Part shown: piece by piece, positions 1 through 64,000 of the stretch
Layout: every line of letters starts with the position of its first letter
How positions within the stretch are numbered: position 1 is the stretch's first letter
DNA from: Aridibaculum aurantiacum
GTDB lineage: Bacteria; Bacteroidota; Bacteroidia; Chitinophagales; Chitinophagaceae
Reading direction: 5' to 3'
Length of the DNA: 64,000 nt
Assembly (NCBI RefSeq): GCF_017355875.1
Contig: NZ_JAFEWC010000003.1
Span: 997,001 to 1,061,000 of the forward strand
Notes under the pieces: generated by a model
Databases searched by the model: none
What the model was told of the DNA's origin: nothing
What the model saw: the letters and a program-made list of their open reading frames with translations, nothing else
Position numbers and translations under genes: made by a program

Positions 1-1
1 C

Positions 2-550
2 CAATTTGCAGGATACGATATAGATGCAGATAAGGTACAGCCTGTTTTCGACTTGCTACCTGCCAATCTAAAAGCGCTACCATCAGCACAAGATCTAGCT
101 GCAAGAATTGATATAGCTCGTAAGCTTGGAATTGGCAAGACAGCTATTGATTTCACGCAAAACGATACTGCAGGAGTTCCTGTTTCGTTGTCTTCACTTC
201 GTGGAAAAGTTTTGCTTGTTGACTTTTGGGCTAGTTGGTGTGGCCCTTGCCGGAGAGATAACCCTAATGTGGTAAAGATCTTCAACCAGTATAGAGACAA
301 AGGTTTTCATGTATTGGGTGTGAGCCTCGATCAGCCGGGCGCACAGGAAAGGTGGATAAAAGCAATACACGATGATAAGCTTACATGGACACATGTGAGC
401 GACCTGAAGTTCTGGGAAAATGAAGTAGCTAAACTGTATGGTATTCGAGCTATTCCTTTCAATCTTTTACTTGACAGGGAAGGCAAGATCATCGCACGCA
501 ATCTTCATGGCGAAGAGCTTGAAAAGAAGTTGTCTGAAGTGCTTAATTAG
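2..550 (+). CDS. TlpA-like thiol-disulfide oxidoreductase, 5'-truncated
   Basis: The frame is open to the first bases of the window, so the true start lies upstream and only the C-terminal part is seen. An AhpC/TSA-thioredoxin domain follows a short linker. The redox motif WCGPC is encoded near 236-250, preceded by the usual strand VLLVDFWAS, and the cis-proline turn is seen as IRAIPFNLLLD. Known family role: periplasmic, membrane-tethered thioredoxins that reduce or rearrange disulfides; in Bacteroidota many carry an N-terminal DUF4369 domain, which would be in the missing part. A strong terminator follows directly, so it ends its transcription unit. The family call is secure; the substrate is unknown. 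Confidence 0.9.
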   Translation, partial: QFAGYDIDADKVQPVFDLLPANLKALPSAQDLAARIDIARKLGIGKTAIDFTQNDTAGVPVSLSSLRGKVLLVDFWASWCGPCRRDNPNVVKIFNQYRDKGFHVLGVSLDQPGAQERWIKAIHDDKLTWTHVSDLKFWENEVAKLYGIRAIPFNLLLDREGKIIARNLHGEELEKKLSEVLN

Positions 551-573
551 ATAAATCCTTAATTGCAGTTATC

Positions 574-605
574 GATGCCACCTTTTTTGGTGGCATTTTT
601 TTTAT
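574..605 (+). terminator. Rho-independent terminator after the TlpA-like gene
   Basis: The stem ATGCCACC / GGTGGCAT encloses a T-rich loop and is followed by a run of T. It lies 24 bases past the TlpA-like stop codon. It also argues against a TTG start at 563 for the next gene, because that start would place the terminator inside the coding region. Confidence 0.85.
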
Positions 606-643
606 TAGTAAATGCGTACATAACTTCCGGTACAAACAACTTC

Positions 644-3517
644 ATGCAAGTAAAAGATCATTTGCCAGCCAGCTTCTTTGTAAGCTTCAAACCTATTCTA
701 CGTTGTTCTTTTTATTCTTTGTTATTCATCATTTGTCTACTTGTGGTTAGCCATACGCATGCACAAGTATTCGGAGGCAATCCATCTTCTATAAAATGGA
801 AGCAAGTAAGTACTGATACAGCGCGTGTCATCTATCCTGAAGGCTTGGATGATGCGGCAAGAAGAGTTGCTTCCGTAGTTCATGAAGTACATAAACAGCA
901 ATCGGCTACTATAGGCAACAGGCTGCGTAAGATCAATATTGTTTTACAAAATCAATCGACCGTTTCCAATGCTTATGTGGGGCTGGGACCATACCGTAGC
1001 GAGTTTTACCTGACGCCACCGCAAAACAGCTTTCAACTTGGAGGCCTTAGCTGGTTAGATAATCTTTCTGTTCACGAATACAGGCACGTACAGCAGTACA
1101 CCAACTTCAATGTTGGATTAGCCAGGGCTATGTCATTTGTATTTGGCCAGCAGGGACAGGACCTGCTGAATAGCGCTGCTGTTCCGGATTATTTTTTTGA
1201 AGGTGATGCTGTTTTTTCTGAGACTGTTTTGAGCAGGCAGGGTAGGGGTAGGATCCCTTACTTCTTCAATGGTTTCCAGTCGCTCAATCGCGATGGCCGC
1301 AAGTATTCGTTCATGAAGCTACGCAATGGTTCACTAAAGGATTTTGTTCCCGATCATTATTCGTTGGGGTATATGTTGGTGTCGTATGGTCGCGAAAAAT
1401 ATGGGCAGGACTTCTGGCTAAAAGTTTCGCAGGATGCAGTACGTTTCAAGCCGATCATTTACCCGTGGCAAGGTGCCATCAGGCGGCATGCAGGCATTCC
1501 ATATAAGCAGTTTGTAAATGATGCCTTCAACTTTTACCAGCAAAAATGGCAGCTGGCAAAAGGAGTAGAACCTACTTACGTAACGCCTAAAAATGTAGCT
1601 ACGCGAGTAGATTACAAATACCCTTACATGACTGAAGATGGGTCGTTGATTGTAATGAAAAGGGGTTACAGGCAAATTCCTGCTTTTTATAAAGTAAAAG
1701 AAAATGGAGAGGAGGAGAAGCTGGCAACACGCGATATTGCTCATGATGATTACTTCTCTTACAAGAATGGAAGAATAGTATATGCGAGCTTGAACCCGGA
1801 CAGCAGGTGGGGCTACAGGGAGTATAGCAATATCATTTTGATGGATGCAGCTACTGGTGATAGAAAGGTTATCACCAACCATCAAAGATATTTTGCACCT
1901 GATATAAGTAACGATGGTAGTAAAATAGTAGCGGTAGATATGCGTACTGATCTTACTTCTACATTGGTGGTAGTTGACGAAACAGGTAACAATACATTCA
2001 GATCAGTGGCCAGGCGTGGTGTGGTGTATACCTATCCAAAATTCTCTGCTAACGACAGCGCCATCTATACGCTTGCAAGAAATGAAGATGGAAAAATGGC
2101 TTTGATCAGGTTTGATATACCATCTGCAAAAGAAACCGAATTGGTGCCGTATGCCAATCGGGTTTATGCTTTTCCTACAGTTCAAGGTGATACTATTTTT
2201 TTCTCCAGCACATATAAAGGCAGTGATGAAGTTTGGGCGTTCGTAGAAAACACCAAAGCTTTGTTCAGGGTAGCTGTTCAGCCAACAGGTCATTACCAGG
2301 CGGTAATGAATAGAGGGAAGAACCTTTTATTTTCTTCTACGTTTTCATCTACAGGCTATAAACTAATAACTACAGCTGCCAGCGACTTACTCTGGCAACG
2401 TGTAGGCGAAGGAGAGAATGCACTACCTGATCTTTATGTTCCTAATGCATTAAAACAAGAACCTTCTTCCACTTTAGAGAATATATCCCTTCGCCCCTTT
2501 ACCACGCAGCGTTACAGGAAGGGTTTTGGATTTTTCAACTTCCATAGCTGGCGGCCATTGTACGACCTGCAGGAGTTTTCTTTTACACTATATGGCCAAA
2601 ATGTTTTAAATACATTCCAGTCTGAGTTGGCTTACACTTACAACAGGAATGAAACAAGCCATCGCGCCGGCTTTACTGGCATCTATGGAGGCTGGTATTT
2701 GCAACCAACTTTAGGTATCAACCACACCTGGGACAGAACCATCGTATACAACCGAGATACAAGTTTCAACTACAATGAACTTAATCTGAATGCAGGGGTT
2801 CGTCTTCCGCTCAATCTTTCCGGCGGCAGGCAATATCGTTTTCTTACACTTAACAGTTCATTAAATAACCAACAGATCCAATGGACGGGGATAGGTAAAT
2901 CACTACTTGCAGCCAGGAACTTCAACTATATACAGGGCAGGTTGTTGTACACCGGGCAAATTCAGCAGGCGCTGCAACATATCTATCCACGGTGGGCGCA
3001 AACACTTCTACTGCAGTATCGTAAATCTATAGATAAGCTGGAGGCAAACCAGCTGCTTGCAAATGCTGCTTTGTATTTACCTGGTTTGCATGTAAATCAT
3101 AACTTGGTTATCAATGCTGCTTTTCAACAGCGGGACACAATGAACCAGTATTTCTTTGGCAACAGTTTTCCTTTTTCGAGAGGATACACATCGGTGGATT
3201 TTCCACAGATGTGGCGCATTGGGTTTAACTACCACTTTCCGTTGTTCTACCCTGATTTTGGGATAGGTAATATAGTATACTTTCAGCGGGTACGGGCAAA
3301 TGGATTTTACGATATCACACAGGGCAAAAGTTTAAGAACAGGCGCTATGTTTCCATTCAATACTGCCGGTGGCGAAATGTATTTCGATACAAAATGGTGG
3401 AATCAGCAACCAGTGACCTTTGGTATTCGCTACAGCCGTTTGTTGAATAACCAATATAGAGGCTTTACACAACCTAATCAATGGGAGCTGATATTGCCGA
3501 TCAATTTGCTGGATTAA
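644..3517 (+). CDS. Surface protein: gluzincin-like protease domain, beta-propeller, outer-membrane barrel
   Basis: A large exported protein of about 957 residues. I chose ATG 644 because it gives a normal signal peptide (hydrophobic core SLLFIICLLVVS, cleavage after THAQ); the frame stays open to a TTG at 563, but that overlaps a terminator. Around residue 144 is HEYRH, an HExxH zinc motif, and about 40 residues later FFEGDA could give the third ligand, as in peptidase MA/M1-like gluzincins. The middle (about 300-600) has TolB/WD40-like strands such as DISNDGSKIVAVD. The C-terminal 300 residues have alternating aromatic strands like an outer-membrane barrel and end in INLLD. The domains are inferred from motifs. 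Substrate unknown; it could act on peptides at the cell surface. Confidence 0.7.
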   Translation: MQVKDHLPASFFVSFKPILRCSFYSLLFIICLLVVSHTHAQVFGGNPSSIKWKQVSTDTARVIYPEGLDDAARRVASVVHEVHKQQSATIGNRLRKINIVLQNQSTVSNAYVGLGPYRSEFYLTPPQNSFQLGGLSWLDNLSVHEYRHVQQYTNFNVGLARAMSFVFGQQGQDLLNSAAVPDYFFEGDAVFSETVLSRQGRGRIPYFFNGFQSLNRDGRKYSFMKLRNGSLKDFVPDHYSLGYMLVSYGREKYGQDFWLKVSQDAVRFKPIIYPWQGAIRRHAGIPYKQFVNDAFNFYQQKWQLAKGVEPTYVTPKNVATRVDYKYPYMTEDGSLIVMKRGYRQIPAFYKVKENGEEEKLATRDIAHDDYFSYKNGRIVYASLNPDSRWGYREYSNIILMDAATGDRKVITNHQRYFAPDISNDGSKIVAVDMRTDLTSTLVVVDETGNNTFRSVARRGVVYTYPKFSANDSAIYTLARNEDGKMALIRFDIPSAKETELVPYANRVYAFPTVQGDTIFFSSTYKGSDEVWAFVENTKALFRVAVQPTGHYQAVMNRGKNLLFSSTFSSTGYKLITTAASDLLWQRVGEGENALPDLYVPNALKQEPSSTLENISLRPFTTQRYRKGFGFFNFHSWRPLYDLQEFSFTLYGQNVLNTFQSELAYTYNRNETSHRAGFTGIYGGWYLQPTLGINHTWDRTIVYNRDTSFNYNELNLNAGVRLPLNLSGGRQYRFLTLNSSLNNQQIQWTGIGKSLLAARNFNYIQGRLLYTGQIQQALQHIYPRWAQTLLLQYRKSIDKLEANQLLANAALYLPGLHVNHNLVINAAFQQRDTMNQYFFGNSFPFSRGYTSVDFPQMWRIGFNYHFPLFYPDFGIGNIVYFQRVRANGFYDITQGKSLRTGAMFPFNTAGGEMYFDTKWWNQQPVTFGIRYSRLLNNQYRGFTQPNQWELILPINLLD

Positions 3518-3693
3518 AAAAAGGAGAGGCAGCTTTAACAACCTGTTGATTTTAAAAAAGCTTGGTAAAATGTTGAGCTTCAGTTAATCTGGTACATGGG
3601 AATTAATTCCACACTTATGGGTTTGTTAACTAGCTAAAACAGAGGCAATATGTTGTTTTTACATGATACCTTCGTGCTCGTTAACCTAAAAAA

Positions 3694-4461
3694 ATGTACA
3701 ATCTTATGCCCAAAAAATTATGGATTACCCTCGTAGCTCTGGTTCTTGTGTCATTTGGCGTAACAGCGTATAAAGCAAAAAATGAGGTTATAGTAAAAGC
3801 AAGTTTTGAAACTGGTACTGATTCTTTGGCTTCTACAGAAGTAGTAGCTAATGATGCAGTTTCTTCTGAGAAAATGCGCTTTACTGCACTATACGATGTG
3901 CTAAACCTGCAAAACCTCAAGTTGAACAAACAGGCTTTTCAGCTTGCTATAAATGGATATTCTAAACTTAAAACACAAGGAAAGATAAAGAATGACTTGT
4001 TGACCATCATCGATTTTAGCCAACCCAGCACCAGCAAGCGGATGTATATAATAGATATGAAGAAAAACAAACTGGTTAGGCATTCGCATGTTGCGCATGG
4101 CCGCAACACCGGGTTGTTGATGGCAACTACCTTTTCTAACAAAGCGGAATCATATCAAAGCAGTCTTGGTTTTTATGTTACTTCAGAAACATATATAGGT
4201 AAACATGGCTTGTCACTACGTTTAGATGGTGTAGAAAGAAACATCAATGATAATGCAAGAGCAAGGGCTATCGTGGTTCACGGCGCAGATTATGCCAATG
4301 AATCATTTTATAAATCTACTGGTTACCTTGGACGTAGTTTTGGATGTCCTGCAGTGCCTACAAAAGATGCACCCGAGATCATTCAAAACATAAAAAACGG
4401 CAGTTGCATGTTTATTTACTCTACTGACAAGGGTTACCTTAAGCAATCATCTTTAATATAA
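3694..4461 (+). CDS. Murein L,D-transpeptidase catalytic domain family protein (YkuD_2)
   Basis: A 255-residue exported protein with an N-terminal hydrophobic segment (LWITLVALVLVSFGVTA). The C-terminal half has the YkuD_2 signature: a conserved histidine in VVHGAD and the cysteine nucleophile in SFGCPAV, about 22 residues apart. Known family role: cysteine transpeptidases that act on peptidoglycan cross-links or anchor proteins to murein. A second in-frame ATG at 3706 (MPKKLW) is an equally good start. It stands alone, upstream of the infA operon, in the place where secY/map would often be found. The family call is firm; the exact cross-linking role is unknown. Confidence 0.85.
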   Translation: MYNLMPKKLWITLVALVLVSFGVTAYKAKNEVIVKASFETGTDSLASTEVVANDAVSSEKMRFTALYDVLNLQNLKLNKQAFQLAINGYSKLKTQGKIKNDLLTIIDFSQPSTSKRMYIIDMKKNKLVRHSHVAHGRNTGLLMATTFSNKAESYQSSLGFYVTSETYIGKHGLSLRLDGVERNINDNARARAIVVHGADYANESFYKSTGYLGRSFGCPAVPTKDAPEIIQNIKNGSCMFIYSTDKGYLKQSSLI

Positions 4462-4612
4462 CAGGGGCCGTTGCCAAGAAAAGTTGCAGTTTTAGAAGAA
4501 TTGGATGAAATAGGAACAGTATTTATTAACTTTTCCACAAAATATTCAAAATTTTCCACTATTTTTTCTTCTTTGTTGTGTATGTGCTTATCTTCGCGCT
4601 CCCAAAAATAAT

Positions 4613-4831
4613 ATGTCTAAACAAGCACTGATAAAACAAGATGGGTCAATCATAGAAGCTTTGTCCAATGCAATGTTTCGGGTGAAGTTGGAAAATGGTC
4701 ATGAGATCATTGCCACCATCAGCGGTAAAATGAGAATGAATTACATACGAATTTTACCTGGCGACAAAGTAGGAGTAGAGATGAGCCCGTACGATTTGAG
4801 CCGTGGACGTATCATTTTCAGGTATAAATAG
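4613..4831 (+). CDS. infA: Translation initiation factor IF-1
   Basis: Full length at 72 residues and a single OB fold, matching bacterial IF-1 throughout (start [21 protein letters not shown]; middle [28 protein letters not shown] split over two conserved blocks). It binds the 30S A site during initiation. It is the first gene of the alpha ribosomal operon here. About 17 bases upstream of the ATG is TATCTTCG, a near match to a Bacteroidota minus-7 box, so infA may have its own promoter; no clear minus-33 box is visible at the proper spacing. Confidence 0.97.
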
Positions 4832-4838
4832 TAAACAA

Positions 4839-4880
4839 TTAGCTGTTAGCCTTTGATAGCCGATAGCAATAAGCATAAGG
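4839..4880 (+). repeat. Word-periodic inverted repeat in the infA-rpmJ spacer (TAGC word, 7-nt step)
   Basis: TAGC occurs at 4840, 4847, 4857 and 4864, then AAGC at 4871 and AAGG at 4878. The steps are 7, 10, 7, 7 and 7 nt. The first half (GCTGTTAGC, 4842-4850) can pair with the second (GCCGATAGC, 4859-4867) with two G-U pairs and one mismatch. It starts 8 bases after the infA stop codon. No run of T follows, so it is not an ordinary terminator. Confidence 0.6.
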
Positions 4881-4899
4881 AATTTTAATAACACACATC

Positions 4900-5016
4900 A
4901 TGAAAGTTAGAGCATCTATTAAAAAGCGTAGTGCAGATTGCAAGATCGTGAGAAGAAAAGGCAAGCTGTACATTGTAAACAAAAAGAACCCTCGCTACAA
5001 GCAGCGCCAGGGGTAA
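4900..5016 (+). CDS. rpmJ: 50S ribosomal protein L36
   Basis: A 38-residue protein beginning [17 protein letters not shown] and ending YKQRQG, the short zinc-ribbon protein of the large subunit. Only one metal-ligand cysteine is visible (C14). The usual C11-x2-C14-x12-C27-H32 set is replaced by S11 or another non-cysteine, N27 and Y33, so this is the zinc-independent (C-minus) type. Known: C-minus paralogues can function without zinc. Its position between infA and rpsM is the standard one. Confidence 0.95.
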
Positions 5017-5027
5017 GAAAGAATTGT

Positions 5028-5107
5028 GGGATTTCGGGATTTCGATATTTTGAGATTTCGATATCCGAAATACAATCCCAAAATCACCAAATCACAAAAT
5101 CAGAAAT
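5028..5107 (+). repeat. Word-periodic inverted repeat in the rpmJ-rpsM spacer (8-nt step)
   Basis: Five consecutive 8-nt units run from 5028 to 5067: GGGATTTC, GGGATTTC, GATATTTT, GAGATTTC, GATATCCG. The complementary arm (about 5068-5107) keeps the same 8-nt step with units such as TCCCAAAA, TCACCAAA, TCACAAAA and TCAGAAAT. The arms are imperfectly complementary, giving a long A/T-rich stem. It begins 12 bases after the rpmJ stop codon. There is no terminator-like T run. Confidence 0.75.
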
Positions 5108-5113
5108 TAAAAT

Positions 5114-5494
5114 ATGGCTCGTATTGCCGGTATAGATTTACCAAAAAGTAAAAGAGGCGAAATAGGTCTTACCTATATCTATGGTATAGGTCTTTCTACA
5201 GCCCAGTACATTCTTGACAAAGCTGGAATTGACCGTAGCAAGAAAGTGAACACCTGGAACGATGAAGAGCAAACTGCTATCCGTAATATCATCAACAATG
5301 AGATTAAGGTAGAAGGTGCACTTCGTAGCGAAACTCAAATGAACATTAAGCGTTTGTTGGATATCGCTTGTTACCGTGGTCTTCGTCATCGTAAAGGTTT
5401 ACCTCTTCGCGGACAAAGAACCCGTACTAACAGCCGTACCAGGAAAGGTAAGCGTAAGACAGTTGCCGGTAAAAAGAAGGCACCTAAGAAATAA
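5114..5494 (+). CDS. rpsM: 30S ribosomal protein S13
   Basis: 126 residues, full length. It begins [21 protein letters not shown] split over the conserved helix-two-turn-helix start, and contains the C-terminal RNA-binding motif [16 protein letters not shown] with the [11 protein letters not shown] tail. It contacts the head of the 30S subunit and the P-site tRNA. It lies in the standard position of the alpha operon, before rpsK. Confidence 0.97.
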
Positions 5495-5504
5495 TATAAC
5501 CATG

Positions 5505-5551
5505 TTACAAACTATAGGTTCCAGTGTATCATTGGAACCTGTAGTTTGTAA
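5505..5551 (+). repeat. 19-bp hairpin in the rpsM-rpsK spacer
   Basis: The arm TTACAAACTATAGGTTCCA (5505-5523) is complementary to 5533-5551, with a single T/C difference that still gives a G-U pair in RNA. The loop is 9 nt. It starts 11 bases after the rpsM stop codon. Downstream, TAGTTTG, TAATTTG, TTGTTTA continue a weak 7-nt step. It is not followed by a T run. Confidence 0.8.
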
Positions 5552-5566
5552 TTTGTTGTTTATACC

Positions 5567-5600
5567 AGTCGTCGGATCTGCTGCCTAGCAGGGAGAGACT
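5567..5600 (+). repeat. Nested hairpin in the leader of rpsK
   Basis: An inner stem CTGCT (5578-5582) / AGCAG (5587-5591) lies within an outer AGTC (5567-5570) / GACT (5597-5600). It ends 33 bases before the rpsK ATG. It is G+C richer than the other spacer repeats and could be a leader structure. Nothing in the sequence shows a ligand or a binding protein. Confidence 0.4.
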
Positions 5601-5633
5601 ATCATTTTTAGAAGATTACCTCAAAAAAAGAAA

Positions 5634-6041
5634 ATGGCTAAAAATCAAAGACAAGACAGCGCAAAAGCAGCTGCCAAGAAAAGAGTAGTGAAAGTGGACG
5701 CTTACGGCGACGCTCATATCAGCGCTACATTCAACAACATCATTATCTCTCTTACCAACAAGAATGGCCAGGTTATTAGCTGGGCTAGTGCTGGTAAAAT
5801 GGGATTCCGTGGTTCTAAAAAGAACACTCCTTACGCTGCACAGCTAGCTGCACAAGATTGCGCTAAAGTAGCTTTGGAAGCAGGATTGAAGAGAGTAGAC
5901 GTTTATGTAAAAGGTCCTGGTTCAGGTAGAGAAGGTGCTATCCGCGCTTTGGCTAACAGCGGTATCGAAGTAACCATGATCAAAGACGTTACCCCATTAC
6001 CTCACAACGGTTGTCGTCCTCCTAAGAAGAGAAGAGTATAA
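5634..6041 (+). CDS. rpsK: 30S ribosomal protein S11
   Basis: 135 residues, full length, with the family block [19 protein letters not shown], the [15 protein letters not shown] motif and the ending [18 protein letters not shown]. It forms part of the platform of the 30S subunit near the Shine-Dalgarno site. The N-terminal basic stretch ([15 protein letters not shown]) is typical. It lies between rpsM and rpsD as in other Bacteroidota. Confidence 0.97.
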
Positions 6042-6047
6042 TAAAGT

Positions 6048-6105
6048 AAAAAGTCAAAAATCAAAAGCAATAAATGGTTTTTGATTTTTGACTTTTAAGT
6101 TTTGA
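6048..6105 (+). repeat. Perfect 18-bp word-periodic hairpin in the rpsK-rpsD spacer
   Basis: AAAAGTCAAAAATCAAAA (6049-6066) pairs perfectly with 6079-6096 across a 12-nt loop. The word repeats every 7 nt (TC at 6054 and 6061; on the other arm GA at 6083 and 6090, AA at 6097, GA at 6104). It begins about 7 bases after the rpsK stop codon. It is A/T-only in the arms apart from the TC/GA positions. Confidence 0.85.
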
Positions 6106-6188
6106 ATTATCAAAAGCAGGTATAGGTCGCGTTTTAAGATTTTTGATGAACTATACCTGGAACTAAAAAATCTGAAAAAGAAACAAAC

Positions 6189-6794
6189 ATGGCAAGGTAC
6201 ACAGGTCCCAAGACCAAGATCTCAAGAATTTTTGGAGAGCCTATCTTAGGCAACGGTAAGTGGTTGAGCAAAAACAGCAACCCTCCGGGTATCCACGGTG
6301 CTCAGCGTAAGCGTAAGCAACTGGGTGAATACGCACTTCAGTTGAAAGAAAAGCAAAAAGCTAAGTACACTTATGGTTTGCTTGAAAAGCAATTCCGTAA
6401 CACTTTCACCGAAGCTGCACGTCGTAAAGGCGTAACTGGTGAAAACCTTATCAAACTTCTGGAAGCACGTTTAGATAACACTATCTTCCGTTTAGGTATT
6501 GCTCCTAGCCGTCCTGCTGCACGCCAGCTGGTTAGCCACAAGCACGTTACTGTAAATGGTGAAGTTGTAAACATTCCTTCTTTCCAATTAAAGCCAGGTG
6601 ATATCATCGGTCTTAAAGAAAAGAGCTCTGTTAACACTGCTGTTACAAGTGCTATCCGTGGTAAAAACCAAAAGTTCTCTTGGTTAGACTGGAACGAGGC
6701 TGAACTAAGAGGTACTTTTATAGCTTACCCTGAGCGTGAAAGTGTTCCTGAGAACATCAAGGAGCAACTGATCGTGGAATTGTACAGTAAGTAA
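6189..6794 (+). CDS. rpsD: 30S ribosomal protein S4
   Basis: 201 residues, the usual length. It has the N-terminal block (MARYTGPKTKISRIFGEP), the S4 RNA-binding domain (LEARLDNTIFRLGIAPSRPAARQLVSHKHV) and the C-terminal ending with KEQLIVELYSK. It is a primary 16S rRNA binder. In Escherichia coli S4 represses the alpha operon; whether it does so here cannot be read from the sequence. There is no cysteine cluster in the N-terminus, so this is the zinc-free form. Confidence 0.97.
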   Translation: MARYTGPKTKISRIFGEPILGNGKWLSKNSNPPGIHGAQRKRKQLGEYALQLKEKQKAKYTYGLLEKQFRNTFTEAARRKGVTGENLIKLLEARLDNTIFRLGIAPSRPAARQLVSHKHVTVNGEVVNIPSFQLKPGDIIGLKEKSSVNTAVTSAIRGKNQKFSWLDWNEAELRGTFIAYPERESVPENIKEQLIVELYSK

Positions 6795-6799
6795 TAGAA

Positions 6800-6887
6800 G
6801 TGAGTTGTGAATGGTGAGTAGTGAGCAATGAGTAAAGCTCTCATTCATATCACTCACAACTAACTACTCACAACTGACACTCACAAC
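6800..6887 (+). repeat. Word-periodic inverted repeat in the rpsD-rpoA spacer (GTGAG word, 7-nt step)
   Basis: Five 7-nt units follow one another from 6800 to 6834: GTGAGTT, GTGAATG, GTGAGTA, GTGAGCA, ATGAGTA. The opposite arm from 6852 has ACTCACA, ACTAACT, ACTCACA, ACTGACA, then a further CTCACAA shifted by one base. The arms are imperfectly complementary. It starts 6 bases after the rpsD stop. The word is unrelated to the words in the other spacers, but the step and layout are the same. Confidence 0.85.
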
Positions 6888-6915
6888 ATTTAAATCAACA
6901 AATCGTCAATAACAA

Positions 6916-7917
6916 ATGGCCATTTTAAATTTCCAAAAGCCCGATAAAATCGTTCTTCAGAAGGCAAACGACTTTGAAGCACAATTTGAATTCCGTCCAT
7001 TGGAGCCAGGTTACGGCCTGACCATTGGAAATGCTCTTCGCAGAGTATTACTTAGTTCATTGGAGGGTTACGCCATTGTAGGTATAAAAATCGAAGGTGC
7101 AGAGCATGAATTTGCTACCCTTCGTGGTGTTACAGAAGATGTAACTGAAATCATCCTGAACCTAAAGCAGGTGCGTTTCAAGAAGAAAGTAGAAGGCGAG
7201 GTTGGAACTGAAAGGATCACATTGAACATCAAGAATCAAACTGAATTTACAGCAGGTATGATTGGCGATGCTACACAGGGTTTTGAAGTAATGAACCCTC
7301 AATTGCTGATCTGTACTATGGATAACAGCTCTAAACTAGATATAGAGATCACTATTGCTAAAGGTCGTGGATACGTTCCGGCTGAAGACAATCGTGTGAA
7401 AGATTCAGTTTTCGGGTATATTCCTATTGATAGTATTCATACTCCGATCAAGAATGTAAAGTACAGCATCGAGAACACTCGTGTTGAACAAAGAACCGAC
7501 TTCGAAAAACTGTTGATGGACGTTCAGACAGATGGTACCATCCATCCTGAGGAAGCTGTTAAACAAGCTTCTCGTATCCTGATCCAGCACCTGATGATCA
7601 TCACTGATGAGAACATCACTTTCGACAACAAAGAAGAGAAGAAAGAAGACCTGGTAGACGAGCAAACACTGCAACTGCGCAAGATCCTGAAGACTCCATT
7701 GGAAGATCTTGACCTGAGCGTACGTGCATTTAACTGTTTGAAAGCTGCTAAGATCAATAGCCTGAGCGAACTGGTACAATACGAGCAGGAAGACCTTATG
7801 AAATTCAGAAACTTCGGTCAGAAATCACTTTCTGAGATCGAGCAAGTACTGAACGAAAGAGGCCTTGGCTTCGGAATGGATCTGAGCAAAATGGGTATAG
7901 ATAAGGAAGATTATTAA
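6916..7917 (+). CDS. rpoA: DNA-directed RNA polymerase subunit alpha
   Basis: 333 residues. The N-terminal domain (about 1-235) holds the dimerisation and assembly motif GNALRRVLLSSLEGYAI, and the C-terminal domain (about 255-325) holds the DNA- and activator-contacting helices (LSVRAFNCLKAAKINSLSEL; RNFGQKSLSEIEQVL). The acidic linker (NKEEKKEDLVDEQ) joins them. It scaffolds polymerase assembly. It sits in the alpha operon before rplQ. Confidence 0.98.
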   Translation: MAILNFQKPDKIVLQKANDFEAQFEFRPLEPGYGLTIGNALRRVLLSSLEGYAIVGIKIEGAEHEFATLRGVTEDVTEIILNLKQVRFKKKVEGEVGTERITLNIKNQTEFTAGMIGDATQGFEVMNPQLLICTMDNSSKLDIEITIAKGRGYVPAEDNRVKDSVFGYIPIDSIHTPIKNVKYSIENTRVEQRTDFEKLLMDVQTDGTIHPEEAVKQASRILIQHLMIITDENITFDNKEEKKEDLVDEQTLQLRKILKTPLEDLDLSVRAFNCLKAAKINSLSELVQYEQEDLMKFRNFGQKSLSEIEQVLNERGLGFGMDLSKMGIDKEDY

Positions 7918-7918
7918 A

Positions 7919-7987
7919 TCAAAAGTCAAAATTCAAAAGTCAAAAAAGGACCTTCTCAGGTTTTTAATTTTGACTTTTGAATTTTGA
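7919..7987 (+). repeat. Perfect 20-bp word-periodic hairpin in the rpoA-rplQ spacer
   Basis: TCAAAATTCAAAAGTCAAAA (7926-7945) pairs perfectly with 7968-7987. TC recurs at exactly 7-nt steps (7919, 7926, 7933, 7940), and on the other arm GA at 7972, 7979 and 7986. The apex contains ACCT-TCTC-AGGT, which extends the stem. The repeat begins 2 bases after the rpoA stop codon. No T run follows the stem. Confidence 0.88.
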
Positions 7988-8038
7988 ATTCACAAGGGTT
8001 GTAATTCCTGACACGGTACAACCTATAAAACACACGTC

Positions 8039-8581
8039 ATGCGTCACGGAGACAAAATCAACAATTTAGGCCGCACAGCGAGCCACCGCAAAGCGTTGCT
8101 TAGCAACCTTGCATCTCAACTGATCGCTCACAAGCGTATCACTACTACATTGGCAAAAGCTAAAGCTTTGCGTACTTATGTAGAGCCACTGATAACTAAA
8201 GCAAAAGAAAACAGCACGCACCAGCGTCGTATCGTTTTCAGCTACCTGCAAGACAAAGAATCAATCAAAGAACTTTTTGATGTGATCCGTCCAAAGGTTG
8301 AAGCTCGTCCAGGTGGTTACACTCGTATCATCAAGTTGGGTGCTCGTCATGGTGACAACGCTGAACTGGCAATGATTGAACTAGTTGACTACAACGAAGT
8401 TTACGGAAAAGGTGTTGGTGAAACTAAAGAGCCTGCTAAGCGTACACGTCGTGCTGGTGGTGGTCGTAAAAAAGCTGCAACTGCAGCTGAAGGTACTACT
8501 ACACCTGCTTCTGATGCTGAAGCAACAGCTCCTGCTACTGAAACCACAGAAACTTCAGAAGAAAATAAAGCTGCTGAGTAA
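8039..8581 (+). CDS. rplQ: 50S ribosomal protein L17 with long C-terminal tail
   Basis: The first 120 residues are a standard L17 ([20 protein letters not shown] start; [28 protein letters not shown] split over the conserved core). The remaining 60 residues are a low-complexity Ala/Thr/Glu tail preceded by a basic patch ([14 protein letters not shown]). Similar tails occur on L17 in other Bacteroidota. It ends the ribosomal operon, and a strong terminator follows. Confidence 0.96.
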
Positions 8582-8602
8582 TTGGCAAACTTTAGAAAAT
8601 AT

Positions 8603-8640
8603 AAAAAGGCAAGGTCGTAATGATCTTGCCTTTTTTGTTT
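8603..8640 (+). terminator. Rho-independent terminator after rplQ
   Basis: The stem AAAAAGGCAAGGTC (8603-8616) pairs with GATCTTGCCTTTTT (from 8622) around a 5-nt loop and is followed by TTTTTGTTTTT. It closes the alpha operon and separates it from carA, unlike the spacer hairpins upstream, which lack a T run. Confidence 0.9.
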
Positions 8641-8685
8641 TTACCAACTGTTGAAAAATTATCAAGATGTTTTACTGCTGAATGA

Positions 8686-8693
8686 TATTTTTG
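8686..8693 (+). promoter_or_regulatory. Candidate minus-7 box of the carA promoter
   Basis: TATTTTTG is an exact match to the Bacteroidota TAnnTTTG box and lies past the rplQ terminator. No TTTG minus-33 box is seen at the expected distance. A start about 6-7 bases downstream would give a leader of roughly 115 nt for carA; that leader contains a short TTCAAC/GTTGAA inverted repeat near 8755-8785. Confidence 0.45.
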
Positions 8694-8815
8694 CGCCGGC
8701 TGCATAACAGTACTCAACATCGTTGTGTCACTCACTTGTACAGCATTACATCATTCAACGGTTTTAGCTCATAAAGGTTGAACCTGTTTAATAATAAGAA
8801 ACCACTCAATTACGC

Positions 8816-9916
8816 ATGAATAATCAAGCTCCCGCTGTACTGCTACTAGAAGATGGAACCATTTACCACGGCAAGGCATTTGGTAAAATTGGTACTACCA
8901 CCGGTGAAATATGTTTCAACACCGGTATGACTGGTTACCAGGAAGTTTTTACCGATCCAAGTTATTATGGGCAGATCGTTATCATGAACAATGTGCACGT
9001 AGGTAATTACGGCGTGAAGGATTCAGATATAGAAAGTGATTCTGTAAAGATCCAGGGGTTGATCGGTCGCAACCTGGAAGAGTTGTATAGCCGCAGGCAA
9101 GCCAAAGGATCTTTGGATGAATACCTAAAGGAAAATGGCATTGTGTCAATAGAAGATGTAGATACGAGGGCACTTGTAGCACATGTAAGAACTACAGGTG
9201 CTATGAACTGTATCATTTCATCTGAGGTTCTAGACGAGCAGAAACTAAAGGAGATGCTAGCTGAAGTACCTAGCATGGCCGGACTGGAATTGGCATCAAA
9301 GGTTTCAACCAAAGAAGCTTACGAACAAGGTGATCCTAATTCTCCTATCAAAATTGCAGTTATTGATTATGGTGTGAAGCAAAACATTCTTACTTGTATG
9401 ACATCTCGTGGTGCGCATGTAAAGGTGTTTCCTTCGAATGCTTCACTGTCTGATATGAAAGCCTTCAATCCGCAGGGTTATTTTATTTCTAATGGTCCTG
9501 GCGACCCGGCTGCTATGGATTATGCGGTTAATACAGTAAAAGAAGTGCTTGCCGAAGAGAAGCCTGTTTTTGGTATTTGCCTTGGCCACCAATTGCTGGC
9601 GCTAGCTAATGATATTCCTACTTACAAAATGCACCATGGACACCGCGGGTTAAATCACCCGGTTCTAAATGTAAATACAGGTAAATGTGAAATAACTACG
9701 CAAAACCATGGTTTTGGTGTAGACCCGGAAGCTGTGCGTAGGAACCCGAACATCGAGATCACGCACATCAACCTGAATGATGATAGCGTAGAAGGAATTC
9801 GTTTGAAAGACAAACCAGCTTTCAGTGTTCAATATCATCCTGAAAGTTTTCCTGGGCCGCACGATAGCAGGTATTTGTTTGACGACTTCATTGAAAGTGT
9901 AAAGACAAGATTGTAA
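8816..9916 (+). CDS. carA: Carbamoyl-phosphate synthase small subunit
   Basis: 366 residues, normal length. The N-terminal CPSase small-subunit domain (LEDGTIYHGKAFG; FNTGMTGYQEVFTDPSY) is followed by a class I glutamine amidotransferase domain with the nucleophile in FGICLGHQL and the His/Glu pair in QYHPES. It hydrolyses glutamine and passes ammonia to CarB for arginine and pyrimidine synthesis. carB is not in the window. Its place after rplQ is common in Bacteroidota. aroQ follows after 21 bases and is probably co-transcribed. Confidence 0.97.
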   Translation: MNNQAPAVLLLEDGTIYHGKAFGKIGTTTGEICFNTGMTGYQEVFTDPSYYGQIVIMNNVHVGNYGVKDSDIESDSVKIQGLIGRNLEELYSRRQAKGSLDEYLKENGIVSIEDVDTRALVAHVRTTGAMNCIISSEVLDEQKLKEMLAEVPSMAGLELASKVSTKEAYEQGDPNSPIKIAVIDYGVKQNILTCMTSRGAHVKVFPSNASLSDMKAFNPQGYFISNGPGDPAAMDYAVNTVKEVLAEEKPVFGICLGHQLLALANDIPTYKMHHGHRGLNHPVLNVNTGKCEITTQNHGFGVDPEAVRRNPNIEITHINLNDDSVEGIRLKDKPAFSVQYHPESFPGPHDSRYLFDDFIESVKTRL

Positions 9917-9937
9917 TCTATCTTCTAAATCCACTGA

Positions 9938-10357
9938 ATGAAAATTGCAATCATCAACGGGCCTAACCTCAATTTGCTGGGCAAACGTGAGCCGGGTATT
10001 TACGGTAGCGAAACATTTGAAGGTTTTCTTGATCAACTGCGTAAGGAGTATCCTGCTGTCAATTTTACTTTTTTTCAAACCAATGTAGAAGGGGAGTTGA
10101 TCAATTATTTGCAGCAAGTGGGCTTTGATCATGATGGTATCATACTTAATCCCGGTGGCTACACACATACTTCGGTGGCTTTAGGAGATGCTATTGCAGC
10201 TATCACCACTCCTGTTATTGAAGTACACATCAGCAATGTACATGCAAGGGAAGAGTTCAGGAAGATATCGCATGTGTCAGCAAAGGCACGTGGTACTATA
10301 AGCGGGCTTGGCTTAAAGGGATATGCACTTGCGGTGCAGTTTTTCCTGGATAAGTAA
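9938..10357 (+). CDS. aroQ: Type II 3-dehydroquinate dehydratase
   Basis: 139 residues, typical of the small dodecameric type II enzyme. It has IINGPNLNLLGKREPGIYG with the active-site Asn, Arg and Tyr, the NPGGYTHTSVAL loop, and EVHISNVHAREEFR with the catalytic His. It dehydrates 3-dehydroquinate in the shikimate pathway. It lies 21 bases after carA and ends at a bidirectional terminator. Confidence 0.96.
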   Translation: MKIAIINGPNLNLLGKREPGIYGSETFEGFLDQLRKEYPAVNFTFFQTNVEGELINYLQQVGFDHDGIILNPGGYTHTSVALGDAIAAITTPVIEVHISNVHAREEFRKISHVSAKARGTISGLGLKGYALAVQFFLDK

Positions 10358-10385
10358 TTAGATTTCTCTATCAAAGCTTATAAAA

Positions 10386-10427
10386 AAATAAGGCTGTCTC
10401 TTCGCAGGGACAGCCTTATTGCTTTTT
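10386..10427. terminator. Bidirectional terminator between aroQ and the BNR-repeat gene
   Basis: AATAAGGCTGTCTC (10387-10400) pairs with 10407-10420. A T-rich run follows on the plus strand (GCTTTTTTAT), and an A-rich run precedes the stem, giving a T run on the minus strand. It serves the two convergent genes. Confidence 0.85.
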
Positions 10428-10436
10428 TATGACCAG

Positions 10437-13052
10437 TTAATCCTTACGTGTAAGTGAAGGACCATCTAGTTGAGCACCTTCTGTATTGCTCTTACTCTTC
10501 CTTGCCGGAACTTTATTGATTGGTGTTATCACCGCTTGCCCTTTTCCTACTTCGGCTTCTTTTTGCTTGCGGTAGGTGGCGTTTGTCATTAGCAGCTGAA
10601 CGCTGTCAAGTTTAGCTATATATAAGCTGCGTCCATGTGTTCCAAGTACCAGTTCATTCTCTCTTTGTTGTATCACAAGATCGTGGATAGGTACACTCTT
10701 CGGTAGGCCATTGGTCCATGCGAAATATGATCTACCTGCATCTGCCGTTACATATAAACCACCATCGGTTCCTACATACAACAGGCTGTCATGGCGAGTG
10801 TCTTCTTTCACCACATTGATTGGTTCAAATGGAAGATTAGCAGCTATGCTTCTCCAGTTGGTGCCATAGTCATCGCTTACAAACAGGTAAGGCATGAAGT
10901 TGTCGTTGCGGTAGCCATTCAGCGAAGCATAAACACGACCTTCTTTGTAGGCACTCGCTACTACACGGCTAACCCAAAGACCTTTAGGAAGTTTACCGCT
11001 AATGAGTGTCCAGTTGTACCCGCCATCCCGGCTAACGTGAATGTTACCATCATCTGTACCGGTATAAATCAGACCAAACTTTAGCGGGCTTTCGCTGATG
11101 GTGGTAAGCGTACCATAAGGAACGTCGCCTTGCTGCGGGCTGGTAGTAAGATCGGGACTGATAGCTGGCAGTGTGTCGCCTTTGTTCATACTGCGGTGAA
11201 AGCGATTGGTTCCAAAATATAATACGTCCTGGTGGTGCGGGCTAAGCAGGATTGGTGACTGCCAGTTGAAACGATAAGCTGCCTCACCCAGGTCGTTACT
11301 TGGCCTGATGAAACGCCTGTCCTGGCGGTTCCGTAAATTCTGCCTTACATAAACACCAAATTGTGAACCTGTGTAAACGGTTTGATTGTCGCGTGTATCT
11401 ACTTGTACCTGCATACCATCGCCGCCACCAATAGACTTAAAAGGATAATCACCTGAAACATGCCAGCGTGCATTTTCCCTGTGGTTGGATGGACCATACC
11501 AGGTACCATTATCCTGTAAGCCTCCAAATACATTGTATGGGCGGGCATTGTCTACATTGATAGCATAATATTGACCTACAGGAGGTGTATTAGCAATAGA
11601 CCAGTTTTTACCATCGTCGTAGGTAATGTTCAAGCCGCCGTCGTTGCCATTTAGCATATGACCGTCGCGGTTTGGATTTATCCATAGTGCGTGGTGGTCA
11701 GCATGTACATTTTCGCGATCTATTGATTTAAATGTTTTACCACCATCTGTGCTTGCAAGCAGATCAATACCAAGTATCACTACTTTATTTTCATTGGAAG
11801 GGCTTACATAGATCTTACCGAAATAATAGCCGAAAGAACTATACAGATCCAATCCCTTCTGGTTCATTTTCTGCCAGGTTCTTCCACCATCATTACTGCG
11901 GTATACTTCGGCACCAATAACCGGCGTACTATTTTCGTCGCCATTGTACAGGTAATCATATATAGCTGTTGGCTTCAATTGATTATTTGCTACCAACTCT
12001 TTAATTCCTTTTGCAGTGTATTTTCTAGGAATGCTGGTACGCCTGATAAATGAGTCGATCTTCCTGTCCTCCAACGCAAGAAACTTTTCCCTTGTCAGGT
12101 TATGAAACTCTTTCAGTTCATACCTGCTCGTATCAGCTTTACGTTGTGCAGTATCAGGTCGCCTGTTCTGATTATCTACTATTGCATAAACTACCTGTGG
12201 GTTCTTTGGATAAACAGCAACACCTATTCTACCTACATTGTCTCCGGTAGGGAAACCTGCACCGGCAGTTGTAAGCAAGTTCCATGTATTGCCACCGTCT
12301 GTACTTTTATAAATACCACTTGTTTTCCCGCCTTCTTCAAAATTCCAGGCGCGACGGGTACGGTACCATGTTGCCGCATACAGTTCATTAGGATTAGCAG
12401 GGTTGATGTCCATTTCTACCACACCTGTGTTTTCGTCTATGGCAAGTGTTTGCTTCCAGCTTTTACCACCGTCAGTGGTTTTATAAACGCCTCTTTCTTT
12501 GTTAGGAGAATATAGATGTCCAAGCACCGCTACCCATGCAGTGTTGGGGTCAGTAGGGTGCAGCTGTATTTTGCCTATGTGGTGGCTTTCAGGTAAACCT
12601 AAGTACTCCCAGCTTTTGCCATTGTTGTTGCTTTTGTAAACACCTATACCAGCATACGAAGAACGGCTACTGTTCACTTCGCCGGTTCCAACCCAAATCA
12701 CCCTGTTCTTCTCTTGCCAGTTTACTGCTATGTCGCCAATGAAGAGTACATCTTCACTATCAAAAATAGGAGAGAAGCTTTGGCCATTGTTGGTGCTGTG
12801 CCACAGGCCACCTGTAGCATAAGCAACATAAAACTCTGTTGCGTCTGATGGGTTAACTTCTATGTCCACCACTCTGCCGCTCATTACAGTAGGGCCAATG
12901 TTGCGGAATGAAATGTGGTTAACCAATGAGTTTTGCTGCAATGACTTGCGCTGTTGTATGCTCTTCATACGTTCGGTGGCGGGTGTTGGTTTCACCTGCG
13001 CATAATGGTTGAACGAGACTGCCAGGAATAGGACCAGGAAGAAATGTTTCAT
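10437..13052 (-). CDS. Exported BNR/sortilin-like (VPS10) beta-propeller protein
   Basis: About 871 residues from ATG 13052, which gives a clean signal peptide (MKHFFLVLFLAVSFNHYAQ); an upstream start at 13127 would add 25 unlikely residues. At least eight BNR-type Asp-box motifs are visible, including KTTDGGKSW, KSTDGGNTW, RSNDGGRTW, ASTDGGKTF, VSRDGGYNW and VSDDYGTNW. This is the pattern of sortilin/VPS10-type or glycosidase-like propellers common in Bacteroidota. No catalytic residues can be assigned. It is likely periplasmic or surface-bound. It is divergent from the MORN-like gene at 13179. Confidence 0.85.
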   Translation of the reverse strand: MKHFFLVLFLAVSFNHYAQVKPTPATERMKSIQQRKSLQQNSLVNHISFRNIGPTVMSGRVVDIEVNPSDATEFYVAYATGGLWHSTNNGQSFSPIFDSEDVLFIGDIAVNWQEKNRVIWVGTGEVNSSRSSYAGIGVYKSNNNGKSWEYLGLPESHHIGKIQLHPTDPNTAWVAVLGHLYSPNKERGVYKTTDGGKSWKQTLAIDENTGVVEMDINPANPNELYAATWYRTRRAWNFEEGGKTSGIYKSTDGGNTWNLLTTAGAGFPTGDNVGRIGVAVYPKNPQVVYAIVDNQNRRPDTAQRKADTSRYELKEFHNLTREKFLALEDRKIDSFIRRTSIPRKYTAKGIKELVANNQLKPTAIYDYLYNGDENSTPVIGAEVYRSNDGGRTWQKMNQKGLDLYSSFGYYFGKIYVSPSNENKVVILGIDLLASTDGGKTFKSIDRENVHADHHALWINPNRDGHMLNGNDGGLNITYDDGKNWSIANTPPVGQYYAINVDNARPYNVFGGLQDNGTWYGPSNHRENARWHVSGDYPFKSIGGGDGMQVQVDTRDNQTVYTGSQFGVYVRQNLRNRQDRRFIRPSNDLGEAAYRFNWQSPILLSPHHQDVLYFGTNRFHRSMNKGDTLPAISPDLTTSPQQGDVPYGTLTTISESPLKFGLIYTGTDDGNIHVSRDGGYNWTLISGKLPKGLWVSRVVASAYKEGRVYASLNGYRNDNFMPYLFVSDDYGTNWRSIAANLPFEPINVVKEDTRHDSLLYVGTDGGLYVTADAGRSYFAWTNGLPKSVPIHDLVIQQRENELVLGTHGRSLYIAKLDSVQLLMTNATYRKQKEAEVGKGQAVITPINKVPARKSKSNTEGAQLDGPSLTRKD

Positions 13053-13178
13053 AATCAAGCGGGAATACAGTTTTAATGATAATGTTGCCGAAGATAACTG
13101 AACCAAGTGGTTTTTTAACAGTAGCAAGGAAAGCAGCTACAAGAAACATTGTTATTTTCACGACCTAATTTTCAGCTC

Positions 13179-13844
13179 ATGAAATTCCTCTTCTTCCCGT
13201 TGTTATTGTTGTCTTTTCATGTATCTGCACAATGTAAATCTTCGCGAAAAGCTGCCAACGGCGAAACCATCAATTGCATAGATAACAATAACCTGAAGCA
13301 GGGAAAATGGAGTGTGAAGGTGGATGGATTACGCGGTGAGCCTGGATATGAAGAAGAAGGTATTTACAAAGATGGAAAGAAAGAAGGCGTTTGGCGTATC
13401 TATACTTTGATGGGCGACTTGTTTGCTATAGAGCGTTACCGCTGGGGACAAAAAGATGGTGTGAGCCAGTATTATAGTATGGCTGGCATTGCCCGTGAAG
13501 AAAGCTGGAAGGCTGTTAATCCTGAAAATCCTTATGATACCATTGATGTGCCGGATGTGTATGACCCGTACAAGGTGCAGCGAAAGGTGATTAAGATAGA
13601 GGGCGAAGCTGTAAAGCACGGTACATGGAGATACTACAATGACGGTATGATCTCCAGGACTGAAAAGTATTTCCTGGGTAAAAAAGAAGATCCTAATCAA
13701 TTAGGCGCAACTACTATGATAGAAGTACCGGTGGACAGCGTGAAGAAGGCTCCAGCTAAAGTAAAGCCACAGGCCGTACTTGATTTTGAAAAGAAGAACG
13801 CCGGCAAAAAGAATGTAAAGTTCAGGGATGGACGTACCTTCTAA
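13179..13844 (+). CDS. Exported MORN-repeat-like protein
   Basis: About 221 residues from ATG 13179, with the signal peptide MKFLFFPLLLLSFHVSAQ; a start at 13149 would extend it by 10 residues. The body has YwqK/MORN-like units: KQGKWSVKV, YKDGKKEGVWRIY, GQKDGVSQYY, KHGTWRYYNDG. Such repeats form beta-hairpin rods of unknown binding partner. The C-terminal part is lysine-rich. The repeat assignment is moderate; no function is known. Confidence 0.6.
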   Translation: MKFLFFPLLLLSFHVSAQCKSSRKAANGETINCIDNNNLKQGKWSVKVDGLRGEPGYEEEGIYKDGKKEGVWRIYTLMGDLFAIERYRWGQKDGVSQYYSMAGIAREESWKAVNPENPYDTIDVPDVYDPYKVQRKVIKIEGEAVKHGTWRYYNDGMISRTEKYFLGKKEDPNQLGATTMIEVPVDSVKKAPAKVKPQAVLDFEKKNAGKKNVKFRDGRTF

Positions 13845-13854
13845 ATGCTGTTAG

Positions 13855-14094
13855 CTACGCCTGATCATCGTTTACTGTAGCTCTTTCTCCACCTAGCAGG
13901 CGCTCCTCTTTATCTGCCTGGTCGTATTCTGTTGCTTCGTTTTTTATGGTCTGCTGAAGAGCATCATCATTGGTTGCTGGTGTAGCAGGTGCATCAGCAG
14001 AAGCTTCCTTATTAGCATCATTCTGTTCATTCTGATCCCAGGTTTCCTGCACGTTCTTAAACTCACTGCCTTTGTGTTCATTGTTGTTTTCCAT
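13855..14094 (-). CDS. Small acidic hypothetical protein
   Basis: 79 residues, very rich in Asn, Asp, Glu and Gln, with no hydrophobic segment and no cysteine, so probably cytosolic and disordered. It starts at an ATG (14092-14094). No family is recognised. It lies 10 bases from the convergent end of the MORN-like gene. Composition bias makes chance coding possible, but the frame is open throughout and the start is good. Confidence 0.55.
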   Translation of the reverse strand: MENNNEHKGSEFKNVQETWDQNEQNDANKEASADAPATPATNDDALQQTIKNEATEYDQADKEERLLGGERATVNDDQA

Positions 14095-14168
14095 GGCTGT
14101 TTTATTACAACGAGTAAGAAAAACTATGCCTAATGGAAATTAAGAACGCTAACAGCTTGTTGTAGAAC

Positions 14169-16838
14169 TCAACTCTCTTTTGGAGCTATGGTAATAATAA
14201 ATGTGGCTCCCTCATTTACCTTGCTTTGCAGAGCTATAGTTCCACCCAGTGCCGTCACCTGCGATCTTACAATGAACAATCCCAGTCCTTTACCTTCTAC
14301 ATGATCATGAAAACGCTGGTACAAGCCAAACAACCTGTCTGAGAATTTAGAAGTATCAATACCTAATCCGTTGTCGCTGAAACGAAGCACCAGTTCACCT
14401 TTTTCATTACGATAAGTATGAATATTTATCACCAGTTTTCTTTCGGCTGAGCGGTATTTAACAGCATTGGAAATAAGGTTGATGAAAATGCTTTCGATAT
14501 ATGGTTTGTATAGGTATACTTCCCTTGCCTGCAGATCAAGATTTACCTCGTGCGGAATGTCATGGAGTGTATTGAGATAAACCTTACTTACATTCTCAAT
14601 GATCTTATCTATATGTACAAGCTCTGTTTCAAGGTTTGTCCTGTTCCTGATAACAATGATGTCAGTAAGGTCTTTGATGGTTTCCTGCAGCTGGCAAGTA
14701 GATACCTTTAGCAGGTTGAACATCTTCTGGTGATTTTCATCAAACGACTTGTAATCGATGATGCTTAAGATGCCGAGGATGTTTGATAACGGTGCACGTA
14801 AGTTGTGAGAGGTTATAAAAGAAAATTGCTTCAGGTCGTTGTTACTTTTGGTCAATTCTTTAATGATGAATTCTTTCTCAAGCTCTATTTTTTTACGTTC
14901 TGTATTATCTATCAACGAACCGACAAATCGAATAGGATTATTGTTTTCATCCAGTATAATATAGCCTTGATCTAATACATAAGCATACTCGCCATTCTTT
15001 TTCTTATAGCGATAATCTTTCTTCCAGTACCTGGTTTTATTTTGTTTGAGAAAATTGATCGTTTCCTCCCAAACCTGCTCAGCCTCGTCTGGATGAATGT
15101 TCTCTTTCCATACCTCTAAGGTTGTTGTTTCACCCTCATGGTACCCAAAGTGTTTGGTATAGGTTTCATTCCAATACAATTCTTTGGTTTCCATATTGTA
15201 CTCCCATATTGCTTCATTGGTGGCTTTCAATACTGTTTCTAACCTTTCCTTATTATACCTCAGTTCTTCTTCTGCATTTTTTCTATCGGTTACATCACGC
15301 GAGTTGATAACAATGCCCTTGATAAGCTCATCCTCTAGCATATTGGTACCAATCACCTCTATCCATCTCCATTCGCCATTCTTGTGTTTAAACCTGAAGT
15401 CTGCTATTTTCCTTTCTTTACATTGAAGTAGCGTACTCAGTTCTTCCATAATCTTTCCCAGGTCATCTTCATGTACCAACGAAAGGGCATTAAATCCTAA
15501 TAATTCTTCTGCTGTATACCCGATCACTCTTTCTACATTGGAACTTACATAGCTATAGTTTCCTGTCGGATCAATTATACCGATCATGTCTGCACCTTTT
15601 TGTATCAACGAAGAGAAACGTTGTTCCGTTTCCTTTTGTAGCATTTCTGCACGTTTCATCTCGGTGGCATCTTTGCCAATACAGAACATTGTCTTTTCCT
15701 GTTCATCCCATTTTAGCGACCAAAGCATGGGTACATGCGTGCCATCCTGCCTAATATGCACATTCTGGAAGTTGGTCATCACGGTGCCGAGGGTCACCTT
15801 GTTTATTGTATCCTCTGTAAGTTCTACATATCCTGGCGCTACAAAATCCAGGTAAGATCTTCCTTCCAGTTCTCCAGGCGCATAACCCCATACCGTTTTG
15901 GAAGCTGCACTCACTTTGGCAAAGTGACCTTTTTCATCAATGGAACAAATGATGTCAAGCGAAGAGTTCATCACTTTTTCCAGGTCTGCCATTACCCGCT
16001 GCAGGTCGGCTTCTTTAGCCTTAAGCACATGGTAATGATCGGTGATGATGGCTTGTTTTTCCTTCCTGTCAGTTATGTCTCTTGAAGAACACGCTACTCC
16101 TACAATTTCAGTTTTGTCATTGTTGTAGATAGAATTAAAGCAGACTTCTTCACTGATCATATTTCCTGTTTCAGGATCGATCCTATGGTTGTCAAGGCAA
16201 AAGCTGCCACCACTAAAGCTATTCTCATACAACGTCTTCCAATGATGATTTTCCTTTTCAAAATATGGAAGCAGGATATTGTCGCCTTCTTTTAAATGAT
16301 GACCAGTTAATTTGTAAATAGCTTCTTTAAAAGTGTCATTGCATGCAATAAGGTTACAGTTTTTGTCTACCGCCCAAAGCAGGTCCTTAGATGCATTAAT
16401 AAGAGCGTCAATATTAGCTTTAGACTTCAGGTTTTGCAGGCACTGCTCCTTTTGACTATTTACATCTTTTACAAAAAACGATACTCCAAGCGGTGAAGGA
16501 AAAATATTTATCCGAAACCAAAGTTTATACTGCTCTACAAATTCTTCCAGTTGTGATTCTTGTTTTTGCTGTATTGCTACTTCAAACTTCTTAGCAAGAA
16601 ACTTTGAAAACGGATCAACCATTACGTCGCGGTAATCCTTACCTACAATATCTTCTCTTTTTACTCCGGTATATTCTTCGGCTGTTTTGTTCCAGGTTCT
16701 AACGATCCACTGGTTGTCAAAAAAACAAAACCCATCTGTGATGTTATCCAGTACTTCTTCCAGGTCGTACGGTTTGTTTTTCAATAGCAGATTCTGCTTG
16801 TCTTGCTCAAGCAGATCAGTAGCGGAAAGGTTTTTCAT
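14169..16838 (-). CDS. Multi-PAS sensor histidine kinase, soluble
   Basis: About 889 residues from ATG 16838 (MKNLSATDLL); a start 13 codons upstream at 16877 is also possible. Five PAS/PAC units run in order, near residues 25-130, 140-265, 285-400, 410-525 and 530-655. A histidine kinase core follows: the H box SHNLRAPLSN, N box INLISNAVKYRS, and G boxes FSDNGLGID and GKGLGLFIV. There is no transmembrane segment or receiver domain. The HNLRAPL type H box is typical of Bacteroidota PAS kinases. No response regulator is adjacent, so it is an orphan kinase; the signal is unknown. Confidence 0.92.
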   Translation of the reverse strand: MKNLSATDLLEQDKQNLLLKNKPYDLEEVLDNITDGFCFFDNQWIVRTWNKTAEEYTGVKREDIVGKDYRDVMVDPFSKFLAKKFEVAIQQKQESQLEEFVEQYKLWFRINIFPSPLGVSFFVKDVNSQKEQCLQNLKSKANIDALINASKDLLWAVDKNCNLIACNDTFKEAIYKLTGHHLKEGDNILLPYFEKENHHWKTLYENSFSGGSFCLDNHRIDPETGNMISEEVCFNSIYNNDKTEIVGVACSSRDITDRKEKQAIITDHYHVLKAKEADLQRVMADLEKVMNSSLDIICSIDEKGHFAKVSAASKTVWGYAPGELEGRSYLDFVAPGYVELTEDTINKVTLGTVMTNFQNVHIRQDGTHVPMLWSLKWDEQEKTMFCIGKDATEMKRAEMLQKETEQRFSSLIQKGADMIGIIDPTGNYSYVSSNVERVIGYTAEELLGFNALSLVHEDDLGKIMEELSTLLQCKERKIADFRFKHKNGEWRWIEVIGTNMLEDELIKGIVINSRDVTDRKNAEEELRYNKERLETVLKATNEAIWEYNMETKELYWNETYTKHFGYHEGETTTLEVWKENIHPDEAEQVWEETINFLKQNKTRYWKKDYRYKKKNGEYAYVLDQGYIILDENNNPIRFVGSLIDNTERKKIELEKEFIIKELTKSNNDLKQFSFITSHNLRAPLSNILGILSIIDYKSFDENHQKMFNLLKVSTCQLQETIKDLTDIIVIRNRTNLETELVHIDKIIENVSKVYLNTLHDIPHEVNLDLQAREVYLYKPYIESIFINLISNAVKYRSAERKLVINIHTYRNEKGELVLRFSDNGLGIDTSKFSDRLFGLYQRFHDHVEGKGLGLFIVRSQVTALGGTIALQSKVNEGATFIITIAPKES

Positions 16839-17170
16839 ATAGGTTTGTTGTGCATCGAATTTTCTGCATCTCTGCATACTTCAACGTAAATGTACCTGCG
16901 ATAGTTTCCTGCGAGCTTTAAAAAGTTTTAATAGTTGCCGCTGGTAATGGTTTTCAATTAAATTAAAGCGCCTATATATAAAGCATGAGTAATATCTAAA
17001 ACCAGAACATTCGACATGTTGGATGATCTGGTGCTGCAGCGGGTAGGAGATTGAACACTTTTCAACGGTTCTTCCTCACATTCTTCACCAACCGAAATTC
17101 ATAAAATGCTGAGGTACATATGATTGTTGTATGGCATGTATTGTGATTGAGGTTCCATCAAACCAGCAAT

Positions 17171-17416
17171 ATGTTTAGTGAGAAATTTAATTCGCTTCCA
17201 GATATAGAAAAGCATCAGCTGATTTACGATGCCGAAAAGTTAGATGAGCTATCAGACGGTTTTACCAGGTTCGCACTTTATAAACTAGGTGATCTTTTCA
17301 TAGAAGTAAAAAGCAGCCCCGACAGGGTTTACCGCAAATCAATACAAGCATTTGAGCTGAAGGATATTCCTCTTATCTACAGTTCGTGTATCATTTGTCG
17401 CTTAGGAGCAATGTAG
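17171..17416 (+). CDS. Small hypothetical protein
   Basis: 81 residues from ATG 17171 (MFSEKFNSLPDIEKHQLIYDAE); the frame is open to a TTG at 17147, but ATG is the better start. The sequence looks like a genuine folded domain: amphipathic helices, then FALYKLGDLFIEVKSSPD, and a C-terminal CIICRLGAM. I recognise no family. It stands alone between an HK gene on the other strand and the AGCS gene. Confidence 0.5.
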   Translation: MFSEKFNSLPDIEKHQLIYDAEKLDELSDGFTRFALYKLGDLFIEVKSSPDRVYRKSIQAFELKDIPLIYSSCIICRLGAM

Positions 17417-17511
17417 GGTGATGACACAGAAATTGTAATTCTCCACTTGTTGATTTCAGTGCACAAGATAATTACTGCTGTAAGGAGCAATATGTAAAGA
17501 ATAAACAGGAA

Positions 17512-18936
17512 TTATTTCTCCCAAACTTCGGCATGTTTTATTCCAAGTTTGTTAGGATCAAACACTGGTTCGATGCCAGCCTTACGTTGTGCCTGGTAAT
17601 CTTTTAAGGCTTTAAGTGCTGGCTTACGTAGCAGTAAGATCGCTATAACATTTAGCCATGCTACTAACCCCACACCCATATCACCTAATGCCCACGCAGC
17701 TTCTGCTGTGCGGATAGATCCATAATAAACAGACACGAGCAATACTAACCTAAGGGTGGTAACCTGCCATTTCCCTTTGCCTTGCTTTTGAAGAAAGCTC
17801 AGGTTTGTTTCGGCTATGTAGTAATAAGCAACAATAGTGGTAAAAGCAAACAACAGGAGTGATACCGCTACAAAACCAGGTCCTATAAAAGGGAAATGAA
17901 CACTCACTGCATTTTGAGTGTATTCTGATCCGGCAGCAACACCCGGAAGGTTGTTCACTATAAATCCACCACTTGGATCAGCAACATTATACTGGCCGGT
18001 AAACAAGATCATAAATGCTGTTGCAGTACAAACGAGTAAGGTATCCAGGTAAACAGAAAATGCCTGCACCAATCCTTGCTTTACCGGGTGCGATGTTTCG
18101 GCCGCCGCAGCTGCGTGAGGTGCTGTGCCAAGTCCTGCTTCGTTTGAATAAATGCCTCTCTTTACACCCCATGAAACAGCCATTCCAAAAATGCCAGCAA
18201 ATGCAGGCTCGGCAGCGAATGCTGACTTGGTGATAAGGCTGAAAATTTCAGGTACTCGTCCAATGTTCAGGATGATGATAACTACAGCCATCAGCAGGTA
18301 TAGGATGGCCATGAACGGAACTATTATCTCAGCTGTCTTTCCTATACGTCTAACGCCACCAAATATTACAAGGCCAACCAGTAAGGTAACAGCAACACCA
18401 GAATAGATGGGCGGGATGCTGAATGCATTTTCCATACTGGCAGCTATGGTATTGCTTTGCACACCCGGAAAAAATGCCGCTGAACTTACCAATGTGATGA
18501 TAGCGAACGTAGCAGCAAACCATTTTATGCCAAGACCTTTCTGTATATAGAAAGCTGGTCCGCCGCGGTATTGGCCATCTTTTACTTCTTTGTACACCTG
18601 TGCAAGTACTGACTCTATAAACGCCGAAGCACTGCCAAGAAAAGCTACCACCCACATCCAAAAAATGGAACCCGGTCCGCCCATGGCTATGGCGGTGGCC
18701 ACCCCGGCTATATTGCCTGTTCCTACACGGCCTGCCACAGCTATAGAAAATGCCTGGAATGAACTCACACCTGTTTTAGAAGATTTGCCTTTGAAAAGCA
18801 GGTGAACCATCTGTTTTATATATCGCAGTTGTAGAAAACGCGTAACAACTGAAAAGTAAATCCCCGTTCCCAGGCACAGAATAATCAGCGCATTGCTCCA
18901 CACTACCCCGTTGATCTGATTGATTATTTCTTCCAT
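17512..18936 (-). CDS. Sodium:alanine/glycine symporter (AGCS family)
   Basis: 474 residues with about 11 membrane helices. Family signatures include FQAFSIAVAGRVGTGNIAGVATAIAMGGPG (split over TM2-TM3), GPAFYIQKGLG, and SNEAGLGTAPHAAAAA. It imports alanine or glycine with sodium across the inner membrane. Length and motifs are complete. It is monocistronic with no adjacent amino-acid genes. Confidence 0.93.
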   Translation of the reverse strand: MEEIINQINGVVWSNALIILCLGTGIYFSVVTRFLQLRYIKQMVHLLFKGKSSKTGVSSFQAFSIAVAGRVGTGNIAGVATAIAMGGPGSIFWMWVVAFLGSASAFIESVLAQVYKEVKDGQYRGGPAFYIQKGLGIKWFAATFAIITLVSSAAFFPGVQSNTIAASMENAFSIPPIYSGVAVTLLVGLVIFGGVRRIGKTAEIIVPFMAILYLLMAVVIIILNIGRVPEIFSLITKSAFAAEPAFAGIFGMAVSWGVKRGIYSNEAGLGTAPHAAAAAETSHPVKQGLVQAFSVYLDTLLVCTATAFMILFTGQYNVADPSGGFIVNNLPGVAAGSEYTQNAVSVHFPFIGPGFVAVSLLLFAFTTIVAYYYIAETNLSFLQKQGKGKWQVTTLRLVLLVSVYYGSIRTAEAAWALGDMGVGLVAWLNVIAILLLRKPALKALKDYQAQRKAGIEPVFDPNKLGIKHAEVWEK

Positions 18937-19226
18937 TTCTTAAGTAAAATTGAAAATGGCTGCGAAGATGAAGATTTTTAAGCAGCACACCACTGCAAAT
19001 AGGACGGCTTCAAGAACTAAAATATCCCACCAAACTCGCTAACAGGCTGCTTTGTAAGTTTTTGTAACTGCAGATGTAGCTGCTAATATTTTGCCAGCAG
19101 TTCTTTTTTTAAAATGATCATGCGATGCCTAAAGATTGGGTGGTTATAAGAACTAATACCAGGAGATAATGGCACAGCATTTAATAATATACAATGGCAG
19201 CTAACAGAAGAACTGCCCATACTTCA

Positions 19227-19649
19227 ATGAAACTAGTTTTACTTATTCTTATTGCTTTTTTTTCAACTGCGGCTTTTGCCCAGGGTGACATTGTGAAAGT
19301 TTATAAAGATCCGCGAATGGAGGTCTTGTCGCAAAAACAGGCTGAGCTGAATAAACGTTCGAAAACAGTAGCCAGTCGTGGTATCAGGAGCGGGTATCGT
19401 ATACAGGTGTACAACGCACAGGATCGGGTAGTGGCCAATGCTGTAAAATCAGAATTGCTGCGCCGCTTCCCAGACCAGAAGACTTACTTGCTTTACCAGG
19501 CACCCAACTTCAGGGTTCGTATTGGAAATTTCCTTTCGCAAAAAGATGCGTCGCAACTGCGCAAAATGATCGCTGCTCTTTATCCCGATCGAGGAATATT
19601 TGTAGTAGCTGACAGGGTGGAATATAATCCTCCAATAGATGAAGATTAA
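19227..19649 (+). CDS. SPOR-domain periplasmic protein
   Basis: About 140 residues from ATG 19227, with signal peptide MKLVLLILIAFFSTAAFAQ; an upstream start at 19194 would add 11 polar residues. The C-terminal 80 residues form a SPOR-type fold (YRIQVYNAQDRVVANAVKSEL; FRVRIGNFLSQKDASQLRKM). SPOR domains bind denuded peptidoglycan at septa. A role in division or envelope remodelling is likely but not proven. Confidence 0.8.
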   Translation: MKLVLLILIAFFSTAAFAQGDIVKVYKDPRMEVLSQKQAELNKRSKTVASRGIRSGYRIQVYNAQDRVVANAVKSELLRRFPDQKTYLLYQAPNFRVRIGNFLSQKDASQLRKMIAALYPDRGIFVVADRVEYNPPIDED

Positions 19650-19782
19650 TAGGTTGGATCATCTCGTCCGCTCTTCATGATTGTCTTTTACGCATTCCTT
19701 GAATCAGTATTAGAACAAGCCATATCATATGCCTATGCTTCACCAAAAAAAGAAGCTTATGTTAGCATGTATAAACTGATGT

Positions 19783-20556
19783 ATGAGAATAGCTAGTTAT
19801 AACGTAAACGGTGTCAATGGCCGGTTGCCGGTTTTACTACAATGGTTGCAGGAAACATCCCCTGATATTGTTTGTATGCAAGAGCTTAAAGCGCCGCAGG
19901 AAAAATTTCCTGAACAGGCGATATACGACCTGGGATATCATGCAATATGGCATGGGCAGAAAAGTTGGAACGGGGTAGCTATTTTATCCAAGACCGATGA
20001 CATAGAAGAAATATCGAGGGTTCTGCCTGGCGATCCGGAAGATGTAGCCAGCAGGTACCTGGAAGCTACGGTGCAGGGAATTCATGTTGGCTGTTTGTAT
20101 TTACCCAATGGCAACCCGGCACCGGGACCCAAGTTCGATTATAAGTTAGGTTGGTTTAAGCGTCTACACGATCATGCAGCAGGTTTGCTTGCTTCAGGAA
20201 AGCCGGTAGTGCTGGCGGGTGATTATAATGTAATGCCCACTGAAAAGGATGTATACAAGCCGGAACGATGGGGCGACGATGCGCTGTTTAGGCCCGAAGT
20301 ACGTGAGGCATATAAATCCTTGGTAGACCAGGGATGGACAGATGCCATCAGGAAACTATACCCGGACGAAATCATTTATACATTCTGGGACTACTTCCGC
20401 AATGCTTATAGCCGCAATGCAGGGCTGCGAATTGATCACTTCCTGCTAAGCCCGCAACTCGACAAACGTTTGCTAAAAGCAGGTGTAGATAGCAATGTAC
20501 GTGGCTGGGAAAAAACAAGTGATCATGCACCCGTATGGATTGAGCTGAAAGATTAA
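19783..20556 (+). CDS. xth: Exodeoxyribonuclease III
   Basis: 257 residues, full length. It has the endonuclease/exonuclease/phosphatase fold with active-site motifs ASYNVNGV, MQELKAP (metal-binding Glu), AGDYNV (Asp/Asn), RIDHFLLS, and the terminal SDHAPVWIEL catalytic His. It acts as AP endonuclease and 3'-5' exonuclease in base excision repair. The gene is monocistronic. Confidence 0.94.
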   Translation: MRIASYNVNGVNGRLPVLLQWLQETSPDIVCMQELKAPQEKFPEQAIYDLGYHAIWHGQKSWNGVAILSKTDDIEEISRVLPGDPEDVASRYLEATVQGIHVGCLYLPNGNPAPGPKFDYKLGWFKRLHDHAAGLLASGKPVVLAGDYNVMPTEKDVYKPERWGDDALFRPEVREAYKSLVDQGWTDAIRKLYPDEIIYTFWDYFRNAYSRNAGLRIDHFLLSPQLDKRLLKAGVDSNVRGWEKTSDHAPVWIELKD

Positions 20557-20736
20557 TGCAACAGCCTTTCCGGTAAGCATCATTTAATACTGCATTATGT
20601 TTTTAGCTGTACATGCTGTACTTCGTGTTGAATGTTTTTCCTGTATGGAATGATATTGGTAAAACTCGTTGTACGCAGGATGCAATTAAGTGATTGAAGA
20701 AAGTGTTGAAAGCCTGCAGCAAATTTAAATTTATAC

Positions 20737-21951
20737 ATGCTGGATATCCTCTTAAAGTGGTTTCGCAAGGTTTACAACAAGTCAATTCATAGCATTGCTT
20801 TCCTGCCTGCAGTCATGGCCATATTGTTCTTATTGCTGGCCATGGCTCTAATAGAATTGGATGAAGAAGGCAGTTTCAATAACATCAACAAGTACTTAAA
20901 ATGGATCAGCCTTTCTGATCCGACAACAGCGCGCACCATAGTAGCTACCGTTGCTGCTGGTATCATCTCGCTTACCGTTTTTAGTTTTTCTATGGTGATG
21001 ATTGTTATGAGCCAGGCAGGTTCTCAAATGAGTAACCGCATGCTCGACAACATCATTGGCGACAGGGTACAAAAGATCGTCCTGGCATTTTATACAGGAA
21101 GTATTGTGTATTCTTTATTCTTGCTTACACAAATCACTGAGCAGGTTGAAGTACACCAACTGCCTGTATTGAGCATCTACTTCTTATTGGTGCTCACTGT
21201 TATCGACATCTTTCTCTTTATTTATTTCCTGCACTATATAACCCAGTCATTCAGGTATGAGCAACTAATACAACGGATACATAACCGCTCCTTAGAAACA
21301 CTTACCAACAATATTGCAGACAGCAGGTGTAGTTATGAATCATTTTCAGCTGAGGGCGGTAGAATGGTATTGTCGGCAGAAAGCGGCTATTTCCAGGGCT
21401 TTGGATTGGGCAGGCTGCTGCAAGTGGCAGCGAGGCAGGATATTGTGATACGCATGCTTCATCCTATGGGTACACATGTTTTGAAAGGCACTCCTTTGCT
21501 GGTGATACACGGAAATGTGGAAGAAAAGAATATCAAGAATTTACTGGTTGATATTGACTTCTATTACGGGCAGGAGATTGACAAGAATGCTTATTACGGC
21601 TTCTTCCACCTGATGGAGGTTGCTGTGAAAGCGCTAAGCCCCGGTGTAAATGATCCCGGGACAGCCGTACTAGCTATCCACGCTTTATCTGATCTGTTTT
21701 TACAGATCATCACATCACCTATAGGTAATGTCTATAAAGACGATGAAGGGAAAGTAAGGATAGTAACAAATACGTTGAGCTTTGAAGAAATTTTTGATAA
21801 GTCAATTTTACCCATATATGATTATGGTAAAAAGGATAGGGTGGTAATGGATGCGCTGAAGTATATGATCAGCCAATTGATGTACATAACGGAAGATCCT
21901 TCAATTACAAAATTCCTTGAACGCAAACTAAATGATCTGCAACCGGCTTAG
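20737..21951 (+). CDS. DUF2254 family membrane protein
   Basis: 404 residues. Four membrane segments lie in the first 180 residues (FLPAVMAILFLLLAMALIEL; TIVATVAAGIISLTVFSFSMVMIVM; and two further). They are followed by a cytosolic or periplasmic part with the family block ALSPGVNDPGTAVLAIHAL. The domain is widespread and its function is unknown. It is monocistronic. Confidence 0.85.
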   Translation: MLDILLKWFRKVYNKSIHSIAFLPAVMAILFLLLAMALIELDEEGSFNNINKYLKWISLSDPTTARTIVATVAAGIISLTVFSFSMVMIVMSQAGSQMSNRMLDNIIGDRVQKIVLAFYTGSIVYSLFLLTQITEQVEVHQLPVLSIYFLLVLTVIDIFLFIYFLHYITQSFRYEQLIQRIHNRSLETLTNNIADSRCSYESFSAEGGRMVLSAESGYFQGFGLGRLLQVAARQDIVIRMLHPMGTHVLKGTPLLVIHGNVEEKNIKNLLVDIDFYYGQEIDKNAYYGFFHLMEVAVKALSPGVNDPGTAVLAIHALSDLFLQIITSPIGNVYKDDEGKVRIVTNTLSFEEIFDKSILPIYDYGKKDRVVMDALKYMISQLMYITEDPSITKFLERKLNDLQPA

Positions 21952-22305
21952 CAGTATTGGTGAAGCATTGAAAGTGGCTTGAAGATTGCTGTTTCAAAAA
22001 GCGTAGTAGACATGATCAGCTGATATAACATAAAATGATATTCATTAATATCAGCATAATAAGTTAACGATTGTTCATTTTTGGTAATCTTCACAAGAAA
22101 CGCTTACATTTACCGGATTACAGGTGCCGCAGCTTCTCTGAATAATCTACCGGCGTTAAGCAGTGAGTGAATTATATAATTGTCTGCTATAGGTATTCCT
22201 GGTCAACCACATCCTTATAAATATAAGTAGTAGCCTGGTTTTCCGCCTTTTGTTACTGCAGCCAATAATGTAATTCGATTTAAATAGGTTATAATAACTA
22301 GATAT
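21952..22305. other. 354-bp intergenic region without a gene
   Basis: There is no convincing ORF. A possible plus-strand promoter lies within it: TTTG at 22080-22083 and TACATTTA (one base off TAnnTTTG) at 22105-22112, with a 21-nt spacer. A start there would give a leader of almost 190 nt for the small gene at 22306. I see no terminator and no strong hairpin. Confidence 0.4.
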
Positions 22306-22566
22306 ATGCATACTGAAGAAATACAGAAGTTTTTAAATGCTAATAAACTTCCCGCAAACAAACACCTCAAGATCTCTTTTAAGAAGCGAAATCCTGTATA
22401 CGGCGTAATCGTTCATTGTAAAGATGCTGTAGAATTAGAGTCAAAAAACTTCTGGAGAATCGTTCCTGTTGCCAATGTAAAAGAGTGGACCAAGTCTAAG
22501 GACATCAACCTTTCAAGGCTTTTTCATGGCAGTGATTTCAGTAAACTTACTGTTGAAGAGGTTTAA
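22306..22566 (+). CDS. Small conserved-looking hypothetical protein
   Basis: 86 residues, ATG start. The middle (LKISFKKRNPVYGVIVHCKDAVELESKNFWRIV, here in two blocks) reads like a small SH3/Sm-type beta barrel, followed by an amphipathic C-terminus. It has a good terminator right after it, which supports a real transcription unit. No family is recognised. Confidence 0.65.
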   Translation: MHTEEIQKFLNANKLPANKHLKISFKKRNPVYGVIVHCKDAVELESKNFWRIVPVANVKEWTKSKDINLSRLFHGSDFSKLTVEEV

Positions 22567-22573
22567 CTAACAT

Positions 22574-22608
22574 TACCAGTCCTTCGGGACTGGTATATTT
22601 TTTTTTGT
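22574..22608 (+). terminator. Rho-independent terminator
   Basis: TACCAGTCC (22574-22582), a TTCG tetraloop and GGACTGGTA (22587-22595) are followed by a long T run. It ends the 22306 transcript. Confidence 0.9.
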
Positions 22609-22689
22609 GATCTTCTTCTTTGAGTTTCCCTCCCATTTTCGCAGTAACATTAATAGCAATGGTTGAGTGGATTTAATATTTGCACTATT

Positions 22690-23667
22690 ATGTTATTTTC
22701 TTTCTTCCTGAATTTGTTTGGCGCTCCCACTATTCCTTTCGATGCATTAGGTACAATTGAAGCTCAGGCTCCTAATATCATTGTATGGGCAGCTCCTGTA
22801 ATGTTCTTCTTCGTTCTATTGGAGTGGTTTATTTCTTACAAGCAGAGCAAGCATCTATACGATAAGAAGGAAAGCGTCGGATCTATATTAGTAGGTATTG
22901 GAAATGTTTTCGTGAACTTGGCCATCAAGCTTACAATGTTCACTTTTGTTATTTGGGTATACAACGCCTTGCCTTATCGCATGGCGCTCAACTGGTGGAC
23001 TTTTATTCCTTGCTACCTGATATTTGATCTATGCAGCTACTGGTCGCATCGCATTTCTCACCAGCAACGTTTTTGGTGGGCAACGCACGTGGTGCATCAC
23101 AGCGCAGAGCATTATAACTTAACGGTATCTTTCCGCCTTAGCTGGGTGCAGCACCTTAAACTGATCTTCTTTTTACCGGTTGCCTTGCTTGGTTTTCATC
23201 CCATTGTCTTCTTTGTAGTTAACCAAATAGCTGTTCTATTCCAGTTTTGGGTACATACTGAGTATATACCTAAACTCCATCCATGGGTGGAATACATGAT
23301 TGCTACTCCCTCTAACCACCGCGTACATCATGGTTCGCAGGAGAAGTATATCAACAAGAACTATGGAGCTACTTTCATTTTCTGGGACAGGCTTTTTGGC
23401 ACTTACCAGAAAGAAGAAGAGCAGGTGCATTACGGAATAACGACCAACATCAAGGACAAGGCAAACCCGATAACCATCAACTTCCACGAATATGTGGATA
23501 TGTGGAATGACCTGAAGCAAGCGAAAGGCCTGAAGAAAAAACTGTTCTTCATTTTTGGTGACCCCATTGCCATTGCCAATGAAAAGAAACTGCAGGAAAC
23601 CTGGCCACAGGGTATTGTTGTAGAAAACACTGTAGAATTACCTGCCGCTAAAAAAGTTACTGCCTGA
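22690..23667 (+). CDS. Sterol desaturase / fatty acid hydroxylase family membrane protein
   Basis: About 325 residues from ATG 22690; a TTG 27 bases upstream is less likely. Several membrane helices carry the di-iron histidine clusters HRISHQ, HVVHHSAEHYN and HRVHHG, spaced as in the fatty-acid-hydroxylase superfamily. The substrate (lipid, carotenoid or sterol-like) cannot be told. It is monocistronic. Confidence 0.9.
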   Translation: MLFSFFLNLFGAPTIPFDALGTIEAQAPNIIVWAAPVMFFFVLLEWFISYKQSKHLYDKKESVGSILVGIGNVFVNLAIKLTMFTFVIWVYNALPYRMALNWWTFIPCYLIFDLCSYWSHRISHQQRFWWATHVVHHSAEHYNLTVSFRLSWVQHLKLIFFLPVALLGFHPIVFFVVNQIAVLFQFWVHTEYIPKLHPWVEYMIATPSNHRVHHGSQEKYINKNYGATFIFWDRLFGTYQKEEEQVHYGITTNIKDKANPITINFHEYVDMWNDLKQAKGLKKKLFFIFGDPIAIANEKKLQETWPQGIVVENTVELPAAKKVTA

Positions 23668-23952
23668 CCTTTTGCTAGCCAACATTTCGCAACAGCATGT
23701 TTTAGCCTTCAATGAAAAGCTAAACCTTGCCGAATTGCAAACATTGTGCAGCAACCCCAAAATATTTCTGTACCTTCATTGTATTACGCGATATGCGGCT
23801 ACCTTTTGGATAGGTTAACTCCAATTTATCACTCTAATCTCGCTATTGAAAGAGTGATCAACCCTGAACAACATACAATAGAAACACCTGAACCGGAGAT
23901 TTACTGGAGAGATACCAGCGCCGGGTTCAATCATTAAAACAACAAAAGCAAT

Positions 23953-24402
23953 ATGGCAAAATCGAAAGCAACATTTAGTAAAAGGGAAAAAGAAAAAAAT
24001 AAACTAAAGAAGCGCCAGGATAAAGAAGAAAAGAAAGCAGAAAGGAAGAATGATGCGCGGAATGGTAATAACCTTGACGAAATGCTTGCTTACGTTGATG
24101 AATTCGGAAACATCAGTTCAACTCCTCCGGATATGTCGCGTAGAAAAGAAATTAAAGCTGAAGACATAGAAATTGGAGTAGTATATAAGCACCAGGAAGA
24201 AGATGATAGTCCAAAGACCGGTGTTGTTACTATGTTCAACCACTCAAAAGGATTTGGTTTCATCACAGACAGCAAAACAAAAGAGCAGATCTTCGTTCAC
24301 ATATCTGCATTAGAAACGCAGGTAAATGAGCAGGATAAAGTAACTTTTGAAGTAGAAGCAGGCCAGAAAGGCTTGAAAGCTGTGAACGTCAAGAAAATAT
24401 AA
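23953..24402 (+). CDS. Cold-shock-domain protein with lysine-rich N-terminus
   Basis: 149 residues. The first 40 are highly charged (Lys/Glu-rich, probably helical), followed by a linker and then a cold-shock domain from about residue 80 (KTGVVTMFNHSKGFGFITD; IFVHISALE). The RNP-like aromatic residues are present. Known role of the fold: single-stranded nucleic acid binding. The basic extension is common in Bacteroidota members. A terminator follows. Confidence 0.9.
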   Translation: MAKSKATFSKREKEKNKLKKRQDKEEKKAERKNDARNGNNLDEMLAYVDEFGNISSTPPDMSRRKEIKAEDIEIGVVYKHQEEDDSPKTGVVTMFNHSKGFGFITDSKTKEQIFVHISALETQVNEQDKVTFEVEAGQKGLKAVNVKKI

Positions 24403-24422
24403 TAAGCTCAGAAGTTTATAAG

Positions 24423-24460
24423 AAAGGCTCTGTTGGATATCCAACAGAGCCTTTTGTTTT
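24423..24460. terminator. Terminator between the cold-shock gene and mscL
   Basis: AAAGGCTCTGTTGGA (24423-24437) pairs with CCAACAGAGCCTTT (from 24441) and is followed by TTGTTTTATT. On the minus strand the T run is shorter, so it may serve both convergent genes unequally. Confidence 0.85.
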
Positions 24461-24472
24461 ATTGGTAGTTCG

Positions 24473-24859
24473 TTATTTCTTCAGTGAATCGCGGATCTCC
24501 ATTAGTAGTTTTTCCTGCAGGGTAAATTCAGGGGCAGAAGGTGTGGTTGTTACAGGATCTTCTTTCTTTCTTTTCAATTTACTCAATGCCTGGATGAGTA
24601 TGAAAAGCACAAGTGCAATAATGAGGAACTTTAGCACAGCCGCTAAAAAATTACCATATTTTACTGCGCCCCACGTCAGTTGATCCAGGTCCTTAACGCC
24701 GGCAGCTTCCAGGGCAGGAGTAAGCAGCAAAGGCGTGATAATATCTTGTACCATAGAAGATACAATTGCACCGAATGCAGCGCCAATGATAACGGCAATT
24801 GCCAGTTCCACTACATTTCCTTTTAGTGCAAAATCTTTGAAATCTTTAATGAATGCCAT
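24473..24859 (-). CDS. mscL: Large-conductance mechanosensitive channel
   Basis: 128 residues, standard length. The N-terminal helix and TM1 (FIKDFKDFALKGNVVELAIAVIIGAAFGAIV in two parts) hold the gate, a periplasmic loop follows, then TM2 (AVLKFLIIALVLFILIQAL) and a charged cytoplasmic helix. It releases solutes on hypo-osmotic shock. It is monocistronic. Confidence 0.96.
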   Translation of the reverse strand: MAFIKDFKDFALKGNVVELAIAVIIGAAFGAIVSSMVQDIITPLLLTPALEAAGVKDLDQLTWGAVKYGNFLAAVLKFLIIALVLFILIQALSKLKRKKEDPVTTTPSAPEFTLQEKLLMEIRDSLKK

Positions 24860-25139
24860 ATTCTATTTGTTTAAATGTATAACCAACCTGAAAAAAGGTT
24901 TGTTTAATATTCTGAAAGGTATTTAAAAATTTATGTGCCATGTAATGCATGGTCGCAGGTAGCATCATAAGAAGTATTGCAACCCATAAAGAGCTTTTTA
25001 AACAGGAAGATGAAGTGTAGAGCTGTTACTCCTCTTTCTACAGCACCTGTGGAATAATCTTTAACCTGGGTGCTGCATTTCTAAATCGCATGCTTTTTGC
25101 TCTGAAAACCCGTTTAATAAAAGGCGTAATAGCAAGAAT

Positions 25140-25622
25140 ATGATTATGAAAGGTTATAGCAATAAGGTAGGAATAAGAAGTATATGCATAGCATTCGCCT
25201 GCTTCCTGGTAGCTTGTACTAATGACCAGGCAATAAAAGCAGATCTTACGGCCAAAGCAAAAGAAGATAAAAACTTCTTAGGAGTTAGGTTTACGGTGCA
25301 GGATAAGGTTGTAAACTTAACAGGTGCAGTGCCTACCAGCGAGGGTAAAACTGCGCTTGTTCAAAAAGTGGAAAAGGTACATGGTGTAAAGTCAGTTGTT
25401 GATCAACTACAAATAGCGCCTGTTGTTTTTGGTACCGATTACATGCTTAAGCAAAATGTTGATAGCATATTACAAAACTACCCGGGTTTGCAGGCCATTG
25501 TGCAAGACAGCATAGTAGTACTTGAAGGAACGGTACCAAAAGATAAAGCGACCAAAGTGGTGGCTGCTATTCAGAGTTTACAGCCTTTAGCATTGGAAAG
25601 CAGGGCAGTGGTTCAGGATTGA
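25140..25622 (+). CDS. BON-domain lipoprotein
   Basis: 160 residues. The N-terminus has a hydrophobic stretch and a lipobox (FLVACTN), so it is likely lipid-anchored. Two BON units follow (VNLTGAVPTSEGKTALVQKVE; VVLEGTVPKDKATKVVAAIQSL). BON domains bind phospholipid or other envelope surfaces. A second ATG at 25146 is a possible start. It lies 72 bases before the bestrophin gene. Confidence 0.85.
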   Translation: MIMKGYSNKVGIRSICIAFACFLVACTNDQAIKADLTAKAKEDKNFLGVRFTVQDKVVNLTGAVPTSEGKTALVQKVEKVHGVKSVVDQLQIAPVVFGTDYMLKQNVDSILQNYPGLQAIVQDSIVVLEGTVPKDKATKVVAAIQSLQPLALESRAVVQD

Positions 25623-25694
25623 TTTATGGGTGATGATACATTGCTGGCGGAATAATTTTTGAACCTTGATCTGCTTCAAAAATGATCATCAAGA

Positions 25695-26699
25695 ATGTAC
25701 GCTGCAAGAAATCTCTCAGGAACGTTTATCCTCCGTTTTGCATGGAAGCCGCTCCTGTTCTTTTTTTTCTATTCTACAATCATCACATGTTTATATGAAT
25801 TTGCCGGGTTTGAGTTCCTGGCTCTGCCCTTTGTGCCTATAGGAGTGATGGGTACTGCAGTAGCCTTCTATGTAGGTTTCAAAAACAACTCCTCGTACGA
25901 AAGGCTTTGGGAAGCAAGAAAGATTTGGGGTTCTATCGTTAACACCAGCCGTACGTTTGCTGTGTTTATTCTGGACTATTTACAGCCATCGGAAGAGATT
26001 GGTGAAGAAGATCTGAAGAAGCATAAGCGGGTTCTTATTTACCGCCACATAGCTTATATAAATGCGCTGCGCATACAGCTGCGCGACAGGAAGATGTGGG
26101 AGGCGAAGGATGATGCCTTCACCAGCATTGTAAAAGAAAAAACACCTTTCCATTCGCAAAATCTACTGGAGGAAATAAAGCAGTTTCTGCAAGATGATGA
26201 AGCCTTTCATTTATATGCAAAAACAAATACTGCAACACAGATATTACGGCGGCAAAGCGAGCACATGTTGTACTTGTTCAACCAGAAATGCCTTCATGTA
26301 TACAAGCATGTGGAAGTAGGAAATATGATCAAGATGTTGTACGACCAGCAGGGTGCCTGTGAACGGATTAAATCTTATCCTTTCCCGCGGCAGTATGCTT
26401 ATTTCAGCGAGGTATTTGTCTGGTTACTGGCACTAGTTCTTCCTTTCGGTCTGCTGGGTGAAGTGATAAAATTTGGTCATGACTATGTATGGTTCACGAT
26501 TCCTATGAGCGTGTTGATTTCGTGGATATTCAATGTGATGGAAATAGTGGGAGATAAGAGTGAAAACCCGTTTGAGAACGGTGTGAATGATATACCTATG
26601 ACCGCTATTTGCCGCACCATAGAAATTGATCTGCGCGAGATGCTGGGAGAAACAAATGTTCCTGAAAGGATAGTTCCTATCAGGAACATCATAATGTAA
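25695..26699 (+). CDS. Bestrophin-family anion channel
   Basis: 334 residues. It has the bacterial bestrophin signatures GVMGTAVAFYVGFKNNSSYERLWEAR (two blocks) and NPFENGVNDIPMTAICRTIEIDL. Four membrane regions are expected, and the C-terminal acidic patch is present. Known family members are pentameric chloride or cation channels. It shares no operon with recognised partners beyond the preceding BON lipoprotein. Confidence 0.9.
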   Translation: MYAARNLSGTFILRFAWKPLLFFFFYSTIITCLYEFAGFEFLALPFVPIGVMGTAVAFYVGFKNNSSYERLWEARKIWGSIVNTSRTFAVFILDYLQPSEEIGEEDLKKHKRVLIYRHIAYINALRIQLRDRKMWEAKDDAFTSIVKEKTPFHSQNLLEEIKQFLQDDEAFHLYAKTNTATQILRRQSEHMLYLFNQKCLHVYKHVEVGNMIKMLYDQQGACERIKSYPFPRQYAYFSEVFVWLLALVLPFGLLGEVIKFGHDYVWFTIPMSVLISWIFNVMEIVGDKSENPFENGVNDIPMTAICRTIEIDLREMLGETNVPERIVPIRNIIM

Positions 26700-26703
26700 G
26701 TTA

Positions 26704-28191
26704 TTACCGAAAACGTTGCTTTAGTTTATCCAGCAATTGGTGCGCATCAGGTGTTATTTTAAAGCCAAATACACCACCAATGACTAATAAAGAAAACAGG
26801 ATACTTCTGCTGAATATACCGGTCCAGCCGCCTACATTTTGCAATAGGAAATAAGCAATGGCAAAAGCCATTCCTGTTACAACCAGGGCCAAAACTGTAT
26901 TCATATTGAAAGGCTGCATCTTGAATTTTCTTCTTAAAAACTCGAAGCGCACAAAATTGTAACTCGCCATTGAAATGAGTTCGCTAAAAGCCATGCCAGT
27001 CATTCCGTATGCACGCAACATAAGATAAGCTAGTGGCAGCCTTACGGCAAGCATGATTACTCCGGTAAAGAAGTCGAAGCGCCAGAAAGTAGAAGTGCCA
27101 ATCACAGGTCCATTTACACCTGTGCCTGCATCAATTATTCGGGCAACACCCAGTACAAAAATTACCTGAATTCCTACGGCGTATTCTTGCTGGATGTTCA
27201 TAACAGTGAAAACTGCATCAATATTAAGCCACAGGTTTCCAAAAATGACAAGTGCTATCAATAACAGGTTGATGCAGCTGCGCTCATAGATCCTGCCTAT
27301 TTCTGCGTAGTTTTTTGCCTTCCAATGTTGCGCCAGCACACCGGTAGAAACAGATTGTATACTGCGTTGTGGTATCTGCACAATATTGGCTGCAAACTGT
27401 GCCAATGAATAGATACCTGTTTGCGTTAGCCCTTGTACACCGGCTATCATAATGCTGTCGATGGTTTGACCTAACGTCATGATGCAAATGCCGCTAAACA
27501 CCAGCGACTGCATGCCGAACATTTTTTTATAAAACCTGCGTGTGACCTTGCTTATGCTAAAGGTAATAGGGAGCTTCTTGATAGAAGCTAGATGAATTAC
27601 CAACACCACCAGCACTATAATAAACAGGAAGGAAAATAGCTTGATGAATATATCGAAGTCGATAATGTTGAACAGGTATAGAACAATAAACAAGGTGGTG
27701 AATATCCGCAGCAGTGTTTCTTTCAAAAAGTTGGAGACAACAGATTTCTGTAAAGCCCAACTATAGCCTTCCACAACAGAGAAGAACAGCATACCAAAAG
27801 CAAAAACAAATACCCAATGGTAGTACTCTACAAATAGGGCAGACCCTCTTGAGAACTTGCGCACTACAACAGGCTCAAATATCAACGCACCGGCTATTAC
27901 AATGATGAAACCTACAAAGGCAATGGACAATGCCCACGTAAGCAGGTCTATCTTTCTATGCGGCAGGTGATCTTTATAATAAGGGTAAAACTTGAATATG
28001 ACCGGGATGACACCAAGGCTTGCCCATGCAAAAAAGTTTTGAGCCACATCGAAGAACAGGCGGGTAAGGCCATATTGTTCTGGTGTGAAAGAACCTTCTT
28101 TTACAAAAAAGTAAGTATTGATAGCGCCAACTAATACACCTACGTAAACCAGCAGGCTACTTATAATTGCCTGTTTTCTTATGTTGGACAT
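26704..28191 (-). CDS. Oligosaccharide flippase-like membrane protein (MATE/MOP superfamily)
   Basis: 495 residues with about 14 membrane helices, the size and layout of Wzx-type polysaccharide exporters. The start is QAIISSLLVYVGVLVGAINTYFFV. It lies 18 bases after the M1 peptidase gene on the same strand and may be co-transcribed. No glycosyltransferase is adjacent, so the exported glycan cannot be told; a peptidoglycan-lipid role is possible. Confidence 0.85.
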   Translation of the reverse strand: MSNIRKQAIISSLLVYVGVLVGAINTYFFVKEGSFTPEQYGLTRLFFDVAQNFFAWASLGVIPVIFKFYPYYKDHLPHRKIDLLTWALSIAFVGFIIVIAGALIFEPVVVRKFSRGSALFVEYYHWVFVFAFGMLFFSVVEGYSWALQKSVVSNFLKETLLRIFTTLFIVLYLFNIIDFDIFIKLFSFLFIIVLVVLVIHLASIKKLPITFSISKVTRRFYKKMFGMQSLVFSGICIMTLGQTIDSIMIAGVQGLTQTGIYSLAQFAANIVQIPQRSIQSVSTGVLAQHWKAKNYAEIGRIYERSCINLLLIALVIFGNLWLNIDAVFTVMNIQQEYAVGIQVIFVLGVARIIDAGTGVNGPVIGTSTFWRFDFFTGVIMLAVRLPLAYLMLRAYGMTGMAFSELISMASYNFVRFEFLRRKFKMQPFNMNTVLALVVTGMAFAIAYFLLQNVGGWTGIFSRSILFSLLVIGGVFGFKITPDAHQLLDKLKQRFR

Positions 28192-28209
28192 TGATCGTGC
28201 CGGTAGTTT

Positions 28210-29892
28210 TTATTTTTGTTCCGGTACCTGTTTGAAACGAAGGAGTAGATTATTTTCTATTGCACCAGGTTTCCAGTATGCCAGTTCATCTTTCGGCAAG
28301 GTTACTGTTTTCCATGCAGATGTTGCCGTCATAACCTTTCTTTTATTTTCAAAAGAATAGATAAGTGGTGTCTCAAAATCTTTTACATGACCCGTAAGCC
28401 TGTACGACAGACTGTTGCCTTTTTTATAAAATTCTACTACGGGTATCTGTGCAGTGCGCAGGTATTGGTTAAAGAAAGCTTGTAGCGGCAGGCCGGTTTT
28501 GTCTATAATAAATTGCTCCACTTCCTTAGATGTGGTGATCTTGTGAAAGAAGGTCTGCTGCATGTCTCGAAGCAGTTGCCTGAATTTTTCGTCATCATTC
28601 ATCATCATCCTGATGGTATGAATAATGGTAGCACCCTTAGGATACATATCGCCGCTGCCACCTTTGTTCACATTATAAATACCAATAACTGGCCGATCGT
28701 TATCAATTCCGCCGGCTATACCCGCGGCATATTCAAAACCGGCTTTCTTGCCTGAATGACATTCAGTATACAATGTCTCGCTATAAGTAGTGAAGCCTTC
28801 GTGAACCCACATATCAGCAATGTCTTGCGTGGTAATATTATTACCAAACCATTCGTGGCCACTTTCGTGAACAAGAATATAGTCCCATAACAGGCCCCAG
28901 CCACTGCCACTCAGGTCGCGGCCCAGGTAACCATTCTGGTATTTATTGCCATAAGCTATAGCACTCTGGTGTTCCATTCCAAGAAACGGTGTCTCTACCA
29001 GTTTAAAACCATCTTCGTAAAAAGGATATTTTCCAAACCAGTGCTCAAAACATTTCAGCATTGGTTTCGTTTGCACAAATTGCTTTTTTGCCTTGTCAAG
29101 GTTTTCAGCCAGTACCCAATATTCAAGATCTAAGCTACCCGCTTCGCCATCGTACGTTTCTTTCCAGTTGGCGTATTTGCCAATATTCATGGTTACTGCA
29201 TAAGTATTGATAGGATTTACTACCTGCCAGTTTGATGTGCGTGTGCCATTTGCTGAAGGGGTGGTAGATATCAATCTTCCATTACTTATAGCTTGCAGGT
29301 CTGCGGGTGCTGTTATAGAAATGCTCATCCCGCGGTCAGGCTCATCGCTCTGGTGATCTTTACATGGCCACCATACACTGGCTCCCAAACCCTGGCATGC
29401 AGTGCCTACAAAAGGATTGCCTGCTTTATCGCTTGCCCATACCAAACCACCATCCCATGGTGCATTTTTAGCTTGCTTGGGTACGCCATGATAATAAACC
29501 TTTATGCTGCGTTCCTTTGGTGAATGCGCAGCAGTACTAGTTTCATTTAGGTGAATCATCCATGCATTGCCCTCGCGACTAAATGGAAGCCTTTTGCCGC
29601 TGTCACTAACAATACTGTCGATTAGCATCGGCTCTTGCAGGTCAACCTGCATAATGGTTACTGGTTGCTGTTCTAAAAAAGTAATGGTATTAGAACCTGT
29701 AATGGACCTGTGTATGATGTCAACTTCAACCTGCAGGTCGTAGCGCTTTACATCCCATCCCTGCCTGTACTTTGTTATAGAACCGCGAAGTGTATCGGAG
29801 CGTGTGAATTTCTTTTGTTCCTGCGAATGTTGTGCTTTAGAGGTTATTGCCAGGAGGCTCAACATTATTGCAACATAGACTTTTGATTTCAT
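28210..29892 (-). CDS. M1 family metallopeptidase
   Basis: 560 residues with signal peptide MKSKVYVAIMLSLLAITSKAQ. The zinc site is complete: HESGHEWFGN followed by WVHEGFTTYSE (HExxH-x18-E). The exopeptidase motif appears as LGMEHQS in place of the usual GxMEN. The length lacks the C-terminal helical domain of E. coli PepN, as in many exported Bacteroidota M1 enzymes. It is expected to remove N-terminal residues in the periplasm. Confidence 0.93.
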   Translation of the reverse strand: MKSKVYVAIMLSLLAITSKAQHSQEQKKFTRSDTLRGSITKYRQGWDVKRYDLQVEVDIIHRSITGSNTITFLEQQPVTIMQVDLQEPMLIDSIVSDSGKRLPFSREGNAWMIHLNETSTAAHSPKERSIKVYYHGVPKQAKNAPWDGGLVWASDKAGNPFVGTACQGLGASVWWPCKDHQSDEPDRGMSISITAPADLQAISNGRLISTTPSANGTRTSNWQVVNPINTYAVTMNIGKYANWKETYDGEAGSLDLEYWVLAENLDKAKKQFVQTKPMLKCFEHWFGKYPFYEDGFKLVETPFLGMEHQSAIAYGNKYQNGYLGRDLSGSGWGLLWDYILVHESGHEWFGNNITTQDIADMWVHEGFTTYSETLYTECHSGKKAGFEYAAGIAGGIDNDRPVIGIYNVNKGGSGDMYPKGATIIHTIRMMMNDDEKFRQLLRDMQQTFFHKITTSKEVEQFIIDKTGLPLQAFFNQYLRTAQIPVVEFYKKGNSLSYRLTGHVKDFETPLIYSFENKRKVMTATSAWKTVTLPKDELAYWKPGAIENNLLLRFKQVPEQK

Positions 29893-29988
29893 TTACTGGA
29901 ATTGGCTGTTAGGAACTATGCGAGATAGTCCTGCAATTTATTCTTTCTGCTGTTAGCAAACTCATTCTCCAGGTTTACAATCACCAAC

Positions 29989-30012
29989 AAAAAGCCACCG
30001 TTTAGGTGGCCT
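29989..30012 (-). terminator. Rho-independent terminator after msrA
   Basis: Read on the minus strand, GCCACC, a 5-nt loop and GGTGGC are followed by TTTTTG. It lies just past the msrA stop codon. Confidence 0.8.
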
Positions 30013-30015
30013 CTC

Positions 30016-30669
30016 TTATTGTACAGTTTTCTTAAGCTTGTCTTTAAATACCTTTTGGAATTTTTCCAGCTTTGGTTGTATCACATACCTGCAATACATC
30101 TGGTTTGGGTTGTTGTTGTAATAGTCCTGGTGGTAATTCTCTGCTTCGTAAAAATTCTTAAGTGGTTCTACCGTTGTAACTATAGGATTGCTCCATGCAC
30201 CTGCTTTATCAAGTTGCTCTTTATATCCTTCAGCTAATCTTTTTTGTTCTTCGTTATGATAGAATACAGCGCTTCTATATTGCGGGCCTACGTCATTACC
30301 TTGTTGGTTAGGCGTGGTTGGATCATGTGTCTTCCAGAAGACCTCTAATAGCTCGTCATAGCTGATCTTTGCAGGATCGTAAACGATCTGTGTTACCTCA
30401 ACATGGCCGGTATTCTTTTCGCAAACCTGCTCGTAAGTTGGATTTTTTACATGGCCGCCACTATAACCGCTCGTTACTTTTAGTACACCTTCCAATTGCT
30501 GAAACACAGCTTCTACACACCAAAAACAACCGGCACCAAATGTGGCTGTATCTGTATTAATGTTCGACATGTTTGAAAAATTTGCAGTTTTTAATGCTGA
30601 TGTATCTTGCGTTGCACAAGAAACAAAGCAACAGTTTAATACCAAAGACAGCGCCAATAGGTAATTCAT
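30016..30669 (-). CDS. msrA: Peptide-methionine (S)-S-oxide reductase, exported
   Basis: 217 residues. The N-terminus is a lipoprotein signal (LALSLVLNCCFVSCATQ), so the enzyme is probably periplasmic and lipid-anchored. The catalytic motif GAGCFWCVEAVF is present, with GVLKVTSGYSGG and the conserved YHQDYY near the end. It repairs oxidised methionine. MsrB is not fused and not adjacent. Confidence 0.95.
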   Translation of the reverse strand: MNYLLALSLVLNCCFVSCATQDTSALKTANFSNMSNINTDTATFGAGCFWCVEAVFQQLEGVLKVTSGYSGGHVKNPTYEQVCEKNTGHVEVTQIVYDPAKISYDELLEVFWKTHDPTTPNQQGNDVGPQYRSAVFYHNEEQKRLAEGYKEQLDKAGAWSNPIVTTVEPLKNFYEAENYHQDYYNNNPNQMYCRYVIQPKLEKFQKVFKDKLKKTVQ

Positions 30670-30789
30670 AAATCGCCACTTGTTTGAAACACAAAAGTCT
30701 AGTTACTTACGGTAATAAAATCCCTAAAGTTGGTAGGGGTGGCGTTAAAGTTAGTTAAATGCATTGTTCATGCTTCAATAGAAGAAAAG

Positions 30790-31263
30790 ATGAAATATGT
30801 TTGGTGGATTGCCATAATGATCTGCTGTGTAGGATGTAGCACTGCAATTAAAGGAACTGCTATGAAAGTACATGCTATTCGATTGAAGCCCGGTGATGAC
30901 CTGAAGCAGTCCATCTCTTCTTTTGTAAAAGAAAAAAATATACAGGCGGGATGGATAGCAACATGTGTTGGCAGTCTTACGGATTACTCTATCCGTTTTG
31001 CCAATCAACCACAATCAACCAAAGGCTCAGGTCATTTTGAGATTGTAAGTTTAGTGGGTACACTTTCAGTAAATGGCTCACATATACACATTAGTATTTC
31101 TGATAGTACAGGACAAACGATTGGCGGCCATCTGAGTGATGGATGTAAAATATATACCACTGCAGAGATTGTTATTCATGAATCGAATGAACTCATATTT
31201 ACCCGGGAGAAAGATGGAAGCACGCCTTGGGAAGAGCTGCAGATAAGGAGAAGAAAAGAATAA
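30790..31263 (+). CDS. PPC (DUF296) domain protein with lipoprotein signal
   Basis: About 157 residues from ATG 30790; the frame continues to an ATG at 30730, but 30790 gives a signal sequence (YVWWIAIMICCVGCST) ending in a possible lipobox cysteine. The rest is a PPC/DUF296 domain with the metal-site histidines in GSHIHISISD and IGGHL. PPC proteins are usually cytosolic, so export is odd. The function is unknown. Confidence 0.75.
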   Translation: MKYVWWIAIMICCVGCSTAIKGTAMKVHAIRLKPGDDLKQSISSFVKEKNIQAGWIATCVGSLTDYSIRFANQPQSTKGSGHFEIVSLVGTLSVNGSHIHISISDSTGQTIGGHLSDGCKIYTTAEIVIHESNELIFTREKDGSTPWEELQIRRRKE

Positions 31264-31287
31264 TACATTTGATAAAAATTACCTGCT

Positions 31288-31689
31288 ATGGAACCAGAAA
31301 TTGAAAACTTTCTTCAAAGCCTGCCGGAAGAAAAACGCAAGGTGGCTCTTAAGCTACGCGAAGTGATATTGAAAGCTCATGCAGGTATTGGAGAAACCAT
31401 CAAATGGGGGCAACTGACATTTGTTGCTGGTAAATCAAATATTGCATTTATCTATACCTACAAAACTGTGGATTATGTGAACCTTGGATTTCTGAAAGCC
31501 ACTTCTTTACTTGATCCAAACAATCTCTTTGAAGGTACCGGAACTGGTATGCGGCATATAAAAGTAAAGACGGTGAAAGATATTCCGACGGCGCAGGTAA
31601 AAGCATGGGTAAAGGAAGCCGTCGCTATAGCAGGTGCCAAAAAAGCAGCCGTAAAAGCAAAACAAGCAGCACCACCAGCAGAAGGATAG
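31288..31689 (+). CDS. DUF1801 domain protein
   Basis: 133 residues. The pattern LPEEKRKVALKLREVIL, GETIKWGQLTFVAG, and GMRHIKVKTVKDIP matches the DUF1801 (YdhG-like) fold. A short Ala/Lys-rich tail ends the protein. It lies 24 bases after the PPC gene and may share its transcript. The function is unknown. Confidence 0.85.
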   Translation: MEPEIENFLQSLPEEKRKVALKLREVILKAHAGIGETIKWGQLTFVAGKSNIAFIYTYKTVDYVNLGFLKATSLLDPNNLFEGTGTGMRHIKVKTVKDIPTAQVKAWVKEAVAIAGAKKAAVKAKQAAPPAEG

Positions 31690-31764
31690 ATGTTCCTTTC
31701 GCATCATCCCATATATTAGTTTTCGTTTCAAAGAAAAACAGGCAGAGCTGTAGCTGTGCTAGCT

Positions 31765-31772
31765 TACTTTTG
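31765..31772 (+). promoter_or_regulatory. Candidate minus-7 box before the 31792 gene
   Basis: TACTTTTG matches TAnnTTTG exactly and lies 20 bases before the ATG. No clear TTTG is seen about 20 bases further upstream. Confidence 0.4.
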
Positions 31773-31791
31773 ATGCTGTTTAAATATTCTT

Positions 31792-32220
31792 ATGCAAAAC
31801 AAGCATGCAGCTGTAGATATAGTGAATGAAGTACTGGAAGCTTGTATTCTTGCGTTTCCTGTTTCCTCTTTTGTAATCAGTTTATACAAGCAATACCAGC
31901 AGCGGGGCAGCCTGAGCAAAAAGCAATTGGAAGGTTTACATGGTAAAGCATCTGCCATAAAAGATCTTCCCGCAGGTAAACTGGCTACTTTGGAAGCTAT
32001 GATAAAAAAAATGCCTAACCGCTATAAATCTGAAGTATCTGTTTCTGCACCCTTGTTTGAAAAAGATGCTGCAACAGGAGAGGTGATCAACTGCATTCTG
32101 GAAAAATATCCGCAACACAAACGGGTGCTCTTTCTAAAATCAAAATATGATAATAATGAAGCACTCACGCCAGCTGAAGTGTCTGACCTGAAAAGGCTGC
32201 AGCAGTTGTTGAAGGTGTAG
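31792..32220 (+). CDS. Hypothetical soluble protein
   Basis: 142 residues, ATG start, no signal peptide and no membrane segment. It reads as mainly helical, with an N-terminal amphipathic part (VDIVNEVLEACILAFPVSSF) and a C-terminal helix pair (LTPAEVSDLKRLQQLLKV). No family recognised. It has a candidate promoter box of its own. Confidence 0.7.
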   Translation: MQNKHAAVDIVNEVLEACILAFPVSSFVISLYKQYQQRGSLSKKQLEGLHGKASAIKDLPAGKLATLEAMIKKMPNRYKSEVSVSAPLFEKDAATGEVINCILEKYPQHKRVLFLKSKYDNNEALTPAEVSDLKRLQQLLKV

Positions 32221-32393
32221 ATTCATCCTGTTCTTAATTCATTATTTACAATTACATCAATAGATACGTTCAAAAAATTAGCATACAGCTTATGCTCCTG
32301 TACTCCAATTTCTAACGAAATAAAAAGATGACGATCGTCAGTTTTTTGCTGTAGCACATCCTGTTTCTTTGGGTGTACTGAATGGTGCTGCTT

Positions 32394-33188
32394 ATGAAAC
32401 TGCCCTTTTCACCTGTTGTAAACCGACTTTCAATCATCATCTTCTTCTTTGCTGCAATAGCATCAGCAGGAGGTTTATTGCTACCTGGCCTATACCTTGA
32501 TAAAGAGCTATACGTTATTACATGGAAGGCAAACGATATTGTCACGTTTTTCTTTGTTCTACCTGCATATTATATTTCACTGCAAGCTGCCAGGCACGGT
32601 TCACCCAAGGCTATATTAATAGTAACAGGGCTGTTGGCGTATATGCTGTATAACTACGCTTTCTACCTTTTTGGTGCGGTGTTCAATAAATTCTTCCTGC
32701 TGTATGTTGCTATCTTTAGCTTAAGCATTTATGCGTTGTTTATTCAATTGGCTACCATAGATGCAAAAGCAATAGCTGTTGCTATATCGTCTAAATTTCC
32801 ACGAAGAGCGATAGCCATTTTCCTTGTTATGGTCACACTGCCACTGGCTATTTTCGAGATCATCCAGTGTGTGAAATTTATAATGAATGGAACAACACCT
32901 GCGGCTCCACCACTCATTTTTGCACTCGATCTTTCTATAGTAGTTCCTAACACTGCACTTGCTGCAGTTCTGCTGTGGCGCACGCATGCCTGGGGTTTTA
33001 TATTGGCAGCAATAATGCTAGTAAAAGCCATAGCTTATGGCAGTGTGTTGTGTTTGGCAACCACTTTAACGGCTATTAACCTGCACCTTCCTGTTGACCC
33101 GCTTTTGCCTTTTTACATGTTTATAACCATTGGTGGTTTGATATCAGGTTTTGCTTTTTGGCGACATGTAAAACCTTTATCGTTTTAG
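32394..33188 (+). CDS. Hypothetical polytopic membrane protein
   Basis: About 264 residues from ATG 32394 (MKLPFSPVVNRLSI); an in-frame ATG at 32382 is an alternative. Seven or so hydrophobic helices are visible (for example LSIIIFFFAAIASAGGLLLP, AIAIFLVMVTLPLAIFEII). There are no recognisable motifs. It is monocistronic; the function is unknown. Confidence 0.75.
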   Translation: MKLPFSPVVNRLSIIIFFFAAIASAGGLLLPGLYLDKELYVITWKANDIVTFFFVLPAYYISLQAARHGSPKAILIVTGLLAYMLYNYAFYLFGAVFNKFFLLYVAIFSLSIYALFIQLATIDAKAIAVAISSKFPRRAIAIFLVMVTLPLAIFEIIQCVKFIMNGTTPAAPPLIFALDLSIVVPNTALAAVLLWRTHAWGFILAAIMLVKAIAYGSVLCLATTLTAINLHLPVDPLLPFYMFITIGGLISGFAFWRHVKPLSF

Positions 33189-33287
33189 CAGAACACGCTT
33201 TATCTTATTACAAATACACCTTCTAATGCTGCAGTTTCTCATTGTGCTGTGGCATAACATTTTAATTATTAGCAGTAAATGGGATGA

Positions 33288-33719
33288 ATGACAAAGTACG
33301 GACCTATTGTTTTTTTAGAAGATGATTCGGATGACCAGGAATTTATACGGGAGGTAATTGAAGGATTGAATGTCAGGAACGACCTGATGATCTTTAGCAC
33401 TGCTATGGAGGCTTTTAAATTTTTAAAAGAAACTGCCATACAGCCTTTTATCATTTTCTGCGACATAAACCTGCCAATGATCAATGGGCTGGAGTTTAAG
33501 AAGATGATGGAGGAGGATCCATCTTTGAAAGAGAAAAGCATTCCATTTGTGTTCTTTTCTACATCAGTAGATAAGGCAAGTGTAGAAGAAGCATTTGAAC
33601 AAATGACGGTCCAGGGTTTTTTTCAAAAGCCAGCCAACATACCAGAATTAAAGAAAATGCTCCAGGTGATCATTGATTATTGGACGCTTTCAAAACATCC
33701 GGCTAGTGATGAATATTAG
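33288..33719 (+). CDS. Single-domain response regulator
   Basis: 143 residues, a lone receiver domain. The acidic pair is in LEDDSDD, the phospho-acceptor Asp in FCDINLPMING, the Thr/Ser switch in FFSTSV and the Lys in FFQKPA. There is no output domain. It resembles the Rcp1-like regulators that partner PAS kinases in Bacteroidota. No kinase is adjacent; a link to the orphan kinase at 14169 is only a guess. Confidence 0.92.
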   Translation: MTKYGPIVFLEDDSDDQEFIREVIEGLNVRNDLMIFSTAMEAFKFLKETAIQPFIIFCDINLPMINGLEFKKMMEEDPSLKEKSIPFVFFSTSVDKASVEEAFEQMTVQGFFQKPANIPELKKMLQVIIDYWTLSKHPASDEY

Positions 33720-33752
33720 CACTTCATCAGCTTGGAATACATAACAAAACAT

Positions 33753-33971
33753 ATGAAGATCAGAAACCTACTTACCATAGCTGCAGCCTGCATGATTGCA
33801 GCGTCTTGTGGTACAGATGCAGATACTTCTACTAAGCTTGAAACGCCACTACCAGCGCCACGGGCAGACAGTATGCCTGTAGTATCTCCCGGTCATGATG
33901 ATACTGCAGCCGTCTTGCGTACGCCAGTTCCCAATGACAATAATGTTATTTTGCCTGACAGTACAAGGTAA
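33753..33971 (+). CDS. Small lipoprotein
   Basis: 72 residues from ATG 33753; a TTG at 33732 is less likely. The signal (NLLTIAAACMIAASCGTD) ends in a good lipobox cysteine. The mature part is Pro/Asp/Thr-rich and probably disordered. No family recognised. It lies 33 bases after the response regulator. Confidence 0.65.
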   Translation: MKIRNLLTIAAACMIAASCGTDADTSTKLETPLPAPRADSMPVVSPGHDDTAAVLRTPVPNDNNVILPDSTR

Positions 33972-34255
33972 TCGTGCTGTCAAAAATGCATTTCATTTTG
34001 GGTACAATTAAACTTCAAATCATCTATAGGTGGAGAGACTAATAAGTTCTGTGCTGGCATTAACAGCCTTTGTATTTTCCTTCACAAAAAATAGTTTCTA
34101 AACCCATTTTTCAACGACCAAAATACCTTCTAATAAACCTGTTATAGAAGGCTTCACTTCTGCGTTTGCCAAATTGTTAGTAGATTGTTATTCCATCTTT
34201 TAGCGCCTTTCCTCGCATAGGTTTTGATATACTATTGGCGTTAAAACATTCAAAC

Positions 34256-34705
34256 ATGAAATACTTAATAGTAACGGTTCTTGCCTTCGGATTGGCTGCA
34301 AGTGCTGAGGCTCAAAACAAAGTGAGAAGCACAGCGCCATCGCGTGCCAGAGTGGTTGTTGCAGCCCCCGTAGTACCAGCTTGGGGTATGGGAATGGGAA
34401 TGGGATTTGGTTGGGGCCCGGCTCGTTGGTCTCCATTCTATAGCCCGTTTTACGATCCGTTCTACGACCCATATTACCGTGGCCGCATGGTGCAGTCGCG
34501 TGTGCCATCTGAGCTTCAGCTGAAGCTGGATGAAATAGTAAATGAATATGACTACCGCATCTCTTCTACCAGGAATGATAATTCACTTTCCGGCAAAGAG
34601 AGAAGGCAAAAAATTCGCGAGTTAAGGTACCAGAAAGAAGGCGCTTTGATAGATGCAAAGCGAAACTACCTGAAGAGTGAACCAACAGGTTCTGAAAACA
34701 AATAG
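34256..34705 (+). CDS. Exported Gly/Met/Tyr-rich hypothetical protein
   Basis: About 149 residues from ATG 34256, with signal peptide MKYLIVTVLAFGLAASAEAQ. A low-complexity segment follows (WGMGMGMGFGWGP, then repeated FYDPF/YYDPYY units), then a charged helical C-terminus (ERRQKIRELRYQKEGALI). The layout is seen in small envelope proteins of Bacteroidota, but no function is known. A strong terminator follows. Confidence 0.75.
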   Translation: MKYLIVTVLAFGLAASAEAQNKVRSTAPSRARVVVAAPVVPAWGMGMGMGFGWGPARWSPFYSPFYDPFYDPYYRGRMVQSRVPSELQLKLDEIVNEYDYRISSTRNDNSLSGKERRQKIRELRYQKEGALIDAKRNYLKSEPTGSENK

Positions 34706-34721
34706 ATCTTCAACGATCAGG

Positions 34722-34748
34722 ATCCCGGTTTTTACCGGGATTTTTTTT
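34722..34748 (+). terminator. Rho-independent terminator
   Basis: ATCCCGGT, a 4-nt T loop and ACCGGGAT are followed by eight T residues. It ends the 34256 transcript. Confidence 0.92.
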
Positions 34749-34818
34749 GCGTTAGTATTTGCACTTTACACATCATTTCAGATGTATAGCAGTAACTTAA
34801 AGGTTCAAATCTACTGGC

Positions 34819-35178
34819 ATGCAACAGAATAGTCTTTTTGGTTCAGAAGAACATACTCTTCAAAACATAACCGATGATGAAAGAACAATGGCTATTCTCT
34901 GCCATATTCTTACACTCTTTGCACCCATCCTTGCGCCATTGATAATTTACCTTGTAAAAAAAGATGATTCCGCTTTTGTAGCAGAGCATGCTAAGGAGTC
35001 GCTCAATTTCCAGATCACTATGGCGCTGCTTTGTATAGCACTGGTCTTTACAATAATAGGGCTCTTGTTTATCTGGCTGGTGGGCATCTTTATATTGATA
35101 TGCGTAATCATAGCTTCAGTAAAAGCCAGCGATAAAAAGATCTACAGGTACCCGATGACCTGGCGACTGGTAAAATAG
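34819..35178 (+). CDS. DUF4870 family membrane protein
   Basis: 119 residues. The block ERTMAILCHILTLFAPILAPLIIYLVKKDDSAFV (in parts), then the motif EHAKESLNFQITM and two further helices match DUF4870/Tic20-like small membrane proteins. About three membrane helices. The function is unknown. It converges on the 35199 gene with only 20 bases between stops. Confidence 0.85.
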   Translation: MQQNSLFGSEEHTLQNITDDERTMAILCHILTLFAPILAPLIIYLVKKDDSAFVAEHAKESLNFQITMALLCIALVFTIIGLLFIWLVGIFILICVIIASVKASDKKIYRYPMTWRLVK

Positions 35179-35198
35179 GTTGTACGGTTAAAGGATAA

Positions 35199-35975
35199 TT
35201 ATTTGCTGCGGTAGTCTTTGATGATATCTTCAATTGCCTCCAACATGGCAAGTTGCTCTTTATAATGCCCCTCCTGCGCTTCAATGTTTAGGTAAGGAAT
35301 ATTGTTCTTAGCAGCATACACCGAAAGAGAGCCGTCGTCTGCCACACGTTTATTGTCCTGCAAAACAACATTGATGTTCTTTTCAACGATACGCCTATAA
35401 ATGCTGCTGTCTGTAGTGATAATAAAATCATCTGTATCCATTTCCGGGTTTACATAAACCTCTTTAGCATTATTCTCTTCGTCACCACCTTCCTGGTAGT
35501 TCTTGATGGAATAATTTTCATCCGTGTTGTTGTGAAGCGCGATCAGCAGTTTTTGGTTTTGTAACGGTTTCAAGATCTCCCTGGAAAAAGCTTGAACTTG
35601 CTTGTAACTTTCAGGTGTGTAGTAGCTGAGCTTCTTCAACGTGGCCTGTATTCCTTTGTTGCTATAGATTCGGTTGGGATCGAAAAAGAAGCGCGACTTG
35701 CCGATGTAGAAAGAGATGTTTCTTTCACCTGAATGTTTTAGCCGGATCATTTTGCCACCATAGTTATTCATGAATTCGGTGGCCGCGTTCACACTTGTTT
35801 TTTCATTCTCATGCACGTTCAGGAAGAGTATGCCATTGTTGCAAGGGATAAAGCAAGAAGTGATGATCTGCACTTTTGTGTTACCTATTCTTACTGTTTT
35901 TCCTGATGTGGTGTCCTGCGCAATTGCAGGTATAGACAATGTTGCTAGTATAAGAAATTGAAGGGCATATTTCAT
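35199..35975 (-). CDS. Exported hypothetical protein, possible zinc peptidase/amidase fold
   Basis: About 258 residues from ATG 35975, with signal peptide MKYALQFLILATLSIPAIAQ. HENEKTS near residue 60, LLIALHNNTD near 155 and NIEAQEGHY near 235 resemble the HxxE...H...E layout of M14-like carboxypeptidases and related amidases. This is a weak, motif-level resemblance only. No operon partners. Confidence 0.65.
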   Translation of the reverse strand: MKYALQFLILATLSIPAIAQDTTSGKTVRIGNTKVQIITSCFIPCNNGILFLNVHENEKTSVNAATEFMNNYGGKMIRLKHSGERNISFYIGKSRFFFDPNRIYSNKGIQATLKKLSYYTPESYKQVQAFSREILKPLQNQKLLIALHNNTDENYSIKNYQEGGDEENNAKEVYVNPEMDTDDFIITTDSSIYRRIVEKNINVVLQDNKRVADDGSLSVYAAKNNIPYLNIEAQEGHYKEQLAMLEAIEDIIKDYRSK

Positions 35976-36111
35976 AGTAGCTAATATAGACATGAATCAG
36001 TTGCTGTAGTTTAGTTTTACTACCTGCACCTACACATAGCAGCTTGTTAATAATGATGTGTAATGCTAATGACTTATACTTGCTTTTTATAATTGTCAAC
36101 TTTAAGCCACC

Positions 36112-36630
36112 ATGAAAAGAAGCCTTGTCTTATCAATTAGCTTTATGTTATTGGTCGTATTGGCACAGCCTGCCAGCAGCCAGTCTATCAGGTTGAGTAA
36201 CTACAATGGTTTTACGGGTGAGCATGATATAGAAACATCTATTGTTACTTTGAAGAATGGCTTTACCAATGGATTTGGTGTCTCGCTGCGGTCATACGGG
36301 CATAACCAGTACTTAAGCTTTATTGGCTATGGCAGCAACAACCGGGCAGTAGGGGAGAATGATCGTCTACAATTTGTTCAGCAGGATGGAAGCATTATAA
36401 AATTTGATTCACGGGTGCAACTGCCTTCTAACCAGACGCCTGTTCCTAATCTTTATATCCATCATTATTTCATTACCCGCCGCGAAGTGGAGGCCTTGCA
36501 AAAAACACCTGTTACCAGTGTGCGTGTTGTTTCTGCATATTCACAAACTGATATTCCTGTTTCTAAAAAAATGGCTAAAGAGCTGGTAAGGCTGTCTGAA
36601 ATATTTATAAAAGAACTCGACAAGTTTTAG
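36112..36630 (+). CDS. Exported hypothetical protein
   Basis: 172 residues with signal peptide MKRSLVLSISFMLLVVLAQP ending before SSQ. The mature part is mostly beta-strand-like (IRLSNYNGF; GFGVSLRSYGHNQYLSFIGYG), with a C-terminal helix. No family recognised. ATG start, monocistronic, divergent from the 35975 gene. Confidence 0.7.
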   Translation: MKRSLVLSISFMLLVVLAQPASSQSIRLSNYNGFTGEHDIETSIVTLKNGFTNGFGVSLRSYGHNQYLSFIGYGSNNRAVGENDRLQFVQQDGSIIKFDSRVQLPSNQTPVPNLYIHHYFITRREVEALQKTPVTSVRVVSAYSQTDIPVSKKMAKELVRLSEIFIKELDKF

Positions 36631-36821
36631 TTCCTGGTGTAGTTTCTCTCTTCTACAATAACACCTTCCAGATTGGTTTGTGCTAATGCTATTGCAGCAA
36701 TAGTAACAGGTATTTCACCAACAAAAGACTGTTCTAAGGTGGCATCATTTTTCATTCATCTTCATCAACAGCATGCGTAAGTGATTGCTATTGATTCATG
36801 ATTTAAACAACAGGAAGTGAT

Positions 36822-37190
36822 ATGAAAAAAGATAAAACCAAGAACCAGGTAAACGTCATCCATCCATACCGAACCAGCCATGGTACATGGGTGTACGACG
36901 ATCCGGATGTGCCTGTATATGCAGAAGCATTCGTGATGGGAAGTAGCGAGTTGATTGATATGGTAGTAGGCAAGGAAGTAAATCATTTCACGGCATATAT
37001 CTCGGAGCAGCCTCTGCCCAATGCTTCCGTCATTTTAGATAATGTAGATGAACAGGTAGGAGATGGGATTAAAGGTTGGTACGAGTGGCGTGGCAAAGGT
37101 CACAGGAATTGGTTCTGCGGGCACTTGACCGACTACTTTACCGGGTACCCAAAGACCATCTATATCTCTATTGCTAACACCAGGGCTTGA
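36822..37190 (+). CDS. DUF6717-like protein
   Basis: 122 residues, no signal peptide. VIHPYRTSHGTWVYDDPDV, EAFVMGSSELIDMVV and YFTGYPKTIYISI match the layout I know from DUF6717 proteins (a small bacterial family of unknown function). Probably a soluble single domain. ATG start; monocistronic. Confidence 0.7.
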   Translation: MKKDKTKNQVNVIHPYRTSHGTWVYDDPDVPVYAEAFVMGSSELIDMVVGKEVNHFTAYISEQPLPNASVILDNVDEQVGDGIKGWYEWRGKGHRNWFCGHLTDYFTGYPKTIYISIANTRA

Positions 37191-37237
37191 TGACAATCGT
37201 ATTAAAAAAGTTAGATTAAAACAGGTCGCAAACACTT

Positions 37238-37275
37238 AAGAAGCCGCTTCAGCTTTTGTAGTTGGGCGGCTTCTT
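37238..37275 (+). terminator. Hairpin after the DUF6717-like gene
   Basis: AAGAAGCCGC (37238-37247) pairs with GCGGCTTCTT (37266-37275) around an 18-nt loop. The following T run is weak, so its strength as a terminator is uncertain. Confidence 0.5.
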
Positions 37276-37399
37276 ACGTTTGGCAATTTTATAAAAGCAT
37301 CATTGCAAGGCTGTTAGAATAAGTGGGAACGAGTGCTAAAAAAGTGGAATGAAAAAACATTTCTGTGCCCTATATTTAGCCCCACTTTTAATGAATTAT

Positions 37400-37954
37400 A
37401 TGAAAAACATCTTCATCCTGGTTCTCATCAATCTCATAATTTCATCAGTAGCCTTTGCACAGGCGAAGCCAGCTGTTAACCAACAGGTAGAGGTAAATTG
37501 GAAAGGCAAGTGGTACAAAGCACGTATTCTTGAAGTAAAGGGAAATAATTACAAAGTGCGCTACGATGGCTATTCCAGTAAGTGGGATGAGACAGTAACC
37601 GCTGCCAGGATAAGAGGGCTTAACGCAGAAAAACCAGCTGCAAACACTGCCTCTGCTAAACCGGCAGTGAAAACTGGCAAATACGGTTGTACCGCTTCTA
37701 AATATTCTGGTGGTTCTTATACTTATCTTCCTAAAGGTTCTTTTGAGCTAAAGGCAAATGGCGCTTATGCTTATAATGGTTTTGAAAAGGCTAGTAACGG
37801 AACCTTTGCTGTTGGTAGTGGAGGTGTTATCACATTTTCATCAGGCTATCTTAATGGCGGAGAGGCTACACCAATGGAAGGATCAGAGAACAGGTACTAC
37901 CTGGTATTTCCTACCATTCCTGATGGCCGCTGGACATGCAGGCTGTTGGATTAA
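37400..37954 (+). CDS. Exported protein with Tudor/agenet-like domain
   Basis: About 184 residues from ATG 37400, with signal peptide MKNIFILVLINLIISSVAFAQ; ATG codons at 37349 and 37391 are alternatives. Residues about 25-65 (VEVNWKGKWYKARILEV; YKVRYDGYSSKWDETV) have the pattern of an agenet/Tudor-like SH3 barrel. An Ala/Pro/Lys linker then leads to a second domain of unknown type (YTYLPKGSFELKANGAYAYN). The exported location is unusual for this fold. Binding partner unknown. Confidence 0.75.
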   Translation: MKNIFILVLINLIISSVAFAQAKPAVNQQVEVNWKGKWYKARILEVKGNNYKVRYDGYSSKWDETVTAARIRGLNAEKPAANTASAKPAVKTGKYGCTASKYSGGSYTYLPKGSFELKANGAYAYNGFEKASNGTFAVGSGGVITFSSGYLNGGEATPMEGSENRYYLVFPTIPDGRWTCRLLD

Positions 37955-38048
37955 CCAATAATTGTAAGCTATGTAACTTCCTATATAAGCAACTATACTT
38001 AAAGCTAGTGTAGGAGAATACCACCCATGCGACTAGTTCTTACAGTTG

Positions 38049-38765
38049 TCACCTAATAATTTCTACAACATAATCTTCAGCCAGCTGTGCTAGCAAAAAC
38101 ATGCTGCAAACAATAAGCAGGCTCTTTAGCATTACCTTCCAGCGAGGCAGGTGGTTGAAAAAGTTTACGAAGGTGATGACGTTGTAGCATAATAACACAG
38201 GTAACTCAATGTATGCAGTGTCTAGTTTCGGCCATATGAACTTGATCAATGAGATAGCAGTAGCGGCTACAAAGAAAAATGAGACAGTATATAATACAAG
38301 GATGCCCATCTCTGCATAATTATACTTCGACCTGTAGAAGAAAAGGTATGCGATCAACGCGTATATGGGCAGCAGTACGATGTGAAGCAGTACCATGTAC
38401 TCATGGAAAAATGTAGCTTCTGTAATGCTGCCGATGTTATAGTATTTATATAGTGCCTTGAAGATCCAGTAGCGGCTAAGCGCGGCTATTGTTGCACAGA
38501 TAAAGAAGGTTGAAAAAGGTTTCTGGTGCCGGAAACGATCACCCTCAATATATCGTCTTTGCATATGGCCCGGGGCAGTAAGTAGTTGCTTTAGCGTATA
38601 TCCAAATCCTTTATCTAAATGTGTAAAGAGGTGGAAGACCTCGTGAAGCAGCCCATGTAAGGTGATCTGTTTTGTTTGGTAAGGCTGACCGCAGCGGCTA
38701 CAATAATTTTCCAATCCAGTAGAACCGCAGTTTCTGCATACGTAGGTTTTGTTGGCAGTAGTCAC
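38049..38765 (-). CDS. DUF3667 membrane protein with zinc ribbon
   Basis: 238 residues. It begins with a GTG codon; an in-frame stop lies just upstream and no ATG is available before the zinc ribbon. That ribbon is CRNCGSTGLENYCSRCGQ, followed by the DUF3667 block (LLHEVFHLFTHLDKGFGYTLKQLL). About five membrane helices follow. The family is frequent in Bacteroidota and uncharacterised. Confidence 0.87.
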   Translation of the reverse strand: MTTANKTYVCRNCGSTGLENYCSRCGQPYQTKQITLHGLLHEVFHLFTHLDKGFGYTLKQLLTAPGHMQRRYIEGDRFRHQKPFSTFFICATIAALSRYWIFKALYKYYNIGSITEATFFHEYMVLLHIVLLPIYALIAYLFFYRSKYNYAEMGILVLYTVSFFFVAATAISLIKFIWPKLDTAYIELPVLLCYNVITFVNFFNHLPRWKVMLKSLLIVCSMFLLAQLAEDYVVEIIR

Positions 38766-38937
38766 TTTTATTGACTTTAGTTTTTACAGATAGGGTTTAG
38801 TGATCTTCAATAGGTAACATGTTTTAGTTGCCTAAGCTTGAGCCGCATTTGAAGACAAAGTACAATTTTTTCTTCCTGCTTAACAAGCTGGTATACCTGT
38901 GGATTATATTCTAAAAGATGGATTGATTGGTTAATAA

Positions 38938-38968
38938 ATCAAAAAAAGCACCTGTTGTCAGGTGCTGT
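38938..38968 (-). terminator. Rho-independent terminator after the YceI gene
   Basis: On the minus strand AGCACCTG, a 4-nt loop and CAGGTGCT are followed by seven T residues. It lies about 30 bases past the YceI stop codon. Confidence 0.88.
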
Positions 38969-38996
38969 ATTAGTTAATGATTGTTTTTTGCTGTTA

Positions 38997-39614
38997 CTAT
39001 TTTTTATCTGCAGAAAGTTTCAGGTGCAGGTCTACCACTGGTTTAATGTGGTGCGCACCTGCAGCCGGATCAGCAGCATAGGTCATACCCCAATCCACAC
39101 GATTTATCTTGAAGGTAGCCTCTACCTGCAGTTTGTTGCCTGTAAACGTTATACGTGCAGGGAAGCTTATGGTTTTTGTTACACCCAGCATTTTAAATCC
39201 ACCTGTCACCTGGAAATTCGCTCCTTGTATTACGCCGGCTTCATTTTGCTTGTGGTAAGGAACAATTTGGCTAATATCAAAATATGCATTTGGGTGCACC
39301 AGTATGTTGAAGAAGTCAGGGCTCTTCAAGTGAGCTTCCAAACCTGCTTTAGGCTCGCCGGTAAGGTTCAACACATCGAGCGATAGTATAGGAATAGTAA
39401 ATCTGCCTCCTTCTACCTTATTATTTCTAGTTTTTATTTCGGCGCTGGCAATTGAGAATGTACCGCGGTTAAAATATCCATCAGCCAGGTAGCCTTTCCA
39501 CTCTACCTTCGACTCGGTGGTGTTTACAGTATAATCATTAATTTTTTCTGTTTCTTTCTTACAGCTTGTTAATAATACAATAGCACTAAATAGGGAGAAA
39601 ATTGTCTGTTTCAT
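38997..39614 (-). CDS. YceI-family lipoprotein
   Basis: About 205 residues from ATG 39614; the upstream ATG at 39683 would add 23 residues before the signal. The signal ends in the lipobox LLTSCKKE. The mature part is a YceI-type lipocalin-like barrel (TVNTTESKVEWKGYLADGYFNRGTFSI in pieces; VTGGFKMLGVTKTISFPA). Family members bind isoprenoid-like lipids. It may be the last gene of a cupin-hypothetical-YceI run on the minus strand. Confidence 0.9.
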   Translation of the reverse strand: MKQTIFSLFSAIVLLTSCKKETEKINDYTVNTTESKVEWKGYLADGYFNRGTFSIASAEIKTRNNKVEGGRFTIPILSLDVLNLTGEPKAGLEAHLKSPDFFNILVHPNAYFDISQIVPYHKQNEAGVIQGANFQVTGGFKMLGVTKTISFPARITFTGNKLQVEATFKINRVDWGMTYAADPAAGAHHIKPVVDLHLKLSADKK

Positions 39615-39718
39615 TGTTAAATAGTTTTGGTTGCTTTTTTGAATTTGTTTTTGTTTTGGTTGAGGCATAGCAATGTCCTTCACAGCTCTGCCGTATTTTT
39701 TTAAATGATCAGTATTGT

Positions 39719-40054
39719 TTAAGAATTATTTTGCTGGTGTAAGTGCACCCAATCCGATACACATCCTAAATCCTGGATAATGCCGGAGATCATTTGCCGA
39801 TTAATAGCTTTCTCTTCTTCTCTGGGATAAAGTTTTTGTGCAACATCTTTATAAAAAACCTGTAATTGCTTTCGGCTGTATCCATAGTTAATAAAGAAAG
39901 CCTTCGTCACTTTTAAATAATCTACCAGCAGGTTAACTGCATCTTCATGGATGATGGTGCCAGGAAGATCATTATTGGTACGTACATAGGTGTCAACATC
40001 ATTTCTCCATACAGTAAGAGCAGGCGCCTTGAAAAGTGTGATCGATCGAAACAT
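39719..40054 (-). CDS. Hypothetical protein downstream of the cupin gene
   Basis: 111 residues, ATG start, soluble and probably helical (VNLLVDYLKVTKAFFINYGYSRKQLQVFYKDVAQ in part). No family recognised. It lies 30 bases after the cupin gene on the same strand and is likely co-transcribed with it. Confidence 0.65.
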   Translation of the reverse strand: MFRSITLFKAPALTVWRNDVDTYVRTNNDLPGTIIHEDAVNLLVDYLKVTKAFFINYGYSRKQLQVFYKDVAQKLYPREEEKAINRQMISGIIQDLGCVSDWVHLHQQNNS

Positions 40055-40084
40055 CTTCTGTATTAGGAAGTGACGGAAATTGGG

Positions 40085-40561
40085 TTAAAGAAATAATACG
40101 CCGTATTTGCTTTTCAACTGGTTTGTCATCTGCATAATCGCTTCTGCAGGCGGTGGTCCTTGAGGAGGTACAACTGAAAGTTCAGTAGAAGGATAGCTGT
40201 ACTCCAGGAAGTACTCCAGAAACTGTCCCGGGGTGATCAGGTTCAGGAACCTTACAGTTTCAGTTTTTATTATGAAATGATGAGGCACCTGTCTTGGTGC
40301 AAAAACTGCATCACCTTGCTTGGCTACTATTTTTTCTTCACCAATGTGAAAAGACATAGATCCTTCCAGCAGGTAAAAAGTTTCATCTTCGTTTGTGTGA
40401 TAATGCGGTGGTGGTTCTACGCCTTTTGGTAATGTCATATCAAGCAGGGCCATCGTTCCGTTTGTTTGCTTTGGATCAATAAGCACTTTAAAATATCCGC
40501 CTTGGTAGTCGCGGTAATCTGCAGCAATTGCTGGTTGAAATTGATTAATTGTTGTATTCAT
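40085..40561 (-). CDS. Cupin-domain protein
   Basis: 158 residues. A single cupin barrel with the two motifs visible: GVEPPPHYHTNEDETFYLLEG (shortened here to PPHYHTNEDETFY; metal ligands His, His, Glu) and APRQVPHHF with the distal His. The C-terminal part is a helical extension. Possibly an enzyme such as a dioxygenase or isomerase, or a sensor. It shares a bipartite promoter element with the AraC gene at 40868, so it is a likely target of that regulator. Confidence 0.9.
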   Translation of the reverse strand: MNTTINQFQPAIAADYRDYQGGYFKVLIDPKQTNGTMALLDMTLPKGVEPPPHYHTNEDETFYLLEGSMSFHIGEEKIVAKQGDAVFAPRQVPHHFIIKTETVRFLNLITPGQFLEYFLEYSYPSTELSVVPPQGPPPAEAIMQMTNQLKSKYGVLFL

Positions 40562-40580
40562 ATTTGTTGTTTTTTGTAAT

Positions 40581-40625
40581 GCAAAAATGCATTAACCTAA
40601 AAGCAATAAATTGTACAAAAGCGAC
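40581..40625 (-). promoter_or_regulatory. Bipartite promoter/operator of the cupin gene, shared with the AraC gene
   Basis: Read on the minus strand: GTCGCTTTTGTACAA (40625-40611), then 21 nt, then CATTTTTGC (40589-40581). The second block is one base off TAnnTTTG. The same two blocks with the same 21-nt spacing occur before the AraC gene. The start codon is 20 bases further on. Confidence 0.75.
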
Positions 40626-40679
40626 GTGTGTTATAATTCAAATTTATTTTAATTATCCTGTTCAATTTGTTATCTAATT

Positions 40680-40850
40680 TATTTTTGCCAGCATTTGTAT
40701 TTTATGTCGTATTCGTTGCGCCTGCCCCGTCAGCGTAAAACTGCGGGGCACAATCGCTTCATCAGCATCTCTTTTATGAATCTTTAGGTTTATTAGTAGT
40801 TGGCAATTTTAAAATAAAAAAGCTACAGGTTTATTTCTGTAGCTTTTTCT
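40680..40850 (+). ncRNA. Candidate small RNA in the cupin-AraC intergenic region
   Basis: A plus-strand TATTTTTG (40680-40687), an exact TAnnTTTG box, is followed by a G+C-rich hairpin, TGCCCCG(T)CAG (40723-40733) pairing with CTGCGGGGCA (40741-40750). The stretch ends in a terminator-like hairpin at 40817-40850. Both flanking genes run on the minus strand, so nothing known explains a plus-strand promoter here. A transcript of about 155 nt would result. No minus-33 box is visible. Confidence 0.35.
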
Positions 40851-40852
40851 AT
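40815..40852. terminator. Terminator-like hairpin, both strands
   Basis: AAAAAGCTACAG pairs with CTGTAGCTTTTT around an 8-nt loop. T-rich runs lie on both sides, so it can end the AraC gene on the minus strand and the candidate small RNA on the plus strand. Confidence 0.75.
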
Positions 40853-40867
40853 TCTTTTATTATTAAA

Positions 40868-41731
40868 TCATGCATTTACGAGCGGCATATTCTTTACAAA
40901 GCATTTACCATGAGTCACAAATAATTCTGATGAATTGCGCGACATTAATTTAGATGGACTAATACCTGCTATTTTTTTAAAGTATTTTGAAAAATGTGCC
41001 TGGTCGTAATAGCCTGCCTCATAAGAAAGAGATGTCAGTGACATACAAGGATCTTTTTCCAGGCAGCTAAATGCACTATTCAACCTGATTATTTTACTGA
41101 TCTCTTTTGGTGTCAGGCCCACCTTTGCACGAAATAGCCGCTCCAGGTGCCTACTTGATATACCGAGCTTCGTTTCCAGGTTCTGGATATTTAAGTTTCC
41201 GTTGAACTTTTCTAATTGTGTAACAGTGTAATCGATGTAGGCCGCATTATCTCGTTTTGGCAGCAACTTCTTTTCAAAGAAATTATCCAGTATTGCAATT
41301 TTATTTTCGTCATCCGTTGCTTCATGCAGCATTTCCATTGCCTCATTTACAGATCGTCCCCATATAGCTTCAAGTTCTACGCTTGGAATGTTGGTGAACT
41401 CTTCCATGTTAAGCGGCAGCAACTGCTGTATGCCCGACGGTTTAAACTGTATTTTGATCAGCCGTGTGTGACCAGAGAATTTGAGCCAGATGGGCTGCGT
41501 TAATTGGCCAACCATGAAAGCCTGTGAAGTATTGTGCATTTCCTCAGTAGCACCAGACAAACTATAGCCATGAGGTTCGCCCAGTAAAAACAACATTGAC
41601 ACCTGCCCAAATGGAATCAATCGCCATATGGTTGAGATAGACGAGAGTTGCTTCCAGTCAATGTCAACAAACATATAATTGTCAATATAACTACTCAATG
41701 CAGCACTAGGCTGGTGCAGTTGAACTTTCAT
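40868..41731 (-). CDS. AraC-family transcriptional regulator
   Basis: About 287 residues from ATG 41731 (MKVQLHQPSAAL); the ATG at 41773 lies inside the shared promoter region and would disrupt it. The N-terminal part is a sensing domain of the DUF6597 type (IPFGQVSMLFLLGEPHGYSL). The C-terminal 100 residues hold two helix-turn-helix motifs (LGISSRHLERLFRAKVGLTPKE split; LSYEAGYYDQAHFSKYFKKIAGISPS split). It probably controls itself and the neighbouring cupin gene through the shared element. Confidence 0.92.
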   Translation of the reverse strand: MKVQLHQPSAALSSYIDNYMFVDIDWKQLSSISTIWRLIPFGQVSMLFLLGEPHGYSLSGATEEMHNTSQAFMVGQLTQPIWLKFSGHTRLIKIQFKPSGIQQLLPLNMEEFTNIPSVELEAIWGRSVNEAMEMLHEATDDENKIAILDNFFEKKLLPKRDNAAYIDYTVTQLEKFNGNLNIQNLETKLGISSRHLERLFRAKVGLTPKEISKIIRLNSAFSCLEKDPCMSLTSLSYEAGYYDQAHFSKYFKKIAGISPSKLMSRNSSELFVTHGKCFVKNMPLVNA

Positions 41732-41754
41732 GATGATGTAAATTACTATCGCAG

Positions 41755-41799
41755 GCAAAAATGGTAATCTCAAATTTTACAAACTTGTACAAAAGCGAC
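41755..41799 (-). promoter_or_regulatory. Bipartite promoter/operator of the AraC gene
   Basis: On the minus strand GTCGCTTTTGTACAA (41799-41785), 21 nt, CATTTTTGC (41763-41755): identical blocks and spacing to those before the cupin gene. The start codon is 23 bases downstream. It supports autoregulation. Confidence 0.75.
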
Positions 41800-41916
41800 A
41801 TAAGTGGTAAAAGGGATGATAGCAGTAGCTGCCTTATGTTTCATTCTTCTTCATTCATTCTTTTATTTTTACCGCTACTAATAGTGTCTAAGCCTATTTC
41901 AACTTAATTTATCTAA

Positions 41917-42501
41917 ATGCAACAACTGGTCAACTTCTTTCAATCCGCAGGAAAAATAGATGCAGCGCTAAGCCTTGAGATAGCAAATAATTTCAAAGAA
42001 AAAGTGCTGGCGAAGAACGATCTATTTTTGCGGGAAGGACAGGTAAGCAATGAATACCTGGTGCTGACAGAAGGGCTTATGCGTGCCTATGCCATAGATA
42101 CCAATGGTGATGAAAAAACCACTGAGTTTTATGTTGCGGTACAGCCGGTTTTTGAGGTCGCATCCTTTTTTGGTCGTGTTCCATCGCAGGAAAATTTCCA
42201 GGCTATTACTGACTGCCGGGGCTGGGTCATCAATTTTGAAAAGTTGAACATGCTGTTTCACGCGCTACCAGCATTTAGAGAAATGGGACGCGGAATATTA
42301 GTGAAAGGTTTTGCTTCCTTAAAAATGCGTATGCTTTCCCAGATCACCACAACAGCAGATAAACGTTACGAAGCTTTGCTCCAGGCTAATCCTGTATTGT
42401 TTCAGCATGTGCCTCTAAAGTACATAGCATCTTACCTGGGCATAACAGATACATCGTTGAGCCGGATACGAAAAGAATTGTTGGATAGAGAAAGAAAGTA
42501 A
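41917..42501 (+). CDS. Crp/Fnr-family transcriptional regulator
   Basis: 194 residues. An N-terminal cyclic-nucleotide-binding fold (LFLREGQVSNEYLVLTEGLMRAYA in part) is joined to a C-terminal winged helix (VPLKYIASYLGITDTSLSRIRKELL). The cAMP-contacting residues of true Crp are not evident, as is usual for this Bacteroidota subgroup. It precedes a membrane protein gene separated by a 20-bp perfect palindrome that may be its operator. Confidence 0.92.
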   Translation: MQQLVNFFQSAGKIDAALSLEIANNFKEKVLAKNDLFLREGQVSNEYLVLTEGLMRAYAIDTNGDEKTTEFYVAVQPVFEVASFFGRVPSQENFQAITDCRGWVINFEKLNMLFHALPAFREMGRGILVKGFASLKMRMLSQITTTADKRYEALLQANPVLFQHVPLKYIASYLGITDTSLSRIRKELLDRERK

Positions 42502-42513
42502 TTGTCGCATCAT

Positions 42514-42533
42514 TTCTTGCCATATGGCAAGAA
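42514..42533. promoter_or_regulatory. 20-bp perfect palindrome, likely operator
   Basis: TTCTTGCCATATGGCAAGAA is identical to its reverse complement. It lies 13 bases after the Crp-family gene and 42 bases before the ATG of the membrane protein gene. The size and symmetry fit a dimeric Crp/Fnr-type site. No T run follows, so it is not a terminator. Confidence 0.7.
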
Positions 42534-42575
42534 GGAAATCCTGTGCATGAATTTGATTTGCATAAAATTCACAAC

Positions 42576-43280
42576 ATGCTACAGATGCCAAATTTTATTC
42601 CGGCTGTTTTTATTGCTACAACCTTACTTGCTGCTTTTATTTTTTATAGAGCAACCAATAAAAACCTGAAATTTTTATGGCTGTTATTTCCATGGTTGCT
42701 TGTACAAAGTGTACTTGCATTTTCAGGTTTTCTTTCAGTTACAGATGCCTTGCCTCCACGTTTTGCGGCTATTGTCCTGCCGCCGGCCTTTGTGGTTGTT
42801 TACTTGTTTTACACAAGCCACGGAAAAGCGTTTATAGATAAACTTGATCTGAAAGCATTGACACTATTTCATGTTATCAGGATACCGGTTGAGCTGGTAC
42901 TGTACTGGCTGTTCCTTCATAAGTTGATGCCACAACTGATGACATTTGAAGGAAGAAATATTGATATTGTTTCTGGTATCTCAGCACCCATCATTTTCTA
43001 TCTTGTATTCATATCCAAAAAACTGGATGAACGCGCATTGCTCGTTTGGAATATTGCATGTCTCTGTATCCTTGCATTTACAGTTACCAATGGTATTCTA
43101 TCTGCGCCTTCACCCTTTCAGCAGTTTGGTTTCGACCAGCCAAACACGGCAATAATATCTTTCCCATTTGTATGGTTACCCGGAACCATAGTGCCGCTTG
43201 CTTATCTTTCTCACCTGGTTGCAATACGACAATTATGGAAACGAATTACAGCCACCAAGCCAGATGCAGTAATAGCTTGA
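42576..43280 (+). CDS. Hypothetical polytopic membrane protein next to a Crp-family gene
   Basis: About 234 residues from ATG 42576; the frame is open to a GTG at 42543, close behind the palindrome. Around seven hydrophobic helices (FIPAVFIATTLLAAFIFYRA; FAAIVLPPAFVVVYLFYTS; NIACLCILAFTVTNGI). No family recognised. Its position after the palindrome suggests control by the Crp-family protein. Confidence 0.75.
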   Translation: MLQMPNFIPAVFIATTLLAAFIFYRATNKNLKFLWLLFPWLLVQSVLAFSGFLSVTDALPPRFAAIVLPPAFVVVYLFYTSHGKAFIDKLDLKALTLFHVIRIPVELVLYWLFLHKLMPQLMTFEGRNIDIVSGISAPIIFYLVFISKKLDERALLVWNIACLCILAFTVTNGILSAPSPFQQFGFDQPNTAIISFPFVWLPGTIVPLAYLSHLVAIRQLWKRITATKPDAVIA

Positions 43281-43326
43281 ATATGCAAGAAGCCACCACC
43301 ATCAAGTGTTGAAGATTTCTAACAGC

Positions 43327-43376
43327 ATAAAAAAATGCGCCACCAGTTTTCCAGATTTAAGGCACCGGTGGGGCAT
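43327..43376 (-). terminator. Terminator of the 43396 gene
   Basis: Read on the minus strand, ATGCCCCACC pairs with GGTGGCGCAT (one mismatch) across a long loop and is followed by seven T residues. Confidence 0.75.
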
Positions 43377-43395
43377 TGTATAAAAACAGTAATTC

Positions 43396-44139
43396 TTACA
43401 CTTCCTCGCCCGTTAGAATGTTATTTTCTTTTAATTGATCCTCTCTTGTTTTATCGCGTATGGTGATGGATAGATCTAAAGAAGCATATTTGTTCTGGAA
43501 GGTCTTTGCATTCTTTCCAGTTCTATCGTAATCGCCATTAAGGTCAGTAAAGCTTTGGAAAACCGTTAGAAGTGGCTTGTCATCTACTGTGCCTAAGAAT
43601 TTACCAACTATCCCTGCTAGTTCGAGTGTGAGGCTTGTTATTGCTGATAAATTGGATGCTGATTTTACCAATGTGCTCAGTTTAGAAGTCAGGTTTTTAA
43701 ACTGCTCATCATCCTTTGCTTCCTGCATAATTTTAGCAACATTTCTGAGCCTTTGTTTACATTTTATAAGCGAACAAAAAATATGTGTTTGAGAAGGAAT
43801 ATCATCGTTCTCATCTTTTGGTTTCCAGGAAAATAAAACCCGATCTACCGAAAGTTTATCTCCATCATCCACTCGTTCAAAACCATGTAAATCAAATGAA
43901 ATAGGACCTTGTTCAACATCTGAAATAGCCAGTGTGATAAGGTAAACCTTAGCAAGCCCCGGGAAAGGAAAAACCTTTGGGGTCTTGTTGTCAATAATGG
44001 TGATGTTGGATAGCCTGACCTCGATGCCCGATAAAGATTTGGAAGTTGGAATTTCTCTTGTTACGGCATGATTTGCAGAGTAAAACTCTTCAACAAAATT
44101 GTGTTCTTCCGTTTGCAGGTTGGAAAGAAAGTTGATCAT
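43396..44139 (-). CDS. Hypothetical protein, beta-sandwich-like, unknown family
   Basis: About 247 residues from ATG 44139 (MINFLSNLQTEEHNF). The frame extends 45 codons upstream, but those look non-coding. No signal peptide. The first half is beta-rich (GIEVRLSNITIIDN; KVYLITLAISDVEQGPISFDLHGFERVDDGDKL in parts) and reminds one of a C2-like sandwich. The middle is helical, and the end has DLNGDYDRTGKNAKTF and ASLDLSITIRD. I cannot name the family. It is monocistronic with a clear terminator. Confidence 0.7.
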   Translation of the reverse strand: MINFLSNLQTEEHNFVEEFYSANHAVTREIPTSKSLSGIEVRLSNITIIDNKTPKVFPFPGLAKVYLITLAISDVEQGPISFDLHGFERVDDGDKLSVDRVLFSWKPKDENDDIPSQTHIFCSLIKCKQRLRNVAKIMQEAKDDEQFKNLTSKLSTLVKSASNLSAITSLTLELAGIVGKFLGTVDDKPLLTVFQSFTDLNGDYDRTGKNAKTFQNKYASLDLSITIRDKTREDQLKENNILTGEEV

Positions 44140-44335
44140 ATCCGGTTGTTTTAATGATGATAATAATGTAGAAGTTAAATCTTGTAGATGGTAAATACTA
44201 CAGGTATTAGAAAAATAATTTAACTGAAGTTCGATTATTATAATGAAGCAGTTTGGTAAAGGACAGTACATCATTTAGCCATCTTCTGATCAGCACATTT
44301 AACAACAATGCTGGCAGAAGGATATCCTGCATCTT

Positions 44336-44343
44336 TACTTTTG
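44336..44343 (+). promoter_or_regulatory. Candidate minus-7 box directly before the GNAT gene
   Basis: TACTTTTG is an exact TAnnTTTG match ending 4 bases before the ATG. If used, the transcript would start at or just inside the coding region. Confidence 0.35.
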
Positions 44344-44347
44344 CGCG

Positions 44348-44866
44348 ATGATCTCATTTTCACCTTTAACACCAGCCGACGCGCCTTTGCTTGCTCAGAT
44401 CGGTGGAACCAGTTTATTGGAATCGCATGGGCATAGTCAACCAATAGAAATTATGCAGGCTTATGTAAACAGGAGTTTCAACGAAAAAGCCTGCCGTGCA
44501 GAATTAGAAAATGAGCAGAATATTTTCTCGGCTGTTTATTATAACAATCAACCTGCAGGATATTATAAGATCATCTACAAATTTCCTCATCCTGCAGTTT
44601 CCTTAAAAGGAGTAACCAAACTGGAACGTCTTTACTTGCTAAAGGAATTCTATGACCTGAAGCTGGGGCATCATCTACTTGAACAGGCCATCAAGCAATC
44701 TAAGGCAGCAGGCGATAAGGGTATGTGGCTGGAAGTCTGGACGGGTAATGATCGGGCCATTCGTTTCTACCAAAAGAAAGGATTTGAAATGGTCGGTGAA
44801 ACTGAATTCAGGTTGACTGCTACGCACACCAATCCGGCATGGGTAATGCTGCTACAATACGAGTAG
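44348..44866 (+). CDS. GNAT-family N-acetyltransferase
   Basis: 172 residues. The acetyl-CoA-binding region is LERLYLLKEFYDLKLGHHLLEQAI, followed by WLEVWTGNDRAIRFYQKKGFEMVGE, the standard GNAT motifs A and B. The substrate (polyamine, peptide or antibiotic) cannot be told. The ATG at 44348 lies 4 bases from a minus-7-like box. Confidence 0.92.
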   Translation: MISFSPLTPADAPLLAQIGGTSLLESHGHSQPIEIMQAYVNRSFNEKACRAELENEQNIFSAVYYNNQPAGYYKIIYKFPHPAVSLKGVTKLERLYLLKEFYDLKLGHHLLEQAIKQSKAAGDKGMWLEVWTGNDRAIRFYQKKGFEMVGETEFRLTATHTNPAWVMLLQYE

Positions 44867-44910
44867 TTTTTGAATAAGTTTATCTACTTCAGTTGACACA
44901 GCTTTGTAAG

Positions 44911-45642
44911 CTATTTACTATCTACCACATCATCAGGTGTCTGATAATATTCTACCAGGCATGTATCCAGCGGCTGGCCCTGGTTGTGGATGCAATCGCA
45001 GAATTGTGCGCCTGCCGTGGTTCTGTTAGTATTTTCAAATTGCGTCATGCAATCCTTCGAACTATTGCGCGGCATAATGTCGAAACCAAATTGTATAAAC
45101 AAGATGATAACTGCAACTGTTGCCACTACGCCAGCAAAGAACCTCGCAGGAAACTTGTTGCTTAGTTCACTTTGCTTAGGAGGAGGATTAGTACCAGGTG
45201 CTCCAAATGGAAGGATGTGTTTTAGTTTGTCATAGTTCCAACAGATGAGGAACAATGAAGCCAATACCATAAGCGGCGACGTAAGAATTGATCCTTCAAA
45301 TCGCACTGCGTGTGAAAGGATACAAATATTGAGGATGATAGGAAAATAGATGAGCGCACCAAGCAATACCGTACGGCGAAACAGTAGCAGGATGGCAGCT
45401 AGCACTTGAGCATAACCAATGAATGTATAGTAAAAGCCTGTGTGATGTAATGCCTCTAAATATTGACCCATGGGATGATTAACAGAAAGACCTGAAGCAA
45501 ATCTTTCGCCTATAATCTTTACCGTACCAGAAGTGATAAAGCCAAAGGCAAGTGCAAGGCGAGTAAAGTTGGCAAAGTAGTGTAGCCACCGGTTTCCTCT
45601 TGCTTCAGCATGAAGTTGATCCAACCTTGAAGAGATGCTCAT
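44911..45642 (-). CDS. DoxX-family membrane protein with Cys-rich C-terminal tail
   Basis: 243 residues. The first 150 are a DoxX four-helix membrane domain (LALAFGFITSGTVKII; YFPIILNICILSHAVRFEGS). An extra helix (VVATVAVIILFIQFGFDI) and a soluble tail with four cysteines (DCMTQFE, FCDCIHN, DTCLVEYY) follow, probably on the periplasmic side. The tail is unlike plain DoxX and could bind metal or form disulfides. It lies 31 bases after the DUF4241 gene and is likely co-transcribed. Confidence 0.85.
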   Translation of the reverse strand: MSISSRLDQLHAEARGNRWLHYFANFTRLALAFGFITSGTVKIIGERFASGLSVNHPMGQYLEALHHTGFYYTFIGYAQVLAAILLLFRRTVLLGALIYFPIILNICILSHAVRFEGSILTSPLMVLASLFLICWNYDKLKHILPFGAPGTNPPPKQSELSNKFPARFFAGVVATVAVIILFIQFGFDIMPRNSSKDCMTQFENTNRTTAGAQFCDCIHNQGQPLDTCLVEYYQTPDDVVDSK

Positions 45643-45673
45643 GATTTTATTGTTTGACTAATTGAACCCATAC

Positions 45674-46426
45674 TTATTTATTCTTCCAGTCAAATAGCTT
45701 AAAGTCTGTTGTGAGCCTGCATGGATTTCCTGCTGCATCATAACCAATATAGGTGGCATACCTGCCATCACCAACACCGGTAGTAAATGCAGCCAGGTTG
45801 TACGAACCAAAACTGTACATTGTATAGCGCCAATCAGGATGGTAATGTTTATCCATCTCTTTAAACAGTTCATGCTTGCTTTCCATCTCCCATATCTGCT
45901 TTGGATTTAAACCTTTGATTGCATCCTGGTCCATAAAAATGCCGACGCCTGCATCTACACCATAACCATGTATCTCTTCATCGCCAACGGGTAGCGGCTT
46001 CTGTCCTTCAAGCAGTGCCAGCTCCCATTTTACAACTGGTTCATCGCTGAATTTGATTCTCGCAAAAGCAACCATTTCTTCACCTTCCACACCAGCAATA
46101 GAAAGCTGAACGGGAAATTCGCCGGTTGGAAAAACCTGCGTAAAAGGAAGTCCATACTCATCTATATGAAGCGGGTCGCAAGCAACTATACGTCCTGTAG
46201 TGATCTTCAATTTCCCGATCGTCACACCGTACAAATTGATATCCTGTGTTCTTCCTTTTTCTGTCGTTCCTTTTATAAATGCTTTTTCAAAAAGAGCAGG
46301 CTGTGCTATGATAGCTGGCGGTGTAGAAGTGATGGTGTCAAGTTTTTCGGTTGAAATAGGCGTATCGTTTTTTGGTGCACCTATTTTGCAAGCAAAAAAT
46401 GCCAGAGCAATAAAAATGTATCTCAT
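45674..46426 (-). CDS. DUF4241 protein, exported
   Basis: 250 residues. The start (MRYIFIALAFFACKIG) looks like a lipoprotein signal. The family pattern follows: IVACDPLHIDEYGLPFTQVFPTGEFPVQ (in parts), VAFARIKFSD, WELAL and YGVDAGVGIFMD, then a C-terminal DGRYATYIGYD. The function is unknown. First gene of a two-gene minus-strand unit with the DoxX gene. Confidence 0.82.
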   Translation of the reverse strand: MRYIFIALAFFACKIGAPKNDTPISTEKLDTITSTPPAIIAQPALFEKAFIKGTTEKGRTQDINLYGVTIGKLKITTGRIVACDPLHIDEYGLPFTQVFPTGEFPVQLSIAGVEGEEMVAFARIKFSDEPVVKWELALLEGQKPLPVGDEEIHGYGVDAGVGIFMDQDAIKGLNPKQIWEMESKHELFKEMDKHYHPDWRYTMYSFGSYNLAAFTTGVGDGRYATYIGYDAAGNPCRLTTDFKLFDWKNK

Positions 46427-46680
46427 GATAGAATTTATATGGTTGATTTAGGGGATAAGAGTTTTAGATCTGTTTTGAACTCAGTCGCTGGAAAGCACTT
46501 TGAAATTCAAAGCTAATGAAGTAATGAACATCATTGAAAAATATTTTCTGCTGCCGGCAGCCTGGCTGCTAAATAAGTTAGAGGAGGAGAAGGAACTATC
46601 TATTAAAATAGAATGGCGTAGAATGAGGTTAACCGAAACTGGTAATTGTACTATTTTTTACTACCATTGCTACACAGATA

Positions 46681-47715
46681 ATGAGTATAGGCCAGATTAT
46701 ATTGATAATTGTAAGCGGCTTGGGCATCTTCCATGGCTTGTTCACCGCTGTTCTACTTTGGAGTACAAAAGCACCTAACCCGCTATCAAACAAGTTGCTA
46801 AGTGCTGTCATGGTTGTTCTTTCGCTCAGGGTGGGTAAGTCTGTTATTATGGCTTTCGTAGATCGCTTCCCGATGCTTTACGTTTACCTCGGCTTATGCC
46901 TTATGCTATTCATCGGGCCGCTATTCCTGATTTACGCAAAAACTGTTTTACAAAAGAACTTTGCGCTTAGCAAAAAGGAGCTATTGCATTTCGTACCCGC
47001 TGTTGTCTTCATTGCCCTTGGTTTCCCGATGCAGCAATTTGGTTTCAGGAACCTGCCGGAGTATATCGCCATTTTCTGCTTCCTGTTTTTCTATATCCAT
47101 TTTCTCTCTTACATCTTATTCTCTTGGCTTAAGGTAATAAAGGCAGCAGAAAGTACAACAGAAACCAAGGCATGGGTGAATATCCTCACCATTGGTTTGT
47201 CGACCATCTGGTTTGAATATGTCCTGAACCTTTTTGAAGAACGCGTTCCCTATATTTTAGGACCAATTGTTTATTCAGTTACTGTGTATGTTATCACCTT
47301 TCTTGCATACAAGCATAAGTACCTGTCAGCCATCAACACGGTTAAGTACAAGACAACCGGCCTGTCTGAAAGCGAAACTGAAAACCTATTTGCAACTGCA
47401 GATGAACTGGTACAAAAGGAAGCTTTATACCTTGACTCAAATCTTACGCTGGCTATCTTAAGTAAAAGGTTGAAGTCAAGTAGCCAGAAATTATCAATGG
47501 CAATTAATATCCGTTCGGGTTCAAATTTCAATGAATATGTAAACCGGTATCGTATTGCACATGCAGAAGGTCTGCTGAAAGATCCAGCGCTGGCAAATAT
47601 GAGTATTGCCGCTATTGCTTATGAATGTGGCTTCAATAGTTTGTCGTCTTTTAATACCGCGTTCAAGAAAATCAACGGCAGAACGCCTTCCATGTTTAGA
47701 AATGCAATGGCTTGA
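46681..47715 (+). CDS. AraC-family regulator with seven-helix membrane N-terminus
   Basis: 344 residues. Seven hydrophobic helices fill residues 1-215 (IGQIILIIVSGLGIFHGLFTAVLL; LCLMLFIGPLFLIYAKTV; AYKHKYLSAI after the last). A cytosolic linker and a C-terminal AraC DNA-binding domain follow (ALANMSIAAIAYECGFNSLSSFNTAFKKINGRTP in parts). This membrane-bound layout is common in Bacteroidota. The signal is unknown. It is divergent from the DUF4241 gene. Confidence 0.9.
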   Translation: MSIGQIILIIVSGLGIFHGLFTAVLLWSTKAPNPLSNKLLSAVMVVLSLRVGKSVIMAFVDRFPMLYVYLGLCLMLFIGPLFLIYAKTVLQKNFALSKKELLHFVPAVVFIALGFPMQQFGFRNLPEYIAIFCFLFFYIHFLSYILFSWLKVIKAAESTTETKAWVNILTIGLSTIWFEYVLNLFEERVPYILGPIVYSVTVYVITFLAYKHKYLSAINTVKYKTTGLSESETENLFATADELVQKEALYLDSNLTLAILSKRLKSSSQKLSMAINIRSGSNFNEYVNRYRIAHAEGLLKDPALANMSIAAIAYECGFNSLSSFNTAFKKINGRTPSMFRNAMA

Positions 47716-47819
47716 TTTTCAATAGTTACTCCTTCTGAAATATCGTTTCCACTTACGAAATTATCATTCCGGTAGGTCTGTTTCATGCTTCTAAGTTGGT
47801 TTGCATAAAACCAAATACA

Positions 47820-48701
47820 ATGAACAAAAGCTTTCTACTGGTCTTGCTGACCTTGTGTGTATTCCAAGCCTTTTCGCAGGCTAAACAATTTAAAGTAGGT
47901 GACGATAGACGGAGGTATATCGTGTATCTGCCAACTGGTTACCATGCGGATTCGATGAAAAAATACCCGCTCGTTTTCAATTTTCATGGTGGCGGAATGA
48001 CGATGACGGAGCAGATGTTTTACTCAGGCATGAACAAGTCAGCTGATAAAAACAGTTTCATTGCAGTGTATCCTCAAGGCATCAACCAGGACTGGAACGT
48101 GGGTTTTGAGACCTCGTACCGCCATGGGACGAATGATGTTGGCTTTGTAGAAAAGCTGCTGGAATACCTGGTAAAGCAGTACCGTGTAGATGAAACAGCG
48201 GTATATGCTACCGGCTTATCAAGAGGTGGCTTTTTCTGCCATAGGTTAGCTGCAGAGCTGCCGGGCAAAATTGCCGCCATAGCATCAGTAGGCGGATTGC
48301 TGCCGGATAGTGTGGTGGCTTTTCATACAAGCAAGACGCCCATTCCAGTCATGATCATTCATGGCACTGCAGATGAGGTAGTAAAGTATGAAGGTAAAAC
48401 CGGTGCTTATAAATCTGCGGCTGAAACATATAACTACTGGAAAGTGCTCAACAATTTATCTGCAGCTAAAGAAACGACTACTACAATTGATAGGCATCGT
48501 AGCGATAGTACAACTGTTACCACCAGGACAGTAGGTGATGGTAAAGCTGCGGTTAGCCTTGTAAGTATAGTAGGAGGTGGTCATACATTGCCGGGTGCGG
48601 ATGCTTTCAATATTGGTTTTCCTTTGGGTAAAACAACAAGGGAGATTGAGTTCAACGAGATCACCTGGAACTTCTTTGCCAGGTACAGGCGGGATAAGTA
48701 G
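47820..48701 (+). CDS. Secreted polyhydroxybutyrate-depolymerase-like esterase (LpqC/CE1 type)
   Basis: About 293 residues from ATG 47820, with signal peptide MNKSFLLVLLTLCVFQAFSQ. An alpha/beta hydrolase: oxyanion region FNFHGGGMT, nucleophile elbow GLSRGGFF, Asp region IIHGTADEVV, and catalytic His in GGGHTLPG. Substrates of this group include polyesters and feruloyl or acetyl esters; the true one is unknown. A terminator follows. Confidence 0.9.
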   Translation: MNKSFLLVLLTLCVFQAFSQAKQFKVGDDRRRYIVYLPTGYHADSMKKYPLVFNFHGGGMTMTEQMFYSGMNKSADKNSFIAVYPQGINQDWNVGFETSYRHGTNDVGFVEKLLEYLVKQYRVDETAVYATGLSRGGFFCHRLAAELPGKIAAIASVGGLLPDSVVAFHTSKTPIPVMIIHGTADEVVKYEGKTGAYKSAAETYNYWKVLNNLSAAKETTTTIDRHRSDSTTVTTRTVGDGKAAVSLVSIVGGGHTLPGADAFNIGFPLGKTTREIEFNEITWNFFARYRRDK

Positions 48702-48723
48702 AACCTCGAAAAATTTAGTTGTT

Positions 48724-48773
48724 AGAGTTGCCATTCTTTGAAAATATAGTACTGAGAATGGCAACTCTTTTAA
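48724..48773 (+). terminator. Rho-independent terminator after the esterase gene
   Basis: AGAGTTGCCATTCT (48724-48737) pairs perfectly with 48755-48768 and is followed by TTTT. It isolates the esterase from the downstream kinase gene run. Confidence 0.85.
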
Positions 48774-48966
48774 AAGAACAAGTTCAAGGAGCTATAAATT
48801 TCTACCCAAACATGCGCGGCCTTTTCAGTAAAACATCATGATCATATGTTATATGAGCTTTTTGCCTCTTATTAATGATTATAAAAATCCAAATGATGCC
48901 CGAGAAAGACGTAATGCGTTTCCGACACAATTTCTGATGATTTCACACGGTTAAATTGCATTACCT

Positions 48967-52017
<3,051 letters not shown>

Positions 52018-52052
52018 CAATATTCTTTTTTAAAACCCTAACACCCCCTAAT

Positions 52053-52421
52053 ATGAAAATTTTGATTGCTGAAGACGACTCGCTCATTTTACGAATGATG
52101 GAGTTGTGCCTAAAGAAAGAAGGCCATGATGTTATTTGTAGCAAAGACGGCCGGGATGCCGTTGAGAAAATAAAGGCTCAAAATCCTGATCTCATCATTG
52201 TAGATATTATGATGCCTTACATTTCGGGGCTTGAGATTGTTGGAATGGTAAAACAACAAATTCAGCCTGTTCCCGTTATTGTTTTATCGGCAATGGGGCA
52301 ACAAGGTGTGGTGGATGAAGCAGTGAAGCTTGGAGCAGATCATTATATTTCAAAGCCGTTCAATATTCAGCAGCTGTCTTCTCATATCAATCGCCTTACA
52401 AGTCCAGCCATTGCCAGTTAA
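52053..52421 (+). CDS. Single-domain response regulator, probable output of the hybrid kinase
   Basis: 122 residues, a lone receiver: AEDDS, phospho-Asp in IIVDIMMPYISG, LSAMG switch and YISKPF lysine. It starts 35 bases after the hybrid kinase. Without a DNA-binding domain it must act by protein contact, and the next genes (HEAT-like protein, GT2 synthase) are the natural candidates. Similar lone regulators control polysaccharide synthases elsewhere; here this is inference. Confidence 0.93.
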   Translation: MKILIAEDDSLILRMMELCLKKEGHDVICSKDGRDAVEKIKAQNPDLIIVDIMMPYISGLEIVGMVKQQIQPVPVIVLSAMGQQGVVDEAVKLGADHYISKPFNIQQLSSHINRLTSPAIAS

Positions 52422-52455
52422 GATACTTTTTTAACAAGGTGAAAAACGTAACCCA

Positions 52456-53373
52456 ATGATTGTGATGCATGCAGGTTCTGGGCTAATAGAAAAGCTGCTC
52501 GATCCTGCAAGCTTATATACAGCAGCTTCCTTTTTTATACTGGCTACACTCATCACTGTAATTGCTACTTTTTATTCATTATATATAAAGAATAAAAAAA
52601 CCTTATTTAAGAATAGAATAAAAGAACATATTGACCAATGGATTATTCAGATTATATCTGAAGAAGAATCCGAAATAAAAGTGCCTGCCAGGTTCAGGAA
52701 ATTACTTAAAAATGCTTCTGCACGCCAGGTAGCTATTGATGAATTAATAAGTAGTAAAAGAACATTTTTAGGAAGTGTTGCTGATAATATTGTTCAGCTG
52801 TTTTACCAGTTGGGCCTGCACGAAGAATCCACAAAAAAATTAGATGATAGCCAGCCGCACATTCAGTGCCAGGGAATTCATGAATTGTGTACTATGGAGC
52901 AGCGACACCTGTTGCAGAAGATATACAGGTATACCAACTCTAAAGATCCTGATGTGCGCATTGAAGCGCAGTCTGCCATGGTAAAATGGTATGGCTTCAA
53001 TGGATTGCGTTTTCTTGATATCGTTTCATATCCTATCACTGCGTTCCAGCAACTAAAACTGCTTGAACTATTACGTAATGAAGACTTCAAAGAGATACCT
53101 AAACTGGGTAAGTGGTTGTCTTCTAAAAATGTTTCAGTGATCCAATTCGCTCTAAAACTGGCGGAGCATTACCGGCAGCACCAGGTTTCAGCCGAGGCTG
53201 CTCATTGCCTGTATCATACTGATGAAGCTGTGCGTATGCAGGCTATTAAAACGCTTGCCACCATTGGTTATAACTCTACCGCAGGTTTATATAACATGTC
53301 TTACAATGCAGATAAAATACAATTTCAGGTAAATGAAGATGTATACCTGCAGGTAAAATCTATAGCGGTATGA
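52456..53373 (+). CDS. Membrane-anchored HEAT-repeat-like protein
   Basis: 305 residues. One membrane helix near 20-42 (YTAASFFILATLITVIATFY), then a cytosolic part made of paired helices (LLQKIYRYTNSKDPDVRIEAQSAMVKWYG in parts; AHCLYHTDEAVRMQAIKTLATIGYN) resembling HEAT repeats. Its stop codon overlaps the start of the GT2 gene by ATGA, so the two are translationally coupled. It may be a scaffold linking the regulator to the synthase; the function is unproven. Confidence 0.8.
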   Translation: MIVMHAGSGLIEKLLDPASLYTAASFFILATLITVIATFYSLYIKNKKTLFKNRIKEHIDQWIIQIISEEESEIKVPARFRKLLKNASARQVAIDELISSKRTFLGSVADNIVQLFYQLGLHEESTKKLDDSQPHIQCQGIHELCTMEQRHLLQKIYRYTNSKDPDVRIEAQSAMVKWYGFNGLRFLDIVSYPITAFQQLKLLELLRNEDFKEIPKLGKWLSSKNVSVIQFALKLAEHYRQHQVSAEAAHCLYHTDEAVRMQAIKTLATIGYNSTAGLYNMSYNADKIQFQVNEDVYLQVKSIAV

Positions 53374-54794
53374 ATTGGTCAATGACCATATGGGATTTTG
53401 TGACGTTGGCTATTTTTATCTACTCTTCCGTGCAGCTGCTGTGTTATATTTCAATAGCTATCATATCAGTAGGTGCAATAAAAGAATATGCTAATAAAAA
53501 CAGCTTTATAGATTATAATCTTTTAGCCGTTTCACCTTATGCTCCATCTATAAGTATTCTTGCGCCTGCATACAATGAAGGCTTAAATATCATTGAAAAT
53601 GTCAGGTCGCTATTGTCAATTTATTACAACAATATTGAACTCATCATAATTAATGATGGCAGCAAAGATGATAGCCTGCAGCAGTTGATTACAGCATATG
53701 AATTGGAGAAGATCAATTATTTTGTTTCTTATAAAATACCGACTAAAGAGGTGAGGGGTGTTTACCAAAGTAAGAACCCTGTACACAAGAAACTGGTAGT
53801 GGTGGATAAAGTAAATGGCGGAAAAGCGGATGCTCTAAATGTTGGAATAAACATAGCCACCAATGATTACATCGTATGTATCGATGTGGATTGTGTGCTG
53901 GAGCAGGATGCATTGCTAAAGTTGATGAAGCCATTCCTGGAATCTACTGGGGATAAAGTAATAGCTACAGGTGGCGTGGTTCGTATTGCTAATTCTTGTG
54001 AAATAGAAAATGGTAAACTTGTAAAGGTGAACCTGCCAGATCAATACCTGCCGCGCATACAGGCGCTTGAGTATATTAGGGCTTTCTTGTTGGGACGCAT
54101 GGCGTGGAGTAAGCTGAATGGACTGCTTCTTATTTCTGGTGCGTTCGGTGCTTTTGATAAAGAGATAGCAATTAAAGCTGGTGGATATAATCATAAAACG
54201 GTAGGCGAAGACATGGAGTTGGTAGTGAGGATGCGGCGTTACATGGAGGAAAAGAAACTGCCTTATAAAGTTGCTTTCATTCCTGATCCGCTTTGTTGGA
54301 CAGAAGCACCCAATAACTACAAGATACTCGGCAGGCAACGCAACCGCTGGACAAGAGGCACGATTGAAACATTGTGGTTGCATAAAAAGATGTTCTTTAA
54401 CCCACGCTTCGGTATACTTGGAATATTAAGTTATCCTTACTGGTTTTTCTTTGAAATGTGTGCGCCTGGTGTTGAGTTCATTGGCATTGTTGCTTTCTTC
54501 ATCATGGCCATATTGAAATTGATTTACTGGCAAACCTTTTTCGCTTTTCTAATTTTCATCATTTCTTTTGGCTACTTGTATTCGACATTTGCTGTTTACA
54601 TGGAAGTGCGAACCTATAACCAGTATAAAAAACCTGCTGAAATAAAGAAGCTGTTCTTAACAGCGCTGACGGAGCCTTTTGTATTTCATCCTTTTGTTGT
54701 GTGGAGTGGTGTAAGAGGCTATGTAGATAAAATAAGAAATAAATCAAGCTGGGGTGAAATGACAAGGACTGGTCTGAATAAAAAGACGAGTTAA
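53370..54794 (+). CDS. Processive family 2 glycosyltransferase, membrane synthase
   Basis: 474 residues. An N-terminal helix, then a GT2 domain: ILAPAYNEG, NDGSKDDS, GGKADALNVGI, the DxD in CIDVDCV, the acceptor-site GEDMEL and the polymer motif RQRNRWTRG (Q/RxxRW type). Two or three C-terminal helices follow. This is the layout of PgaC, NodC and other inner-membrane polysaccharide synthases. The sugar is unknown. It overlaps the HEAT-like gene and precedes the TPR/barrel gene by 41 bases. Confidence 0.93.
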   Translation: MNWSMTIWDFVTLAIFIYSSVQLLCYISIAIISVGAIKEYANKNSFIDYNLLAVSPYAPSISILAPAYNEGLNIIENVRSLLSIYYNNIELIIINDGSKDDSLQQLITAYELEKINYFVSYKIPTKEVRGVYQSKNPVHKKLVVVDKVNGGKADALNVGINIATNDYIVCIDVDCVLEQDALLKLMKPFLESTGDKVIATGGVVRIANSCEIENGKLVKVNLPDQYLPRIQALEYIRAFLLGRMAWSKLNGLLLISGAFGAFDKEIAIKAGGYNHKTVGEDMELVVRMRRYMEEKKLPYKVAFIPDPLCWTEAPNNYKILGRQRNRWTRGTIETLWLHKKMFFNPRFGILGILSYPYWFFFEMCAPGVEFIGIVAFFIMAILKLIYWQTFFAFLIFIISFGYLYSTFAVYMEVRTYNQYKKPAEIKKLFLTALTEPFVFHPFVVWSGVRGYVDKIRNKSSWGEMTRTGLNKKTS

Positions 54795-54835
54795 GTTCTA
54801 TTCATGATTTAAAACATCAAAGAGGTGAAGACGCA

Positions 54836-56077
54836 ATGAAATTAAGAATGCTGCTAATATTTTCTGCTATATACGTGGCTGGTGTACTACAGGCCCAGCA
54901 GCCTGTACCTACAGCCAGTGAATTATTTCATGAAGCAAGAAGTGCAGCATTTGATCAGAAGGATCATGTGAAGGCAAAAGCACTGGCAACGCAAGCGTTA
55001 TCGTTAGCACCTTTCAATGCAGATATACAGGTGTTTTTGGGCAGGCTGTATGCATGGGATAAACAATACGATTCTTCCCGTTTTCATTTGAAGCATGTAC
55101 TGGCTTATGCGCCCTTGCATGAAGATGCATATTTAGCTTATACTGACCTTGAGGTATGGAACGGTCATCAACAGTTGGCCCTGGAAGTTTGTAACAAAGG
55201 ACTTGCTGTCTATCCCACTTCAGTTGATCTGCTGGTAAAAAAAGCTGGTATTCTGCAAGGGCTTAAACAATACCAGGAAGCATGGCAGGTGATTGAACAG
55301 GTTACAAAACAAAGTCAACATCATCCCGCTGCAAATGCACTAGCAACATCCATCAAAGATGCAATGGCAGTTAATAGTGTAGCTGTCCGTTACAACTTTT
55401 CACATCTTGATAATCTTCCTAATCAGCCATGGCATATGGCAAGTGTTGCCTATACAAGGCAAAGTTCATTTGGGCCAATTACAGGAAGTATACATTATGC
55501 AAAGAGGTATGGTACCAACGGCTGGCAAGCAGAACTGGAAGCTTATCCACGCATTAATAAGACGTTCTACAGTTATGTAAATTTTGGTTACTCTCCTGGT
55601 GATCGTGTATTCCCTCGTTCAAGGGGTGGGCTTTCATTAATTGCAAATCTGCCACGCGGTTTTGAAGCTGAAGCAGGCGTACGTTATCTTCATTTTGATA
55701 ATACTACATGGCTGTATACGCTGTATGCCGGCAAGTACTACAAGAAGTTTTTATTTGGCGCCCGGATGTATGTATCACCTAATGTAAATAGCAGTGCACA
55801 AACTTTTAATTTCACTGGCAGGTACTATCTAAAAGGTGCTGATGATTATGTGGGCATATCATTAGGTTCAGGTATATCTCCTGATGATCGTGCTACTAAT
55901 ATCCAGTTCAACAACAAAAGCAGGTTACACTCAAAGCAGGCAACAGTTAATTTTCAGCATCGTGTATGGAAGAGGAATTATGTTACTCTCCACGCTGGAT
56001 TTTTGCGCCAGGCTTATGAGAACAATGTATCAATGGGACAGCTGGATGTTATGGCTGGCTACCAGGTACGCTTCTAA
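54836..56077 (+). CDS. YaiO-family outer-membrane protein, TPR plus beta-barrel
   Basis: 413 residues with signal peptide (MLLIFSAIYVAGVLQAQQ). Residues about 30-185 are TPR-like (ALATQALSLAPFNADIQVFLGRLYAWD in parts; EVCNKGLAVYPTSVDLLVKKAGIL). The rest is a YaiO-type barrel (VRYNFSHLDN; SYVNFGYSPGDRVFPRSRGGLSL), ending in VMAGYQVRF with a terminal Phe, the usual barrel signal. TPR plus barrel is the architecture of exporters such as PgaA, so it may pass the synthase product across the outer membrane. The export role is inferred. Confidence 0.88.
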   Translation: MKLRMLLIFSAIYVAGVLQAQQPVPTASELFHEARSAAFDQKDHVKAKALATQALSLAPFNADIQVFLGRLYAWDKQYDSSRFHLKHVLAYAPLHEDAYLAYTDLEVWNGHQQLALEVCNKGLAVYPTSVDLLVKKAGILQGLKQYQEAWQVIEQVTKQSQHHPAANALATSIKDAMAVNSVAVRYNFSHLDNLPNQPWHMASVAYTRQSSFGPITGSIHYAKRYGTNGWQAELEAYPRINKTFYSYVNFGYSPGDRVFPRSRGGLSLIANLPRGFEAEAGVRYLHFDNTTWLYTLYAGKYYKKFLFGARMYVSPNVNSSAQTFNFTGRYYLKGADDYVGISLGSGISPDDRATNIQFNNKSRLHSKQATVNFQHRVWKRNYVTLHAGFLRQAYENNVSMGQLDVMAGYQVRF

Positions 56078-56298
56078 AACAACTTGCTTGTACATCATCT
56101 ACTAAATGCATCAGCAGTAATATCTGAAACATTATTTCCAACGCACATCATGTAAATAACGTGCGTAGGAAAAAGGTTATACTATTAAGTTCTTGATCAA
56201 TATTCAATGTCGTCTTATCCTTTTATAGTAGCATAAGCAGCGGCAAACAGCTCATGCAATAAAACCGATGTATGCAGATAAGAGATGACAAGCTCAGG

Positions 56299-58056
56299 CT
56301 ATTTTGACCGCTCTATCCAGCTATTCATTTTTGCTTCAAAGATCTGGAGCGGCATTGCTCCATCTTTCAATACTTCATCGTGGAAAGCGCGTACATCAAA
56401 TTTATTACCAAGTTCCTTTTCGGCTTTTTGTCTCATCTCCAGGATTTTTAACTCGCCGATCTTATAGCTGAGTGCTTGACCGGGCATAACAATGTAACGC
56501 TCTATTTCTTGTATGGCATTGGCTTCTGTTATAGGCTCATTGTCCAGGCTGTATTGAATGGCTTGTTCTCTCGTCCAGCCTTTGTAGTGTATACCTGCAT
56601 CTACCACCAATCGTATAGCACGATGTATCTCTCCATACAATTGTCCAAGCCGTTGGTAAGGATCTGTGTATAGTCCCAGTTCCGAACCTAGTCGCTCAGC
56701 ATACAATCCCCAGCCTTCTACATACGCTCCATATGCTCCTGTTTTTTGAAAACCCGGGATGTCAGGATTTTCTATCTGCAGTGATATCTGGTAGTGATGA
56801 CCGGGAATAGCTTCGTGCAGGAATAGGTCTTCCATTCTCCAGTAATGATATTTTTTTGCGTCAGCTACAGGAAAATAAAATATACCGGGGCGTGATCCAT
56901 CAACTGTGCCGCGCATATAATGTGCTGCCGTTGCTGCGGCCCTATATTTCTCTACAGGTCGTATCTCAAAAGCTGTTTTAGGCACCATATTGAACAACTT
57001 CGAAATGTGCGGCTTAATGCGGTCATACACCTGGTTGTATGCAGCTACCACTTCCTCATCTTCTTTAAAGGGGTAGAACTTTTTATCTTCCAAAGCATAT
57101 TTTAGAAACGCTTTCAAGTCACCGATAAAGCCTACCTGCTGTTTTACCTGTTCCATTTCTGCATGTATCCTTTTCACTTCCTTCTCACCAATGGCAAATA
57201 CTTCAGCAGGTGTAAGGTCAGTAGTTGTGTACGACTTCACCAGGAACGCATATCCTTCATTGCCACCATCAAGAGCAAGTAATCCTACTTTTTCTCTTGT
57301 CTTTGGTAGATATTCCTTTTCAAGAAATGTATGTAGTCTTTGGTAAGCAGGTAGAATTTTTTGTTTAATAGCATTTGTGTAAGCCTGTGTAATTCGCTCT
57401 TTATCTGTTGAAGTGATGCTTGCTGGTATATTCTTGATAGGGTTATAAAAAAGACTTGAAGGAATAGAGTCAACCAGCATTGCCTTCACCTGTGGTATCA
57501 CCTTTTGCACAACAATGGTTGGAAGCACCCGCTTTGCTGCAATGCCTTTACGCATATTAGCAATAGCTGTATCGGTAATAGCCGAAAAGGCATCCATACG
57601 TTTAATGAAGTCTTCAAAATCTTTCATTGTTTTGAATGGATGATTTCCTGTGCCGCCACCCAGCTGCGAAAACGACAAGCGGAAGTCGCCCATCTGGCTG
57701 ATAGGCGTGAGGTGCGTAGGGTATTTTGCTCGTTCTAAACCTCTTTCAAGATCGTACTTGAAGATCTTGTAGCTCAGCTGGTCCCTGGCTGATAACTTTT
57801 GTGGATTGTATGCCTTCAGAGAGTCGAGGTAGCGGCGATACATATTTTGTGTCTTGGTCCTATAGGTTTGACTGAGGTTGTTTTCCAACTTGTCGTTGTA
57901 CCTGTAGTCGCCTAAAGAGGTAGCTACTGAAGGATTCAGTTCCAGGTACTCCTGGAAATAAGATTCCAGCATTGAATGGAATTTAGTTGTTGGCGCTGTT
58001 TGACCAATGGAAAGCAGCGATGGAACCAGTAGAAGAAACACAATAACTATTCGCAT
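56299..58056 (-). CDS. DUF885 exported peptidase-like protein
   Basis: 585 residues with signal peptide MRIVIVFLLLVPSLLSIGQ. The zinc-type motif is HEAIPGHHYQ near residue 410, followed by YVEGWGLYAERLG. These match the DUF885 group (uncharacterised, peptidase-like). The length is normal. It is monocistronic and convergent with the YaiO gene. Confidence 0.9.
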   Translation of the reverse strand: MRIVIVFLLLVPSLLSIGQTAPTTKFHSMLESYFQEYLELNPSVATSLGDYRYNDKLENNLSQTYRTKTQNMYRRYLDSLKAYNPQKLSARDQLSYKIFKYDLERGLERAKYPTHLTPISQMGDFRLSFSQLGGGTGNHPFKTMKDFEDFIKRMDAFSAITDTAIANMRKGIAAKRVLPTIVVQKVIPQVKAMLVDSIPSSLFYNPIKNIPASITSTDKERITQAYTNAIKQKILPAYQRLHTFLEKEYLPKTREKVGLLALDGGNEGYAFLVKSYTTTDLTPAEVFAIGEKEVKRIHAEMEQVKQQVGFIGDLKAFLKYALEDKKFYPFKEDEEVVAAYNQVYDRIKPHISKLFNMVPKTAFEIRPVEKYRAAATAAHYMRGTVDGSRPGIFYFPVADAKKYHYWRMEDLFLHEAIPGHHYQISLQIENPDIPGFQKTGAYGAYVEGWGLYAERLGSELGLYTDPYQRLGQLYGEIHRAIRLVVDAGIHYKGWTREQAIQYSLDNEPITEANAIQEIERYIVMPGQALSYKIGELKILEMRQKAEKELGNKFDVRAFHDEVLKDGAMPLQIFEAKMNSWIERSK

Positions 58057-58312
58057 AATGATGAGGTATGTTATGTTAATATAAAACTTTAATTGCTAGC
58101 AGGTGGTAACAAAGTGGAAGATAAGGATGCCGCTATAAATCCCCAATTTACCATGGTTAGGAGGTGTTAAAAAATTCCTTGTAATAAAGTTTTCATACCT
58201 CCTGTTGCACTTACCATTGATGTTCAAATGCACTGCTTGAACAAGTTTCTAGGATTATCTTTTTTTCAGGGTTGGTATGGTAATTTCTGGTAGACAGCAA
58301 AAAACATCAATC

Positions 58313-58858
58313 ATGGATTCAAAGAAAATAGCCGGAAAAAACGCTGGTGCTGGTGCAGCAAATTCTCTGCTGAAAGAGTTTTTTGTAGACGAACTAAAAG
58401 ACATCTACTATGCTGAAAAACAGATCGCGAAAACACTACCTAAAATGAAGAAGGCAGCAACTTCAGATGAGTTGAAGAATGCTTTTGAAAGCCATCTTAC
58501 AATGACCGAACAGCAAATCGAACGCCTGGAGAAAGTATTTGAATTGTTGGGTGAAAAGGCAAAAGGAAAAACTTGCGAAGCAATAGAAGGTATCATTAAA
58601 GAAGGAGAAGGGATTATCTCTGACACAGATTCCAATACCGCAACTAGAGATGTAGGATTGATATTCGCTGCGCAAAAAGTAGAGCACTACGAGATCGCTA
58701 CTTATGGTGGTCTTGCTCAGCTTGCTGAAACGCTTGGACTTACTGAAGCGCAACAATTACTGCACACTACTTTGGAAGAGGAAAAGCAAACAGACCTTTT
58801 GCTAACAGGTATAGCTGAAAGTCATGTGAACTACGAGGCTTCTGAAGAAAAGGCTTAA
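58313..58858 (+). CDS. DUF892 ferritin-like protein (YciE/YciF type)
   Basis: About 181 residues from ATG 58313 (MDSKKIAGKN); ATG 58277 would add 12 residues. A four-helix ferritin-like domain: FVDELKDIYYAEKQIAKTLPKM, then HLTMTEQQIERLEKVF, and AQKVEHYEIATYGGLAQLAE, with conserved Glu/His for a di-metal site. Family members are linked to stress responses; the function is not settled. A good terminator follows. Confidence 0.92.
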   Translation: MDSKKIAGKNAGAGAANSLLKEFFVDELKDIYYAEKQIAKTLPKMKKAATSDELKNAFESHLTMTEQQIERLEKVFELLGEKAKGKTCEAIEGIIKEGEGIISDTDSNTATRDVGLIFAAQKVEHYEIATYGGLAQLAETLGLTEAQQLLHTTLEEEKQTDLLLTGIAESHVNYEASEEKA

Positions 58859-58915
58859 TAGAAACTGCAGGGGCGGCAAAAGAGTTGAATTTCAATTGCT
58901 GCTCAATAAATAGAG

Positions 58916-58953
58916 AAAGGTCGAAGTATACAGCTTCGACCTTTCTTTTTTAT
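58916..58953 (+). terminator. Rho-independent terminator after the DUF892 gene
   Basis: AAAGGTCGAAG (58916-58926) pairs with CTTCGACCTTT (58934-58944) and is followed by CTTTTTTATAT. Confidence 0.88.
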
Positions 58954-59045
58954 ATATAAAATTTAGCAGGTAATTCCACTCTAAATCTAGATGTTATCGC
59001 CCCGGTAGTTGGATTCAATCTGAACATAACCTTAATCAGTCGCTT

Positions 59046-61901
59046 CTATTTACCAACCACTACTACCTCACCAAAGCCAAGATCTTTCAACCGTGGTAGT
59101 TGTGTTTTTGCATCACCCACTACCAGCCATATCATCTTGTTTGGATCAAGGTATTTCTGCGCAAGTTTTTTTACCTGGTCTACCGTCATGTTCTCTACTA
59201 CCTGTTCGCGCTCTTTTACGTAATCGTACTTCCATCCGTACTTACTGATGTTCCCGAGCATGTTCAGTTTTGCATTTGCCGTTTCAAAAGCGCGTGCATT
59301 ACTTTTTATCAAAAAGCTCTTGGTTGTCTCCAGGTCTTTTTCTGTGAATGTATTACCGTACTCCTGTAGTATTTCCTTTACCAGTTGCGCTGACTCTAAT
59401 GTAACGTTTGTACGTACACTGCTGGCAATGGTAAAAGGTCCCGGTGTCGCCGTTCCGGAAAAGCCTGAATTGATACCATAGGTATAACCTTTCCCTTCAC
59501 GCAATTGCTGTGTAAGGCGCGATGCAAAGCCACCACCGCCAAGTATATAGTTCATGATGGAAGCGGGATAATAATCAGGGTGTGTAGCAGCAAGAGCTGG
59601 ATAACCAAAACGGATCACAGACTGTTTTGCATCGGGTACATCATAAAAATATACAACAGACTTTGCTGGTGGCTGCGGTGCCGGGTATGCAGGAATTTCT
59701 ACCCGGTTGTTTTTCCACCTTGTGGCTAAACCTGTGATTGCTTTTACTGCATGGTTTTTATTAACCGCACCTACTATGTGCATACGTGCTACTGAAGGAG
59801 AGATGCTTTTGTTGTAATACGCTTTCAGATCATCAATAGTGAGTACGTTGACAGACTCGATAGTACCTAGCAGGTTGCGCGACCTGATGTTGTTTCTGCC
59901 ATAAATAAGCAGGTTGTACTGGTTTTGCGCAATGGCTGTAGGATTAGCTTCCTGCTGGCGTAGCTGGCTAACAACATTCTGTTTTTGCAGTTCAAATTCT
60001 TTAGCATCCCACCGCGGCTCAAGCAGTATTTCTTCTACCAATTTTAGCGTAGCAGGATAATTGCGCGCCAGCGTATTTACCCTTACCGTCACATCTTCAG
60101 TGCCGGCAGTTACATTGATGGTAGCACCCAATTGCTTAATGGCTTCTTCCAATTGTTGTGGTGTTTTTGTCCTGGTGCCCTGGGTAAGCATACGTGCTAC
60201 CATATTGGCTACACCAGGTTTTGCAGTGTCCTCCATCAACTGCCCCCCGTCTATAACCAGTTCAACCTGTACCAGCGGTACCTCGTTGTTCTGTATGCCA
60301 TACACCCTGGTGCCATTGGGTAATATTTGGTTCCAAATAGCAGGGATCTTTATTTCTGGCTTAGGACCATAAGGAGGTTCCTTGCTGCGGTCGAAAGAAG
60401 ACGGAGTACGCTGGTAGGTAGCAACAATATTAGGATCTACCTTGTCCTCCGCTCCCTGTACTATCTGTTCTTCAACCACATCTGCTTTTATAGAATGCTC
60501 CAGTGCCAGGTCCAGCCTGCCTTTTGGTACAAAGCTGGTGGCTACGTATGGCTTGTTGCGAATGTATTTGTTGTATACACGTACCACATCTGCCGTGGTG
60601 ACGGCCAGCGTATTTTGTATGTCTTTAGAAATAAAGCCAGGATTGCCTGTGAAAATATTGTACTGCGCCAACTGGAAGCCTTTACCTTGTACACTGGAAA
60701 GTGAATTATAAAATTGCGTTTCCAGCCCAGCCTTTATCCTATCAAGATCTTTTTGTGAGATACCTTCTTTTTCAAACCGGGCAAATGTTTCAAAAATTGC
60801 TTTAGAAACATCGTCGAGGTCTTTGCCTGCAAAGGCACGTACCCGAAGCTGTAGCTGGCCAGCCAGTTCAGAAGTATAGTTAGACATACTTACCTGCGGA
60901 GCCAGTTGCTTGTCTTCCACCAGCACCTGGTACAACGGCGCTGTTTTTCCATCAGAAAGATATTCAGACAGAACTTCCAGGGCATAAGAATCAGGATGAT
61001 ATTGCTCCACTGATACCCATGCCATATTTAGTTCAGGCAGGCGCGCAAAGTTATCTTCATGGTATAGGCGTTTGATTTCTTTTACTACACCCGGCCGCTT
61101 TTGCAACGGCTGTACGGGTTCGCCTTTCTTTATTTCATTAAAATACTTTTCCACCCATTTTCTTGCCTGCGCTTTATCAAAATCGCCTGCTACTACCAGT
61201 GTTACATTATTGGGTACATACCACCTGTTGAAGAATTCTTTTACATCGGCCAGCGTAGCATTTTGCAGGTCTTCCAAAGAGCCGATTACCTGCCAGTTGT
61301 ACGGGTGGTCGGCAGGGTACAGGTGCTTGTCAATCACATAACGTGTATGACCATAAGGCTGGTTGTCTACACCTTGGCGTTTCTCATTTTTTACTACCTG
61401 CTTTTCCTTCGCCAATACAGGTTCGGTAACGGTATTGATGAACCAGCCAAGTTTATCGGCTTCGGCCCATATCATTTTCTCCAGTGCATCTTTAGGCACC
61501 GTTTGATAATAGTTGGTGCGGTCCCTGCTGGTAGAGCCATTGGCGCCTGCACCACCTATGCGTGCACTCATAGCATCCAACCCACCCTTGCCCAGGTTCT
61601 CAGACTCCAGGAACAACAAATGCTCGAACAGGTGAGCAAAGCCGGTACGGCCTTCTTTTTCGCGTGCAGAACCAACATGCGCAGTAAGCGCTACCGACAC
61701 CACAGGATCAGATCGGTCTATATGAAAGATCACCTCCAGTCCATTAGCCAGCTTGAACTTCTCGTAATCAATTTTGAAGCTGGATGTTGGTGCAGGTTTA
61801 GCGGATGTCTTCTTTGCGCCTTTAGCTGTTGTCTTTTGCGCTACAGCAGCAGATGATAAGCATGTAAATAAGATGATGGTTAAATAGAAGGCCTTGCCCA
61901 T
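59046..61901 (-). CDS. M16 family zinc peptidase, two-repeat form, exported
   Basis: About 951 residues from ATG 61901, with signal peptide MGKAFYLTIILFTCLSSAAVAQ; the ATG at 61937 adds 12 unlikely residues. The first half has the inverted zinc motif HLFEHLLF with the downstream glutamate in EMIWAEADKLG-like spacing (KMIWAEADKLG). The second half is the structural M16 repeat without HxxEH (RFGYPALAATHPDYYPASIMNYILGGGGFASRL in parts). Such full-length forms act as pitrilysin-type peptidases in the periplasm. Substrate unknown. Monocistronic. Confidence 0.93.
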   Translation of the reverse strand: MGKAFYLTIILFTCLSSAAVAQKTTAKGAKKTSAKPAPTSSFKIDYEKFKLANGLEVIFHIDRSDPVVSVALTAHVGSAREKEGRTGFAHLFEHLLFLESENLGKGGLDAMSARIGGAGANGSTSRDRTNYYQTVPKDALEKMIWAEADKLGWFINTVTEPVLAKEKQVVKNEKRQGVDNQPYGHTRYVIDKHLYPADHPYNWQVIGSLEDLQNATLADVKEFFNRWYVPNNVTLVVAGDFDKAQARKWVEKYFNEIKKGEPVQPLQKRPGVVKEIKRLYHEDNFARLPELNMAWVSVEQYHPDSYALEVLSEYLSDGKTAPLYQVLVEDKQLAPQVSMSNYTSELAGQLQLRVRAFAGKDLDDVSKAIFETFARFEKEGISQKDLDRIKAGLETQFYNSLSSVQGKGFQLAQYNIFTGNPGFISKDIQNTLAVTTADVVRVYNKYIRNKPYVATSFVPKGRLDLALEHSIKADVVEEQIVQGAEDKVDPNIVATYQRTPSSFDRSKEPPYGPKPEIKIPAIWNQILPNGTRVYGIQNNEVPLVQVELVIDGGQLMEDTAKPGVANMVARMLTQGTRTKTPQQLEEAIKQLGATINVTAGTEDVTVRVNTLARNYPATLKLVEEILLEPRWDAKEFELQKQNVVSQLRQQEANPTAIAQNQYNLLIYGRNNIRSRNLLGTIESVNVLTIDDLKAYYNKSISPSVARMHIVGAVNKNHAVKAITGLATRWKNNRVEIPAYPAPQPPAKSVVYFYDVPDAKQSVIRFGYPALAATHPDYYPASIMNYILGGGGFASRLTQQLREGKGYTYGINSGFSGTATPGPFTIASSVRTNVTLESAQLVKEILQEYGNTFTEKDLETTKSFLIKSNARAFETANAKLNMLGNISKYGWKYDYVKEREQVVENMTVDQVKKLAQKYLDPNKMIWLVVGDAKTQLPRLKDLGFGEVVVVGK

Positions 61902-62033
61902 GTGTACGTAGTGTTTGGGCTTAAAAGTACGACACATTGTGCTGCGAAGGGTACTGTAAACAGAGGGTTCAGGAACTTAGAGGATGCAGTTCCATGCATA
62001 CAAAAGGCATTGTTGGTTCATGCATCCCCAAAA

Positions 62034-62618
62034 TCAGGATTCAAGAACTATATGGCTTTTCATATTTGGATATACCTGGTAAGCAATTTTTGTTATTCCG
62101 ACGGTTAGTGAAGATGGGTATTTGCTAGCTGTGTCTCCAGGTACCAGCAGGTCAGAAACATTTAAATGCAGGGCTTTTGTATAATCTTCTGTGACAAGTA
62201 TATACCCTGCTGCAGGATTTCCAGTTTTAAGCAGTCGATGTGCTTCAATGATGGCTTCTCCATAAAGTTTATTAAAGCCGTGAATGCTGTACAAGATGAT
62301 ATCTCCATAGTGTACAATGGTCTTTAGCGAAAGCTTCACCTGTAAGTTGAACTTCGTTTTAAATGCCGCATACCGGTAATTGAAAGCTGCCTGCATTTGT
62401 TTGAAGGCTATAAATAGTTCGGCGAGAGGAATGGGCTCTCCAATTTTATAGAATAAAATAGCATCACCTTCAATCTCCGACACCTCCATTTTAAGTGTAT
62501 TATGTTCCATTATTTCTTGTAGCAGCGTTTGTGTGATGAGCATTCCCGTATTGATATTTATACTGCTAACAAAATTTGTAAATCCCGTGATATCGGGAAT
62601 GAATATTATTCCTTTCAT
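62034..62618 (-). CDS. DUF2652 adenylate/guanylate-cyclase-like protein
   Basis: About 194 residues from ATG 62618 (MKGIIFIPDITGFT). The metal-binding aspartates of class III cyclases are visible in FIPDITGFTNFV and EIEGDAILFYK, followed by VHYGDIILYSIHG and GEAIIEAHRLL. A single catalytic-like domain, with no sensor. Cyclase activity has not been shown for DUF2652. Monocistronic. Confidence 0.85.
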   Translation of the reverse strand: MKGIIFIPDITGFTNFVSSININTGMLITQTLLQEIMEHNTLKMEVSEIEGDAILFYKIGEPIPLAELFIAFKQMQAAFNYRYAAFKTKFNLQVKLSLKTIVHYGDIILYSIHGFNKLYGEAIIEAHRLLKTGNPAAGYILVTEDYTKALHLNVSDLLVPGDTASKYPSSLTVGITKIAYQVYPNMKSHIVLES

Positions 62619-62854
62619 TTTAATATTATTTTGATGGTTGCAATACCTTTTTTGCAAGAACTATCCATGTTCGAAACCTTTTTGATAAAAGGATAAATTG
62701 GCTCCTGTGTCCAATCGGATGAAACAATTCTACATGGCAGTTGAATATTAGAGCCAATGCGGTAGCAATGACCTCATAAAGAGCTAGTTTCATGACATTG
62801 GCTTTGAGAATGGATTATTTAAACCTTAAGAGAAAGCTGGTCTTTAGGCGGCGC

Positions 62855-63295
62855 CTACGGCATGTCTTTTTGGATATACCCTGTGGCAACTATGCTATAG
62901 TTGTTTTTAATCTTCTTGCCTCTTTCGTCAGATGCTTTGCTCTCCCTGAGCCAGTTGATGGATGCCGTTTCTGGATCGACAGTTGTAATTGTATACTGAT
63001 CCGTTCGTACATGGCCGTCTTTCCTTCTTATTCCCGACAAAGTAGTGGCCGCTGTTTCGGTGAAACATTTCAAATGTTTTGATTTGAACCAATTTTTACT
63101 GCCGAAGTCGTTGGTTAAGCTCACAAGCTTGTTGCCGTTAAAAGAAAGATTAATCCGATAGGCAGTGCTATCACCATCTGTAAATAAGATGCCCCGCCAA
63201 TTGCCATTCAGATTGTTCTGCTGAGCGTGCAAGCACATCAGTGACAACAATCCAAAAAATAACAGCAATGATTTTCTGTATATACGCCTGTACAT
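62855..63295 (-). CDS. Exported hypothetical protein, possible lipocalin-like
   Basis: About 146 residues from ATG 63295 (MYRRIYRKSLLLFFGLL); the frame is open to ATG 63340. The signal ends near CLHAQQ. The mature part begins LNGNWRGILFTDGDSTAYRI, a pattern of small lipocalin-like or DUF-type beta-barrels. No family can be named. Confidence 0.65.
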   Translation of the reverse strand: MYRRIYRKSLLLFFGLLSLMCLHAQQNNLNGNWRGILFTDGDSTAYRINLSFNGNKLVSLTNDFGSKNWFKSKHLKCFTETAATTLSGIRRKDGHVRTDQYTITTVDPETASINWLRESKASDERGKKIKNNYSIVATGYIQKDMP

Positions 63296-63564
63296 GAAGT
63301 AGATGCAGGTGTAAACATGATACTTGTTAATCTGTCTCATAATGATTGGTTTTATGAAACAAATCTTCTAAAACAGGAGAGGGGGAAACAACAGTAGATT
63401 AACTACGTTTTATAGGGTGTATTTACCTTTCATGACCGTGAAATGAACAAGATAAACGGTATTAGAACCCTGGCAAAAAGAATTGAATGATAAACAGGAG
63501 CTAACACAATGCCTGACTTTTAACTGTTTGTGTATTGTATTCATCCAGGTTTCATAACCACTGG

Positions 63565-64000
63565 TTACGTTATTTGAATGATGCCTTGTTTTATTGCAAA
63601 CAATACCAATCCAACCCTGCTTTTTAGTTTAAGTTTCTCGAAAAGTTGGTCGCGGTAGCCATCTATTGTGCGCGGGCTGAGATGCATCTGTAGTGCTATC
63701 TCTTTATAAGTCATTTCTGTAGCAGCATATTTCAAAAACTCTATTTCTTTTTCATTCAGATTTAGTACCTGTTTAGTGGTACTGTCATCTTTGTCCATTT
63801 CTCTAATAGAATGAATGACTTTCCCGGTTACCTTTTCCGAATAGTGAAAGCCATTTGTAAGAACAGCGTTGATAGCCTTACCAAGTTCCTGTGGGCTACA
63901 GTCTTTTAAAATATATCCTTTCGCCCCGTTCCTGATCATCCTGATGATTGCATTCTCGTCGTCGTACATGCTTAGTGCAAGTACATTCACTAAAGGATAG
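63565..64000 (-). CDS. NarL/FixJ-type response regulator, 5'-truncated by the window end
   Basis: The frame runs off the plus-strand end, so the true start and the phospho-Asp lie outside. The visible part holds the end of the receiver (VNVLALSMYDDE; AKGYILKDCSPQELGKAI with the conserved Lys) and a LuxR-type helix-turn-helix (LNEKEIEFLKYAATEMTYKEIALQMHLSPRTIDGYRDQL in parts). It is a DNA-binding output regulator. The partner kinase is probably just beyond the window. Confidence 0.92.
   Translation of the reverse strand, partial: YPLVNVLALSMYDDENAIIRMIRNGAKGYILKDCSPQELGKAINAVLTNGFHYSEKVTGKVIHSIREMDKDDSTTKQVLNLNEKEIEFLKYAATEMTYKEIALQMHLSPRTIDGYRDQLFEKLKLKSRVGLVLFAIKQGIIQIT

Follow-up and report, generated by a model that had tools for sequence, protein, structure and literature searches.

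Inverted repeats in the spacers of the alpha operon

In the 64,000-nucleotide stretch of the Aridibaculum aurantiacum genome analysed here (the window), positions 4832-8038 hold infA-rpmJ, rpmJ-rpsM, rpsM-rpsK, rpsK-rpsD, rpsD-rpoA and rpoA-rplQ, the six spacers of the alpha ribosomal operon. All features below lie on the forward strand. A preliminary description reported an inverted repeat in all six and a short word recurring every 7 or 8 nt in five. By scoring each spacer against 500 dinucleotide shuffles, with the best lag taken among 4-14 and rpmJ set at 4900-5016, we found an inverted repeat above chance in five of the six and a 7- or 8-nt periodicity likewise in five. The earlier window scan, the counts from this genome and the arm measurements had rpmJ one base further right, so that two spacer ends are off by 1 in them.

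The spacer that drops out of both sets is infA-rpmJ (4832-4899), where 445 of 500 shuffles reach the inverted-repeat score and 113 the best-lag score, neither being significant; lag 7 taken alone is matched by 10 of 500. Its TAGC words (4840-4867) are weak and not significant alone. TAGC words also occur in the orthologous infA-rpmJ spacers of L004, L005 and L006. The reported number of five periodic spacers is thus kept by a different set, infA-rpmJ leaving and rpsM-rpsK entering weakly.

The five significant spacers share a two-arm layout. In rpmJ-rpsM (5017-5113), a 5′ arm of GATTTCGG-type octads (5030-5057) faces a 3′ arm of AATCACAA octads (5074-5101) with 79% complementarity across a 16-nt loop; the inverted repeat is matched by 19 of 500 shuffles and lag 8 by 1. 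The repeat in rpsM-rpsK (5495-5633) is strong (arms at 5505-5523 and 5533-5551, 95% complementary, loop 9 nt, 0/500), with a weak heptad signal (lag 7, 18/500). In rpsK-rpsD (6042-6188), AAAAGTC heptads at 6049-6066 pair at 18 of 18 positions with 6079-6096 over a 12-nt loop (inverted repeat 0/500, lag 7/500), and in rpsD-rpoA (6795-6915) GTGAGTA heptads at 6803-6825 are 83% complementary to 6853-6875 over 27 nt (0/500 and 1/500). The TCAAAAG heptads of rpoA-rplQ (7918-8038), at 7926-7945, pair at 20 of 20 positions with 7968-7987 across 22 nt, and no shuffle of 500 matches either measure. These 20 bp form the longest perfect arm, as had been described, and the 5′ arms begin 7-13 nt past the stop codon in the five significant spacers.

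Two conserved stem-loops share these spacers with the heptad hairpins and lie apart from them. The first, before rpsD (6117-6159), is a candidate S4 leader: its stem is 90.9% paired and its 75 distinct rows contain 209 double-changed cells, against 33-44% and 33-52 cells in slid controls, and its candidate pseudoknot partner is 75.9% paired against 74.3% when slid by one. S4 leaders are described as preceding rpsD in Bacteroidia and Flavobacteria (PMC7247131). The second, before rplQ (7997-8023), is 90.8% paired against 16.8-55.2% in slid controls, and its 69 distinct rows contain 87 double-changed cells against 6-18. Unlike the heptad hairpins, which are distinct from them, these elements are conserved, covary and adjoin the downstream start. 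A search of the window and the loci of seven relatives gave no match to an Rfam family above the gathering threshold.

Arrays across the genome and the family

Comparable arrays had been noticed nowhere else in the window, and there this holds (0 of 49 other spacers at p 0.05 for lag, 60 shuffles each), but they are present outside it. In this genome 16 of 21 ribosomal-protein spacers are lag-positive, compared with 19 of 222 other co-directional spacers (p 1e-11); lag and inverted repeat occur together in 12 of 21 and 4 of 222, the latter including at least two whose inverted repeat is not built from heptads. To tell a ribosomal-protein-specific pattern from an operon-wide one, we examined the atp and nuo operons and two further ribosomal-protein operons, where 13 of 16 spacers are lag-positive (p 2e-10), or 10 of 14 after a recount of nuo (p 1e-7). 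Arrays are found in the S10-spc, rplM-tsf, rpsF-rplI, atp and nuo operons and are therefore not peculiar to the alpha operon; with atp and nuo showing them too, a function specific to ribosomal proteins is unsupported. Divergent spacers are nearly free of them (1 of 62 lag-positive in this genome, 0 of 28 in a sample from relatives), a second detector placing three there in this genome. The arrays are concentrated in spacers internal to the predicted operons of this genome.

The preliminary description had proposed comparing lags across the genome and its relatives with shuffled sequence. Among 1907 intergenic spacers pooled from this genome and the family, related genomes that do not count as independent, we found 354 degenerate tandem arrays, whereas shuffling every spacer once gave 16. 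Lag 7 dominates and lag 8 is the minority. In the alpha spacers of 80 relatives and the S10-spc spacers of 20, the excess falls at lags 7, 8 and 14, is slight at 6 and about nil at 9-13. In the family as a whole, enrichment in ribosomal-protein spacers did not reach significance (58 of 276, with 16 of 111 among co-directional controls, p 0.15), nor did that in nuo (27 of 140 spacers of 20 relatives, p 0.40 against the same 111 controls), so the concentration in ribosomal-protein, atp and nuo operons is shown for this genome only. A hairpin conserved family-wide at each alpha spacer is not supported: inverted repeat and periodicity coincide in 6 of 77 relatives at rpsD-rpoA and in 0 of 24 at infA-rpmJ.

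The words vary widely. Among 257 period-7 arrays there are 154 distinct heptads, compared with 205 in a letter-shuffled null. They are replaced even between sister species at orthologous spacers: rpsS-rplV carries the GTTTAAAG type in this genome, L187 and L189, and the GTTAC type in L188, L190 and L191. A second array, where a co-directional spacer holds two or more, is mostly an inverted version of the first (70 inverted, 4 direct and 33 unrelated among 107). Pooled arrays are also polar, with a G-rich to C-rich ratio of 147:51 nearer the stop codon and 21:109 nearer the start. This polarity was not significant when the six loci of the genus (p 0.11) or the ten of the class (p 0.21) were taken alone, and it is absent from the 5′ arms of the hairpins themselves, G-rich in five and C-rich in four in nuo, and in two and three of the window's own five. 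The idea that three-letter words prevail as unable to self-fold gained little from counts of words with only G or only C: at two G/C columns these are 59 of 121 against an expectation of 60.5, at three 29 of 81 against 20.2, and at four 8 of 46 against 5.8.

A probable slippage origin for the arrays

The preliminary description had suggested a shared generating process such as slippage with hairpin correction, and this remains the best fit to a step of 7 and then 8, variable words and inverted second arrays. We put at roughly 60% the probability that the arrays come from slippage and inverted copying in transcribed but untranslated spacers, yielding mRNA hairpins; slippage, template switching, transcription, operon structure and expression level are all inferred here. 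Degenerate 7-nt, less often 8-nt, tandem arrays would arise by replication slippage and be copied inverted within the same spacer, most likely through template switching at the hairpin that they form. Template switching is reported both to create and to mend hairpins (PMC8794818), and in yeast such events are reported only at high transcription (PMC3820800). The arms align in register only slightly better than when offset by one unit, a weak preference that leaves arm copying unproved and lends little to copying beyond the heptad itself.

The slippage process would be active throughout the lineage, and in this genome its products would accumulate in operon-internal spacers, with no promoter or terminator to preserve, of the conserved operons for ribosomal proteins, ATP synthase and complex I, presumably expressed at a high level. 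Transcripts of the arrays are predicted to form hairpins starting about 10 nt past the stop codon. Selection probably sets where and on which strand arrays survive, leaving them rare in divergent (promoter) spacers, G-rich in sense after a stop, and C-rich and ATG-poor before a start. The hairpins may serve as cistron boundaries, or in protecting or processing the 3′ end of each cistron.

Heptanucleotide repeats themselves are already known in bacteria; their paired, mirrored layout inside operons appears to be undescribed, its purpose being unproven. To our knowledge, reports of heptamer repeats in bacterial spacers have not explained the unit length of seven, the location or the purpose. The inverted heptad pairs in many spacers of the ribosomal, ATP-synthase and complex-I operons, the pooled polarity towards stop and start, and the change of words among congeners make the generating process directly testable; replication errors would here be producing RNA hairpins in nature.

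Degenerate heptanucleotide repeats were reportedly described by Costa et al. in 2002 in the P6b stem-loop of the cyanobacterial tRNA-Leu(UAA) intron. As set out for P6b in PMC3488679, these repeats are, like the present arrays, degenerate 7-nt units that pair as a hairpin, change length by unit copies and fall into more than one class of words. P6b is a single intron site with two word classes, whereas here many words occupy many gene spacers, inside operons and adjoining stop codons. The present arrays thus work like P6b without being members of it. The GGGAATC-type heptameric simple sequence repeats of Xanthomonas and Nostoc (PMC4692102) are similar in their step of 7, mainly intergenic position near a neighbouring gene and proposed slippage, but are one G-rich tandem word family, and inverted pairs go unmentioned in the part of that account drawn on here. 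Heptameric repeats in bacteria were also treated by Mrazek (2007), cited in PMC4692102 and PMC4679880.

Other explanations

The strongest alternative, though a rather unlikely one, is that the post-stop stems are RNA elements under selection, conserved only in stem, step and position, that insulate or stabilise cistrons or attract a nuclease specific for double strands. The onset of the 5′ arms 7-13 nt past the stop is consistent with this, as is folding: z is at or below −2 in 150 of 276 S10-spc spacers of the family against 34 of 111 controls (p 3e-5), and at or below −3 in 10 of 16 lag-positive ribosomal-protein spacers of this genome against 4 of 19 other lag-positive co-directional spacers. 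Five of six congeners have an rpsS-rplV spacer that folds (z ≤ −2) despite its replaced words. For covariation of orthologous arms, which the preliminary description had proposed examining, paired double changes number 61 against 30.8 expected, only a twofold and noisy excess that comes from gappy alignments that include the conserved leaders, which also supply part of the folding excess. The role as post-stop mRNA hairpins first suggested is compatible with placement and folding, but among 110 orthologous congener spacers (eight under 40 nt excluded) 48 do not fold and 67 have no array, the remaining 62 and 43 doing so, and nuo spacers of the genus fold in just 5 of 29. Since words are replaced between sister species and arrays are fewer in congeners and family, a conserved function is unproven. 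A more specific form is doubtful: a class of cistron-boundary hairpins defined by grammar and not by sequence. Its members would have a 7/8-nt step, with a G-rich arm following the stop and, ahead of the next start, a C-rich arm complementary to it; slippage and template switching would continually rebuild them with new words, and in this lineage they would keep apart the genes of operons for large complexes. Hairpins that do act would punctuate operons independently of sequence.

It is improbable that a regulator recognising repeats binds these direct repeats and that their pairing is incidental. Several phyla have heptamer arrays between genes, and the TAACTGA direct repeats upstream of start codons, reported from Beggiatoaceae, Cyanobacteria and five Bacteroidetes (MacGregor 2015, PMC4679880), have been proposed as binding sites. 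Those arrays resemble ours in being intergenic, accompanied by other heptamers in certain genomes and subject to 7-nt indels between strains, but have one defining word, are almost always direct and in the main genome lie mostly just upstream of starts. Inspection of the alpha-operon spacers by eye did not show TAACTGA, and it is absent among the 28 commonest heptads listed. The present arrays share no word, and words are replaced between sister species, where one would expect the site of a protein to keep its word.

Insertion of mobile palindromic copies behind stop codons is just as hard to credit. REP and BIME palindromes are described as short, extragenic and sharing the tags GTAG or CGTC (PMC3733652); some give the neighbouring gene its stop codon and mRNA-stability roles have been proposed for them. 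The arrays too are small intergenic palindromes near genes, and one octad, CAAATTTT, occurs 27 times in 16 loci. However, no sequence is common to the spacers of one genome, the structure is internally tandem, and weakly folding arrays are frequent outside these operons (z above −3 in 15 of the 19 lag-positive co-directional spacers).

Equally slight is the chance that the stems are intrinsic terminators or attenuators within the operon. A loose scan for a G+C stem followed by a T run returned 6 sites against 3.3 expected, and these include the rpsM-rpsK stem (5505-5551) with its T-rich tail TTTGTTGTTT, a borderline exception to the earlier statement that no T run follows any stem. That statement stands for the other four significant stems, unflagged, whereas the stem after rplQ (8603-8635) was flagged. 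Finally, arrays kept as reserve stop codons, a step indivisible by three rotating them through three frames, can be practically dismissed: TAA, TAG or TGA is seen by eye inside many G-type words, but the arrays hold 641 stops against 672 when read backwards, and 84 of 208 have stops in all frames against 105 reversed.

The alpha operon spacers

RpoA of the window is 92–95% identical to that of the nearest six loci listed (L002-L007), of which five are titled Segetibacter and one Chitinophagaceae bacterium; the window spans positions 997001-1061000 of its contig in a genome of 4.86 Mb, and nine further genomes of its genus were available. The alpha operon comprises infA (4613-4831), rpmJ (4900-5016), rpsM (5114-5494), rpsK (5634-6041), rpsD (6189-6794), rpoA (6916-7917) and rplQ (8039-8581), with a terminator-like stem 3' of rplQ (8603-8635). 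Pfam confirmed rpsM as S13, and the other genes were named by sequence and gene order.

The preliminary description placed an inverted repeat in all six spacers and a word recurring every 7 or 8 nt in five. Scoring each of the six against 500 dinucleotide-preserving shuffles, we find that the five spacers from rpmJ-rpsM to rpoA-rplQ bear out both features: the inverted repeat was matched by 19, 0, 0, 0 and 0 shuffles (rpmJ-rpsM, rpsM-rpsK, rpsK-rpsD, rpsD-rpoA, rpoA-rplQ) and the step by 1, 18, 7, 1 and 0, the periodicity of rpsM-rpsK being weak. However, infA-rpmJ, with its TAGC words, drops out on both counts (inverted repeat 445/500, step 113/500); these words are common to L004, L005 and L006. 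The description of the cluster as local within the window held, none of the other 49 window spacers reaching a periodicity p of 0.05.

Arrays in the genome and its relatives

We sampled 764 kb of the genome (the window and 35 further stretches), with genes called by a simple, non-standard, purpose-written codon-usage caller that misplaced some starts, e.g. that of rplP. This gave 486 spacers of 25–600 nt, and the 350 of 60–300 nt were analysed further. Periodicity at lag 7, 8 or 14 beyond shuffles (lag positive) was found in 16/21 ribosomal protein spacers (S10-spc, alpha and L11) compared to 19/222 other co-directional, 6/45 convergent and 1/62 divergent spacers; a second detector found three arrays in divergent spacers. 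Lag and inverted repeat occurred together in 12/21 ribosomal protein spacers compared to 4/222 other co-directional ones, at least two of these four having an inverted repeat not made of heptads. Strong folding (z ≤ −3) was seen in 10 of the 16 lag-positive ribosomal protein spacers and in 4 of the 19 other lag-positive co-directional ones.

Four more loci of the same genome were added to ask whether arrays belong to ribosomal proteins or to the interiors of large-complex operons generally. Internal spacers were taken from 40 nt upwards (actual range 70–303 nt), and 13/16 of them were lag positive: atp 3/3, nuo 7/10, rplM-rpsI-rpsB-tsf 2/2 and rpsF-rpsR-rplI 1/1 (p 2e-10 against the 19/222). 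When nuo was recounted with different spacer limits and newly drawn shuffles, 4/8 were positive, bringing the total to 10/14 (p 1e-7). The inverted repeat is significant (p ≤ 0.05) in nine of the 16 spacers, eight of which belong to the 13 lag-positive ones. Ribosomal protein, atp and nuo operons are presumably highly expressed. Between nuoE and nuoF lie two small unrelated ORFs (6180-7011 of L196, the nuo locus), and a heptad hairpin precedes nuoF.

S10-spc spacers of 40–300 nt number 10–18 per genome in 20 Chitinophagaceae; for 20 genomes from other families the count is 0–5 in 16 and 9–18 in the remaining four. Lag-positive fractions were 58/276 in the family, 0/21 in the order set, 8/35 in the class set and 5/43 in the phylum set. 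The family excess over co-directional controls (16/111) was not significant (p 0.15). Folding at z ≤ −2 was in excess (150/276 vs 34/111, p 3e-5), part of which is accounted for by conserved leaders. Within the genus, orthologs of the genome's own ribosomal protein spacers fold in 62/110 cases and carry arrays in 43/110 (eight spacers below 40 nt omitted), and nuo spacers are lag positive in 3/29. Dense array loading is thus a trait of this genome within an array-prone lineage. Sister species can carry different words at the same site, e.g. rpsS-rplV. Genus alignments hold 61 compensatory double changes (30.8 expected with partners shuffled), a count that includes leaders and derives from gappy pairwise alignments filtered on coverage and identity, making covariation weak evidence for the hairpins. 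Two genomes of the genus (L188 and L189) share four consecutive identical or near-identical spacers from rplE to rplR while their other spacers differ, which suggests contamination, mis-binning or recent transfer.

Step, polarity and proposed origin

Across 1907 pooled spacers of 40–500 nt, drawn from the genome itself and from loci of its family, genus, order, class and phylum, we counted 354 step-7/8 arrays compared to 16 in one shuffle per spacer. For alpha spacers of the best 80 of 565 relatives found, the lag excess was 0.075 at 7, 0.0375 at 8, 0.032 at 14 and 0.023 at 6, with values near zero or negative for lags 9–13; non-alpha spacers of those 80 loci gave 0.022 at 7 and 0.016 at 8. 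Words are diverse (154 distinct heptads in 257 arrays), though less so than in a letter-shuffled null (205). Favoured words include AAAAGTC (14) and, among octads, CAAATTTT (27).

On the sense strand, stop-proximal arrays of the pooled loci are mostly G-rich (G>C 147, C>G 51) and start-proximal arrays C-rich (21 vs 109), 26 of the 354 arrays without skew being omitted. The genome itself gives G:C ratios of 37:4 and 2:17; the skew was not significant in the six genus loci (4:1 and 4:11) or the ten class loci (4:1 and 1:4) when each set was taken alone. Lag and inverted repeat coincide in 79 spacers of three sets (own ribosomal protein, family S10-spc and alpha of the 80 loci), and the hairpin's 5' arm is G-rich in 60 of these, C-rich in 10 and even in nine; inverted repeats without periodicity (five sets) gave 73 and 57. 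Exceptions are the window's five hairpins (G-rich 2, C-rich 3) and those of nuo (5 and 4). ATG is scarce in pre-start arrays (7 vs 29 in reversed strings). On the pre-start side, this polarity is consistent with selection against sequence that is rich in G and contains ATG ahead of starts. Post-stop arrays of the pooled loci do not avoid ATG (159 vs 94 in the same strings reversed).

Most likely, the arrays would have been seeded and lengthened by 7/8-nt slippage in untranslated DNA. Of 107 co-directional spacers with at least two arrays, 70 have a last array that is an inverted copy of the first, 4 a direct copy and 33 an unrelated one. Because the second array is inverted far oftener than direct, it would be a copy made across a hairpin by template switching rather than by independent slippage. 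Template switching is known to make and mend RNA hairpins (PMC8794818), and a yeast assay found it to depend on high transcription (PMC3820800). Operon-internal spacers would be permissive because they lack promoters and terminators; arrays are nearly absent from divergent spacers. The hairpins may serve to separate cistrons, a role that their conservation does not require.

As far as tested, the arrays did not group with REP elements, terminators or Rfam families. None of the top-ranked matches in the open-licence literature describes heptads paired in inverted orientation within Bacteroidota operons. Costa (2002) reportedly described a degenerate heptanucleotide hairpin in the P6b of the cyanobacterial trnL intron. 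Our arrays work like the P6b hairpin as described in PMC3488679, but they occupy a different site and use many words, and so are not members. They fall broadly among bacterial heptameric repeats (PMC4679880, PMC4692102).

Conserved stem-loops and other elements

Conserved, strongly covarying stem-loops distinct from the heptad hairpins lie in the 3' portions of the rpsK-rpsD and rpoA-rplQ spacers. The pre-rpsD stem-loop (6117-6159, 78 loci) covaries strongly: 90.9% paired with 209 double-changed cells over 75 distinct rows, slid controls giving 33–44% and 33–52 cells. It is a candidate S4 autoregulatory leader, with no Rfam match in the window or seven relatives' loci. Published S4 leaders before rpsD in Bacteroidia and Flavobacteria are mutually dissimilar hairpins (PMC7247131). 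The pre-rplQ stem-loop GGTTGTAATTCCTGACACGGTACAACC (7997-8023, 71 loci) is 90.8% paired with 87 double-changed cells over 69 rows (slid controls 16.8–55.2%, 6–18 cells). Ribosomal protein genes of Chitinophagaceae may carry individual leaders.

Recurring pre-gene motifs were also seen at 5571-5633 of the window and, in the compared loci L099, L128-L147 and L187-L192, before rplR, rpsS, rplO, rpsH and rplF; they include TTCCCGGCAGTATCGGGAA ahead of rplR, GCGAGGGGAATTAACCCCGT ahead of rplO and a Shine-Dalgarno-like AGGAGG ahead of rpsH. A dispersed element around GTACAAGAGTGCGACGCAACGATG recurs across many spacers, some of which carry it on the opposite strand; it was seen in rpsD-rpoA of L002, L005, L006, L007 and L012, rpsK-rpsD of L018, rpmD-rplO of L099 and nuoH-nuoI of L196. 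A second, paired element has a CCCCTAAAGGGG-type part at the 5' side of the spacer and a CCCCTTTAGGGG-type part at the 3' side (loci L012, L188, L189, L203 and L215).
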